From Bidens hawaiensis (taxonomy: Eukaryota; Streptophyta; Magnoliopsida; Asterales; Asteraceae): a DNA stretch of 64,000 nt. The number at the start of each line of letters is the position of its first letter. Position 1 is the first letter of the stretch. Below the pieces are notes generated by a model. That model searched no databases and had not been told where the DNA came from. It saw only the letters and a list, made by a program, of their open reading frames with translations. A program made the position numbers and the translations under genes. The stretch lies in NCBI GenBank assembly GCA_021521415.1, contig JAIQDT010001655.1, positions 472,891 to 536,890 of the forward strand, given 5' to 3'. Below, in pieces: positions 1-64,000 of this stretch.

Positions 1-261
1 AAGAAATCATTTATCTCAGCTAACCCAACAATTTAGAACCCGACACTGAAGCCCCGGGATGCCGAATGAGCCGTTTGAATCTAGATCTAGCTTTATTCGG
101 GTGTTTAATCAACCAAAAACGAGCTCAAGGGCCACCTTAGCTTGGATTTGGACACCCGAAGCTACCTGGGTTATAAACAATCAAAATCCGGCCAACCATG
201 GTGACTAATGGCGGTTGACGGCGCCGGAATCGATGAATAACCCTAAAAACGCGTAGCAGAA

Positions 262-660
262 GGCTGGTCTGAACATATACAGGCGCATATGTATATACGG
301 GCGTATATGTATGTATGGTCGTATATGTATATATGGCGTATATGTATGTACCACCTGTATGTATGTATGTATGTATGTATGTATGTATGTATGTCGTGTA
401 TGTATGTATGTATCTATGTATGCATGCCGTATATGTATGTACAACGTGTATGTATGTATGCCGTGTATGTATATAGGATGTATATGTATGTATGCCGTGT
501 ATATATGCATGCTGTATATGTATATAGAACTTATATGTATGTATAACTTGTATGCCGTATATGTATGTTGGACGTATATGTATGTATAACGTGTATGTAC
601 GTATGCCGAATATGTATGCATGACGTATACGTATGTAAGCAAAGAATATGGACTTATACG
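262..660. repeat. GTAT/ATGT microsatellite-rich tract
   Basis: Runs of GTAT tetranucleotide, perfect around 355-393, alternate with CGTATATGTATGTA and CGTGTATGTATG variants spaced roughly 20-30 bp. Long open frames on both strands (Tyr/Ile/His-rich or Met/Tyr/Val-rich) are by-products of the repeat and are not genes. Confidence 0.9.
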
Positions 661-789
661 GTATATACGCTAAGAACATGGAACTAATTAATAATGAAAG
701 GTAATGTTTAAAAAGGGAAATGACCTAGAAAGAAAGACCGAACTTCAGTTTTTTAATGAGGTTTTTAGTAAAGACTTATTAACGAAAAT

Positions 790-868
790 AAGTCTTTGCC
801 CCTTGGACCCTGCTGGGGCTGCTGCCCCTAGACCCCGCTTCTAGGAGTGCTGCCTCCGGACCCCCGTA
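790..868. repeat. GC-rich inverted-repeat block of family-1 LTR
   Basis: Clustered CCCCTTGGACCCTGCTGGGG-type palindromes, with related blocks at 24262-24365, 31695-31805 and 33415-33503 in other family-1 LTRs. GC content is far above that of the flanks. Confidence 0.6.
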
Positions 869-1251
869 GCTAGGGGTTATACTAGTATAGAATTATGATA
901 TAGTCAGAGGTAGTAAATTAATACTTATAATTATTACACCGTTAGCCGTATACAGCTTAGGAGGGGTGTTACAGTTAATATGAGAAGCACAGGACACAGG
1001 TGAGTTTCTAGCCCCACTTCCTTGTTATGCTTTCGGGGCTGTGTGCATACTTGATGTGATTAGTTAATACACTTACCTTAAGTGGTAAGTGTATGATATG
1101 TGAATGTGTTATGAATGATGTATGAATGATATATGAATGTGGAATGAACGATATATGAATGATTTAGGAAATGTTAAGAGCTGTATGAAATTACATAAAT
1201 ATGAAAGTAATGAAATGAATGTATGATAGTACGGTTGAATGGAAAGAAGGG

Positions 1252-1376
1252 AACCGGACCCAAATAATATCCGAGGATGGAGGGCATCGGACCCTGATAA
1301 TATCCGATGATGGAGGGCACTGGACCCTTATAATATCCGAGGATGGAGGGCACCGGATCCTAAGAGTATCCGAGGT
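1252..1376 (+). repeat. About 33-bp minisatellite, 3-4 units
   Basis: Units follow the pattern CCGGACCC..ATAATATCCGAGGATGGAGGG. It is the reverse complement of the GATATTATTAGGGTC minisatellite in the minus-oriented family-1 LTRs at 2950-3195, 23565-23760 and 31015-31205, so it is an ancestral part of the LTR. Confidence 0.8.
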
Positions 1377-1550
1377 ATGTAGGGCGAAATGCTCTTTATA
1401 ATGAAGAATAGTTATGAATATATTGTGTATGTTAAAGAAAGAAAGTATGAAAAAATGAAAGTGTGTATATATGGAAGAATGATAAACATGTTAATTATGT
1501 AATACGACTCTGCCTACCAACCTTTCTTGGGTCTGGCCAAACCTGTTCTG

Positions 1551-2333
1551 CTATGCTAGGATAGCTTTGAGAGCATTGTTCTGGGCAACATCATTCTCAC
1601 TTAGCCAGTTGAGTGTGGCTTCTGCAGTAGTGATCTGTCTTGAGGATCCTATCGGGTTCATAGTACTGGAAGGTTGAACTTTCCAGCTATGTTTTGTCTT
1701 CTTGATAGGATCTTCGAATGAGGCCAGGGCTGGGAACCTCTTCTGGAGATCTGGGGATGAGGTGGATGGGATGGGTGTAATGACAAACATTCCTTTCTGC
1801 TTAGGAGGGACTTTGGGTGATGAAGGACTAGCTGGCTTTGGTGTTGATTGTGGTGGTGAGTTACAGTAAAGGACATAGTAGTCAAACTTGCCCGATGGTT
1901 CACCAAGAAGACCAACTGTTGGATCTCCTTCTTCATATCTCTTATTTAGAGACCTTTGGGATCCTTTCTTCTTCTTAGGCACATCTTCATCGTATTCAAC
2001 CCTGTCTGCTTCGTCTAAGCATGACTGGCAGTTGCACACGTCACACGGGAAATGTTCTATTGGGGCTGGAGTTGTCAAAGGCTGCATCATGTACATCGTA
2101 GAGAAGACGTTTCGTTTATCTTCTTTCTTGAAATTGAGTTCGACAAGACCATCCTGGTGTCGGACGAAGTCTGGAGCTGTCGTTGTCTGGACGGGAGCCT
2201 GATGGATCTGTTCGTAATTAGTTATCCATTTTTCTGGAAGGAGCTTGAGAAGCTTTTCTTTGGATAGCTGCTTAGGAACATATGTTACTGTAGGCTCGGA
2301 GTTGGAGTCGATGTTGATGAGCAACGCGTCACC
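1551..2333 (-). pseudogene. Endogenous pararetrovirus relic, distal part (ORF-y-like)
   Basis: An open minus-strand frame of about 260 codons resembles the region following the movement protein in endogenous caulimovirid-like polyproteins of plant genomes. It begins with a hydrophobic GDALLI-type segment, continues through a charged Lys/Leu/Trp region, a Cys-rich CDVCNCQSC stretch, a KKKKGS basic patch and a Pro/Ser-rich linker, and ends with a conserved segment containing SSRQITTAEATLNW. The frame stops at 1551 without zinc knuckle, protease or reverse transcriptase, so it is truncated. The methionine at 2357 lies inside the CACTA terminus and is not the true start; the coding sequence continues upstream of the transposon at 4758. 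Family assignment is by recognition only. It is an old genomic copy, not an active virus. Confidence 0.6.
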
Positions 2334-2949
2334 TAACACTACTAGAAAACAAGTCATTTTCCCACAAAACTTTTCTACAAATTTCCTACGACAAGTAGTT
2401 CCAACAGATTTCTAACAAAAAAAATAAGCTCCAACTTTGCTAAAACATTATCTAATAAACATTATGTTAAGTCAAAATAGTTTTTTGTAGGAAGTTTACA
2501 ACCACATGTTTTTGTAGCAATTTTGTAAGAAAAGTTGTTGGAAAACGGTTGAAAACGATTTTCAAGCATGTAAGGCCCCGTTACCGGTAGCCCTACTTTG
2601 GTGTCGGATTTACTCATAAACATAGTTCTAAATATCAGAGTTAATTAAAACTTTCGCGGAATAACATAAAACATCAACAGTCGTTACAAACATTCATAAT
2701 TTGTCTTTAAAACATAACTTAAAACATATCTTTTAGTTCAACATTAACAAGTAAAACTTCAGATGCCAGCTTCTTTATTCATCCGCCATGTGTCTCCCTT
2801 CAAGCCAGCTGCCTCATCCTACTCACCTGCGTGCATACTAAACGTCAGCTACGCTGAGTGAGTTCTAGTTAATAACATTACATACTTTACATACATACAT
2901 ACATTCTTCCATTCATACTTTCATAACTCAAGTTCTACTTTACTCTATT

Positions 2950-3195
2950 ATATTCTGTCTCGGATATTATTAGGGTTCGGTCTCTTTTTCTGACTTGGAT
3001 ATTATTAGGGTCCAGTCTCTTTTCTGCCTTGGATATTATTAGGGTCTAGTCCCTTTTTCTGCCTTGGATATTATTAGGGTCCAGTCCCTTTTCTGCGTTG
3101 GATATTATTAGGGTCCAGTCCCTTTTCTGCCTCGAGATTTTTAAAGGGCTCGGTCCCTTTTTCTGCCTTGGATATTATTAGGGTCCAGTCCCTCT
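2950..3195 (-). repeat. 33-bp LTR minisatellite, about 7 units
   Basis: Tandem GGATATTATTAGGGTCCAGT units separated by CCCTTTTTCTGCCTT spacers, homologous to the array at 1252-1376 and to those in the G4 LTRs. One unit near 3130 is degenerate. Confidence 0.85.
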
Positions 3196-3268
3196 TCTAC
3201 CTTTCTATCTCTTACATTTGTTCATAACATACATACATATCGTTCATAGTCCATACATAACATTATAA

Positions 3269-3423
3269 CTTGACAGTGCGTGCAATATCCGAAGATCGTT
3301 CACGTACCAACAAGCAATCATTCTTACCTTTCATAACATACATACATATCATTCATATTTCATACATAACATTATAACTTGGCAGTACGTGCAATATCCG
3401 AAGATCGTTCACGTACTGGCAAG
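3269..3423. repeat. Pair of conserved LTR hairpins
   Basis: Two inverted repeats at 3269-3314 and 3378-3423. The second has arms CTTGGCAGTACGTG and CACGTACTGGCAAG around an 18-nt loop CAATATCCGAAGATCGTT. Both arms contain ACGTG cores. Homologous pairs occur in three other family-1 LTRs. Confidence 0.8.
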
Positions 3424-3682
3424 CAATCATTCTTACCTTTCACATAATCACATAAGACATACACTTATCACTTAGGATAAATGTATTAACAATCACATCG
3501 AGTATGCACACAGCCCCGAAAACATAACACAGAAATGGGGCTAGAGACTCACCTGAATTCGGTTCCTTTCTCTGTTTATCGTGATTCCTCTCTTTAACTG
3601 TGCTCTGCTAACTGTATATAGGTTACACGTATCAATACTCGTCTAATCTTATCTAACGGTCTAGTACTAGTTTCCTTTTACT

Positions 3683-3926
3683 TGGTCGTTAAGCGAATTT
3701 AAACAGTTAAGCGAACTTATACATTTAAGCGAACTTAAACAGTTAAGCGAACTTAAGCATTTAAGCGAACTTAACTTAAGCGAACATATTAGGCGAAGTT
3801 CACAGCTTGGTGAACTTATAACTAGCGAAGTTAACAACGGGGCGAACTTATACTACCGAAGTTCATAGCTTGGCGAACTTCATGCGTGCGAACTTATCCT
3901 CGGGCGAACATATAGATAAGCGAAGT
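3683..3926. repeat. Degenerate AAGCGAACTTA array
   Basis: More than ten short units with core GCGAACTTA or its variants, spaced about 15-20 bp. It occupies the same LTR position as the AACGAACTGG/AACGAATT arrays of the G4 LTRs. Confidence 0.75.
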
Positions 3927-4757
3927 TATCAATAGTAGCGGCGGGTTTTGATTTTAACTTCATTAACACCCATGTTCAACCCGTAACCCTTAATGATGAT
4001 GTTAATCGGTCTCCCGAACATCCCCATGGCCGTTATTGAACAAGTTTCGGCCCGAAAACGCGTAAAGGTTGGACCTTTAAGTTAAAACGTTCAATACTAG
4101 TTTAAAGTTCTCTTTTAATCGAGCCGCACATGATTATGGGTTCATTAGTTTCGTTTTGTTATCAAGTTTACAACTTTACGTTCTATTTACACCCGATCTA
4201 ATTTCGTTCTAAGTTTCAAGGTTAAACGTTACTAAAAACGTAAACTTTAAGGTAAAAGACATACCTTAAATGCTCGTTTGGATCTCGTTTAACTTGGTTA
4301 TGAACTCTCAATGTTGTATATAGCTCATGTAATAACGATATAATCCCGACTAGCATTCGTTGGACTCGGATCTTGCTCCCTCTCTCGGCGTCCGTATGTG
4401 GTGAATGTGTGTTTTTGAGTGTGTAGAGATTTATGAAAGATGGAAATGATAGTTAGGGTTTTATGGTGGTTTAAGGGGTATTTATATCCCTCAAAGCCCA
4501 TGGACCTAAGGCCCATTCCCCTTAATCCATCTTAATTAATCCAAGTCCATGATCTTTATTAAAAACTTGCTAATATTATTTAACGCTCGACAAACTAACA
4601 AAATCTTTCTTTATTTAATATTATAATATTTCGGATGTTACAAAGCATGTGTTTTTCCAACGTAACTTTTTGTTGGAAAATTGTTAGAAACTGGATTTTC
4701 CAACAAATTTCTTACGAATTCAGTTGTAGAAAAAAATCTCTTTTTCTAGTAGTGTAA

Positions 4758-5463
4758 GTTGTCATTCCCAGGAACCATGATGTCCAAACAGTGGTTTTGG
4801 ACTCTGTACGCCATCTGATAGTGGAAGGTTTCTTGAAAGGTGTTAACCTGTTGGGCATCTCCGAACTGAATCTGGGCTTTTAAGGCGGTAAACAGTGATG
4901 GATCGTTGAGAGGCATGTTGATGTTCCGGTAGAAGGTGACAAACACTGTGTTGGCGTTCAACGTGGTTTGGATAGTACCAATACCTGCGTGTTGGTATTC
5001 TACAAACCTGGAATCGACTAGGGCGATCCGGGAGAACGCTGATAGACCTTTTATAACCTGGAAGGTCAGGGCTAACCATCTGCACCGAAGTGGATGTGGG
5101 TAAAGCCTTGTGCTTGACAGATCCTTGGAAGATCTGGGGGGGAAGGGATAGGGTTACTAGGTGTTTGGAGGTTGTGGCTGGAAGCTGGTATGAATCAAAC
5201 TTGGAGGTTTGAACATACTCCTTGACACCTGGGTTGGGGTTTGGACTAATTATTTTTTTTTACTTTTTAAAAAGAGAATTTTGGGGTTTAGAAAAGACAC
5301 TATAAGGATTAACTAAAGGCATACTAGTAAAAGGAATTTTATAATCGTCAGATAGATATGAGAATTCATACGGCTGATCGATCCTAGACGCCGACGACCG
5401 ACGACTAGACATGGAACGGGACAGACTGGACATAGAATGGGACAGACTCGACTCGTGGTTCAT
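4758..5463 (-). pseudogene. Endogenous pararetrovirus relic, movement-protein part
   Basis: This is the minus-strand upstream half of the same relic. It opens at 5463 with a Ser/Arg/Met-rich start (repeated SLSRSMSS-like units) and proceeds through at least two frame changes. Segments readable at 4843-5085 and 4746-4961 look like a caulimovirid movement protein core, with short landmarks FYRNINMPL and VQNHCLDIMVPG. The frame open at the CACTA insertion point is the same as that of the distal part, so the transposon rather than a mutation explains the main break; frameshifts farther upstream still make it a pseudogene. No reverse transcriptase, capsid or intergenic promoter is visible. Bounds inside the surrounding LTR are approximate (about 1525-5490). 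Confidence 0.55.
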
Positions 5464-5489
5464 ATCTGAGTTTTAACGTGACCTAACAC

Positions 5490-5848
5490 CCTCTGGGTAT
5501 GTATATGTGTATATAAAGTATGATATCTGATTAACTAGAACTCACTTAGCGTAGCTGACTTTTAGAATGCACACAAGTAAATAGGCTAAGGCAGCTAGCC
5601 TGAGTGAAGACACATGGAATTTGACTGAAGAGGCTGGCATCTTTGGAAGAATATTGTGATATTTGATATGACTTTTTATAATATGTTTAAAGACAAAGTT
5701 TGTTTATTATGGAAAGATTGAAATGATTATGTAATATATGGTTGAAGTTTTATATTCCGCGAAAAGTTTTAGTTAACTCTGATATTTAGAACTGTGTTTA
5801 TGAGTAAATCCAACACCAATGTAGGGCACCAGGACTTGGGGCCTTACA
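5490..5848 (+). mobile_element. Right end of G1 Gypsy 5' LTR
   Basis: Family-1 LTR end in plus orientation: CTGATTAACTAGAACTCAC, a TAGCGTAGCTGACTTTTAG block, and the terminus GGGGCCTTACA at 5848, followed two bases later by a tRNA-Met primer site. Confidence 0.8.
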
Positions 5849-5850
5849 AG

Positions 5851-5863
5851 TTGGTATCAGAGC
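5851..5863 (+). other. tRNA-Met primer binding site of G1
   Basis: TTGGTATCAGAGC lies directly downstream of the LTR terminus, complementary to the 3' end of plant initiator tRNA-Met. Confidence 0.9.
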
Positions 5864-6218
5864 ATAAGTTCGAGAGAAATAAGCATCCTACATGCTTAGA
5901 CTCGAACAGAGAATGAGACTTAAGTGAGAAAAAAAAGAAGATGCCAGTTCAAGAAAGCCATGGTCACTCAAGAAAGCTAAGTAAGGGTAAGGTACATGAT
6001 TAATTTCATGTATAATGTAAGAAAGTTAGCTTAATTACTAGAGATAGGATTACTTGATTGTTTGATTGATTGATTAATTGTTTAAATGTAGAACCTTGCA
6101 CAAGTGGACTCACAAAGGGAAATGTATGGGACACGAAGAGTAAAGTGATAAGCTAATCACAGTTGGCCACTGTTGTTACCTGTTAGCCTTACTATCCTTG
6201 TACTAAATAATTATGTGA

Positions 6219-7455
6219 GTGAGGAAGTTTGTGTTTCCATATAGAATACGAACGGCTGGAGCAAGAAAGTTTGTTGGTCAGGGAGGTCATACGGGATGTC
6301 GTGGTAGGTCTCGTATTGTCCGAGAACCTTCTGAAGAACTAGTTACTAACACGAGGGAGGAAGGAAGTGCAACTGTGCGAGATCAGAGCAACAATGAAGG
6401 GTATCAACTGGATCCTACTGTTCAAGCCGTCATTGCTCAAGATGTAGCTGCAGTAGTGAAGAATCTGCATCTTAATAAGTCTGCTAAAAGCCATGCAAGG
6501 ACAGCTGAGAGGACAGGGGAGAATGATAGTACGGGTGATAAGAATGAGAAAGGTGACACGACTGAGGTTAGGTTTGTGAAAGTTGGAGAGGGAAGGAGGG
6601 GTCGAGGTGGGTGTAACTACAAGTCGTTCAAAGGTTGCGACCCGCCGAAGCTGACTGGTTTAGGGAATGCAATCTCTACTCTCCAGTGGATAACCGCAAT
6701 GGATAGAGTTATCCGAATTAGCGAGTGTCGTCCTGACCAAGCAGTGGGTTATGCTACCCAGTTGTTTGGTGATGAGGCTATGTTCTTATGGGAAACTGTG
6801 GAGCAAAGAAAGACCAGAGAAGAGATTAAGGCCTTGAGGTGGGATGAATTGAATGAGTTGGTTAGGAAGTGTTTTTGTGCTTATGCCGAGGTTGAGATGG
6901 CTGAGATGAAGTTTCTAAATTTGAAGGCGGGGAAGATGACCCACCGCGAGTACACTGCTGAATTACCACATGTCGAGGTTGGTTCCTGACATGGTAAACA
7001 CTGAAGCCAAGCGAATCAAGTGCTACATCAGAGGACTGCAACAAAATGTTCGCACCTTATTCAAGGCTAGTAAACCTGTTACTTTCGACTCTGTTATTGA
7101 ACTAGCAGAGATGGGTTATGACGTTCTGGCTGTGGACGATGTGGTGGTGGAAGAGAAGAAAGAGAAGAAATGAGTTGTTTCTGCTAAACGACCCAATACT
7201 CAGTCATGAAACCCTAGGGATAATAAGCATAGAGTGTGGGAGAGAAGGACATGCAGGACATGTGGGAAGGTGCACGGTGGCGAGTGCAAGTGGGGTATTG
7301 GTTCTGATGTGTGCCACAAGTGTGGGAAAGCTCATGGTGGAGAATGAAGGCTTGGGAAAAATGCCTGTTATAAGTGTGGAAAGGTGGGACACTATGCTAA
7401 TGAATGCAATGCAAAGCCCGTGTGTTACAAATGTAATAAGACGGGCCATATGGCA
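6219..7455 (+). pseudogene. G1 Gypsy gag remnant with zinc knuckles
   Basis: This is a capsid/nucleocapsid precursor of a Ty3/Gypsy element, broken several times. A basic N-terminus (RTAGARKFVGQGG) aligns by eye with the MAGAKK start of the G4 gag, so the start ATG has become ACG. The retrotransposon gag domain spans 6600-6960, with landmarks YKSFKGCDPPKLTG and TLQWITAMDRVIR. A small deletion near 6962 shifts the frame to MSRLVPDMVNTEAKRIKCY (6970-7170), followed by a stop. Four cysteine modules follow in 7230-7455: two compact CX2CX3HX3C modules (the second broken by a stop) and two CX2CX4HX4C-type knuckles, the last cut off. The Athila-like element follows at 7475, so protease and pol are absent here. 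Confidence 0.85.
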
Positions 7456-7474
7456 ACAATCTTTGCGACCCTAT

Positions 7475-9223
7475 TGATATACATCTATTTATACATCTCG
7501 GATCCCTTGTAAAGTTTTGTTTATTTAATGTTTCGAGTTCGTTTTAGTTCGTGTTTTGGTTTATCATTTATTATTTTAGGTTTTGAGTCACGTTTATTAT
7601 ATGTCTACATGTTTTATATCTTTTGGTGTCTTGCATGTTAAACTTAATTCTTTCTATCATTTCATAATATGTTTGAGTTCGTTTTGCTCGTTAACGGTTA
7701 CGTGATTGCTTCACTAATGTTTAGTTATGTTTTCATATATATGGTGGCTTGGAGAAGCAAAGGAAGCAAGTTCTAGAAGTTTCTCATCATTACTTGGAGA
7801 TCAAGGGAGCTAATTATCAAGATTTGGCAAAGATTTAACAAGAATTAACAACAAAATCCGGAGGCCACCCCAAAGGGGCGCCGCGCCGCGATTAGGCAGA
7901 AGGCAATATGCCTTCGCGGGGCACCTAGGCCTTTCTGGTCAACCAACTTTGCAAGTCCAAGCCCATTCTCGCTTATATAAACATCTCTTTATAACCTAGC
8001 CGTTTCTAGACACTATTGGAACCGATTTTCCAAGGGTTTGTGAAGGTTTTGAGGCTAGGAATCAAGGAGGATCATCAAGCTTTCATCCGGGTGTCAAGGA
8101 TCAATCGCAAAGGGTTTTATCGCTCTAATTTTTGTTCCTTGTTCATTATTTATCATGTCTTGCCTCTTTGTTTTTAAGACTTGTTTAGTATTGTTTTTAA
8201 TAATGATGCTAGGCTAGACTTCATGTCTACCTAGGTTTGATGAACATGTTTAAGACTTGATTCTTGCTTTGGACTTATGCTTTGATTATGGTTTGTTATT
8301 TTAATAGTAAAAGACTTGATTTTTCTTTCATGATGCATATGAATGTTTATTATCTTGATTTATTGTTAAGTATAGCTTCACATAGATCTTATATCTCTTG
8401 ATTGTGTTTTTTAGATTTAGGGTTTATGTTTAATCATTACTTGGTGTTTTGATTATTGTGATTGAATGGGCCCATTAGATCATAGAAGCTAGTTGACAGT
8501 TGGTTAGGGTTTTGAAGGTTCTGCTAAATTCCAATAGCTATAAGGTGAGGAGTTGTTCATGTGTCTTGGTCAATTGCATGCTAGGATAGTAGTGACAATA
8601 TTCTTGCTTAGTGTGTTGATCCATGTTCATGATGTCATGTTAAGTTTATCAAGTTATCTAGGGTTTAGTGTTTCATAAGATTGCTTGCTTTAGATACTAT
8701 TAATTAACCCTATTTGATAACTTTGCGGAAATCAGTTCAACTGATTGCTTAATAATCTAATAATTGTTCTTTGGGATTTCATTTAATTCAGTCAAGGGTC
8801 CTTTAGGGTTTGTTAGATGAATACGTTTAGAAATCAGTTTCCATGATCATGTTATTTGTCCATTGCTTGATGATTGTTGATTCATGGGATTCTTACCTAG
8901 GTAGATTCCTTCTCTGATTGGTTTCGATTTTGTGTTTGATTGCTTGTTTTCTAGTTTATTTGTTTATTTGATTTCTTAGTTAAATCTTAGCTTAAAAATC
9001 CCCCTTTAAACATTAATAATAAATAGTCATGTCGTAAGTCGAGTCTAATTAGTTAATTAACGTAATTCATAGAGTCCTGTGGGTTCGATATTCCGGACTT
9101 ACTTAGCTTTAGTACAACTGAACGGTTCACTTGCCGGTGTTTTGTGTATTTGAGTCATAATTCTAGTTTTTTATTACTTGTTTAGTTTAGTTAATATTTT
9201 TATTGACTGTTTCTAGCACATCA
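7475..9223 (+). repeat. 5' LTR of Athila-like element
   Basis: Begins TGATATACATC and ends TAGCACATCA. It contains a GGCGCCGCGCCGCG patch near 7877, followed about 95 bp later by GCTTATATAAACATC (TATA-like, about 7970-7984), a plausible promoter for the element. Confidence 0.93.
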
Positions 9224-9277
9224 AGTTTTTGGAGCCCACCCACTATCACACACCATTGACCTAGCCTATGTCCCGTA

Positions 9278-10149
9278 TCCCGCTCGTCTAAAGAATCAAA
9301 AGTATACAAAAGATTACGGGAATTTCTTAATATATTTAGCCAATTGAATGTTAACCTCCCGTTCGTCGAAGTCCTTCAGCATATGCCTAAGTACGTCAAA
9401 TTTTTGAAAGACCTTCTTAAAAGAAAGGATAAGTTGGAGGAGTTGTCGCTGTGCCCCTAAATGTAGAGTGTTCTGCGGCAGTGCTTAATAAAGTTCCGGA
9501 GAAATTACCCGACCCTAGTGTTTTTACCATTCCATGCCTTTTTGGAAGTGATACGACATGTCAAGCATTAGCCGATCTAGTAGCTAGTATAAACCTCATG
9601 CCATATTCTTTATATGAAAAGCTAGACCTAGGAGAGCTAACCCCTACTCGTATGACGTTGTCTTTAGCCGATCGTTCCGTTAAGTATCCAAGGGGTGTCG
9701 TGGAGAATTTTCTCGTTAAGGTAGATAATTTGGTTTTCCCCGTAGATTTTGTTGTTTTAGATATGGAGGCCGACGAGAGAGTTCCTATTATTTTAGGCCG
9801 TCCATTCTTACGTACTGCTAGGGCGGTCATTGAGGTGTTTGAAGGTAAGATCACTCTTAGAGCCGGTGATGATAGTGCCACCTATTTAGATAAGTCCATG
9901 AGACATCCAAGTGGTCAAGACGGTCTCATTGATCCATGTCACCCAGTTTACTCAATAGAATCATTTAGCTCGGGCATGGGCCCTCGTCTTGACGATCCCC
10001 GTTCTGTAAGTTTAAGTGTGGGGAAGGAGCGAGCGGTTTCGAGTTCTCGGGAAATGGTGAAGTGTGTATGGTCGGATAGTGATTCGGTATCTTTAAGGGC
10101 ATTGGAGTTCTACCGAGGTGGAGGAAGCTCCACTCGGTCCGCCACGTGA
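9278..10149 (+). pseudogene. Athila-like gag C-terminus and aspartic protease
   Basis: The first frame (9278-9457) reads through YPARLKNQKYTKDYG and LPFVEVLQHMPKYVKFLKDL, the gag/protease junction typical of plant Athila/Tat elements. It meets a stop, and the product continues in another frame from 9451: VECSAAVLNKVPEKLPDPSV, then the retropepsin-like domain with ASINLMPYSL, LADRSVKYPRG and IILGRPFLRTARAVIEV, a full-length domain up to about residue 140. The active-site box, usually DLGAS in this lineage, reads DLVAS, so the Gly next to the catalytic Asp is replaced and the enzyme is probably inactive. A divergent tail ends at 10149. Family call is confident; functionality is unlikely. Confidence 0.85.
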
Positions 10150-12080
10150 TTCGCATAAACATGGGTTCTTGAGTGAAAACTCAAGTGTAGAGTTTGTAGA
10201 TTTTCCTTTATTTTAGTTTTTATTTTCTTAGTTTGGTTGAGTCATCGAGTCGCTAACGTAGTCTTTTGTAGTTCTTCTTTGTTTTAGTGTTTTTGAGTTT
10301 TGCTAGGTCAAAGAGAGACTGTATGAGCTAGAGATGATCCCCAATGAAGACTTTAATGAAAAAGACAAGTGTGGGGATGGAGTAGCAGTGGAGCCGTATA
10401 CTTCATGCTTATTTATTATATTTTATATATTTATATATAAAATATATATTTATTGGTGAAATACTTTAATTGCATAATATCTATCGTTATGATAAGATAC
10501 ATTTTTAGATATGTTTGTTTTGTTTTGCCGCTTACGTTCGTGAGAAAAGGAGTTACCAATTGCTGAGCACCTTTGTAGTTTGAGGGCATTCATGGAAGAA
10601 GACTTTGGCATCATGTTTCATGCGCATATTACCAGCTAAGTCTTTTCCATTATCTAGCATTTTAAATTTTTTATTTTGTTTTTATAATTTTATAGATTTT
10701 TAGTTTTTTGTAGTCTGACTTTATTTTACTTTATTTTTTATTTTATTTTAGTCGTCCTTATCCTTGCATTGAGGACAATGCAAAATTTAAGTGTGGGGAT
10801 AGGATATTTGAGTCATAGTTTAATTCTAACTTAAAAAAAATATATAAATTTTTAAAAATTTGAAATAAAATTGAAAAATGTTTTTAAAATGTTCCCTGAA
10901 GTTAGTTTTTTACGTTAAAGTGGGAGATGATGATGCTTATCGGGAAATCGGTTTTTCAAACTACTAATAATATGAGATAAATAAAAGAAAACGCACTTAA
11001 CTTGGGATGTGTCGGTAGGCTCAGCCTTGAAAATAAAAGGGCAAATTTGATAAAATGGTTAAAACGGAAATCTTTTGTGGGTGAAGCGTTTTGTCCGTGG
11101 AAAATAAGTAATGAAAGGTCGGGCCATACTCAAGCCTCAAATTTTGGTATGAAAAAGTGGAAATATTATAAAGTTTAAAAATCTGAATACGTTATCATAT
11201 GATGCTTAGGTAGGTTTAACGTTAGAGTATGTCGTGTAGCCTGTGATATAAACTTAAAACTGCTAGTTTAGTGTTTTACACCTCATTGGTGTATGGTTTT
11301 ATAACCTTAAATCCTGTATTGATGGGATGCTTCGGGTCCGGTGACCATGGGTCTGTATGCAATCTATTCATCTGGGTATTCACAATTCCTAAGTGGGGTT
11401 GTGGATATTTAAATAAAGCTAAAAAGAGCAAACCCTTTTAAGTCTATAAACATGATCACAAAAGTACAAAAGTACAAATACACTACAGACTTAATCATCC
11501 ACGATGTTAGCCATGTGGGGTCCCCTTGCTCGCGTCTCATTACCATTAAGAAACGGACCACAAGAGACACGCTACATGTAAGCCCTACAGATGAAATTTT
11601 GCATGCTCACCTATGGTGATGGTTCGTGGTATTGCTTGATAATGGGGGTATGTCATGTTGTGGGGAGCACTAGCTATAAATTAATTGAACCTTAATCGTA
11701 TCTAATGGCTGCTTGGTAGACTTTGATGCTTAAGCTTAGGTGGATAAACAATACCCTTGATCGTCTTAACTATTCATGAAAAAAATAACAACAAAAGTTT
11801 TAATTATGCTAATTTTGAGGTTTAAGTCAAGTTAGGGTGGTCTGGTCAGGTAAAAGCTGAAAATAAGCGGGTCATAATTGTGTAAACTACTGAGTACTAT
11901 TATTGTCGGATCTTATTTGTCCCGGTAAAGATTAAGGCATGCGTTTAAGTGGACAACAATATCGGTGATCGCGGTTTTTGCGTTCTACTAAGCTTTAAAA
12001 ATTAACCTATATGTTTGTTAGACTGTAATTTTCCGATTCTGATCCAACTGCATAAGACTTTTTCAGGGATGAAAAAGGAG
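10150..12080 (+). other. Non-coding interior of Athila-like element
   Basis: No recognisable coding sequence. The stretch holds repeated AAGTGTGGGGA tracts (10013-10024, 10368-10378, 10789-10799) identical in core to the polypurine tract at 12082-12092, and AT-rich sequence around 10420-10450 and 10670-10890. It stands where pol would be, so the pol region was lost or never present. Confidence 0.7.
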
Positions 12081-12096
12081 TAAGTGTGGGGATATT
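12081..12096 (+). other. Polypurine tract of Athila-like element
   Basis: TAAGTGTGGGGATATT immediately precedes the 3' LTR start TGATATAC, the expected place for plus-strand DNA priming. Confidence 0.8.
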
Positions 12097-13845
12097 TGAT
12101 ATACATCTATTTATACATTTCGGATCCCTTGTAAAGTTTTGTTTATTTAATGTTTCGAGTTCGTTTTAGTTCGTGTTTTGGTTTATCTTTTATTATTTTA
12201 GGTTTTGAGTCACGTTTATTATATGTCTACATGTTTTATATCTTTTGGTGTCTTGCATGTTAAACTTAATTCTTTCTATCATTTCATAATATGTTTGAGT
12301 TCGTTTTGCTCGTTAACGGTTACGTGATTGCTTCACTAATGTTTAGTTATGTTTTTATATATATGGTGGCTTGGAGAAGCAAAGGAAGCAAGTTCTAGAA
12401 GTTTCTCATCATTACTTGGAGATCAAGGGAGCTAATTATCAAGATTTGGCAAAGATTTAACAAGAATTAACAACAAAATCCGGAGGCCACCCCAAAGGGC
12501 GCCGCGCCGCGCTAAGGCAGAAGGCAATATGCCTTTGCGGGGCACCTAGGACTTTCTGGTCAACCAACTTTGCAAGTCCAAGCCCATTATCGCTTATATA
12601 AACATCTCTTTATAACCTAGCCGTTTCTAGACACTATTGGAGCCGATTTTCCAAGGGTTTGTGAAGGTTTTGAGGCTAGGAATCAAGGAGGATCATCAAG
12701 CTTTCATCCGGGTGTTCAAGGATCAATCACAAAGGGTTTTATCGCTCTAATTTTTGTTCCATGTTCATTATTTATCATGTCTTGCCTCTTTGTTTTTAAG
12801 ACTTGTTTAGTATTGTTTTTAATAATGATGCTAGGCTAGACTTCATGTCTACCTAGGTTTGATGAACATGTTTAAGACTTGATTCTTGCTTTGGACTTAT
12901 GCTTTGATTATGGTTTGTTATTTTAATAGTAAAAGACTTGATTTTTCTTTCATGATGCATATGAATGTTTATTATCTTGATTTATTGTTAAGTATAGCTT
13001 CACATAGATCTTATATCTCTTGATTGTGTTTTTTAGATTTAGGGTTTATGTTTAATCATTACTTGGTGTTTTGATTATTGTGATTGAATGGGCCCATTAG
13101 ATCATAGAAGCTAGTTGACAGTTGGTTAGGGTTTTGAAGGTTCTGCTAAATTCCAATAGCTATAAGGTGAGGAGTTGTTCATGTGTCTTGGTCAATTGCA
13201 TGCTAGGATAGTAGTGACAATATTCTTGCTTAGTGTGTTGATCCATGTTCATGATGTCATGTTAAGTTTATCAAGTTATCTAGGGTTTAGTGTTTCATAA
13301 GATTGCTTGCTTTAGATACTATTAATTAACCCTATTTGATAACTTTGCGGAAATCAGTTCAACTGATTGCTTAATAATCTAATAATTGTTCTTTGGGATT
13401 TCATTTAATTCAGTCAAGGGTCCTTTAGGGTTTGTTAGATGAATACGTTTAGAAATCAGTTTCCATGATCATGTTATTTGTCCATTGCTTGATGATTGTT
13501 GATTCATGGGATTCTTACCTAGGTAGATTCCTTCTCTGATTGGTTTCGATTTTGTGTTTGATTGCTTGTTTTCTAGTTTATTTGTTTATTTGATTTCTTA
13601 TTTAAATCTTAGCTTAAAAATCCCCCTTTAAACATTAATAATAAATAGTCGTGTCGTAAGTCGAGTCTAATTAGTTAATTAACGTAATTCATAGAGTCCT
13701 GTGGGTTCGATATTCCGGACTTACTTAGCATTAGTACAATTGACCGGTTCACTTGCCGGTATTTTGTGTTGTTGAGTCATAAGTCTAGTTTTTTATTACT
13801 TGTTTAGTTTAGTTAATATTTTTATTGACTGTTTCTAGCACATCA
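12097..13845 (+). repeat. 3' LTR of Athila-like element
   Basis: 1749 bp, the same length as the 5' LTR, with the same TGATATACATC and GCACATCA ends, followed by the duplicated target CCTAT. Confidence 0.93.
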
Positions 13846-13850
13846 CCTAT

Positions 13851-14762
13851 GCTAAGACAGACTTGATCCATAGATGTGTTTTTTCGGTTATCTCGAACTC
13901 GACTACCTTTGTGACCCTTTCCCTTACCATTCACTCGGTCGTTTGAACACGCATAACCACTCCTTTGATTGCGATTTCGGTCATCTAATCGAGCGAACAA
14001 CAATCTTCCTTGAGTTCTTTTGTTTCCGAATTAATACACGAGCACATCGTTTAAGTCAAAACCTTGGCCAAAACATAAATCATTTAACCCCTATAAAAAT
14101 GAACTCCCTTTAATCCTATCTGTTGGAACAACTACTCATCCCCAGACAAATTTTTAGAACTGAACTGTTTTCTCACCAAAACCTAGTTATGAATACCTCT
14201 CAAAAACCGAATCACCACTTTAATTCGTGAAAAACATGGTTCAAACCGAACACGTTCAACCCGAATAACAATTACACACAATATTCTTGAACAAAATAAA
14301 TTTATATTTTGTTTTCTTTTTTAGTTCCTAGTGTGCAAAAATAATCATAAAGTAAAAAATATCCTTTTTTTTTCTAAACACTTTTCTGTAACCAGTATCT
14401 TGAATTCTCCAAAACAATGCCTTCTATGACCTTTAATAATTAACTTATCACAAAACCCAAATAACACAGTTAACGAAAAAAAAAATCCTTTTGTTATTTT
14501 GATAGGTCCCACCTTACTGTAAGAAAATAACCGCCGCTAATAATTTTGTTTTATTTTGATGCTTTCTATCTGAAAATTACTAGCTATGTCTTATCTAGTA
14601 ATCAGTCGATGGTAATCGTCGGTTGTTCCACGACTTTGGAACGAAAACAAACGCATGGAACAAACTCTTGATCGCCGATCTCCTTCTCGATCACGGCGTC
14701 TCCAAAAATCAATTTCTCCTTATCGACCACATCTTTGATGGACAAACACCAAGAATGCAACT
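13851..14762 (-). pseudogene. Retroelement gag/leader remnant, possibly Copia
   Basis: Read on the minus strand, a primer-site motif at 14763-14775 is followed by a decayed stretch. At 13850-14003 a basic Arg/Asn/Lys-rich frame (RNRNQRSGYACSNDRVNG, then GKGKGHKGSRVRDN) looks like the basic tail of a Copia-type Gag. No protease or polymerase follows before the Athila insertion. I cannot assign a clade; the 14100-14600 part holds nothing recognisable. Confidence 0.35.
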
Positions 14763-14775
14763 GCTCTGATACCAA
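14763..14775 (-). other. tRNA-Met primer-site motif (minus)
   Basis: GCTCTGATACCAA is the reverse complement of TTGGTATCAGAGC. The LTR that should lie to its right is not recognisable before G3 integrase begins near 14876. Confidence 0.6.
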
Positions 14776-14875
14776 TTTAAGTCCATGATTGATATCATAT
14801 ACGAATTAAACGACTAACTCTCGTTATATTAATAAGAAAATATAACTCAAAAATTGTTAAAAACACATGACCATT

Positions 14876-15690
14876 GAGTGCTTGAATAGGTGCCATGCCA
14901 ATACTAGAGTGGAAGCTATTATTATATGAGAACTCAATGAGCGGTAGATGAATATTACAATAACCCCCAAAATCAATAACATAGAGCGGAGCATATCTTC
15001 TTGAGATTGAATCGTACGCTCGGACTGACCATCAGACTGTGGATGATGGCAGTACTAAGATCCAAACGAGTTTCCAAAGCAGATTGGAGAGACTTACAAA
15101 AGTGGGAAGTAAAATGACCATCACGATCGAAAATAATAGTTAACGGGGTTCCATGATGACAAACAATCTTCTTAACATAAATTCACGCCAATTGATCAAC
15201 AGAATACGTTTCTTTGATGGGGATGAAATGAGCAGACTTGGTCAAGTGATCAACGATTGCCCCAATTCTATCATGTTTCTTACTAGTAGAAGAAAGCTTG
15301 GTGATAAAATCCATATAAATACCTTCCTATTTCCACTTGGGGATGGGAGGTTTCTTGAGTAAGTCAAAACGTCGGTGATGTTCGGCTTTCACATTGGAGC
15401 ATGTGAGGCATTTAGAAACATAGAGATCAATACCTTTGTTCATTCCGCGCCACCAATGGAACGAAGATCTGCGTAAATCTTATCCGCACCAGGATGTATG
15501 GAATATTGTGACTTGTGAGCTTTGTCCATTATAAATGTGCGAAGATCATCGCGATCGGGAATCCATAAGCGGTTAAGAAAGTAAAGCAGACTATTGGGTT
15601 TGGTTTAAAGTTGGGTTTCAGCACCACACGACATCTCGTCATACATATTGCCTTCGGTGACGGATTCGTGTTGAGCATCGAGAACACGCT
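14876..15690 (-). pseudogene. G3 Gypsy integrase remnant
   Basis: Minus-strand pieces in changing frames recapitulate a Gypsy integrase: the zinc-binding CLTC motif near 15400, a KPPIPKWK-MDFITKLSS segment at 15310-15350, a catalytic-core stretch HLTKSAHFIPIKETYS near 15215-15260, IIFDRDGHFTSHFCKSL near 15090-15140, and HHPQSDGQSERTIQ near 14995-15045, ending in NNSFHSSIGMAPIQALNG at about 14876. The chain stops there, so the integrase C-terminus, any chromodomain and the 3' LTR are lost. Several stops and frameshifts make it inactive. Confidence 0.8.
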
Positions 15691-15698
15691 TTTCGAGA

Positions 15699-16212
15699 TC
15701 ATTTTGGACAAGAACACATGTAATTGAGTGGCTTCTTACGAATGAGAGCTTCGGCTAAGACATTCGCTGTTTCAGAATGATAGCGAATTTCGCATTCGTA
15801 GTCGCTAAGCAACTCGTCCCATCGACGTTGTCTCATATTAAGTTCTTTTTGGTCGAAAATGTGTTGGAGACTCTTATGATCGGTAAAAACCACACATTTC
15901 CTACCATAGAGATAACGTGTCCAAATTTTCAAGGCAAATACAACAGCACCAAGATTAAGATCATGTGTAGTATAGTTTTTCTGGTAAGCCTTGAGTTGTC
16001 TCGAAGCGTAAGCGATAACCTTGCCTCGTTACATGAGAACGCAACCGAAGCGTAAGGGATAACCTTGCCATGAGAACGCAACTGAGACCTTGATTAGAAG
16101 CCTCGCAGAAAACGACGAAATCTTCATTACCTTCGGGAAGAGCAAGAATAGGAGCATTGCAAAGCATGTCCTCAAGGGTTTGCAAGGCTTCCTCTTGCTT
16201 TGACCCCCACAC
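15699..16212 (-). pseudogene. G3 Gypsy RNase H remnant
   Basis: Two minus-strand frames. 15961-16212 carries KQEEALQTLEDMLCNAPILA and FVVFCEASNQGLSCVLM, the reverse transcriptase-RNase H connection and first RNase H strand (the usual first catalytic Asp is Glu in CEAS). 15699-15932 carries [20 protein letters not shown] with the TDHKSL box and [20 protein letters not shown] duplicated, out-of-frame piece near 16010-16070 separates them. RNase H would degrade the RNA strand of the hybrid during reverse transcription; this copy is broken. Confidence 0.85.
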
Positions 16213-16995
16213 TTAAGGTTTACCCTTGTGTGTTAAAGCGGTGAGAGGAAACACGATCTTGGAAAAGTTTTGAATGAAACGACAATAATATCCCGCCAAA
16301 CCATGAAAAGATCGAACTTCGGTGGGAGACATAGGCGGCTTCCAATTCTTAACGACTTCAATCTTTGTGGGATCAACATTTTTACCCTTGTCGTTGACAA
16401 TGTGGCCTAAAAATTGAACTTCTTTAAGCCAAAACTCGCACTTAGAAAACTTGGCGTACAATTGCTCCTTACGAAGTATGTCAAGAATGGCATGAAGGTG
16501 CTCTTTGTGGTCTTTCTCGGATTTCGAATAGATTAAGATGTCATCAATGAAAACAATAACAAACTTGTCCAAGTAGGGTTTACACACACGATTCATAGGA
16601 TCCAAGAAAATCGCGGGTGCATTGGTTAGCCCAAAAGGCATAACACAGAACTCGTAATGCCCATACAAGTATGGAAAGCAGTCTTGGGGATGTCTTCTTC
16701 CTTAACACTAAGTTTATGATAACCTGAACAGAGATCAATCTCCGAGAAGCATGCTGCACCTTGAAGTTGATCGAAAAGATCATTGATGTGAGGAAGCGGA
16801 TATCGGTTCTTGATGGTAAGCTTGTTGAGTTCATCATAATCGACATACATGCGAAATTAGCCATCTTTCTTCTTAACAAACAAAACAGGTGCGCCCCAAG
16901 GAGAAGAACTCGGGCGAATAAAACCCTTGTCCGAGAGTTCTTGGAGTTGGCTCGAAAGTTCTTGCATTTCGGAGGGTGCAATACGATAAGGTCTT
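16213..16995 (-). pseudogene. G3 Gypsy reverse transcriptase remnant
   Basis: The Ty3/Gypsy reverse transcriptase is readable in order from 16995 downward: [16 protein letters not shown] palm entry, [12 protein letters not shown] (16820-16850), [33 protein letters not shown], the [11 protein letters not shown] box and the [10 protein letters not shown] active site in the 16213-16668 frame, then [11 protein letters not shown] and the thumb. A TAA stop at 16857-16859 (just before FRMYV) and a frame change near 16660 break it. The FxDD catalytic aspartates survive. Closest in style to plant chromovirus (Tekay/Del-like) polymerases, by recognition only. Confidence 0.9.
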
Positions 16996-17119
16996 TAGCT
17001 ACAGGGTTAGCTTTGGGCTTAAGGTCAATTCAAAATTCAACTTGACGAATAGGAGGAAGACCAGTGACATCATCGGGAAAGTCACGTACAACCGGGATAT
17101 CGGATATTTCCATCTCTTT

Positions 17120-17908
17120 TCATTCTTTTTCCATAACGAGAGATAAGAAGGCAACACACTTTTTGTGCAAATAACGTTGAGCTTCAAAGCACGACATAAG
17201 ATTAAGCTTGGACGTTGGAGTATCCCCGAAAATGTTGAGAATGAGGCCATTCTCGAGAGGTATACGAATGAGTTTCTCGAAAAAAACAAATTCAGCACGA
17301 TTAAAAGTTAACCAATCCATCCCTACAATAACGTCGAAACTACCCATTTGCATCAGAATGAGGTCAATAAGGAACCTGACTTTATTAAGAGTTATGACGC
17401 AATCCCGAACTACCGAATCAATAATAATAGAATTCCTGTCGGCTACTTCTATGATAAAAGACGTAGATAATTTATCCGGAGGATTATCAATAATATACGC
17501 AAAATCCAAAGAAATAAAACTCTTATCGGCACCTGTATTAAATAATACCGAAGAATAATGATTATCAATGAGAAACGTACCATTCACCACGTCGCTAGAG
17601 CTTTGAGCTTGATTCACATTCATCTTAAAAGCACGACCATTATACCCTTGAGGGGTTTGTGCAACTTGGTTCAAAGGTGGAGCTTGAATATTTGGAGCTT
17701 GAGTTGATGCAGATAGAGGGGCCATAAGCTGAGGTACCGGAGGAGCATAGGTTTGTGGTGCATAAACTGGAGGAGCTTGGGGTTGGTATGTTTTCACTTG
17801 ATAGGCTTGAGCAATATAGTATGGTGCAGGGTACACTTGGGCTTGTGGTGGATAGGCAACATAATGAGGTGCATGCATGATATGTGATTGATGAGCATAG
17901 GTAAACAA
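17120..17908 (-). pseudogene. G3 Gypsy protease with Pro/Tyr/Gln linker
   Basis: An open frame of about 260 residues. Residues 1-95 are a Pro/Tyr/Gln/Ala-rich linker following the last Gag zinc knuckle. Residues about 105-235 form a retropepsin-like domain: GTFLIDNHYSSVLFNTGADK with FIS following, ADRNSIIIDSVV, and FDVIVGMDWL. The active site is expected as DTGA; here it reads NTGA, so the catalytic Asp is Asn, a change compatible with methylation-driven C-to-T decay. The frame then runs toward the polymerase and ends at 17120. Inactive as a protease in this copy. Confidence 0.85.
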
Positions 17909-18250
17909 TGGGCAAGTGTTGCGGAGATGGTTAGGGTCTCCACAATGGTAGAAAGCACGGTTATTAGGAACACCGGGTTGATCAAGGTTAGTAGTAGTTC
18001 TAGCAGTAGGGGATGTAGACCATGTTTGAACGACTTGCGAACCAGGCGGTGCACGACAAATGTTAGCAAGGTGACCGTAACGGTTGCACTGAGTGCACAG
18101 TCGGCAAGGGGATTAAGAAGGATGGTGTCGGTTACATTTGGCACAAAGGGGATGAGGACCAATGTAGGCATTTTTATTGGGGCATTAGGGTTATTGGGAG
18201 GTTGGTTGTTGAGTTGGTTGAAGAAGTAGTTTTCGTGATTGGTCTTACGT

Positions 18251-18288
<38 letters not shown>

Positions 18289-19096
18289 CTTGTGGCGTTA
18301 TTGTTGTTGTAATCAGGCTTGGTTTTGGCTTTGGGATCGGTGGAGGAGTCGGTCTTAGTTTTGTTGGGAGTAGGCTTGGAATCCTTGCGAAACAAGGTTC
18401 CATCCCGAACATGACTATCAGTGAGAGAAGCAGCTATGTCCATCGCCTTATCGATGGTTAAAGGGTCACCACTGACCAAGGAATCACGGAAAATGGTCGG
18501 TAAACCGCGAATGTATTTCTGAATGTCGCGAGACTCGGGGGTTACCAGGTGGAGTACGATTTGGCTAAGTTAACCGAAATAGCTAGAGTAGGTGGAGTTA
18601 TCCCCACCAACTTGTTTGAGCTCCCAAAACTCGGCCTTAAGCCTCTGCAGCTCTTGTTCAGGGCAAAATTCCTTCTTCATTGCCTCTTTGAGATCTCCCC
18701 AAGGCATGGCTACCACCAAATCAGGTCCTTTGTTAGCCTTCAAAGCATTCCACCATGTGAAGCTCGATCCTCAATAACGCTCGAGGCGAACTTAGTCCAT
18801 TTGGCGTCCGGTCATTCACAGTGGATGAACACATTCTCCATCTTTTCAAACCATTGTAGCAGCTTGGTGGCGTTTTCTTCACCACGAAAGGAAGTGGGTT
18901 TGGTACTCAAGAAGTTACAGAAATCATAGTTGTTCGGTGCAGCTGAAGTAGCAGATCCATTGGAGTTGTGGCTTTGGATTTGAGTGATAATCGTGGGCAT
19001 AGAAGCAAAAAACTCCTTAGTGACTCTAGCAGCCAAGCGGCGATCGTGAGAACCAGATGAACGTTAGCGTCGACGGTGAATTCTGAGCGAAGACAT
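17909..19096 (-). pseudogene. G3 Gypsy gag remnant
   Basis: Starts at an ATG at 19096-19094 (MSSLRIHRRR), meets a TAA after ten codons, then continues in frame with LAARVTKEFFASMPTIITQI (18970-19036) and the retrotransposon gag core KLLQWFEKMENVFIHCE. From 18810 to 18480 the core is frameshifted. 18174-18479 is a Thr/Asn-rich tail with a microsatellite-encoded Asn/Thr run, and 17909-18171 carries cysteine modules (CAKCNRHH, broken by a stop, then CTQCNRYGHLANIC and HCGDPNHLRNTC). It would build the virus-like particle and bind element RNA. The same start is seen in the gag of the element at 49132-58444. Confidence 0.85.
18251..18289. repeat. (TTG)n microsatellite in gag
   Basis: About 13 TTG units; on the coding minus strand this is a CAA/AAC/ACA run inside the low-complexity Gag tail. 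Confidence 0.9.
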
Positions 19097-19266
19097 CCTA
19101 CGAGAAATAAAACAATTATAAGATGAGGGGTCATATGAGTAAATATTTATGAGTTGACGCAACTAATGAGGTTAACGTGAGATAACCAGATGAGGTTAGT
19201 ATAAAAGTCAAAAGTTTTTTTTGATTAAGTAAGCTTCACAATAACTAACGAAATATATTTGTGGAT

Positions 19267-19595
19267 GTTGGCCTCCAATGAGCTTTCCATGGCAATTTGA
19301 ATGACCCAACAAAACTGACAAACAAAAGTAATGGAGTTGGATGACCCATGACCGTTAAATGGAATTTTAACTGTACCAACTAAATAACAATTTAAAATAA
19401 GTGGGTTGGATGACCCATGAGCGGTACATGATATTTTAACTGTCACAACCAATTAAAGAATTATCAATACAATGAAGTTGGACGGCCCATGAGCGTTCCA
19501 TGGCATTTTAACTGTACCAACTTAAATAACGAACTAATGAAACAAAATTTGAGTAGTTGGAGCATCTCGTGAACCACCACATTGATTACTCCAAC
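19267..19595 (-). repeat. Five-unit hairpin array in G3 leader
   Basis: Five inverted repeats at 19267-19310, 19336-19380, 19405-19450, 19477-19521 and 19556-19595 (unit starts 69, 69, 72 and 79 bp apart). Each is bounded by GTTGG or a variant and CCAAC; the inner ones hold an inner CCATG..CATGG stem. The array lies between the primer site (20228) and the gag ATG (19096). The leader of the element at 49132-58444 has an equivalent five-unit array. Confidence 0.85.
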
Positions 19596-19596
19596 A

Positions 19597-20226
19597 AAAA
19601 TACGAAAATAAGTTGAGAAATGGATAGTCGGGATTCCCAACTAACCAGTTAAAAACAAAATAATACAATAATCATAAAGTTTACTGAATTTAAGCCATGA
19701 ACCACCGTAAATTTGGATTAAAAGTATTGTACGGAGTGCAACCACTAATGTGGTCACGTTTGACAGCCTAGGGTGTCCATCATATGACAATTGTGTCCCT
19801 CTATGGCCTATAAGATCGAGTACTGTGGTCAGGTTATCCTCCAGGTAAGGAATAACATCTTACCTTGGGTTATTGAAACCGTTTTGCCAAGGCTCGACTA
19901 ACAGTTCTCTCCCCCTTCTAGTTACTACAGGACATGCCACATAACCTAGCCTTAAGGTGAAGGATTAAAAACAAAAGTAGGTAATTCTTAAGGAATTTCC
20001 CAAAATAAAAGCAATCTAATTTGATTTTTAAATTAAATAAAAATTTGAATCTTAAGGCCTAGCGTCGAAGTAGTGTGTGTGCATGACAATAATATAGTAA
20101 TCAAAATAATTATTAACTAAGAAAGCAGTAAACAATTATATGGAACACGTAAGGTAAGCAAATAAGCATGTATTGGGATCCTAAGCATGTTACTATGGCA
20201 TCTCTAACGACCTATCTTAAACATTC
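19597..20226 (-). other. G3 untranslated leader
   Basis: No gene or clear repeat. It is the stretch between primer site and hairpin array, mostly AT-rich with a few long pyrimidine runs. Confidence 0.5.
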
Positions 20227-20227
20227 G

Positions 20228-20240
20228 GCTTTGATACCAA
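20228..20240 (-). other. tRNA-Met primer binding site of G3
   Basis: GCTTTGATACCAA (minus TTGGTATCAAAGC) lies two bases inside the LTR end TGTCACACCCC; one base differs from the usual TTGGTATCAGAGC. Confidence 0.85.
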
Positions 20241-20500
20241 TCTGTCACACCCCAACCTTCGGTGAAAATGTCGGGGCGTAAGCTGATTGTTCACAGCTCT
20301 CAATGTACTATCATGCAAAATTTAAAATTATAATATCTATTATTCCAGTTCAAATAATCCAATAAATTTCAAATACCAAAGTACATAATCCATAAATCAA
20401 ATAAGTAAAGACAAAATAAAAATGTAAGTTCTTTTAACTTCTCTCTAGCATGCAATCCTAAGTTTCTTCAAACAAACATGATAATCATATCACACGGTGA

Positions 20501-21041
20501 TAGGGGTGTTCAATAAATCCGAAATCCAAAAAAAACTGAAACCCAAATAAACCGATCCGAATTCTTATTCGGATCTTCGGATCGGATCAATTCGAATATC
20601 CAAATAACTAATTCGGATTCGGATATGGAATTTTAAAAAATTCGTATTGTTCGGATTATTCGGATATCTGTTTAATCCGAATAAAAAACATGTTTTAGTG
20701 ATATTTTCCGGTTTGGTATATTAATTAGACTATTATTTGAAGTTTAAACTTTAAATTTGTGTCAAGAGTAATTCGTATTTTCCGGTTTGTATGTTTATTG
20801 TGATTCTAAACTATTAAATGTTATGAACAAAAAAATAAGAAAATTTTTTAGGCTTATTTCGGATTATTCGGATAATTTTGGATATTATCCGAATCCGATC
20901 CAAATTGAATTCGGATAGATTCGGATAAGATAGGAATATTTCTAATTCGGATCGGATCGGATTTCAGATAGGGTCCAAAAATTCTCAAATCCGAATAACC
21001 CGAACCGAATAATCTGTTATCCGATTCGATGAACACCCCTA
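20501..21041. mobile_element. hAT-type MITE
   Basis: 541 bp with terminal inverted repeats TAGGGGTGTTCA and TGAACACCCCTA and an 8-bp duplication CACGGTGA / CACGGAGA (20493-20500, 21042-21049; one mismatch). The interior is full of CGGAT/ATCCG repeats in both orientations and encodes no transposase. Confidence 0.88.
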
Positions 21042-21050
21042 CACGGAGAC

Positions 21051-21517
21051 CTGCATATGCGTTAAAAATACAATAATTTGTCAACACTAGGTTGGGTAGT
21101 AAAACACCAGATTTTATGAATATATAATAATTTGTCAACACTAGGTTGGGTAGTAAAACACCAGATTTTATGAATATATAATAATAAATAAAATTGCAAA
21201 GTGTATTAAGTGAGATAAACAATTTAATCAATGAGCAAGTAAATAAGTTGTCAATGAGCTCTTTGCCAGATGAAATGGGCGATGGCTATTACGACGGTCG
21301 TATGATCATACCATTCTGAGATTATGTTCGACCTCTCTGAATGCGAATAAAATAGAGCATATAAGCATATAACAAGTTAGACATAAATTGTTAAACACAC
21401 ATAACTAACAGTTGCAAGTTGCTTATTAAATAATAATAAAATGTGTAGAAACACATACGTGCCCAAAACAGTAAAAATGAGTTAAAAGGGTGTTAGGGGG
21501 GGGAGTATGATACTTAC
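21051..21517 (-). other. Intron-like segment in G3 LTR
   Basis: On the minus strand a consensus donor AAG|GTAAGT (21520-21512) and acceptor GCATATGCAG (ending 21051) bound about 467 nt. The same signals at the same LTR position occur in three other family-2 copies. Contains a 54-bp tandem duplication. Confidence 0.5.
21072..21179. repeat. 54-bp tandem duplication
   Basis: Two essentially identical copies (21072-21125, 21126-21179) around GTCAACACTAGGTTGGGTAG, inside the intron-like LTR segment. Other family-2 copies have one copy, so the duplication is private. Confidence 0.9.
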
Positions 21518-21795
21518 CTTATCAGATGATTAACAAGATTAAAAAGATAATAAGAATGAATATCGACGATTCAAACGTTGATGATATAGCTTAATAAAGA
21601 AATTAAATACGAAAATAAACATGAGGAATTGATGGCTAGATTTTGAGAGTATGACGGTTTATTATAATTTGGTTAGATATATATTATTTTATTATTTCAT
21701 TTAATTTATTCGATGTTATATTTTATTATGTAATAATATATGTTAAAATATAAAATATATCTTTATAATATAAAAATTTATTGGTTAGTTAAATC

Positions 21796-21826
<31 letters not shown>

Positions 21827-22953
21827 CAAAGGATCTGATACAATAACCCCTAATCGTACATTACGTACGCGACTCGCATCCCATCGATTTGAAATAACAC
21901 GCGGTGGCAATATTGTAATTTTCATCAAATCTGATTCGTTGCTCCCATCGATTCCGTCCACCTTCAACATGACCACTCATCAATCCGTCACCATCCAACG
22001 ATTCTGTCCACCGTCCACCATCCATTGATTCCGTCCACCGTACACCATCTTCCTCCGCCACGACTTGTTCATAGGTCAGTTGATAAAATTGATCAATTGA
22101 AATTGAAATTGTTGAACTAATCGATCAATTAAACTTTGAAATTGGTCCATTTAATCATCAATTTGAAGTTTCAATTGATAAATTTTGAGTTTTGAGTGAT
22201 GGGTTTTAACTGAACGTTTAAAGTTTTAAGCGCCATTTGCCGAAACCCAGTTGCAGACACTCATATTTTGTTCATATGATCGAATAAATGATCAAATTAA
22301 CGGTCGATTAATAATTGATTGATGATTACGAGATTATATGGAGTGATTTCAGTTTTCAATTTCGGTTGTTAGTTTAGAAGTTATGTTTAGAAGTTCTGAA
22401 CTTCTAAACTTTTTTGAACACCCAGAACTTCTTAGAACGTTTAAAGATGTTCATTGTTTTTTGAACACCCAGAACTTCTTAGAACGTTTAAAGATGCTCT
22501 TTTTTGTAAGAACTTTTAAAGGTCTTCAGTTTTGTTTCAGAACGTTTAAACATAATATTTTGAACCCTAATCAGAGCTCGATTGAGTGCATTATTTTTGC
22601 AATTCCATAATCGATTGATGAATCTAAATACTTCTACACATCAATTCAATTGATTAAATCATCATTTTTTTTATCAATTTTGAAGATTTCTTGATGTTCA
22701 ACGACGTTCAATTTTGATTTGGTTTTTGACTAAGAGATTTCATACTTTAAGCTTTGATTAGAGTTTAGAAATTGGATTAGATTGAGCGAAAAGTTCCGAA
22801 TTTGGATCAGAGTTGATTTATAATCGATGAATTTTGATCGCGAACTACTGTTGGGTTATTTACGAAATTGCCACCGCGCGTTTTTTAATCAAACGCTCTG
22901 GAATGTCGCGTACCTAATGTACGATAAGCCATTATTGTATGTTAACTCACCCC
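21827..22953. mobile_element. TA-flanked inverted-repeat element (unclassified)
   Basis: Imperfect inverted termini of about 85 bp share ATACAATAA, ATCGTACATTA.GTACGCGAC and ACGCG.TGGCAA motifs, and both ends abut (TA)n. The 1.1-kb interior is AT-rich without a transposase; it holds a 47-bp tandem duplication. Probably a non-autonomous DNA transposon; I cannot name the superfamily with certainty. Confidence 0.65.
22411..22504. repeat. 47-bp tandem duplication
   Basis: Two near-perfect copies of TTTTTGAACACCCAGAACTT followed by CTTAGAACGTTTAAAGATG inside the inverted-repeat element. Confidence 0.9.
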
Positions 22954-23564
22954 TATATATATATATATAAGCAATGATATAATAAGAAGTAGGCTTTTCC
23001 TAAGAAGTATCAGAAGTGTGTTTTCACCAGTAAATCAAATAAAACACACTGCGCAATAAACACACCGCATAATAAACACACTTTCTATATCCATAATAAG
23101 ATCAACATATCTAATGCACAAAATTATTTCTTGTAAGGCCCCGTTACCGGTGCCCTACAATTGGTCGTTGGATTTACTCATTAACATAGTTTTAAATATC
23201 AGAGTTAATAAAAACATTCGCGGAATATTAAAAACACTCAAACCATTACATTACATAACCATATTTCTTGTCTTAACGAGCATTCCAATCATTTAAGATA
23301 AAACATTGTCTTTAAAATAACATAACATTTCCTGGAGATGCCAGCTTCATCAAGTCCATGTCATGTGTCTCCCCTCAAGCGATCTTCCTCAATCTACTCA
23401 CCTGCGAGCATACTAAAGGTCAGATACGCTGAGTAAGTTCTAATTAATCATACAACATACAATCTGTTCTCATACTTGCACACGAGCCCGAAGGTGTGTA
23501 TGTTATTCATACCTTGCTTTACATACATAACTATCCATACTACTTAAAGAGCCTTCCGCCCTAT

Positions 23565-23760
23565 AACCTCACAGATATTAGAAGGGTCTGGTCCCCAACA
23601 TCACAGATATTATTAGGGTCTGGTCCCTACCATCACAGATATCATAAGGGTCTGGTCCCTATCCTCACAGATATTATTAGGGTCTGGTCCCTATCCTTAT
23701 AGATATTATTAGGGTCTGGTCCCTATCCTCACAGATATTATTGGGGTCTGGTCCCCTTTA
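23565..23760 (-). repeat. 33-bp LTR minisatellite, about 6 units
   Basis: Units CACAGATATTATTAGGGTCT with GGTCCCTATCCT spacers; sister array at 31015-31205 in the other LTR of G4. Confidence 0.9.
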
Positions 23761-24519
23761 ATTCATGCTACTGTAACATACCTGTCTTTTACATATTTTC
23801 CTTGACAATACGTGAAATCTCCGAAGAGCGTTCACAATCCGTCAACATATCATACTTACCTCGTACTTATTCAACCATACATCATTTATACATCATATAT
23901 ATTCATACGTACATAATTCATACATCATATATATCAATCATAACTTTAACTACCACCTGACGGTACATGCAATATCCGAAGATCGTTCACGCACCGTCAA
24001 GCAATCATCATTCATACATCATACGAAGCATACACTTACCACTTAAGGTAAGTGTATTAACTATCACATCGAGTATGCACACAGCCCCGAAAACATAACA
24101 AGGAAGTGGAGCTAGAAACTCACTGAATGCGGTTACGTTCACCGTTAATAGTTATTCCCTTCTTTAGTTGTGCACGACTAACTGTATAATAATTACACGT
24201 ATCAATTATCTATCGATACCCATATCGCATTTCTAGTTTAATTATAACCCTTAATGAATGGGGTCCGGGGGCAGCGCCCCTGGCAGCGGGGTTCTAGGGT
24301 CGGCAGCCCCTAGCAGGGTCCAAGGGACAGAGCCCCTGGCTGGGGTCGAGCTGCCAGGTCAGCTTGGAAAAATTTTATTTCCAACAACTGTCTTATCACA
24401 TTTTCCATTAGAATTTTTGAATCATTAATTAATTTGCTAACTTAAAAGTACAAGGGCTTCTTTGTAATTAAATCATTCTTATTCTAAATCCCGGGCCATT
24501 CAGTCATTTTGTTGAACTT

Positions 24520-25090
24520 CTAGTTCGTTACACTTCTCTTAACGAATTGGGTTATCATAACGAACTGGTCCTTGTAACGAATTGGACCTTATAACCAATT
24601 GGTCCCTTGACGAATCAGTCCACATAACGAACTTGTCAATATAACGAATCAGTTCATATAACAAATCATTCCATATAACGAATCAATCCAGGTAACGAAT
24701 TAAGCCTAATTAAGATTTTAAATTATTATTTTATTCACCATCACATTTTCTATAACGAATTAAGCCTAATTCGTTATCACATCATAGTCTAATTCGTTAT
24801 CTAGCACCTGATCTGATTCGTTATCTTTCCTTAGCTGATTCGTTATACTAGTTCGTCCTCTTTCATAACGAATTGGACCTTCATGACGAACTGGTCTTTT
24901 AACGAACTGAACCCTTAACGAACTGGGGTTCATTCGTCAGTTCTCTCTTAATGAACTGCTTAACGAATTGGAGCTTCTTCGTTACTTATCCTTAACGAAT
25001 TGCTTCTAGTTCGTTACTTCCTCTCAACGAAATGGATTAACGAATTTCCTTCTTGTTCGTTAAGTCACCGCTAACGAATTAGGGTTAGGT
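24520..25090. repeat. AACGAATT/AACGAACTGG array in G4 3' LTR
   Basis: More than twenty short motifs TAACGAATT, AACGAACTGG and their complements TTCGTTA at 12-20-bp spacing in both orientations. Related arrays lie at 31965-32260 and 32920-33305. Confidence 0.8.
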
Positions 25091-25737
25091 CAGAATGTCA
25101 GAGAACATTCTCTGACATCCTTACCTCGTACACCCAACTCCAGCGCCGCCTTCGCCGGAAAACAGGGATATCGCTGGAAAAACGATATCTCAGCTGTTTC
25201 ACCACCGTTTTCATTGTTTTTCGTCCCGTTCGATCCAGATCTGAGCTAGGGTGACCCCTAAGCTCATCTTAGGTTCGGTTTATACCCGATTCCACCCGGA
25301 TCTCATGACTCTAATGGGTTTAACGGTGTCGGCTCGTCGTTTCATGACTATCTAACGGGTTTGAGTATAAACAACATCATACTATCATTACCTCGGGTCG
25401 GAAATCAATTCTTCTTCTATTTCGGATAGAGAGATAAGGTATGATGAGAGAGAGCTAAGTGTGTGTTTTGGTGGTGTATGGAATATGAGAAATGAAGGAT
25501 TAAATGGTGATTTAAAGTTTATATGATTATGGATCATGGGCTTAGGCCCATGGTCCTTCCCTCTTTCCTTCATAACCCAAGTCCATAACTCATATCCATT
25601 ACCCAACACTTGCCCGACCCATACCAAATCCTACTCTATTTAATTATTTCCCGTTAACCCGAGTAAACTTTCCCTCAAATATTAAATAATTTAATTAATA
25701 TTATTTTGGAAATTTCGGGATGTTACAATTTGGTCTG

Positions 25738-25775
25738 TATGTTGGGATCTAGGGGTCACGGGTTCGAACCTGGCC
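25738..25775 (+). other. tRNA-like B-box module
   Basis: GGTTCGAACC at 25761-25770 is a perfect polymerase III B-box / T-arm core, preceded by a weakened D-arm-like TATGTTGGGATCTAGGGG. Shared with 38065-38110, 50111-50158 and 56941-57012. Confidence 0.5.
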
Positions 25776-26451
25776 ACCTGAATTTTTATGTCTTACTTTC
25801 TTTTTATTACTTTTTAATTGATTATTATAATTAATTTTATTAATTATTAGATAAACATTATTTTATTAAAACCGACATCTTGGAGTTATGTTTCGTGTCA
25901 AACCTCGTTAAAAGTTTTCGTTTATATATATATATATATATTATAAGCATATTTTTAATAATAATAAATCATCATTATTTTTTATATAAAACCCGACACC
26001 ATCATTGAGGATGCTTGTCGTTGAACGTCTTTATAAACTTACTTATATTTATTATGTATATATATAGAGTATATATATACTAAACGTTTTAAATAGATTT
26101 TCTTTAAAAGATTTAAACAAAATATTTATTTATACTTTACTACATATCATAACTAACTAATTATACTTTATTATTATAAATAGCTATTTATTTATATATT
26201 ATTATTTTATTTATTCAAATAATGAAAAGTATATCTCACTTTATATTTAATTAAATTATTTTATTTAATTTATATATTTGATCATTTATTTATTTAGATT
26301 ATATTATGATTTTATTATTTCAAGCATATCTTATATTATTTAAACTACTTAAATATTTAATTATATATTTTGTTAGGAATAATTATTGGTGAATTTATAA
26401 TTAATAAGACTACTGATTCTAATTATATAAATCAATCGTTCAAATCTATAA

Positions 26452-27855
26452 GACAGAATTACAAATTTTGTCCTTTAAAAAAAGCTAAATTACGGTTCGT
26501 GTCGTTTTTTTAGTTTCTTTGCAGGCGGTGTACTTTAAACATTTTTTTTCTACACGTTATGTCCTTTACGCTAACTGGGTTATAAAAACCCAGTTAAATA
26601 CCCTCACGTGAGGCGCATGTGAGGGCATTTTTGTCTTTTCGTCTATACATAATAAAAAAATATAAAACTCTTTCTCTCTCTCATATCAAACTATACTCTC
26701 TCTCCCTGCTTCTCTTTCTTTCTTAATCAACCACCACCATCCACCCCCACACCAGCCCCAATCCAACCTCCGGCAACCACTACCGGCGAGCTGGAGATCT
26801 TGATTTTCCGGCGAGCACAAAGCAGATCTGAAACCACCATTCCACCACCGTCCACCCAATCGCCGTCCTCTAACAACACACCCCACCTCCTACTTACCAT
26901 CAACCACCATCACCCCCACTTGCCGCCACCGCCAGGCCTACTGGTTCGTCACCACACTTACTAACATCCTCATCCCCAAATCTAAACCCTACACCCACCG
27001 TCACATGTTATCATGTGGCTGCACTGCCGTTTTCGGTTTCCTTTATCGCCGGAACCCTATATCCACTATCAAGACGATAAGTGGGATTCCGGCGAGTTGG
27101 AGTTCGCCGGAGTTGGTTATTAAAAGGGATGATGATGCGTTGACTGGTGAGTCAACGTTGACTGACCAGATAGTAGTTGTGTGTTTGGTGGGTATGGTGA
27201 GGTTGAAGTAGTAGACGGAGAAGATGAAGTGGTTGCCGAAATTTGGTGACGGTAAGAAGCCGGCGGCGAAGATGGAGTTGTTGGATTTTATGAACTGGGT
27301 ATCAATTGGTTTTGAGTTTTGTTGCTGTTTTGAGATTATAATTGTGTTTGTTTGTTTGTAGAAGAACAATTGTTTGGACTAATCGTTTCTGGGTTTTTGA
27401 TTTTATGAAATGGGTATTTGATTGTTTTGAATTTTTACTGCTGTTTTGAGATTTATTTTGTGTTAATTTTGTGCTTGTTTGTGGTGGTGGTGGGTTGAAT
27501 GGAATCTGTAACGAGATGGCTGGAATTTATGGTGGCCGGAATTTATGATGATGGTGGTGGCCTGAATTTATGGTGATGGTGGTGGCTTAGAGAGAAAGAA
27601 GGGGAATGTATTTTATATATATATATATATATATTTTCTTTTCTTTTTTTAAATTTAATGATACATTAAAATTACAATTATGCCCATCACATGTCTGGCA
27701 CATGTCATACTTACCTGAGTTTTTCCAACCCAGTTAGCGTAAAGGACATAACGTGCAGAACAAAAAAAGTTTAAAGTACACCGCCTGCAAGGAAACTAAA
27801 AAAAGGACACGAACCATAATTTGTGTTTTTTAAGGAAAAAAATTGTAATTCTGTC
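26452..27855. mobile_element. Mutator-like element with long inverted repeats
   Basis: Ends GACAGAATTAC and GTAATTCTGTC, inverted repeats of about 145 bp (26452-26597 and 27712-27855; shared segment GCAGGCGGTGTACTTTAAAC), and a perfect 9-bp target duplication AATCTATAA (26443-26451, 27856-27864), diagnostic of Mutator-like elements. The interior has GC-rich, CCACCA-rich stretches at 26735-27000 and a 27040-27300 segment with short open frames, which could be captured host gene fragments (Pack-MULE); I do not recognise the source, and no MURA transposase is present. Confidence 0.92.
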
Positions 27856-28038
27856 AATCTATAATATAATAATCATAATCATAACTCAAATCCCATCGAA
27901 ATCTTAATTCATCAAATCATGTTATGTCTTTATAGTTAATTCATATTAATATTATATAATAGGAATCCTTGACGGTGTATTCCGAAGGGTTCGTCTTTCT
28001 CACCATCATCCTCAGTTATATTTTGTTCATCCGATCAG

Positions 28039-28512
28039 GTGAGTATTTCACTCCCCTCTTTTTACTTATTTTTAACCTTTTTGGGGACATATGCGTTATA
28101 TTTATTTTATTACTATATATTACTCAACTTGCAACTGTTGTCACTTGTGTTTAACAATTTATACCTTACTTGTTTATGTGCTTACTTGCTTTATATGCTT
28201 CCGCATTCGGAGAGGTCCAAAATAATCTCAGTCTAGTATGACCATACGACCGTCGTAGTGGCCGGCGTCCGACGCATTGACAATGGTTTCACCGACACCT
28301 CATTTTTGGTAACCAATGCCCATTCGCATGGCAGCGGTTTAGCCCTTTCTTTATGGTTTGATTGATTTGTTTATATGCTTGGTTAAATTGCTTATCACTC
28401 GACACAGTCTGCTCTCTTATTTATTTATTATTATATAAAATCATGAAAATCTGGTGTTTTACTCACTCAACCTTGTGTTGACAAAACTATTTTATTTTCA
28501 ACGCATATGCAG
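28039..28512 (+). other. Intron-like segment in family-2 LTR fragment
   Basis: Donor GATCAG|GTGAGT at 28038/28039 and acceptor GCATATGCAG ending 28512, 474 nt, with the conserved GTTTTACTCACTCAAC about 40 nt upstream of the acceptor as candidate branch region. Confidence 0.5.
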
Positions 28513-28753
28513 GTCATCGTATGATGTAGTTGAAGTTAGAAGATCGTTTAAGGACTTATGCTAGAAGAAATTCAATGAGACAATTAAATTTATGAACTTT
28601 ATTTGTGTTTGTTTTGAGGTATTGTAATGAATAATTGTTTATTTGAAATTATTAAATAGATATTGAAACTTATAATGTTGCATGATAGTAACCTTGTGAG
28701 CTATGACAATCAGATCACGCCCCGACATTTCCGTCTTAGGTTGGGGTGTGACA

Positions 28754-30125
28754 AAACTTCTATTCGCACCCGCATCAAATAATACTGAAGTAGAAATACC
28801 ATTTACTAAGAACGTACCGGTCACAACATCAAAATTCTGTCTGACTTGTTCCGGGGTCAGCATGTAGGCTCTTGTCCTCGGCCTCGCTTGATCAGCATCT
28901 TTCTTTTCACTTCCTCCAGCTTCACCTTCGGTGCACTCTCTTGCTGTATGGCCTGTTTTGCCATATTTGTAACATGCTAGCTTCGCACCACACTCATTGG
29001 CATAATGCCCCACCTTCACACACTTGTAACATGCATTAGACCCCATCCTGCATTTCCCACCATGAGCCTTTCCACATTGGCTACAAACATCAAAAATCTG
29101 ACTCCACTTGCACTCACCACCGTGCGTCTTTCCGCAGATCTTGCACGACCACTTCTCCCAAACTCTCGACTGCTTATTCTTGGGGTTCCACAACTGAGTA
29201 CCGGGTCATTTAGCAGGAGCGACCCACTTCTTATCCTTCCTTTCTTTCACTACTACCTCTTCTGTCGACAAGTCATCATAAACCATTTCTGCCAACCCTA
29301 TAGCAGAATCAAAATTACCCGGTCTACCAGTCTTGACCAAGACGCGAACATTCTGCGGCAATCCCCTAAGGTAACACTTGATCCGCTTGGCCTCAGTGTT
29401 CACCATGCCTGGAACCAACCTTGACATACGGTTGAATTCAGTGGTGTATTCGCGGTGTGTCATCTTACCCGCTTTCAGACTCAGAAATTTCATTTCAACC
29501 CTTTCAACCTCAGCATCCGTACAGAATCGCTTCATCACTAACTCCTTCAGACCATCCCATCTCAAAGCCTTGATCTCTTCTCGACTCTTCCTCTGCTCAA
29601 CCGACTCCCACCAGTACATTGCTTCTTCACCGAATGACTGAGTAGCGTAACCCACAACCTGGTCGGGACGGCACTCGCTAATTCGGATAATCTTGTCCAT
29701 CGCGGTTATCCATTGGAGAGTAGTGATTGCGTCTCCCAAGCCAGTTAGCTTTGGCGGATCACAGCCCTTGAAGGACTTGTAGTTGCATCCGCCTAAGTCT
29801 CTTTTCCTATTATCGACTTTTACCGACTTAACCACACTTGATTCCTCTTTCTCCTCCTCATCATCCTTCTTACTTTTTTCCCCAGACTTCTCAGTAGACT
29901 TTTCGGGATTCATGTTTTTCACAGTAGTTGCTACCGCTTGAGCAATGGCAGTTTGAATTGCGGGATCCAGTTGAACACCTTCGTTGTTACTCGGATTTCG
30001 ACCAGCTGCACTTCCTTCGCCTTATTGTTAGTGGCTGCCTCTACTGACGGTTCTCGGACAGCGCGTGGTCTACCACGACGTCCCACACATCCTCCCCTTC
30101 CAGCAGCTTTCTTAGCTCCAGCCAT
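28754..30125 (-). pseudogene. G4 Gypsy gag and start of protease
   Basis: Starts at ATG 30125-30123 (MAGAKKAAGRGG), basic N-terminus; a frameshift near 29990 leads into MKNMNPEKSTEKSG (from 29922) and the complete gag domain YKSFKGCDPPKLTGLGDAIT ... MSRLVPGMVNTEAKRIKCYL. A TGA at 29206-29208 interrupts it. Then follow two compact CX2CX3HX3C modules (CKICGKTHGGEC, CSQCGKAHGGKC), the knuckle CYKCVKVGHYANEC, a second knuckle with Tyr for its second Cys (CYKYGKTGHTAREC), and the protease entry VLFDAGANRSFV at about 28765-28800, where DAGA stands for the usual DTGA/DSGA. The reading is cut at 28754 by the foreign LTR fragment. Nearly complete Gag, but one frameshift and one stop. Confidence 0.9.
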
Positions 30126-30560
30126 ACGTATTCTATAAGGAAATACAAACGTCATCACTTAAGGAACCATTTAGTACAAGGATAGTAAGGCTAACAGCTA
30201 ATAATATTGGCCAGCTGTGATTAGCTGATCACGTTATCCTCCGTGTCCTATACACTTCCCTTTGTGAGTCCACTTGTGCTAGTTCTACTTCTAACAGTTA
30301 GACAATCAAACAATTCATATCATCATATACTCCTATCCCTAGCAATTAATCTAGCATTCATACATTCTTTATTTAGCAATTATGCAAACATTCATTCGTC
30401 TTTCTACTTTCCATGTGAAATTAATCACATAATTTACCTTTACTTAGCTTGCTTGAGTGACACATGGCATTCTCGTACTGGCATCTTCTTTCTTTTCTTT
30501 CTTTAATCCCATTCTCTGTTCGAGTCTAAGTATGTAGGATGCTTAAATCTCTCGAACTTT

Positions 30561-30574
30561 GCTCTTATACCAAC
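30561..30574 (-). other. tRNA-Met primer binding site of G4
   Basis: GCTCTTATACCAAC (minus GTTGGTATAAGAGC) adjoins the LTR end at 30576, one base off the canonical site. Confidence 0.85.
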
Positions 30575-32270
30575 TTGTAAGGCCCCGTTACCGGTGCCCG
30601 ACAATTGGTCATTGTATTTACTCATTAACATAGTTCTAAATATCATAGTTAATAAAAACATTCGCGGAATATTAAAAACACTCAAACCATTACATTACAT
30701 AACCATATTTCTTGTCTTAACGAGCATTCCAAATCATTTAACATAAAACATTGTCTTTAAAATAACATAACATTTCCTTGAGATGCCAGCTTCTTCAAGT
30801 ACATGCCATGTGCCTCCCCTTAAGCGATCTTCCTCATTCTACTCACCTGCGTGCGTACTAAAAGTAAGCTACGCTGAGTGAATTCTAATTAATCATACAA
30901 CATACAATCTGTTCTCATACTTGCACACGAGCCCGAATGTGTGTACGTTATTCATACCTTGCTTTACATACCTAACTATCCATACTACTTAAAGAGCCTT
31001 CCGCCCAATAACCTCACAGATATTATAAGGTTCTGGTCCCCAACATCACATATATTATTAGGGTCTAGTCCCTACCATCACAGATATCATAAGGGTCTAG
31101 TCCCCATCCTCACAGATATTATTAGGGACTGGTCCCTGTCCTCACAAATATTATTAGGGTCTGGTCCCTATCCTCACAGATATTATTGGGGTCTGGTCCC
31201 CTTTAATTCATGCTACTGTAACATACCTGCCTTTTACTATTATCTTGACAATACATGCAATCCCCGAAGAGCGTTCACGTACCGCAACATATCATACTTA
31301 CCTCGTACTTATTCATTCATACATCATTTATACATCATATATATTCATACGTACATCCTTCATACATCCTATATATTAATCATAACTTTAACTACCACCT
31401 GACAGTACATGCAATATCCGAAGATCGTTCACGCACCGCCAAGCAATCATCATTCATACATCATACTAATCATACACTTACCACTTAAGGTATCTGTATT
31501 AATTATGACATTGAGTATGCACACAGCCCCGAAAATATAACAAGGAAGTGGGGCTAGAAACTCACCTGAACGGGGATACGTTCACCGTTAATAGTTATTC
31601 CCTTCTTTAGCTGTGCACGACTAATTGTATAACAATTACACGTATCAATTATCTATCAATACCCATATCGCATTTCTAGTTTAATTATAACCTCAACGAA
31701 CGGGGGTCCAGGGGCAGCGCCCCCAGCAGCGGGGTTCTAGGGGCAGCAGCCCTAGCAGGGTCCAAGGGACAGAGCCCCTGGCTGGGGTCGAGCTGCCAGG
31801 TCAGCTTGGAAAAAATTTATTTCCAACAACTATCTTATCACATTTTCCATTATAATTTTTGAATCATTAATTAATTTCCTGACTTAAAAGTTCAAGGGCT
31901 TCTTTGTAATTAAATCATTCTTTTTCTAAGTCCAGGGACCATTTTGTCATTTTTTTGAACTTCTAGTTCGTTACACTGCTCTTAACGAATTGGGTTATTA
32001 TAACGAACTGGTCCTTGTAACGAATTGGACCTTATAAAGAATTGGTCCCTTGACGAATCAGTCCACATAACGAACCAGTCCATATAACAAATCAGTGCAT
32101 ATAACAATACAGTCTAGGTAACGAATTGGACTTTCTAATTCGTTATCTCTTTAACAAACGGTCATAGCGAATCGGGGATAATTCGTTATCCTTTTCCATA
32201 GCGAACTGGGACCCGAAGTAAGGCTAGTTTGATAAGATTCCACTAACGAATCCCTTGACGAATCACCTCT

Positions 32271-34525
32271 TGTAACATCCTGAAATTTTTTAAATAATAT
32301 TAATTGTATTATTTAATATTGGCGGGAAAGTTTACTCGGGTAAACGAAGAAGTAATAAAATAGAGTAGGAGTTAATATGGGTCGGGCTAGTGTTGGTTAA
32401 TGGATATGGGTTATGGACTTGGGTCATGAAGGAAAGAAGGATGAGACCATGGGCTTAAGCCCATGATCCATAATTATATAAGCCTAAATTACCCATTTAT
32501 CATTCATTTACACATATTTCATACACCACCAAAATACACACTTAGCTCTCTCTCATCCTACATTCTCTCTCTAGCCGAAATAGAAGAAGAATTGATTTCC
32601 GACCCGAGGTAATGATAGTATGATGTTGTTTATACTCAAAACCCGTTAGATTTAGTCACGAAATGACGAGCCGACACCGTTAAACCGTTGAAGTCAAGAG
32701 ATCCAGGTGGAATCGGGTATAAACCAAACTAAGATGAGCATAGGGATCACCATATCTCAGATTTGGATCGAACAGGATGAAAAAACGGTGAAACGGTGGT
32801 GAAACGACTGAGATATCGTATTTCCGGCGATATCCTGGTTTTCCGGCGAAAGCGGCGCCGGAGTTGGGTGTACGAGGAAAGGATGTCAGAGAATGTTCTT
32901 TGACATTCTAACCTAATCCTAATTCGTTAACGGGAAGTTAACGAACTAGAGTTAATTCATTAACGGAGAGTAACGAATTAGAAGTAATTCGTCAAGGTGA
33001 TTCGCTAACGAACTAGCATTAGTACGTATCCAATTCGTTAAGGAGAAAGGTGACGAACTAACTCCAAATCGTTAAGTGGTTCGTTAAGGAAGAACTGATG
33101 AATGAACCCCCCCCAGTTCATTAAGGGTTTAGTTCGTTAAGGGTTCAGTTCGTTAAAGAACCAGTTCGTTATAAAGGTCCAATTCGTTATGAAAGATGAC
33201 GAACTAGAATAACGAATCAGCTAAGGAAAGGATAACGAATCAGATCATGTGCTAGATAACGAATTAGACTGTGATCTGATAACGAATTAGGCTTAATTCG
33301 TTATAGAAAATGTGTTGGTGAATAAAATAAGAATTTAAAATCTTAATGGAAAATGTGTTAAAACAATTAATAGAAATAAAATTTTTCCAAGCTGACCTGG
33401 CAGCTCGACACCAGCTTGGGGCTCTGCCCCTTGGACCCTGCTAGGGGCTACCGCCCCTAGACCCCGCTGCCAGGGGCGCTGCCCCCGGACCCCCGTCCGT
33501 TGAAGGATATAATTCAACTAGAAATATATTGAGTAGTGATAGTTAATTGATACATGTAATTATTATACAGTTAGCCGTGCACAGCTCAAGAAGGGAATAA
33601 CTATAAACAGTGAACGTAACTGAGTTCAAGTGAGTTTCTAACCCCATTCCTTGTTATTTTTTCGCGGCTGTGCGCATACTCGATGTGACGTGTGAATACA
33701 CTTACCTTAAGTGGTAAGTGTATGCTATAATGTTTGATGTGAAATATTTATGTATGTTATGAACGGATGTCCGATGGTGCATGAACGATCTTCGGATATT
33801 GCACGAGTAGACAGGGAAGGTTAGTCGGTGTGCGAACGATCTTTGGATATTGCGCGTACCATCATTCAGGAATGATCCCCAAGTGGTTTTTAGTGTGTAT
33901 ATAAATTTTGTGATGTAACTTGATTATTATATGAATGACGTGATGATATAAAGTGTGTTGTAGACAAGTAGAAGTAGGGTGTGATAGAAGTGGCAAGGGT
34001 CTAGTAAGAGTGTTAGTGGCATGACGATAGTACGTGGTAGGGTAAGCCTATGCGTGACTTCGTTATTAAAGTGGCATAACGTTATTCGTTATTAAAGTGG
34101 CATAAAGTGGCATAAGTGGCTAAGATGTAGGGGTAATTAAGTGGTTAAGCAGTAGCATGTTAGACAATGGATTATGTGTCTTCAGATACGCATATGTTGT
34201 GTGTAGTGGTTGTATGACAAGTTGCCTGATTAACTAGAACTCACTCAGCATAGCTGACTTTTAATATGCACGCAGGTGATCAGACTGAAGAGTTAGCATG
34301 AGGATGGCACATGGCATGGATTGAACGGCTGGCATCTGAAGATGGAAGAAGTAATGTTTTAAATCTAATGTTTTGTGTTATGGTATCAAAGAAAAGATAT
34401 AATGTTTTATAACGAATGTTTTAAGATAATGTTTCCACGAAAGTTTTAATTAACTCTGATTGTAAGAACTGTGTTTATGAGTAAATCTGACGCTAAAGTA
34501 GGGCCACTGGGTACGGGGCCTTACA
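32271..34525 (+). mobile_element. Solo family-1 LTR inside G4 5' LTR
   Basis: 2255 bp from TGTAACATCCTG to GGGGCCTTACA, opposite in orientation to its host LTR. Target duplication CCTCT / CCCCT (32266-32270, 34526-34530; one mismatch). It carries its own promoter-like region, GC block and hairpin pair (33769-33812, 33821-33870). Confidence 0.85.
32448..32482 (+). promoter_or_regulatory. Promoter-like palindrome and TATA box of family-1 LTR
   Basis: CATGGGCTTAAGCCCATG (32448-32465) is a perfect 18-bp palindrome made of two inverted TGGGC (site-II-like) motifs, and TTATATAAG follows at 32474-32482. Related pairs lie on the minus strand of the other copies (25535-25552, about 35000, about 4495-4520). 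Transcription would start about 30 bp further on. Confidence 0.55.
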
Positions 34526-35307
34526 CCCCTAGTTCGTTAACTTTCCGTTAACGAATTAGGGATAGGTCAGAGAATGTCAGAAACATTCTCTGACATTCCC
34601 TTACCTCGTACATACTTTCCGGCGCCGTCGAAGGAAAAACGCGGTTTCGCAGGAAAAACGAGTTTTGACTCGTTTTTCACCGTTTTCGCCCCGTTCGATC
34701 CAGATCTGAGCTAGGGTGATCCCTAAGCTCATCTTAGGCTCGGTTTATACCCAATTCCACCCGGATCTTGTGACTTAAACGGTTTAACGGTGTCGGCTAG
34801 TCGTTTCGTGACCATATCTAACGGGTTTAAGGTCAAACAACATTATACTATCATTACCTTGGATCGGGATCAGTTTTCTATCTTGATTCAGCTAGAGAAA
34901 GGAGAGAAATTAGAGAGAGAGCTTAAGTGTGTGTTTTGATGGTGTATGGAATATGTGTGAAATTAATTAAATGGGTGATTTAAGGTTTATATAATTATGG
35001 ATCATGGGCTTAAGCTCATAGTCTTTCCTTCTTTCCCTCATAACCCAAGTCCATAACCCATATCCATTTAACCCAACACTAGCCCGACTCATAATAACTC
35101 TTATTTCATTTTATTAACCGAAACTCGAAAAACAGGATGTTACATTTCTTACACTTCTTAGACACACTTCACTTCTTATGATAACCCCACCATATATATA
35201 TAATGTATATTTGTGATCAAATTAATTTAACCACTTGAATATGTTAAATCAATTAAATCTAAAATAATTAAGCAAGTTTTATTATATATATATATATATA
35301 TATATAT

Positions 35308-37883
35308 TGGTTTAGGTTCATTTCAAAAGTGATTTTTATAGCAAGAAGTGAATTAGACCAATCATATTTTTTTTTATTTTTGTATCATTTAAATACATGA
35401 GTATTTTAGTAAAATGTTAGTTATATTTATTTTGGTAACTAATCACACTTAAGTTACAATCCATTAATTTTATTATTTCATCTTTCATTACATTGACTTA
35501 ACCCAGATAATATAAATTGATATAGTTTCCTCCACCTAAATCAACATCAATATTCAATTTCAAATAACTCGAGACCAGGTAGGGGATTCAATTTCAAGAT
35601 ACAAATTTAAATTTTGTTTAGAGTTTCAATTTTAAGAATCAGAATATGAGTTCAATCATTTGCAATATTCATTATAATAATGTCATTTATATTATTAGAA
35701 TGAATTTGGTTTATTATTGTTATAGATTCCTTTTAATTTTCGGATGCCATTATACCATCAATAGTAGTTATATGATCGAACCTAGGTTTGAATTAGTTTT
35801 GTTTAATAAAAATTGCTATAAAGAACTTGCATTGTCATTGAGCTTACACAATTTAACAAAATCATTATACAATAAAAGTTATCTAGTACTTATGAGTTCA
35901 ATTTTTTTCCGAATCATACAAACGGGTTAAAATGAGTTAATAAAACATTATATTGTTTATCTTAAACAAAACATGACGCCCGATAAGCAGGTTAAAACCA
36001 ATAAATAGACTAGGTAATTTTGTGCCTACTCCTTTATCGACAAAACAATCATCTTGAATTGATAAGCTCCGGAATATATGATTCTTTAGCATTTATGTTT
36101 GAACCGAACCTCCATCTTTTACGGGGTAACCTTTGAGCGTCAAAATTATGTTATTCTGTTTCTACAATTAAAACAAACCAAAGTTTAAAAAAAAACATTA
36201 ACCACAAACATAACTAGTTTTTATATTAGAAATATTATTACCAAACACTATAAACAAATATATAATACCTACCTATCATCATACTAATTAACAGAGATTA
36301 CATTTCACATAGTACCAACTACACATTCTACACTTGTTTATAATACCACCTACACCAATCATCATATTATTCCTAATATACAGTATATGAACTTTGAGAT
36401 TTTCAAACGGTTGTCTAGGGATATTCCTACACATACACATATAAATCATTACACTAACCAGATAATTAATGAGGCTACACATATGCAACTAATATATCCC
36501 TACACAACCATTAATATCCCTACATATGCAAATTAACTCCTAAACAACCTACACAAAACATAATTTGGGCTCAAATTAATACCTACACAAGTTACACAAT
36601 TTGCAAATATGTCTTTCACAACCTACACATAACACAATGTATACTTAAATTAATATCTACACATCCTACATTATTTGCAAATTTGCAAATAATACCACAT
36701 ACGCGGATCATCATATTACTCATAATGTACAACGTAGAAACTTTGATATTTCTTTATCAGTTGTGTAGGGATATTCCTACACATACACATACAAATCATT
36801 ACACTAACTAGACAATTAATCATGCTACGTATATGCAACTATTATATCCCTACACAGCCATTAATATCCCTACATATATGAAACTTTATTCCTAAACAAC
36901 ATACACATAACATAATTTGGGCTCAAATTAATACCTACACAACTTACACAATATGTAGATATACCTTTCACAACCTACACATAACATAATTTGGGCTCAT
37001 ATTAATATTTATGCAACTTACACAATTTGCATATATATACCTTTCACAACCTACACAAACCATAATGTATAATCAAATTAAACATACACAACTACACAAT
37101 TAACAAATAATGCCTACACATCACAATTCGATATGCCAAATATATAGAATTTAAATCCTATACCAAACATACCAAACAATTGCTTTAGTAACCAAACATC
37201 TAATTACTAACCCAAAGCATATAGTTTCGTTTAGTAAGTTTTTTTATACCTTTATTTCTTAATGGAACACCAACGCAACAGAACTACACGCAAACATTCT
37301 AAAGATGCAAAAATAACAAATTACATAATCTAATATCTACAAATAACAACCATCAAGTAACCACCATACACACAAAGAACAACATTACCAAATGCATACA
37401 TTGTTTGTATAAAGCTACCATCAAACATAATAATCGACAAAAACCATCAACCATACACCATAACAAACTTCTTTATTGAATAAATCTTCTAAAAAAAACA
37501 TAATAATAATACTATACTCCATCATCTACAACATTGTGTAGGGTACTCCACAAATCTACTTACAAATCACCTGTAACAAAACCCTAAATTACTTCAAAAA
37601 TTTCATGCATTCACAACACCATACAAAAATAATGAATGCATGTACGAAAGTTTGAAATCAAAGTTAACGTTCAAGATTGATTGAAAAGAAAAACATAAAG
37701 AAGCCGACTAACCTTGATTCTCGAGAAGCCTTTGTAACTCTAATATCGGAAACACCCATGTTTTATTGAAAATCACTTGAAAGTGCGAGAAGTAGATCTC
37801 AACCACAGATCTTAAGACAAACTACCGTTTCTACTTCTCGCACTTCCCGCTATAATATTACTTCTCGCATGATCCATCCCCTA
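35308..37883. mobile_element. Second TA-flanked inverted-repeat element
   Basis: The left end (AAGTGATTTTTATAGCAAGAAGTG) and inverted right end (GAGAAGTAATATTATAGC then GGGAAGTG) are similar. The left end directly follows (TA)n and the right end runs into TA-rich sequence. The interior includes a 349-bp tandem duplication rich in CCTACACA and no transposase. Probably a relative of the small MITE at 22970; ends approximate. Confidence 0.5.
36342..37040. repeat. 349-bp tandem duplication
   Basis: AATACCACC at 36342 and AATACCACA at 36691 begin two diverged copies sharing GGGATATTCCTACACATACA, CAACCATTAATATCCCTAC-type and CATAATTTGGGCTCAAATTA segments. A shorter repeat of about 80 bp around CCTTTCACAACCTACACA continues to 37070. 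Confidence 0.75.
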
Positions 37884-38064
37884 TGTATATTTATACATAC
37901 ATATACATATATATATACACACACATGGATACAGTTTTTAATAAATATGCGGGAAAACACAAGTAACATTGTCGGTTTTTATAAAAATATAATATATTTA
38001 TTGATTATTATCGTTATTATTAATTAAAATGGATTATTTAATACCAAAAATAGCAAAAATGGGA

Positions 38065-38110
38065 CGGATGGGACATGAACCCGCGTCCAACCGGTCCACT
38101 AGAACTAACC
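38065..38110 (-). other. tRNA-like module in G3 LTR (degenerate)
   Basis: On the minus strand CTGGTTAGTTCTAGTGGACC resembles a D-arm/A-box and GCGGGTTCATGTCCC a T-arm/B-box, at tRNA-like spacing. Confidence 0.45.
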
Positions 38111-38911
38111 AGGGGTGCACCAACCAACTGGGATGGTGGCTAATCTGGTTACATCTTCTATTTAATCAGTTATAAACCAACAATAGCAGAATCCAATTCA
38201 CTATAAACCCTAAAATCACAATCGGTTTAATCCGATCATGTTAATTAGATTTAGGTTAGGGTTTTTATTAATTGAAACTAGACGAACAAAACTCACGAAT
38301 TAATTACCTCGTAAAACGTTGTATATCAGGTTATATGAACGAATAGTGGAAGGTAGAGGGGTGATCAACAACACCCAGCAAACGATCAAAAAGTATAATT
38401 AGATATGGTGTTTTGATTTGTGATCTAGAGAGGATTGTTTCTGTCAAATTAATTGAGTTATAACAATCGTTAGCTTGTATAACAAGATTATATTAGAGTC
38501 GGCTAGGTTAATTAGGTATAACGAATCATATTTAACAATTTGACGTAATTAAAACGTCGGTTAGGCCGATTTTAAAAGGTATAATACGTCTATTGATTCA
38601 ATTTCCATAAATTCTACGAGAATTGAGGTCCAAGATATCTATATTGTAATCGGGTTTGGGTTAACGGGATGGACCTTGATGAAACGGGTTAAGGTGATAA
38701 AAATGATAATATTTGCTTAGGGTTTGAGGATGGAAGAATAAAGGGGTAAAAGTTTAAGTTTGATAACATTTGTCATTACTTGAAAGTTTTAAATAAATAA
38801 TATATATACATAATTAAGATTAATATTATAACAATAAATTAAATTCGATAAGTGCGGTATTTTTATTGATAGGATAGCCCGGACCTATAAGTGGGTCGGG
38901 TAACAGTTACA

Positions 38912-39900
38912 AAAAGAAATACGGAAAACCCGAATTGTTACATTTATGTAGATGATGTTATAATAGTGGGTAACAAATCAAAGACAACTATAGAAACAAA
39001 GAGTTTTCTTGACAGAAAATTCAGTATCAAAGACCTAGGTGTTCTATTTTATTTTCTAGAAATCGAGGTGGCACGGAAAAAAGATGGTCTCATCCTCAGT
39101 CAAAGAAAGTATGTAATGGATATTTTGGAAGATAGTGGTATGTTGGGTTGTAAACCAAGTGCTTTTCCAATGGAACATAACACCAAACTTGGTAGGGATG
39201 ATGAAGTAGTGTCTGTTGATGCTGGCAAGTATAGACGATTAGTGGCTCGCCTTCTCTATTTGCAAGCCACTAACCTGACATTACTTATTCTGTCAATGTT
39301 CTTAGTCAGTTTGTTGCTGATCCTCGGCAGAATCATATGGAAACGGCTTTAAGAGTTCTTAGATACCTGAAGTCTACTCCTGCTTAAGGTATTTTACTTC
39401 TAAATAGTGGTGGGGCGAATCTCGTTGGGTATACCGATTAAGATTGGCTTGGATGTCAAGATACAAGACGATCACGAACCGGTTATGTTTTACTTCTAGG
39501 AGGAGCTCGTATTTCTTGAAAATCAAAAAGGCAATCTGTTGTATCTAGGTCTTCCGCCAAAGCTGAATATGGGGCTATCGACAGTTAGTGAAGTTTTATG
39601 GGTTCGATGGCTCTTGAAACATTTAGATGCCTCCCAGACTGGCTCGACACAACTCTTTTGTGATAATCCAGATGTCAAACATATAGCAAATAATCATGTT
39701 TTTCATAAACGCACGAAGCATGTTGAAATGGACTGCTACTTCGTCAGAGATCGCGTGAGTCGAGGGATATTGAGGCATTACACATTGATACTTAGGAACA
39801 GATTGCTGACTTGTTCACAAAAGCTCCTGGTGCTAGACAGTTGCGATTTCTACTCAATAAGTTGGGCATTTGTGATATCCATGCTTTAACTTACAGGGGA
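38912..39900 (+). pseudogene. Copia pol fragment (reverse transcriptase and RNase H)
   Basis: Starts inside the Copia reverse transcriptase at CYIYVDDVIIVGNKSK with the YVDD active site intact, continues with FLDRKFSIKDLGVLFYFLEI, LSQRKYVMDILEDSGM and KYRRLVARLLYL, then frameshifts into the RNase H region (AETALRVLRYLKSTPA-like, stop, GYTD, VLWVRWLLKHLD, QLFCDNPDVKHIANN with the CDN box, KRTKHVEMDCYFVRD). Several stops and a small deletion near 39575. Upstream gag, protease and integrase are missing. G3 abuts it, so G3 probably inserted here, the left Copia half being lost. Confidence 0.9.
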
Positions 39901-41839
39901 GTATAGAATGAGATGATTTTTGTTTATATTTTCCTTAATTTGCATTATATGGTTTTGTATTTATACCCTTGGGTATTTTCATTTTTATGTGAGATAATGA
40001 AATAAACTTATCAAATTCTTTACAAAGAAGTAATAGGCACTAAATTGAGATTGTGAATCTAAAAGGGCTGTTAGAGAATAAATCAAGATCATGAATTTTA
40101 AAGGGATGATAGGTGTTTATTTTAGATCTTAAATCTCACATGAATGTTGTATTTTAAATTGATTGATATGTGCCAATTTGAGGTCTACCTCTTAGGAATA
40201 ATAGGAACTAATTTGAGATCATGAATTTTATAGTGATGATGAGATCATGAATATGAAAGGAATAATAGGTGTTTATGTGAAATCTTGAGTCTTTAGATAA
40301 TGTTGTGTGTTCAATGAGGTAACGAATAAAAGGAAAATACATTGTTATCTTGTGATGATGCAAGGTGATATTTAAATTTGTGTTATATAACTCTGTTGAC
40401 AATTGTGATCAAATGCGAGGACAATGGCTGCTGGAATATAATATTGATTGAAATGAGAATGGAATGTTGGAGATGTACTGCAACTGTAGCCATATGCTAG
40501 CTAGAAAATGGATACATGGAAACTTTCTATCATATGTCGGACATGCACTCGATCTTTTCTCTGGTAGAGCCGCCGTGGTCATAAGTTGCACAGCATATAT
40601 AAGCATACACAGATGACTATAACTTTGGTGAAAAAAATGTTTAAAAGTGATTTTATGTGTACTTAACTTCTTTAGAAAAGTTATCTGTACTCACTTAGCT
40701 TGGCTAATATGTTTTTATAATGTGTATTTTCAGGTACAATATTGCCTTAAACATATGATTTTAATAACCAAGTCCCTGTTTGGGAAGTAGAACTCATTCT
40801 TTTATATAAACCCAACAAATTATACATCATATTTCAGCTTTTTATCGTCACGTGACGAAGTTCAACACTTAGTTTTGCATAAATGTATATCACGAACCAA
40901 ACTTAATATGTAGTTTTATAAACTTATGTATGTTCATGTAAATTACAAACAAAACTTGATATACTATTAAAAGAACTTATAACTTTCGATGATACACATG
41001 AAACTTAGAATAGACCTTGACTTTTCGTTTAGCGTTGGACCCTCAAAAGGTTGAGTTGTCATGACAATATGTTAATAAATTTGTCCGGTTTTGGAATCGA
41101 TCATTGCTAGTAGGTTATGATAGATGGACCTTGTGTCAATAATTTCACCTCATTGCAACAAAACGAGCAAGAGAAATGGAAGTAAAGTGCACCAGTATAT
41201 TTGGAAAACAATTATGCATAAAACCGTCCTTAGTACCATACCCAATCGGGATAGGCCACCATGTTTCAAAAGACACCATAAAGATAGCAACAATATGCAT
41301 GCATCATGTTGTTTTCTCCATGTGTTTTGTGGACATGATGATGATTGGCCATGAGCATGGCATGTTTCATCCATTCTAACTTCTTTTCTTTTTATGATCA
41401 TGATGATGTTCTTCTAGAACCATCATAGTGGACCGGCCTTATGTTTTCCCATATCATCTTTTCATGCATGGTCACAATCCAATCCATGAAAACCCCACCA
41501 TAAACCATCATTACATTCCAATATCCACACCAACTCCAATCTTTAAATCATATAATATTTCAACTCCAAACTTACAAGCATAATCAAATATTCCTCCAAC
41601 TTAATCAAATTGTAACACATTATAGAATGGAGTGTCCCATAATTAAAAATTTACAATATGGTTAATCATATATAGTCAACATCATCTTCTTCTCACAATA
41701 TAGTGGAGAGTGGCATAAATATATAGATATATATTGTATATATATAGTATAATATAGCAAGAAAATAAAATATATGGAAGCCATAACCAAAAAAACCGAC
41801 AAACAAAGAAAGCCTCAAGTTTGAGCAAAAAGATGGTTG
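39901..41839. other. Copia tail and gene 3' flank, no gene seen
   Basis: A polypurine-like CAGGGGAGT at 39895-39903 suggests that a decayed Copia 3' LTR begins here. 40075-40300 holds two imperfect copies of a GATCATGAAT..GGTGTTTAT unit. 41000-41830 is AT-rich and forms the 3' flank of the LOB-domain gene; short overlapping frames at 41124-41401 look accidental. Confidence 0.5.
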
Positions 41840-42251
41840 CTAGTTGCATGAAGACCATAAGGACTCTCCCATGCCCATATTAGTTTGATCAACCATGTCC
41901 ATGCTAAAAAGGGACCTGGTTGGTGTTTGTGACGGGTGGTGTCGTGATGGTGGTGAGATGTTTTCAGGTGACTGGTTAGACGAGAACTGACGCATTCGCA
42001 TGTGAACTACTTCAGCCTGTGAAACAGCTAGTTGTGCTTGAAGTGCGTCTATTTGTTGTTGTAGAGATGATATGGCACCCACACAACCATACACCGGATC
42101 CCTTATCCTAGCATTTGCTTCGTACACCATTGAACTCACCGCGTCGCCTCTATGATGCTCGGGCAATTCCTAAATTTATGATCAAATAAACATATATTGA
42201 AATAAATACTAGATCAATGGGAAGCAGTTTATTTTCCTATAAAAATACACG

Positions 42252-42288
<37 letters not shown>

Positions 42289-42658
42289 TTCCTATAAAAA
42301 TACATGTAAACTAGAAACGGGCCACACATAGGGATACGAGCGGGTTCAAGAAATATCAACCCCTTTGGGACCCAAAATCTTGACCTAATGTTTATGTTAT
42401 TCAAAATCAAAGAAGACAACTTTGTCTATTGTCATGATTACCTATCGATGACGGCCGTTATTAATTTCATATATATATATTTTTTATAACGGCCCATAGA
42501 TAGATAATTGCTTAAGTACTTCGTTTGGGGTGATCAAATGGCAAAAGACCATTGTCAGTTGGCTCAACCCTGTCATATAAAGCCCTTAACCTAAATTTTC
42601 AATTAAAAATCCAGACTTCTTATCACTGTACCACACTGGAAAAAACTTTATTAATTTA

Positions 42659-42712
<54 letters not shown>

Positions 42713-44858
42713 TTTTTAACATATATTCAAGAGAACAAAAAGGAGACAAGAAGGAATTCGCCTGAAAGTTAATGTTAATAAATAAATAAATAAAGGAATT
42801 AATTTTATTTTAAAAAAAAGGGTGTTGATTCTCTTCCGTGCACACACTTTAACTAGTTTTTCACACATAGTACCTAAGAATCATTTGACCAAAGAAACTA
42901 TAAACGACTTTTGTTCTGTTCACTTGTTAAACATTTGTAGCTCACATTTCCTTACTAATTCATTTATTAGAAACATATTTTAATTTGCATAATTACACTA
43001 TCATTTTTTCTAAGTGGAAAATAGCAGCTGAATTTTGCAATAATAACTAGTTTAGTAAAAAAAAAAGAAAAGAAAAGAAAAAGGTGGTTAATTTGAAGTT
43101 CATTTTTTTCTCACTTAAAAATCAGTCTAGCATGTAACCGTAGCTACCTACTTTTAAGTTTTAATATATATCAATACTCGTTTATTGTATGTCAAATTTT
43201 TGTCGCTTATTTTATATAAGTAATATTTATATATATGTATGATAGTGTTTTACAGTAATCCTGTTTGTATTTGTACCTAAAAGTATCTTGTTTAATATCG
43301 TTTAGTTTATAAAATACATATTATTTAATTTAATTTTTCTTTCCACTATAAAAACAAAACCGAAAGCTTAAAATATTAGTGGTGATGGATTGTTTGTTTG
43401 GTAAAGTGTTTTAGTCGTTTAATTAGATTATTGTGGAAAAAAAAGGATATGAATTGAAAAGAAAAAGTCTAAAGAACATGATGTTAAAATATAGAAAGAG
43501 GGGACAAATTGTCTAATGTTACTTGAAATGACAAAAGCCATATGTACATACCTAAATTTTGAAAAGTGTGTAAAGTACTTCATAACCATTTTTTGACTCA
43601 AAATTTAACCATACACCCGGCTCTACATAAGGATGACAAACACAAATCAAGAGACGGCCACTACCCTAACTAATACTAACTGATTTCACTTTAGAAAATC
43701 TTGTCGGATATTGGTTAAGGAAAAAAAATGAATATGTAGGCCATGTTATTTGTGCAACAAGAGATTTTTAGGATGAATTTAATTAATTGATACTATGATA
43801 TTTTAATAATGCCATTTAGTTTTGAATGTAAGTAATATTCCTTGAACACTATTTCAAATATAAGAAATCAAAATAAAGGTAACTACATATTAATAATATT
43901 TTGTAGAAAAACAAAACTCAAGACACCATCTATAGCTAGTGTCGGAAGATACTATTTGGAGAATAGACATGAAGGATTCGGTGGAAGAATTGAAATCCAA
44001 AAGATAGTGATATAACTTACTAATTAAGTTAAAGGCTAGAATACAAAAGAAATATAACAATTATATAATAAGATAAATATTGAGAACCAACCGTCATTTC
44101 AGGTGTGTTTACCGACCATGATCAAGGCCCCTGAGCCGGTTGGGTGCACCTACGTTTACGACTTAAGGGTTTGATCGTACCAAGTATTTTTCGTAACATG
44201 TGCATAGAAAGTTGTACAAATAAATAGTCAGTAGCGTAACAACAAAATGTCAAAGTCGACGTTGGGGCCGTTTTTTCTCTTGTCCCACTACAAACTAAAT
44301 GATTTGGTTATATTTTGACTTTTTAAAAGGAATTAAACTCGTGATCGTTTCTAGCTTTTCTTTAACATTAGATGTGTTGGTGAAAACTTATGGGACGCAT
44401 CAGTACCATGTTAATCAATGGGATCACATAATTGTCTTTAAAAGTCATGACAGAAAACTGGTGAAAACAAGGTTCGAACATATAATGTCTATTAGAGAGA
44501 ATATTCAAGTGCTTACCATACACTACCCTAATTAGGTTAAACTTGTAATCTTTTGAAATTAATTAAATTCAATAAACTTTTTTTATATGTATTTAATGAG
44601 TGAGGACTTTTCTTATATTGGAATCTTGTCTAAGGGCAGCTTAATCTTTTCTTATGTAAGGCTAACCTGAAGCATCTTGTTGACATTGCTAGCACCAAAC
44701 ACCTTATGAACACTAGCAAACTTATGAGGCTCATCGGCTGGGAAGTAGGGAGCAAACACACAATCTTGAGAGCATCTCCGCCGCAAAAGCTTACAAGCGG
44801 CACACGGTGCCGCGGCCCCTTGTTTTCGCCCATGGCCACTGCTACTGCCGTCCTTCAT
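41840..44858 (-). CDS. LBD4: LOB-domain transcription factor, LBD4-like (2 exons)
   Basis: Plant-specific nuclear DNA-binding protein. Exon 1 is 44858-44667 (64 codons), exon 2 is 42169-41840; together 173 residues and a stop, about the length of Arabidopsis LBD4. Splice sites are canonical: CAG|GT at 44667/44666 and AG|GAATTG before 42169, falling after KMLQ, the usual LBD intron position. Start chosen at MKDGSSSGHG because an ATG opens it and LBD4 starts similarly; upstream codons have no ATG. Domains: zinc-finger-like C block CX2CX6CX3C (CAACKLLRRRCSQDC), GAS block through FASVHKVFGASNVNKMLQ, DAVSSMVYEANARIRDPVYG, and a coiled coil LX6LX3LX6V (SLQQQIDALQAQLAV). The C-terminal MDMVDQ..MGESLW tail matches LBD4 style, so class I. 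In Arabidopsis LBD4 acts in vascular/procambial patterning. No disabling change seen. Confidence 0.93.
42170..44666 (-). other. LBD4-like intron with microsatellites
   Basis: 2497 bp, GT..AG. Contains (ATT)n at 42255-42288 and a (TA)n of about 48 bp at 42662-42709. AT-rich otherwise; 44090-44200 is a GC-richer patch of unknown origin. No retroelement coding sequence is seen in it. Confidence 0.85.
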
Positions 44859-44902
44859 TTGATCAAATAACACACGTCAGACTACAAACCACCGACTGCA
44901 TG

Positions 44903-44914
44903 CAAATATATATA
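44903..44914 (-). promoter_or_regulatory. TATA-like box upstream of LBD4-like gene
   Basis: Minus-strand CTATATATATTT lies about 45-55 bp upstream of the ATG at 44858, so it would give a very short 5' leader. Other promoters further upstream are possible. Confidence 0.35.
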
Positions 44915-45479
44915 GTGGACAAACAAAACGAAAGAAGGAGATGTGTCGTAAAAGTGTGGCGATGGTGGAGGTAATATAGGCACAACTAGATAACACAAGA
45001 TCTCTTTGGGCCCACGAATGAAGAGTAGGATTTCACTAGACAAAAACAAACCCTTCCTTGTCCCACTCGGGTACAAAAATGTTACATGGGATTTTGTATA
45101 ATAATAATAAATTCTACAAGGGATTTTATGTAACTTATAAAATTTTACATGGAATTTATATAACTAACTAATCAGAAAAATCATAGTAGAAGGAGGTTTG
45201 AATTTCTTAAAAGTTAAAACTATAAAATTTTACAACTTCTACAAGGTTTGTCTTGCCATTTATAGCTTGAGACACGTCATGTATTATACGAGTAATTAAT
45301 TAAAATATAATTTTCAAAACATGGTTCTTTAAATTGTTCAAATTCACAAAATTGGTTATTATCCTTCGGTATCATATTTGTGTCTTCACTTAACGACCTA
45401 GAACTGACGTATTCATGATCAACTTGAGAGGGCTCGTTCAACATTAAACTAACAATCTTACTTATGTGAAACAACATTT
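44915..45479. other. Upstream region of LBD4-like gene
   Basis: AT-rich, repeated TTTTAC/GTAAAATT-like words at 45080-45240; no gene or transposon end recognised before the retroelement debris at 45480. Confidence 0.4.
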
Positions 45480-46148
45480 ATGATCTAGAAACTTTTGTGC
45501 CTTTTGAACCACACACAACTGGACAAACTATGTGGATCATGCGATGACCCTAGTAAATACCAGTGCACATGTAATTATAAAGGTCCACGCATAGAAATCA
45601 TAGTAAAAACGTTTGTACGCCATAATAAAAAACCTATGGTGATTTTGGATAACAAAATAAATGTGATGTGTTAAGGACACTGTGGATACGTTGTTGGTAC
45701 TTCTTATATATAAGTATGCCTATTATATCATCAGATGTAGCGTTATCTATGTCACATGAAGTTGTGTGTTATTTCTGTGCATTGACCATTTGTTATCCCA
45801 AACAACAACTAAATTTCATTGAAGTGTTTCGTCTTTGGAATCCAAATTATCATCGTTGGATCTCTTTCTTCACCAAGCCTATCTGACGATTCAATTTACT
45901 ACTACTTTTCACCCTTAATCCTTAGGCACGCATCAAATCCATGTCAGTGTGGTTATCACTTGATATCTAACATTTTTTTAATCAGTCTAAACCAACCACT
46001 TGTAACCCCCCCCCCCACTCCCCAACCCCCAACTCAACAATATAAATCATGACTCTTTTATTCCAACTTTGTCCAAGAACTCACAAACTTTTTCAATAGG
46101 TTTTCTATAATTAAATTTCGGGGCGAAATTCCATAAAGTAGGGAATGT
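45480..46148 (+). mobile_element. 3' internal remnant of a Gypsy derivative with polypurine tract
   Basis: Matches the region before the 3' LTR of the element at 49132-58444: GGACAAACTATGTGGATCAT versus 55617 onward, GTGGATACGTTGTTGGTACT with TATATATAAGT versus 55790 onward, and the AAATTTCGGGGCGAAATTCC / AAAGTAGGGAATGT polypurine tract at 46110-46148 versus 55940-55973. Confidence 0.7.
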
Positions 46149-46732
46149 TGTGACATCCGTCAGTTATTAATATTTGTAAACCCAATTCAATTTGTTATTT
46201 AATGCAATTCAAATTGGAATTTTTTTGTTATTATCTATGGTTTTCATTATTCAAGTCTACCATATGTTATATACAAGTTTTATACATGTTACATTTCATT
46301 ATAATTTGATTATTTCATGCTTTAATCGTATTTAAACAAGGCCCATGAACTAAAACTATCAAATTTCAAACTTCTGGTTATTTTTGCAAGCGTAGCAAAA
46401 TGCGAAGGGATTTTCCCTAAGCAGTCGCGACATACGGCACGCTTACCATATTTAAATTGTCTGATTTTCCAACTGGGTCGCGGGATGTGAAGTATTTAAC
46501 TTTAATCTGTCACGAAAAACGACACATATGTATTTTACGCGAAATTAGTTTGTCATTGAGTTGTTCGTCCGAATTTGCCATAACTCACCATAATCATCAT
46601 CTTTAATTTTATTTACCAATGTTGACTAGTTTCCATGCATCTAGACATCATTTGGTCAATATTTCATGATAATTCAAACTCCATAACCCTCAATTCATTG
46701 TTAGCTTTAAATGTCGCAACACGCGACGCAAG

Positions 46733-47220
46733 TGATGTAGATGTCGTGCTTAAATTAAAAACAAGTATTTATTAAGCTTAAATACATATAACTAGTACGG
46801 TAAGTAAGGTCGTTTCCACATAGAATCAGTGAAAAGTTCAAGTCACGATCATGTTTTACTAATTAATTATTATAAAGTGGACAGACAATGTCAAACAATT
46901 TTAAAGATTTGATTATGAAAACACGATTACTTTAGTTGTAAAATCAATGAGAAAAATGTGACTACACTTCGGGTTCAGGTAACGCAATGAACTGTATAAT
47001 TGTAACTCCTAACTAATGGATAACAAAATAGACATGGTTTGTTTATTAATTTTGATAAATAATTACTAGACACGTTATTTTGGTTATGATTCATAGAACT
47101 TCATACGACGAATTCACTCAACTAGATTGGTCTACTTAATTACCAGTTCATTAGTATAGAACAAGTTAATAAATTATAGGTAAATGGTTCAAAGACTATG
47201 GTGGTATTTGTTTATCTAAA
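46733..47220 (-). mobile_element. Athila/Tat-like LTR fragment
   Basis: Begins TGATGTAGATG (inverse of an ACATCA end) and carries GTAAGTAAGGTCGTTTCCAC, the inverse of a motif typical near the 3' end of Athila/Tat LTRs. Right boundary not identified. Confidence 0.45.
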
Positions 47221-47381
47221 AAGTGTTTGTGCATGCTCTTTTGTCTGCGTCGAGCACACCACGAGCAAGAATTGTCATCTGCAGACTGTTTATTTTTCGA
47301 AGAAATTTCATTAAAAAAACGTATGTGCGAACTCTTCTTGGTGCATACTTTGTTCACCCACTTCAAAGATCTTCAAAGGCC

Positions 47382-47490
47382 TGCAGAGGGTAACACCACC
47401 ACCTACCAACACCCACTATCCACCACCACCACCCACCGTCCACCACAATCCACCACCACCGTAAACCACCATTGTCCATCACCACCACTA
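47382..47490 (+). repeat. CCACCA-rich low-complexity tract
   Basis: Imperfect (CCA)n with CACCCACTATCCACC, CCACCGTCCACCACAATCC and similar words; resembles the tract in the Mutator-like element at 26735-26900. Confidence 0.7.
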
Positions 47491-48272
47491 TGAGATTCGT
47501 CGTTGTTCAAACCCGAAAACCCGACCCACTTTAAAAATTGATATTTTTCGGATTTTAATTTATTAATAAAATTGTGAATTTATTGAGTATGTATGTTCAT
47601 TATGATGTTTATGTTTATAATGATGTTATATTATTTATGATGTTGTTACAAAATTCCTAAGTTCCATTTCATTTATTTTGAACGTAGATCTTTTGCTTCA
47701 TACTAGAACCTTCCTTGATCAATAAATTGAACAAATGTTATTAAATTCCCTTGATTCAAGCCCTAAAGACTAGCCTTATGACTAGCTTTTCAATTAACTC
47801 TCCATAGCCTTGTTATTAACGATTCTTGGCCAATATATACCACCTTTAAGCTTATGCAAAGCCTTTACCTCAACCCAATTCACACTCAGTTGCTCTTTTA
47901 CTAGTGGAATTTTGCTAAACTCTTAGTTTGACTTTTAAAGTCAACCGTTCAAGAACTCTTTCTTTTACGTTCGTGTATCAACTATTGGGTAATTATTATT
48001 TTCTGCTTTGTGAACACATTTTGATCATAATCATGTTATCAAAACAACTGACATTCATGATGACGTAACAATCTTTGTTAATCGCCTCATTTAAGTTCGG
48101 TTTATAAAAGCCTTATGTTTAGAAATCAACAAGACAAGACTTTTCTACCATGTCATTTCATTTTATCATTCAAAACATGTTAGACACAAACCCGACTCAA
48201 ACCGAGTTCGTGTCCGACCAAATATGAACCGCTCGTTTAAATCGTTTTCTTGAATAATGTTGGCTTCGGAAA

Positions 48273-49131
48273 TGTCACACCCCGACTTAGGGCCTAGGCG
48301 TGTGACCAATAGTTGGTACCTGTTTTGCAAATATATCAGAGTTTAGCGAAAGTCTTTAATAAAATATTAATACATTTTTTAAACGATAATTTAATTGTAA
48401 AACCTTTATTTATAATAATAATAATAAAAATATTTAATTTATTTGGAAAGTTTCTCGGTATAAATACCCGAGTGTTTAATTTATAAACCTCGTTTGATTT
48501 TACAAATCATATTGTTTACATTCTTTTAATAATATAAAACTGAGTCATCTCTACCTTGCGAGCGTCTATCTTCTTGAATGGCTCTAATTCCTTGCTACAT
48601 GTGCTTAACTTTATTTCCTGTAATGTTGGGAAAAATACGTCAGCGATATGCTGGTGAATCATTGACTCTAAAAGCATTTATAAATCTTTCTTTGACTGAC
48701 AAGATAGTTTTCTGGAACACCCTCAGCGGAAACGTCTATTAATTCTGGGATTTGTACCACTTGCCATACACACACAATTATGGTTCGCCGGGAACTGACA
48801 TCCGTTGGAGAAATTTTATTATGATATCTAGTCTGTGGCCACGTAGCCTTGATTCATAGACGAGATTAACTATGTTTGGATCCAGACACATGTGTACTCG
48901 GTCTGAGTTTACTTTTATTTTATCTTGTATTTTCATAGGGATCATGTAATCCAATAAATCTTTATTTGACTATCTTCGTCTAAGGTAAACACCCCGTTTA
49001 TCTTGAGTGAAAAGATTTAACGTTTTCACCTGTGATTTTCTGTTCTGAATGATGTGGTGATCTCGTTTGAAAACCTTTGTGAATGAATGAATGATTGACC
49101 TATAATGAAATAGGTTTATATAGATACCCGG
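48273..49131 (-). mobile_element. LTR copy A (split), left part
   Basis: Plus strand TGTCACACCCCGACTTAGGG; resembles 58607-59430 (copy B) in order: GACCAATAGTTGGTACATG, AAAATACGTCAGC-ATATGCTGGTGAA, CATGTGTA-TCGGTCTGAGTT, GACCTATAATGAAATAGG. The nested 49132-58444 element interrupts it, and it resumes at 58450. Confidence 0.75.
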
Positions 49132-50110
49132 TGTAACAACTCGGTTTTTCCAATTTATATTAACTCGACCCGTTATTATTCGGGAAATTTATCCAAGAAA
49201 ATATCGCGTTTATTGAGTAGTTTAACTATTATTATATTAATATCTAATTAAATATATACTATATAATTATAACTTCCAATATATTACAACTTTTACCCCA
49301 AACTAAACTTTCACCTATTTGTGTTTCTAACTCAAATCTTGAAGGACCAATCTGCAAAATTTAATATAACCCCTTACTAGCAATCCGTTTACCATCACCC
49401 TTAGACCCGTATCCATCTTGTAAACCCAAACCCACATCTTGACTTGACCCTCAATTCTCGCGTTCAATATGGTAATTGAATCAAATTTATGTTAATCTTT
49501 CCTATTTCAGCCTCACCGACAACTTGATTAGGAAACAATGATCAACGTGACACGAATTGCTTATTTGACCAAACCGCCAATAACCTCGATTTTTATTAAA
49601 CATAATCTGCGCATAATAATTCAATTCATCACTCATACACAATCATTATGCCATCGCTAAGCAAAACCCCTTATTTAATCATATTATCATTGTTGTTGTA
49701 TCATCGTTCTGGATCCACTTCAAGCCGTCGCCTGCCTATACAAATTAACACACTCTGATTCATCGATTAAGGTAATTAATTGCGAAACTAAGTTCTTGTC
49801 TAATGCACAGACAATAACCTTAAACATAATTAACTTATAATCGTCTGCTAATGTGGATTCGTGTCCGCTTTTGTGCCGTCAGAACCTACTAGCTGTTTGT
49901 CGTCGATTCATCATCATATCAGGTAACAAATGCTTGTAATACGATCGGTTTCCATCAATCATCAATAACCCTATGGTTAATTCAACAAACATACACCGGA
50001 TTTAATCAATTGATGAATCTAGGGTTCTTGGGTTTTGGGGGTTTCTATTTCGTTTTACATATTCTATTATGTTTCCATTATTAACTCAAATGACATGCTA
50101 CACTTGTTCG

Positions 50111-50158
50111 GTGGTATGTTGGTTGAGCTCAGGGGCGGGTTGCGGGTTCGAACCCGGC
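50111..50158 (+). other. tRNA-like A/B-box module
   Basis: TATGTTGGTTGAGCTC (D-arm-like) and GGGTTCGAACCC (B-box/T-arm) at tRNA-like spacing inside the LTR. Confidence 0.5.
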
Positions 50159-50315
50159 AACCCTGATTCTTAGTTTTTATTTTCTTTTTAACGGTTCTTG
50201 TTTAATTATCATAATTAATCTTAATAAATGAAAAAATTATAATTATTAAATAAACGTTATATTATCTAACCAACATCTTTAAGTTGTCGTTTCTCGGCAA
50301 TTAACCTCGCTTACT

Positions 50316-50357
<42 letters not shown>

Positions 50358-50367
<10 letters not shown>

Positions 50368-50559
50368 AATAAGAAGTAAAACTATCATAAAAAATGTAAG
50401 AAGTGGTTTTTACCCTTAAAAAAATAAAACACACCGAACGAAAAACACATCGAACAAAAAACACACTAATAATATCCACCATAAGATGATCAAATCCAAC
50501 GCCCGATATTACTTCTCACACTTCTTACAAATAACTCACTTCTTATTCTAACCTCACAC
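50358..50559. mobile_element. Small TA-flanked MITE
   Basis: About 202 bp with inverted ends AGGTTAAAATAAGAAGT and ACTTCTTATTCTAACCT, sitting in the (TA)n/(GA)n tract of the LTR; absent from the 3' LTR, so it inserted after the element did. Relative of the MITE at 22970-35190. Confidence 0.75.
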
Positions 50560-50561
50560 TA

Positions 50562-50603
<42 letters not shown>

Positions 50604-51120
50604 CTATCTAGTATACGAATTAAATAGATTTTTATTAAAAGATTTAAAGAACATATTTATTTATATATTATTACATATTATAACTAAATAATTACCCATT
50701 ATTATTATGATTATTTATTTATACATTCATATTTTATTTATTTGGATAATTATAAGTTTATTTTATATCATATTTAGTTATCTAAACTATTAGTTTATAA
50801 ATTTGATTATATGGTTATCATATCAAGTAAACAAGGGTAATTTTAAAATATTAAAAGTAATGACTTTAATAAACAAATGTTAAACAATAATGTTAATCTT
50901 TGCAATAATAATTATTATAGAAATCCATCTATAGAAATTAATAAACATCCTAATCCCAAACATATCTCAAATCACCTGACACTTTAATTCATTATACACA
51001 TTGTCTCATTATTAATTAATTCATATTACTATTATTTAACTAGGAATCCTTGACGGTATATTTCCGAAGAATTTATCTTTCTCTCATCATCATCACTTAT
51101 ATTTTCGTACATCCGATCAG

Positions 51121-51602
51121 GTGAGTAATCACTCCCCCTTTTTACTTATTTTAAATCTTTTGGGGACATATGCGTATCGTATCATATTTACATATTATCT
51201 AGTATTCAAAACCGCAACTGTTTAATCTTGTGTGTATATCAGTTTATGCCTAACTTGCTATTTGCTTGCTTACTTGCTTTATTTGAACCGCATTCGGAGA
51301 GGTCCAACATATTCTCAGTCTAGTATGATCATACGATCGTCGTCGTGGCCGACGTCCGACGCATTGACAATGGTTTCACCGACACCTCACTTTTTGTAAC
51401 ATGCCCATTCGCATGGCAATGGTTTAGCCCTTTCTTTATGGTTGATTGTTTGTGTATGTGCTATGGCTTAACTGCTTATCTCACAAGAACAGTTTACATC
51501 TTTCTTCATTTATTATATATTATATTTATGTGGTGTCTTAAACTGGTGTTTTACTCACTCAACATGTGTTGTTGACAAAAATATATTTTATAGCATTTGC
51601 AG
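51121..51602 (+). other. Intron-like segment in 5' LTR
   Basis: Donor GATCAG|GTGAGTAATC and acceptor TAGCATTTGCAG|G; 482 nt; GTTTTACTCACTCAAC about 45 nt before the acceptor. Confidence 0.5.
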
Positions 51603-51836
51603 GTTATTATCTTGGTTATTTAGCAAGATGGAGATCATGTAGAGATGCCTTTTAGGATACAAATAATTAATCATTGTTGTAGCTTCTTTATATTTGATGT
51701 ACTTAACTGTAATTGTTTCATATAAATAAATAAAATAGATATTGTCATTTATTAATCTTGCTTGATAGTAACCTTTGAAAAGCTGTGAGCAATCAGTTCG
51801 CCCCGGCATTTCCTCCGTAGGTCGGGGTGTGACATA

Positions 51837-51850
51837 TTGGTATCAGAGCC
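51837..51850 (+). other. tRNA-Met primer binding site
   Basis: TTGGTATCAGAGCC two bases after the LTR terminus. Confidence 0.92.
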
Positions 51851-52290
51851 GAAGGTTTAAGATAGGTAGTTAGTGGTATCTTAGTAACTTGCTTAGGAGC
51901 CCCATACGTGCTTATTTGTTTACCTGATGTGTTCTATTTTATTGTTTACAGCTTATGTAATTACTTGCTAGATTAAGTACTTATTTAACTGTTTATTTAA
52001 TTGTTTATTTTATTTGTCATGCACACACATACAACTCCGAAGCTATGCTTAACTCTCAAAATATTTTATTACTCCGAGACTATGTCTCATCCTCAAAATA
52101 TTTTTATAACTCTGACGCTACGCCTCAACCTCAAAATATTTCTATTTAATTTTATTAAATTGTTTTATTATATTATCGGAAATTTTCTTGAGAATTTTTT
52201 TAGCTTTGTTTTTGCTCCTACTTTAAGCGTTCAACGTAATCGGCTGAACGGTTACACCCTTTATCGCGTTTTATTGTTTTTAAATGTCTA

Positions 52291-52638
52291 GTCGGGTGTA
52301 AAACCCATGGGACGCCATGGACACGCCAACTATACATTTGCACAATTCGTTATACTTGCGATATTTTGTTGGAAAATTATCAGCCGTTATGATACACAAG
52401 GTGTTTCAACTACTTATGTTTGAGTTCGTTTATTCGTTATTTAGTTTGGTCGGTTAAATCGCCATGTAACACTCATGGGCTGACAAACTTAATTAATTCA
52501 TTGAATTCGTTAATTAAGTTGGGCCATTCAAATTGCCATGTAACACTCATGGGAAGCCAACTTACACGTTTGTTTTGGTTTTGGTATGCTAAAAAGTTGG
52601 GGAAACAAAATGCCATGGAAAGCTCATGGGAAACCCAA
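52291..52638 (+). repeat. Five-unit hairpin array in leader
   Basis: Units 52291-52330, 52368-52410, 52444-52488, 52516-52563 and 52596-52638 (starts 77, 76, 72 and 80 bp apart). Best unit: AAGTTGGGCC..GCCAACTT enclosing CCATGTAACACTCATGG. Counterpart of the array at 19267-19595. Confidence 0.85.
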
Positions 52639-54368
52639 CACATCGAAGAACATTCGTTATTTGTTTATTTGTTTGTTTATTTGATTTTATACGAAATGAT
52701 TTATGACTTGATTTAATTACTCAATTATTTTATTATTCAATTATTCAATTTATCAATTCCTTACTTACTAAATCATTTTTGAATCAAGATCTATTGATTC
52801 GATCTATTCATATACTCAACATATTTATTCTCCTGATCAGATACAAATTCTCCATTTATCAAAACCCGGTTATCATAAGACAATTAAAAACAATTTACAC
52901 TCTATCGATTTTCACATATTCATCTGATCACGTTATTATAATATCAATACCTTAAGTGATTTCAATAATATAGCACAATTTAATACTCATGATATCATAT
53001 ACATAAACCATTAAACATATTTTAAGCATTCAACCTCAAATTCTAATTCGTTAAAAACATATTAAACTTTGATAAAAATTTTCTCTCATCAAATCAACTT
53101 ATCGATTATCGATTTAGATTCTAACTTATCCTTAAGTTATAAATAAAAATCAACATAACATATCTAAGTTTCGTTTTACACAATAACTCATATGAAATCT
53201 AAACAATTATCCAATTTCCTCATTAAATCACATCTTTATTAATCATAGAATGTTTTTTTCAACATCAGACAACATCAATTATTTATTCTCTATAACCGCC
53301 TCATGACCACATGTTTAGTCAGGGAGATAGCTCCCGCGATCTCTAAAATATAAACTCAATTTCTAACACGTAAATACAATCAACTAAATCTTGTTTCATT
53401 AAACTAAATTGTTGGTAATTTTGATCCATTTACCCCTACTCATTCTTATGACAATAATAGTAACAAACGCAAGTCTAAACATAAACTATGTGCCATTAAT
53501 CAAATTAGCAACCAATCTCAACAAAATCATAGCGTCTCAATCAAGAAACTTTACGCAAAAATCCACTCGTTACGCTTCACTTGCCACTCTCACTATTCAA
53601 TTTAACCCTCATATCATTTTGTACCCCATGTAATCGTTCGATTATCTTGTTAATACTTTCCACGTACCACAAAACGTTCCACAACTGTCTATGCCACCAA
53701 GTTCTAAAGCCTATGCTACGACGTTTTCTCCAATTTCATACCTTTCTACCTATAATTACTAACTATGGAAGTCTTAATCACCTACGCCATGTGTGTTCTC
53801 GATCCAATCGTATTCAACAAGCTCAAAATTTTCAAACTTTTTTTTATTAAACCCTACTTTGTAACCTAATCAAAATATTTCAATTCAATCAACTTCAATG
53901 ATTCAAATTTTTATAGATCTACTTAATCAAGTTATGTTAAAACAGATAAATCAAATATATCATAACTAAGTTTATCAAAGAAGATGTTTTTGTCATTTTA
54001 TCTAAACATATTTTATCTTTCTCGGTCGTTCATTATAACAAATATTTATTTAATCTTTGAATTTAATTTTTTTTTATTCTAATAGCTTATTGATTTTAAG
54101 TGATTATGCTCATACAATAAAATCTATCTTTACAAAATACAACTTTCTATAATATTGTACTCCTAGTTTATTTCCCGACCTCTCATTTAATAACTATTTA
54201 CGCAATGTACTCCCTCATCTTATAAACTTTTACTTTTAATCCTCATGACGCAATTCCTCTTACTTCTTAAGACAACATTGTTAACTCCACCTAATTAAAC
54301 ATTTTACTATTCTTATGATTTCCTCAATTTATCCTTCATCTTATAAATCCTCATTTTTGATCGCTAGA
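52639..54368 (+). other. AT-rich interior, no gene seen
   Basis: About 1.7 kb of AT-rich sequence between leader array and gag start that G3 lacks (in G3 the array ends only 171 bp before the ATG). Short frames near 53409-53850 show no recognisable domain. Confidence 0.5.
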
Positions 54369-55190
54369 ATGTCTCATTCAAGAAACCACTGTCATCCTCG
54401 ACATCAATCGTTTGATTCTCACAACCACCGTATAGCTGCTTGGATAGCCAAAGAGTTAACTGCTACAATCCCTAGGATAGTGACCCAAATCCAAAACATC
54501 AATGCAACCGATTCAACTTTTCCCACTAATACTTCTGCTGGTGACTACAAACCATCTACCTCGACTCATCCACACAACAAGAGACGTAAGAACATTGCTG
54601 CAACAAATCCTACCCACCCGCAAGTCTCCTCAAACAAGAAACCTTACCTCGGTTCTTTTCCGCCATGCTCCATTTGTAACCGTCTTTACTCGGTTAAATC
54701 CCTATGCCGTTGTTGCATCTAATGTAATCGTTGTGTCCACCTTTCTAACACTTGCCATATCCCGCCTACTGCACAAGTTGTTCAACAACAACCTACCCCT
54801 CATGCTCAACCTGATGTTTCTAATACCCGTGCTTGCTACCATTGTAAGGACCCAAATCACCTCCATAATGCGTACCCTCAACTTACCCAATCTCATCAAG
54901 CCTAATCCACAACTACACCATACTACTTGAACCATGCTTACTAGGCTCAAACCCATCCACCTCAGGTCCCTCAAGCTCCTCCCGTCAATAAATGATAACC
55001 TTACTTAACCCAACACTACCAATCCCAGCAACCACAAGCACAAGTTTACCAGACATATTTCCACCAAACAACCTTCTTGCAAACTGTTCAAGCTCACGTT
55101 ATTCAAGCTACCCCAAATCGATCTACCTCAACTGCTCCAACTCCTAAGAATACAACTGCTCATGGTGCTTCAAGTCAAGTCTATTAAGCT
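54369..55190 (+). pseudogene. Gag remnant lacking the capsid core
   Basis: ATG at 54369; the first 50 residues (MSHSRNHCHPRHQSFDS, IAAWIAKELTATIPRIVTQI) match the G3 Gag start. After TSAGDYKPSTST the protein jumps to a basic/Pro region and cysteine modules (CSICNRLYSVKSLC, CNRCVHLSNTC, CYHCKDPNHLHNAYP), so the central capsid domain, readable in G3 as QWFEKMENVF, has been deleted. Stops near 54720, 54905 and 54930 break it further. It then passes to a Gln/Pro/Thr-rich linker ending about 55190. No protease follows. It could contribute RNA-binding modules at most. Confidence 0.75.
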
Positions 55191-55199
55191 ACACAAGGA

Positions 55200-55959
55200 C
55201 CCTGAAGACTTTTGTCGTTCTCCTTATCTATCTTAATTTCTTTTGTCTTTTCTTAATTACGTTTTGTAACGCCTCTTCATGGCCGTGGATTTTTCCCATT
55301 TGAACTATTTATCTTCTATCTTATAAATAATGTTTCCTTTGATTAAATAGATTGTCTATTGAAGCCTACTTCAATCTTATTATTTTACATTCATTAGCCT
55401 TAACTATTTATAAGCTACCCTTTTTTCAACTTTAAATACTTATATCTTTACATTTAAAAGTCGTCTTAAAATTTATTTACTTTATTAAAATTCACTGAAA
55501 CTTTTGAAATTATTTTATACACTGGTGACTTTTAGTGTTGTAAATTAAAACTCATTAAAAACTATTGTTTCTTCAAATTCATGTTTATATCAATCGTTTT
55601 GTAAACCCGCACGATTGGACGAATCATGTGGACCATCCGACGATGACAATAATTATGGTCCATAACAAAATTATCGAAGTCCTCACATGGAAATCATGAT
55701 GCGTAAGATTGTGTGTCATAATATAGAATCGAAAGTAGTTGGAATAACGGTACAAATGTAAAAATGATAAGGACATGGTGGATACGCCGCTGGTACATCC
55801 TATATATAAGTGCCCTTATCGGATTTGCATTTAGAGCGTTGTTTTAATTATTAAAAGTTTTATATTATGATTTATTCTTAAAATTTTTATTTAAATTTTC
55901 CTCTCCTCAAATCAAATGGTTTTGTTATTGCATTCCTTAATTTCGGGAAGAAATTCCCT
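55200..55959 (+). other. Pre-polypurine non-coding interior
   Basis: No coding sequence. Landmarks ATGTGGACCAT, GGTGGATACGCCGCTGGTAC and TATATATAAGTGCC match 45530-45720. Confidence 0.6.
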
Positions 55960-55973
55960 AAAGTAGGGGAGCC
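55960..55973 (+). other. Polypurine tract
   Basis: AAAGTAGGGGAGCC directly before LTR start TGTAACAACTCG. Confidence 0.85.
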
Positions 55974-56940
55974 TGTAACAACTCGTTTTTTCCAATTTAT
56001 ATTTACTCGACCCGTTATTATTCGGGAAATTTATCCAAGAAAATATCACGTTTATCGAGTAATTTAACTGTTATTATATTAATATCTAATTAAATATATA
56101 CTATATAATTATAACTTCCAATATATTACAACTTTTACCCCAAACCAAACTTTCACCTATTTGTGTTTCCAACTCAAATCTTGAAGGACCAATCTGCAAA
56201 ATGTAATATAACCCCTTACCAGCAACCCGTTTACCATCACCCTTAGACCCGTATCCATCTTGTAAACCCAAACCCACATCTTGACTTCACGCTCAATTCT
56301 CGCGTTCAACATGGTAATTGAATCAAATTTATGTTAATCATTTCTATTTCGGCCTCACCGACAACTTGATTAGGAAACAATGATCAAACGTGACACGAAT
56401 GGCTTATTTGACCAAATCGCCAATAACCTCAATTTTTATTAAACATAATCTGCGCATAATAATTCAATTCATCACTCATACACAATCTTATGCCATCGCT
56501 AAGAAAAACCCCTTGTTTAATCATATTATCATTGTTGTTGTATCGTCGTTCTGGATCCACTTCAAGCCGTCGCCTGCCTATACAAATTAACACACTTTGA
56601 TTCATCGATTAAGGTAATTAATTGCGTAACTAAGTTAGTCTCTAATGCACAAACAATAACCCTAAACATAATTAACTTATAATCGTCTGCTAATGTGGAT
56701 TCGTGTCCGCTTTTGTGCCATCAGAACCTGCTAGGTGTTCATCGTCGATTCACCATCATATCAGGTAACAAATACTTGTAATACGATTGGTTTCCATCAA
56801 TCATCATTAAACCTATGGTTAATTTAACAAACATACAACAGATTTAATCAATTGATGAATCTAGGGTTCATGGGTTTTGGGGGTTTCTATTTCGTTTTAC
56901 ATATTCTAATATGTTTCCATTATTAAATCAAATGACATGC

Positions 56941-57012
56941 TCGACCAGCTGGGTAGTCTGTTGGTTGAGCTCGGGGGGGGGGGGGGGGGGGAGGTCGCGG
57001 GTTCGAACCCGA
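56941..57012 (+). other. tRNA-like module with poly-G insertion
   Basis: TAGTCTGTTGGTTGAGCTC resembles a tRNA D-arm and GGTTCGAACC (57000-57009) the T-arm; 19 consecutive G at 56973-56991 separate them. Confidence 0.5.
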
Positions 57013-57167
57013 CAACCCTGATTCTTAGTTTTTATTTTCTTTTTAATGGTTCTTGTTTAATTATCATAATTAATCTTAATAAATGAAAATTTATAATTAT
57101 TAAATAAACGTTATATTATTTAACCAACATCTTTAAGTTGTCGTTTCTCGGCAATTAGCCTCGCTTA

Positions 57168-57169
<2 letters not shown>

Positions 57170-57215
<46 letters not shown>
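57170..57215. repeat. (TA)n tract of family-2 LTR
   Basis: About 23 TA units; the same tract is interrupted by DNA transposons in the LTR copies at 49132 and 20243. Confidence 0.95.
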
Positions 57216-57216
<1 letters not shown>

Positions 57217-57731
57217 TAGCTATCTAGTATACGAATTGAATAGATTTTTATTAATAGATTTAAACAACATATTTATTTATATATTACTACATATTATAAC
57301 TAAATAATTACCCATTATTATTATGATTATTAATTTATACATTCATATTTTATTTATTCGGATAATTATAAGTGTATTTTATATCATATTTAGTTATCTA
57401 AACTATTAGTTTATAAATTTGATTATATGGTTATCATATCAAGTAAACAAGGGTAATTTTAAAATATTAAAAGTAATGACTTTAATAATGTTAAACAGTA
57501 ATGTTAATCTTTGCAATAATAATTATTATAGAAATCCATCAATATAAATTAATAAACATCCTAATCCCAAACATATCTCAAATCACCCGACACATTAATT
57601 CATTGTACACATTGTCTCATTATTAATTAATTCATATTACTATTATTTAACTAGGAATCCTTGACGGTATATTTCCGAAGAATTTATCTTTCTCTCATCA
57701 TCATCACTTATATTTTCGTACATCTGATCAG

Positions 57732-58212
57732 GTGAGTAATCACTCCCCATTTTTACTTATTTTAAATCTTTTGGGGACATATGCGTATCGTATCATATTT
57801 ACATATTATCTAGTATTCAAAACCGCAACTGTTTAATCTTGTGTGTATATCAGTTTATGTCTAACTTGCTATTTGCTTACTTGCTTTATTTGAACTGCAT
57901 TCGGAGAGGTCCAACATATTCTCAGTCTAGTATGATCATACGACCGTCTTAGTGGCCGGCGTCCGACGCATTGACAATGGTTTCACCGACACCTCAGTTT
58001 TGGTAACCAATTCCCATTCGCATGGCAACGGTTTAGCCCTTTCTTTATGGTTGATTGTTTGTGTATGTGCTATGGCTTAACTGCTTATCTCACAAGAACA
58101 GTTTACATCTTTCTTCATTTGTTATATATTATATTTATGTGGTGTCTTAAATTGGTGTTTTACTCACTCAACATGTGTTGTTGACAAAAATATATTTTAT
58201 TCGCATTTGCAG
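57732..58212 (+). other. Intron-like segment in 3' LTR
   Basis: Donor GATCAG|GTGAGTAATC and acceptor CGCATTTGCAG|G, 481 nt, as in the 5' LTR. Confidence 0.5.
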
Positions 58213-58449
58213 GTTATTAGCTTGGTTATTTAGCAAGATGGAGATCATGTAGAGATGCCTTTTAGGATACAAATAATTAATCATTGTTGTAGCTTCTTTA
58301 TTTTTGATGTACTTAACTGTAATTGTTTCATATAAATAAATAAAATAGATATTGTCATTTATTAATCTTGCTTGATATTAACATTTGAAAAGCTGTAAGC
58401 AATCAGTTCTCCCTGGCATATTCGCCGTAGGTTGGGGTGTTTCACCCTG

Positions 58450-58606
58450 ATCGTCTTTTAATCCGGCTACAGACCTTTAGTCTGGTTTTGATAGCTTTAA
58501 ACCTTGATTGATCTTTTGTTTGAATAAGATACTAGATCTTGAAATATTTTTATTTAATTACTAATCATGTGTTATATTTCATAATCATAACGAAACAATA
58601 GACTAT
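58450..58606 (-). mobile_element. LTR copy A, right part (truncated)
   Basis: Continues copy A after the nested element: AGACCTTTAGTCTGGTTTTG and TAGCTTTAAACCTTGATTGA match copy B at 59448-59490. It stops where copy B begins at 58607, so its outer end is lost. Confidence 0.65.
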
Positions 58607-59557
58607 TGTCACACCCCGGCTTAGGGCCTATGCGTATGACCAATAGTTGGTACATGTTTTGTAAATACATCAGAGTTGCGGGTTATTTTAGCGGAAGACT
58701 TTGGTTGAATAGAATATTAATTTATTTGAAAACTTCTCGGATAATAAATATCCGGTGTTTGATTTATAAAGCTTGTTGAAATACCGTTTGTAATATTTTA
58801 ATAATTAAAAACTTAGCCATCATTACCTTGCGAGCATCTAACTCCATGAATGTCTTGCTACCTGTACTAATCTGTATTCCCTGAAATGTGGGGAAAAATA
58901 CGTCAGCTATATGCTGGTGAACACTTATGACTCAATAAAACATTTTGAATGACATTATAATACAAATATAGTTTTCTCTACAAGCTCAGCAGAAGCATTT
59001 CTACTTCTGGTCTATGTACCACAACCCTACACACACAATTGTTCCCGAGCCACGTAGCTCTTACCGGGAGACTAGTTATGACCATTAGCCCGCGTCCACG
59101 TAGCCTTAGAATCATTAGGCTGAACGGTTATGTTTGGATCCAGACACATGTGTATTCGTTCTGAGTTGACTTTACTTTCTACTTTGTATTATAAATTTTT
59201 AGAGATTGTATGATCTCATGTAGACATTGATTGACTCGCTAAGATAAACACCCGTTCGTCTCCTTGAGTATAATATGTTTTGACTAATTAAAAAGGTTGA
59301 CGTATTCACCTATGATTGTCTGTTCTGAATGATATGGTGATCTCGTTTGAAACCTTGATTGTGACTGAATGATTGATTGACTAACTGATTGATTGATTGA
59401 CCTATAATAAAATAGGTATATAAATATCCGAATGGTCTCTTGATCCAGATATAGACCTTTAGTCTGGTTTAAATAGCTTTAAACCTTGATTGATCATGTG
59501 TTTGAATAAATATTTAGACCCGTAGTCTTTCTGTTTATTTACCAAATCATATGATGA

Positions 59558-59769
59558 GTTTCTTCTTCATGAAGAAACATCTATAATCTGTTTCTTCTTC
59601 AAGAAGAAACATTCATTGACTGCTATGCATGTAAAATCTTATGTTTCTTATACATGAAGAAACAATGTTTTAGCTATATTCTTTGTATACGAATGTTATG
59701 TTTCTTAATCGTGAAGAAACTATATTTCCTTATGAATGTAAACCTGATGTTTCTTAGTTGTAAAGAAAC
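59558..59769. repeat. Five GTTTCTT..AAGAAAC hairpins
   Basis: Inverted repeats at 59558-59578, 59590-59610, 59643-59663, 59700-59720 and 59749-59769. Example: GTTTCTTCTTCAAGAAGAAA with a final C. Arms are conserved, the 5-6 central bases vary. Confidence 0.85.
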
Positions 59770-60115
59770 ACTATTATAATCCTTTGTATGTTTAAAGCTT
59801 ATGTAAACATAATTATGATCAAGGTTTGGGCTATACCCCTGACTAAGGTCCAAGCCATATAATAATAATACCATAATGACTTAGGTCAAAACCCTTACCT
59901 TACACGGTTATTCGAAGTTAGATACCTAAGTTCGTACGAGCAACACTTCTACTCCATGTCGCGTACTTGCGCTTAGATTGTTAGAACTTCGGGGCTTAGC
60001 ACGAACTTCGAGGTTGGCACGCAAAACGAGGCAACATATGGTAGCCGTCGTGATGTGCACGTACTTCGACATAGAATATCAGGATATTTTCGGATGGCAC
60101 ACATTTCAAGGAACA

Positions 60116-60216
60116 CAAACCGATGTAGAGAGAGAGTGGATTTCTAGAGAGAGACACGCAAAACGATGCTTGGCACGCAAACCGATGTAGAGAGAGAGTG
60201 GATTTCTAGAGAGAGA
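60116..60216. repeat. 62-bp tandem repeat, two copies
   Basis: AAACCGATGTAGAGAGAGAG and TGGATTTCTAGAGAGAGA occur twice at 62-bp spacing. Confidence 0.9.
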
Positions 60217-60255
60217 GGCTGTGTTTGGTGTGTGGGGAATGAGCTCGTGGCCTCT

Positions 60256-60265
60256 CCTTTTATAG
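60256..60265 (-). promoter_or_regulatory. TATA box of LTR copy B
   Basis: Minus-strand CTATAAAAGG is a textbook TATA box; transcription would begin near 60225-60235, in the repeat-bearing part of the LTR. Confidence 0.6.
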
Positions 60266-60547
60266 CTGATCTCGCACTCGATCGCGGTACGCAATGGAGT
60301 TCTTCCATGTGGCCGTCGTGTACCGCGACGCCGCCGCTTATGCATGAATGCCACGTGTCCTGCCCTGCTGCCACGTGTCACCTGAGTGTGACGCGTGTCC
60401 CTGAGTCATCACAGTTCATCGCCGTACGCGATGGCCGTCTTCTTGGACTCGTCGCATAGCGCGATGGGTCCTTGAATATTATTTTCACTTTTAGTCCCTT
60501 GTCTTTGATAGCTTGTTATTTCTAGTCCAATTCTCGTTGTCCAAAAT

Positions 60548-60716
60548 ACTAAGGCGGCTCTTAAGCGGCTCGCGGCGATGCGAGCGTACGAAGTGCGAAG
60601 TGCAAAGTGCGCCATCAAAGTGCCACATTGCGCCCATCGCCCAACGCCCTTCGCCCGAGCCCGAGCCCGAGCCCGTGCGCTGGTGCGCGTCGGGTGCTTC
60701 GCACCCTCCGCTAGGA
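60548..60716. repeat. GC-rich tract with GAGCCC repeats
   Basis: CGAAGTGCGAAGTGCAAAGTGC and (CCCGAG)n at 60653-60674 within otherwise AT-rich DNA. Arg/Ala-rich frames here are by-products. Confidence 0.75.
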
Positions 60717-61056
60717 CCACTCGGTGCATTCTAGGCAAATAAGAATATTATTATGGAAAATCTCTTCTTTATAAAGAGCTCCCATTTCTTTACCACTTTC
60801 CATGTGGGATGGGTTTTAATTTCCTTATTTATACCCATGTGGAGTTCTTCCACTTTCTTACATCTTTCAATGTGGGATGAAATTTCTTTATTCCATATCC
60901 TTAACATAATGTGACTTTATTTATGGGATATTTTATTTCCTTATAGAATGATCTTGTTTTCTTTAAATTTTCCCAACACTTAATTTAGGGAATAATTTTT
61001 GATCCTTCATCTTTAATTAGTTGTCAAATTTGGATCGAAATTTTGGGGATGTTACA

Positions 61057-61070
61057 TCCTCCCCACCTTG
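61057..61070 (-). other. Polypurine tract of element B
   Basis: Minus-strand CAAGGTGGGGAGGA immediately precedes the LTR terminus TGTAACATCC. Confidence 0.8.
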
Positions 61071-61839
61071 GAATGAATCTCGTCATCGAGATTTGTTGTG
61101 AATGATTTCTTTCTTCTCGATTAATGATCAAATTCTATCGTATTTGTTTCTTGTGAATGATTTGAATTCTTGATTTGTTGTTAACTCACATCTTTGGATG
61201 ATGCATTCAGTTGATAGTTCAGAATGTCACAAGTAATTGTAAATTGGTAAGCACAGTGGCCAGTTGTGTTTAACTATTTATCTTACATTGTGTATTCTAA
61301 ACATTTAATGATGTTTATTCGATTGTATCTTGAATCCTGTCCACCGAGTCCTTTATTTATCTTGACAACTTTCAAGATATCCCTTCTTGAATCATGTAAT
61401 CCTTTACTTCATGATCTTGACGGATTCCTTCCGTTTATTTCCATTGATTATACCTTTGAACTTTCAAAGGTCTGCTATTTGATTTTCCTTTGAAAAGACA
61501 TACTTTTATGTCTAGTTAAATTCATTATTTTCTTTATTTCATCTTTCTACAGATGATGATAGTTTCTTATATTTCGAGAATTTTCGAAATTTAACTATCT
61601 GTTTTTTTTTCTTATAAGTATTCTTTATCATGATCTGTATGGGATTTAACTTACCCTAAAACTTTTCATTTATACACAAGTAGTTTATAAGAGTTAACTA
61701 ATTCTTTCTTATGCCTTTGAGTCTCAGACTACTCTTGTTTGTTTCTATTCTTGATTGCCAGATGCTCCTTGTGTTTCCTTCCTTCCTATTGTTGATCCTT
61801 TAATTGCGTCTTTGAACATGTCCTTTTTCTCCAAAGATG

Positions 61840-63782
61840 AAACATGCAACTGCTTTCCATTTACAGTCGTATTCAGAATGACCGGTTTTGTTATAGAATG
61901 TACACGTGACTAATGTATTGTTCTTCTTCTGTTTTTGACACTTTCCATCATGTCGTTTATCACAGTTCTGACAGATTGGTCTTTTGAATTTTAAATGGTT
62001 TCTTCTTGTTGATGTTATTCTCTTGTTTGTTTGTTGCTTTTTCCTTCATTCACACACTATTTTTCTCTTTAACCTCCGTATTTCTTACCATATTATTGAT
62101 CAAATATCTGGCCAATTCCATGGCCGAGGAGGTAGTTTGTGGCATATAAATTTTCACTATATCTACTATCTCTTTGAGTAATCTATATATATACTAAATA
62201 ACTTTGTTGTATTCTGAGTTGTCTAGACGCAGAGTTGATTTATAATATCCAAGAAACTTGGTATTATAATCTATGAGATTTGTAGCATCCATCTTATGGT
62301 TTAGAGACTTGGTTTGAATATGGTTGTCTTCATGCATAGAGAAAAACTTCTATAATACAAGTTCTTTAAATACTTCCCATTTTATTTTATACAAGGTTTC
62401 TCTGTCCTTTCTCATGATTAGAATGTTCCATTATTCTAGAGCTTCACCTTTGAATTTCAAAGATGTGTACTAAGTCCTTTGAATCTTAGTACATTGACTA
62501 ATGATAATGATGGACTCGATCTCTTCAAGTCATCGTAAACTTGGTATAACACCTTGGTTTTCATAAAATTCTTTTTGGTTCAAAGGTTTCGAAATTCTTT
62601 AAAACTATAACCTTAAGTTACTAAATAGTTCTTGAAGTTCTTACTATTCGTATTGAAACTATAATGGTTTTTCCATGATGATAAGGATTTTGGCATCAGT
62701 GAGTTCTAATAATCTTCTCATTTCATTATATCGATAAGAAAAGATCATTGTGCCATGAATTCTCTCTTACGTTTTGACTAAATATCGTTTAGGAGTCTCA
62801 TGGTCAGGTTGTGTCATATTCTTAGAGGAATTTCCTTTCCACTTTTCTCGAACCCTGACTAACCTTTTCTTAAGGTTTATTTGTTTTACGTTGGGCATAA
62901 TCCATATGTTTTACCCTTTTGATTGAAAATGATATTAAAGAACTTTATAAGATGATATATCCATATATCTCTTAATTACCATAATTCTTTCAGAATATCT
63001 TAATGATTGTTTGATAGGGTTCTACTTAGATATTACTAGTTTGTCCTTTATTGTATACTCTTGAAATGACTAGTACATACCTTGTGTACAGACAACCCAT
63101 GAGAATTTCTAATTCTCTTTCTAGGTTTGTTTATGTCTCTTTTGCTAAATACTTCTTTGGCATTTATTTGAAGTTATTTATTCTCTGAATTTTGTCCACC
63201 TGGACTTTTCCTTTAAGCTGATATTTTCTTCCAGACTTGCTGGGAAAATAACTCTAAGAGTTTATGCTTTCTATTCCATGACATAATTTAAAGATAAGTT
63301 TAGTATTTCGAAGAAAGTAAAACATATCTTTTATTTATGTTGTAGTAGTAAGAATGTACACAACTACAATTTTCTTGATTTTGTTTTTCCTTCTTGATGC
63401 TTTTGCTTATCTCCTTTTCTTCTGTCTTTCCTTGTTTTCCATTTCTTTCTTAAGCATTACTTATGCTAATTTGATGACATTGATTTCAATGTCATACATT
63501 CCTTCTAAGGAAATTCTGAATTGTATTCAAGCGTTTTCCTTGAGTGTGAGTGAAGTAAGGATTTTGAAATGCTAAATATATTGTTTGTTTTTGGTAACTG
63601 TCTCCATTTACTCCTTTCCTTTTGGACGATATTGGTTTGGATTTACTTGTTCCTGCTCCTTGCGTATTCTGATTTGCACTTATCAGAACTAATGGAGTCT
63701 TAGTATCGAATGAATCTAAATTTTCCTTCCATTGTCGTTTGATTTGAGTCTTCGTCACTGGACGCATGATTTGGAAGTACAA
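61840..63782 (-). pseudogene. Element B gag remnant
   Basis: Heavily decayed minus-strand Gag. 63782-63492 reads MRPVTKTQIKRQWKENLDSF, a basic N-terminal segment. 62180-61990 reads MPQTTSSAMELARYLINNMV with VRN and Lys-rich residues following, the helical end of a Gypsy gag. 61974-61938 encodes a compact zinc module CQNCDKRHDGKC and 61907-61863 a degenerate knuckle CTFYNKTGHSEYDC (second Cys is Tyr). Between 62200 and 63490 only scattered matches survive. No protease, polymerase or integrase is recognised between gag and the polypurine tract at 61057, so pol has been deleted or has decayed past recognition. Confidence 0.65.
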
Positions 63783-64000
63783 TCGTTCTAAAGTATCCTT
63801 TCCTTTTGAGGTTTGAATGGTATAACTATTGTGATTGGAAATCTGCGTGAGATTTGATTGAAAATAGGAATGCGTTCCTATCTTATTTATTCAATTTACC
63901 TCATCCGTAATATTTGAATGTTAGATATTTTTCTGTTAAATATCTAATTTTGTGACTGATGATTATGTAATAAGATTTTTCTTCCTATTGGCATTTATGA

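Follow-up and report, generated by a model that had tools for sequence, protein, structure and literature searches.

The row of evenly spaced hairpin units in the leaders of two retroelements of the window (the whole stretch of 64,000 nucleotides that was analysed, C1655:472891-536890 in a searched genome of 3.47 Gb in 15,902 contigs) is very probably a conserved RNA structure, as judged from covariation and from arm-swap tests in which descent is ignored. An RNA structure had been suggested before, and the suggestion is now supported by an excess of compensatory changes across unit types and leader types. We infer, at about an even chance, that the row acts as RNA, in cis on the genomic RNA of a plant Ty3/Gypsy group, and most likely as a multi-hairpin packaging signal bound by Gag. 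The relevant features of the window are:

49132-51834 (approximate ends), plus strand: 5' LTR of the 52-kb element (LTR-LTR alignments)
51838-51850, plus strand: primer-binding site TGGTATCAGAGCC of the 52-kb element (pattern match)
52291-52330, plus strand: unit 1, GTCGGGTG..., with inner CCATGG/CCATGG arms (isolated fold z -2.2)
52368-52410, plus strand: unit 2, a variant with inner stem TATCA/TGATA (isolated fold z -0.2)
52444-52488, plus strand: unit 3, GTTTG-g-TCGG / CTGA-CAAAC with inner CCATG/CATGG (z -2.2)
52518-52561, plus strand: unit 4, GTTGG-g-C / G-CCAAC with inner CCATG/CATGG (z -1.1)
52596-52639, plus strand: unit 5, GTTGGG/CCCAAC with inner CCATG/CATGG and loop GAAAGCT (z -2.7)
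54417-55040, plus strand: gag remnants of the 52-kb element, an N-terminal piece and a zinc-knuckle (CCHC) piece (tblastn with G3 pieces)
55972-58441 (approximate ends), plus strand: 3' LTR of the 52-kb element (LTR alignment)
19622-19646, minus strand: extra short hairpin GGTTAGTTGGG...CCCGACTATCC of G3, upstream of the array (sequence; low local folding energy)
19267-19595, minus strand: five-unit array B1-B5 of G3 (sequence, isolated folds)
17120-19063, minus strand: gag pieces, zinc knuckle and aspartic protease of G3, in broken frames (domain matches, position, relatives)
15699-16701, minus strand: reverse transcriptase and RNase H pieces of G3 (RVT_1 and RT_RNaseH)
27870-28753, plus strand: LTR-like stretch of a type-C leader (78% identity to the LTR of the 52-kb element)

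The 52-kb element combines a pair of LTRs (49132-50335/55974-57189 and 50560-51830/57176-58440, 94-96% identity in the LTR-LTR alignment), a primer-binding site that is presumably of the tRNA-iMet type, a purine tract preceding the 3' LTR and an internal region of 4.1 kb. Its gag remnants, about 1.8 kb beyond the array, showed 33% and 41% identity to G3 (tblastn, E 1e-7 and 3e-12), and the G3 gag and protease pieces matched nothing else in the internal region. Among three more copies of this kind, L071 has both remnants downstream, L073 the zinc-knuckle part only and L072 neither, and reverse transcriptase and RNase H pieces gave zero matches downstream in all three. With its LTRs, primer site and purine tract, with only parts of gag, with no match to the G3 protease piece and with no reverse transcriptase or RNase H match in the three sister copies, the element resembles the LARD and TR-GAG elements as far as these are characterised in the excerpts consulted, and it is probably non-autonomous; the difference is that the defining point of the present elements is their common leader array. 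In type A, to which the 52-kb element belongs, the N-terminal and zinc-knuckle parts of gag survive (window 54285-54905) and the middle of gag was not found there; it is conceivable that a short nucleocapsid-like protein is made.

We classify G3 as a decayed Gypsy copy, on the basis of its domains: zf-CCHC and RVP_2 match within 17120-18112 (minus strand), two further gag pieces at 18174-18569 and 18812-19063 (minus strand) were assigned from their location and from matches in relatives, and the order CCHC, aspartic protease, reverse transcriptase, RNase H is that of Ty3/Gypsy. Several other repeats were seen in the window. At its end, 28753, the type-C LTR-like stretch abuts a weak protease match on the opposite strand (window 27870-28872), an arrangement that looks like an insertion of one element into another. 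Two 1.55-kb repeat copies, 93% identical and 7.4 kb apart, each contain a 32-bp tandem repeat (23501-23819 and 30946-31264), a 109-bp repeat occurs at 3221-3438 as two tandem copies of 93% similarity and, in weaker form, at 23908 and 31350, and a lone 33-bp GTTGG...CCAAC inverted repeat is found at 4672-4704, outside any array.

The original prediction described five evenly spaced GTTGG..CCAAC repeats in the 52-kb leader, the inner ones with a nested CCATG..CATGG stem, and as many units in G3. Five units are indeed present in each, with starts 74-78 bp apart in the 52-kb element and 69-74 bp apart in G3 (units at 19595-19556, 19521-19477, 19449-19405, 19380-19336 and 19310-19267, minus strand), so the even spacing holds. 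The stems themselves are less uniform than described: exact GTTGG...CCAAC repeats of unit size account for 2/5 units in the 52-kb element and 4/5 in G3, whereas the exact nested CCATG/CATGG stem was found in units 1, 3, 4 and 5 of the former and only in unit 2 of the latter. The outer stem variants in the 52-kb element are GTCGG...GCCAAC with a C-A mismatch (unit 1), an end in TCAAC (unit 2) and GTTTG...CAAAC, a paired change (unit 3). Nested 5+5-bp inverted repeats occur three times in each array, a number that was reached by 7/500 (52 kb) and 1/500 (G3) dinucleotide shuffles; CCATG forms the inner stem in 3/3 of these in the 52-kb element and in 1/3 in G3. The position past the primer site and ahead of gag was also as predicted, since the distance from primer site to array is 450-640 nt in both elements, the location expected of a psi signal, and the likely gag ATG of G3 lies about 170 nt downstream of the array.

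A conserved number of five had to be given up. G3 has the further hairpin at 19646-19622, which we identify by its sequence as a truncated counterpart of unit I, and the type-E leader L099 has inner hairpins at 377, 515, 587, 656 and 728 with a variant between the first two, i.e. six before the end of the stretch.

The array is not confined to the two window copies. Searching the genome with the 52-kb array gave 3205 first-look candidates; 40 were scored and, the window's own copy (included in the 40) aside, showed 93-98% identity. The G3 array gave 3685 candidates with 40 scored, at 86-92% identity apart from its own copy, which is again included. Type C, reached via the LTR-like stretch at 27870-28753, gave 5283 candidates, 40 of them scored, and the array was present in 5/5 leaders fetched. 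Leaders were also sampled blind to the array, by a 35-base pattern spanning the LTR end and the primer site that occurs at 1182 places (control pattern 0); 40 leaders were fetched from the first 44 places, the four omitted being three adjacent members of a tandem group on C1 and a type-A copy that was in the set before. By BLAST, 31/40 of these leaders match the array, and they add two leader types, which we label D and E. Canonical units (see below) were not called in L096, L097 and L117, so that 28 leaders with 74 units remained; L096 and L097 may represent one duplicated region.

The nine leaders without an array match by BLAST are diverse. L089 and L109 resemble array-bearing leaders upstream and then diverge, L127 has one stretch in common with L089, L091 and L095 match each other in a short repeat (among the matches listed), and L093, L102, L112 and L125 gave zero BLAST matches. 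The L091 leader lies in a region (C1:1099143-1108235) where LTR-end/primer-site matches recur four times on one strand at intervals of about 3.0 kb, an arrangement suggestive of a tandem repeat of a retroelement segment.

The canonical unit begins with GUUGG, one bulged base, a dinucleotide XY and a largely A-rich stretch of about 10 bases. The inner hairpin, CCAUG and CAUGG around a loop of 7 nt, comes next, and after a few further bases the unit closes with X'Y' and CCAAC. The XY/X'Y' pair is AC/GU in B2, B4 and unit IV of type D and CC/GG in most B5 and in unit IV of type C, while unit III of type C has UCGG/CCGA behind GUUUG/CAAAC; units I and II have different inner stems and count as variants. 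Terminal loops tend to be specific for the position, GAAAGCU being found in the last called unit of 22/28 sampled leaders and UAACGCU mostly in earlier ones. Folded alone, the ten window units have z values from -0.1 to -4.0, and the 74 canonical units have a mean fold z of -1.28 versus -0.51 for 295 control pieces of the same leaders. The folding energy of whole arrays was dropped as support, as the 361-nt arrays have z values of only -1.31 and -0.87 versus shuffles; global fold predictions of these arrays mix units. No RNA family of Rfam 15, the retrozyme hammerhead included, matched in the window at the gathering score, and one exact pattern searched in viral contigs gave zero relatives.

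The strongest argument for an RNA structure comes from the outer stem. Only the inner stem-loop was used for calling units (a 7-nt loop starting with T or G followed by A or G, no more than one mismatch in each inner arm), and the outer arms were anchored separately by likeness to GTTGG/GTTTG and CCAAC/CAAAC, which favours these letters and not their joint choice. From the outside in, the five outer pairs (offsets 0 to 4) are formed in 67, 72, 72, 67 and 71 of the 74 units, and the fourth (offset 3) is G-C in 48 and U-A in 18. The flank pair is formed in 50/74 (A-U 45, U-A 3; main mismatches C-A 13 and A-A 6). Beyond the bulge, the first extension pair is formed in 69/74 units as U-A (23), A-U (17), C-G (17), U-G (6) or G-C (6), the second in 60/74 and the third and fourth in 34 and 47, respectively; the G-C class of the first pair comes from the final unit in types A and C, for which a six-pair stem without a bulge is an equally valid reading. 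In extension pairs 1 and 2 together, 129/148 cells are paired versus 27-65 when the arms are slid by 1-3 bases. When arms were swapped between units, the true assignment was equalled by 79/200,000 permutations for the ten unit types of A and B, by 24/5040 for the seven canonical unit types and by 243/100,000 for 45 distinct sampled arm pairs, descent being ignored in all three tests. The number of independent double changes is small, perhaps four to six by our own count. Compensation had been proposed as a check for both stems: it is seen in GTTGG/CCAAC and above all in the inner extension, whereas CCATG/CATGG, exact in 49/74 units (partly by construction, as the caller allowed one mismatch per arm), varies little and is therefore uninformative for covariation.

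Three other comparisons did not add support. Compensation among copies of one unit was absent except in B3, and in A3 and A4 the own arms are even slightly worse than swapped ones; this would be expected if copies decay after insertion. Of the 30 copies of B3, 15 have G-C and 12 have A-T as the flank pair, which ranks 13th of 85,078 column pairs; the change tracks a lineage split visible in other columns. Unit II, found in 71/115 sequences, was dropped as a source of extra covariation because of a split outcome: own arms are better than swapped arms in types B and D (-10.9 versus -4.6) and not in types A and C (-6.0 versus -6.4). A higher conservation of units than of linkers was not seen between types A and C, for which conservation in the array (0.90-0.93) slightly exceeds that of the following sequence (0.84-0.87) and hardly exceeds that of the preceding leader (0.86-0.92).

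Most units are alike across unit and linker (alignment scores 5-36 versus a shuffled 99% level of 7.3), most clearly B2, B3 and B4 (scores 30-36), and for this reason the number and spacing of the units seem to stem partly from tandem duplication. The array could even be nothing but a by-product of such duplication, or a binding site at the DNA level, with its pairing unselected. The decay of the copies of one unit without compensation and the ordinary folding energy of the arrays would fit this explanation, but descent alone leaves the joint changes on both sides of the stem unexplained, in particular the five pair types at the first extension pair, and we consider it improbable.

The array accompanies elements with gag, with gag remnants and without gag. 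The N-terminal gag sequence was found within the fetched flank of 26/30 type-B loci and of 0/40 type-A loci, ten of the type-A flanks covering only about 0.6 kb. Downstream of L133 and of both type-E leaders the N-terminal and middle parts of gag are present, L129, L131 and L132 (type D) have the zinc-knuckle part without these two, and L130 has a weak match to the N-terminal part. Both type-C downstream stretches lack any gag match, despite reaching the sequence that adjoins the 3' LTR in type A. Types A and C behave like derivatives that depend on the proteins of a partner and have kept the array.

This distribution bears on a role in translation. Upstream AUGs, AUG-UAA start-stops among them, would be masked or exposed by the hairpins, and gag synthesis would be tuned through stalling, shunting or reinitiation. 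Of the 23 AUGs in the G3 leader, 9 fall within the array; the 52-kb array contains 12, including two AUG-UAA. The presence of AUG-UAA in 37/74 units keeps this explanation alive, and AUGUAA in the plant 5' UTR of NIP5;1 stalls ribosomes according to the excerpt consulted (PMC11915504). Compared with NIP5;1 as described there, the AUGUAA of the array is placed within a conserved hairpin and is not conserved itself: in 10/74 units AUG has become GUG (GUG-UAA), while the outer clamps of these units still form 66/70 pairs. Together with the retention of the array in type-C elements without a gag match, this makes translation control rather unlikely, and we prefer a cis-acting signal because the array is present in gag-less elements.

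Dimerisation, in which CCAUGG palindromes would start the pairing of two genomic RNAs, appears still less likely. Unit 1 of the 52-kb element carries CCAUGG in both arms, and the RNA of yeast Ty3 is described, in the excerpt consulted, as dimerising via a short palindrome close to the 5' end (PMC11381356), but a kissing loop would not require as many as five or six units, neither of the common loops UAACGCU and GAAAGCU is palindromic, so that a palindromic apical loop in each unit was not found, and the CCAUGG palindrome is absent where the loop begins with U. The conserved structure in a transcribed leader would equally suit a role in nuclear export, localisation, splicing control or help in reverse transcription, and nothing separates such roles from packaging; as no specific evidence was found for export, localisation, splicing or reverse transcription, we give them little weight.

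In the preferred reading, that of a packaging signal, the outer clamp (GUUGG-bulge-XY / X'Y'-CCAAC) would be free to change its sequence as long as pairing holds, and would hold an A-rich 5' internal loop and the nearly constant inner stem-loop CCAUG-(UAACGCU or GAAAGCU)-CAUGG. Because paired changes in the clamp go along with a near-constant inner stem-loop, the unit resembles a protein-binding site that is presented several times. The five or six tandem units might then be repeated sites for one RNA-binding protein, the likeliest ligand would be the zinc-knuckle part of Gag, and the array would serve as a modular encapsidation signal. Non-autonomous derivatives would have kept it since it lets the Gag of gag-bearing relatives pack their RNA.

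Retroviral psi signals likewise comprise several Gag-binding stem-loops in the interval from primer site to gag; these are unlike one another, whereas the units of the array are paralogous and evenly spaced. The analogy that best supports packaging by Gag, a step for which the chances seem balanced, is with BARE2 of barley, a Ty1/Copia element without Gag that keeps packaging and dimerisation signals and occurs in BARE1 particles, according to the excerpts consulted (PMC3735527). As a gag-less parasite that retains packaging signals, BARE2 is like the gag-less carriers of the array; the differences are that BARE elements are Copia and not Gypsy, that the excerpts mention no row of paralogous hairpins and that packaging was shown for BARE and would here follow by analogy (PMC3735527). 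Yeast Ty3 is closer by type, being Gypsy-like with cis sequences for replication that include the 5' end of the RNA, and differs in that the excerpts mention no repeated hairpin array (PMC11381356, PMC4974528); even in yeast, the packaging sequences of Ty3 are described there as not precisely defined (PMC11381356). Structured packaging signals are of a known kind. Neither a packaging signal of a plant Gypsy element nor an evenly spaced row of paralogous hairpins in a plant Gypsy leader was found in the open-licence literature, among the matches listed.

More tentatively, the array may represent a modular encapsidation code of five or six paralogous bulged hairpins that is common to gag-bearing elements and to protein-poor or protein-less parasites in one genome, with clamps that drift by compensation, an inner stem-loop that is held and loops that are specific for their position. 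With its covarying clamps and steady core, the repeated hairpin offers a short RNA for direct tests, and the array could explain the spread of protein-less elements in large plant genomes.
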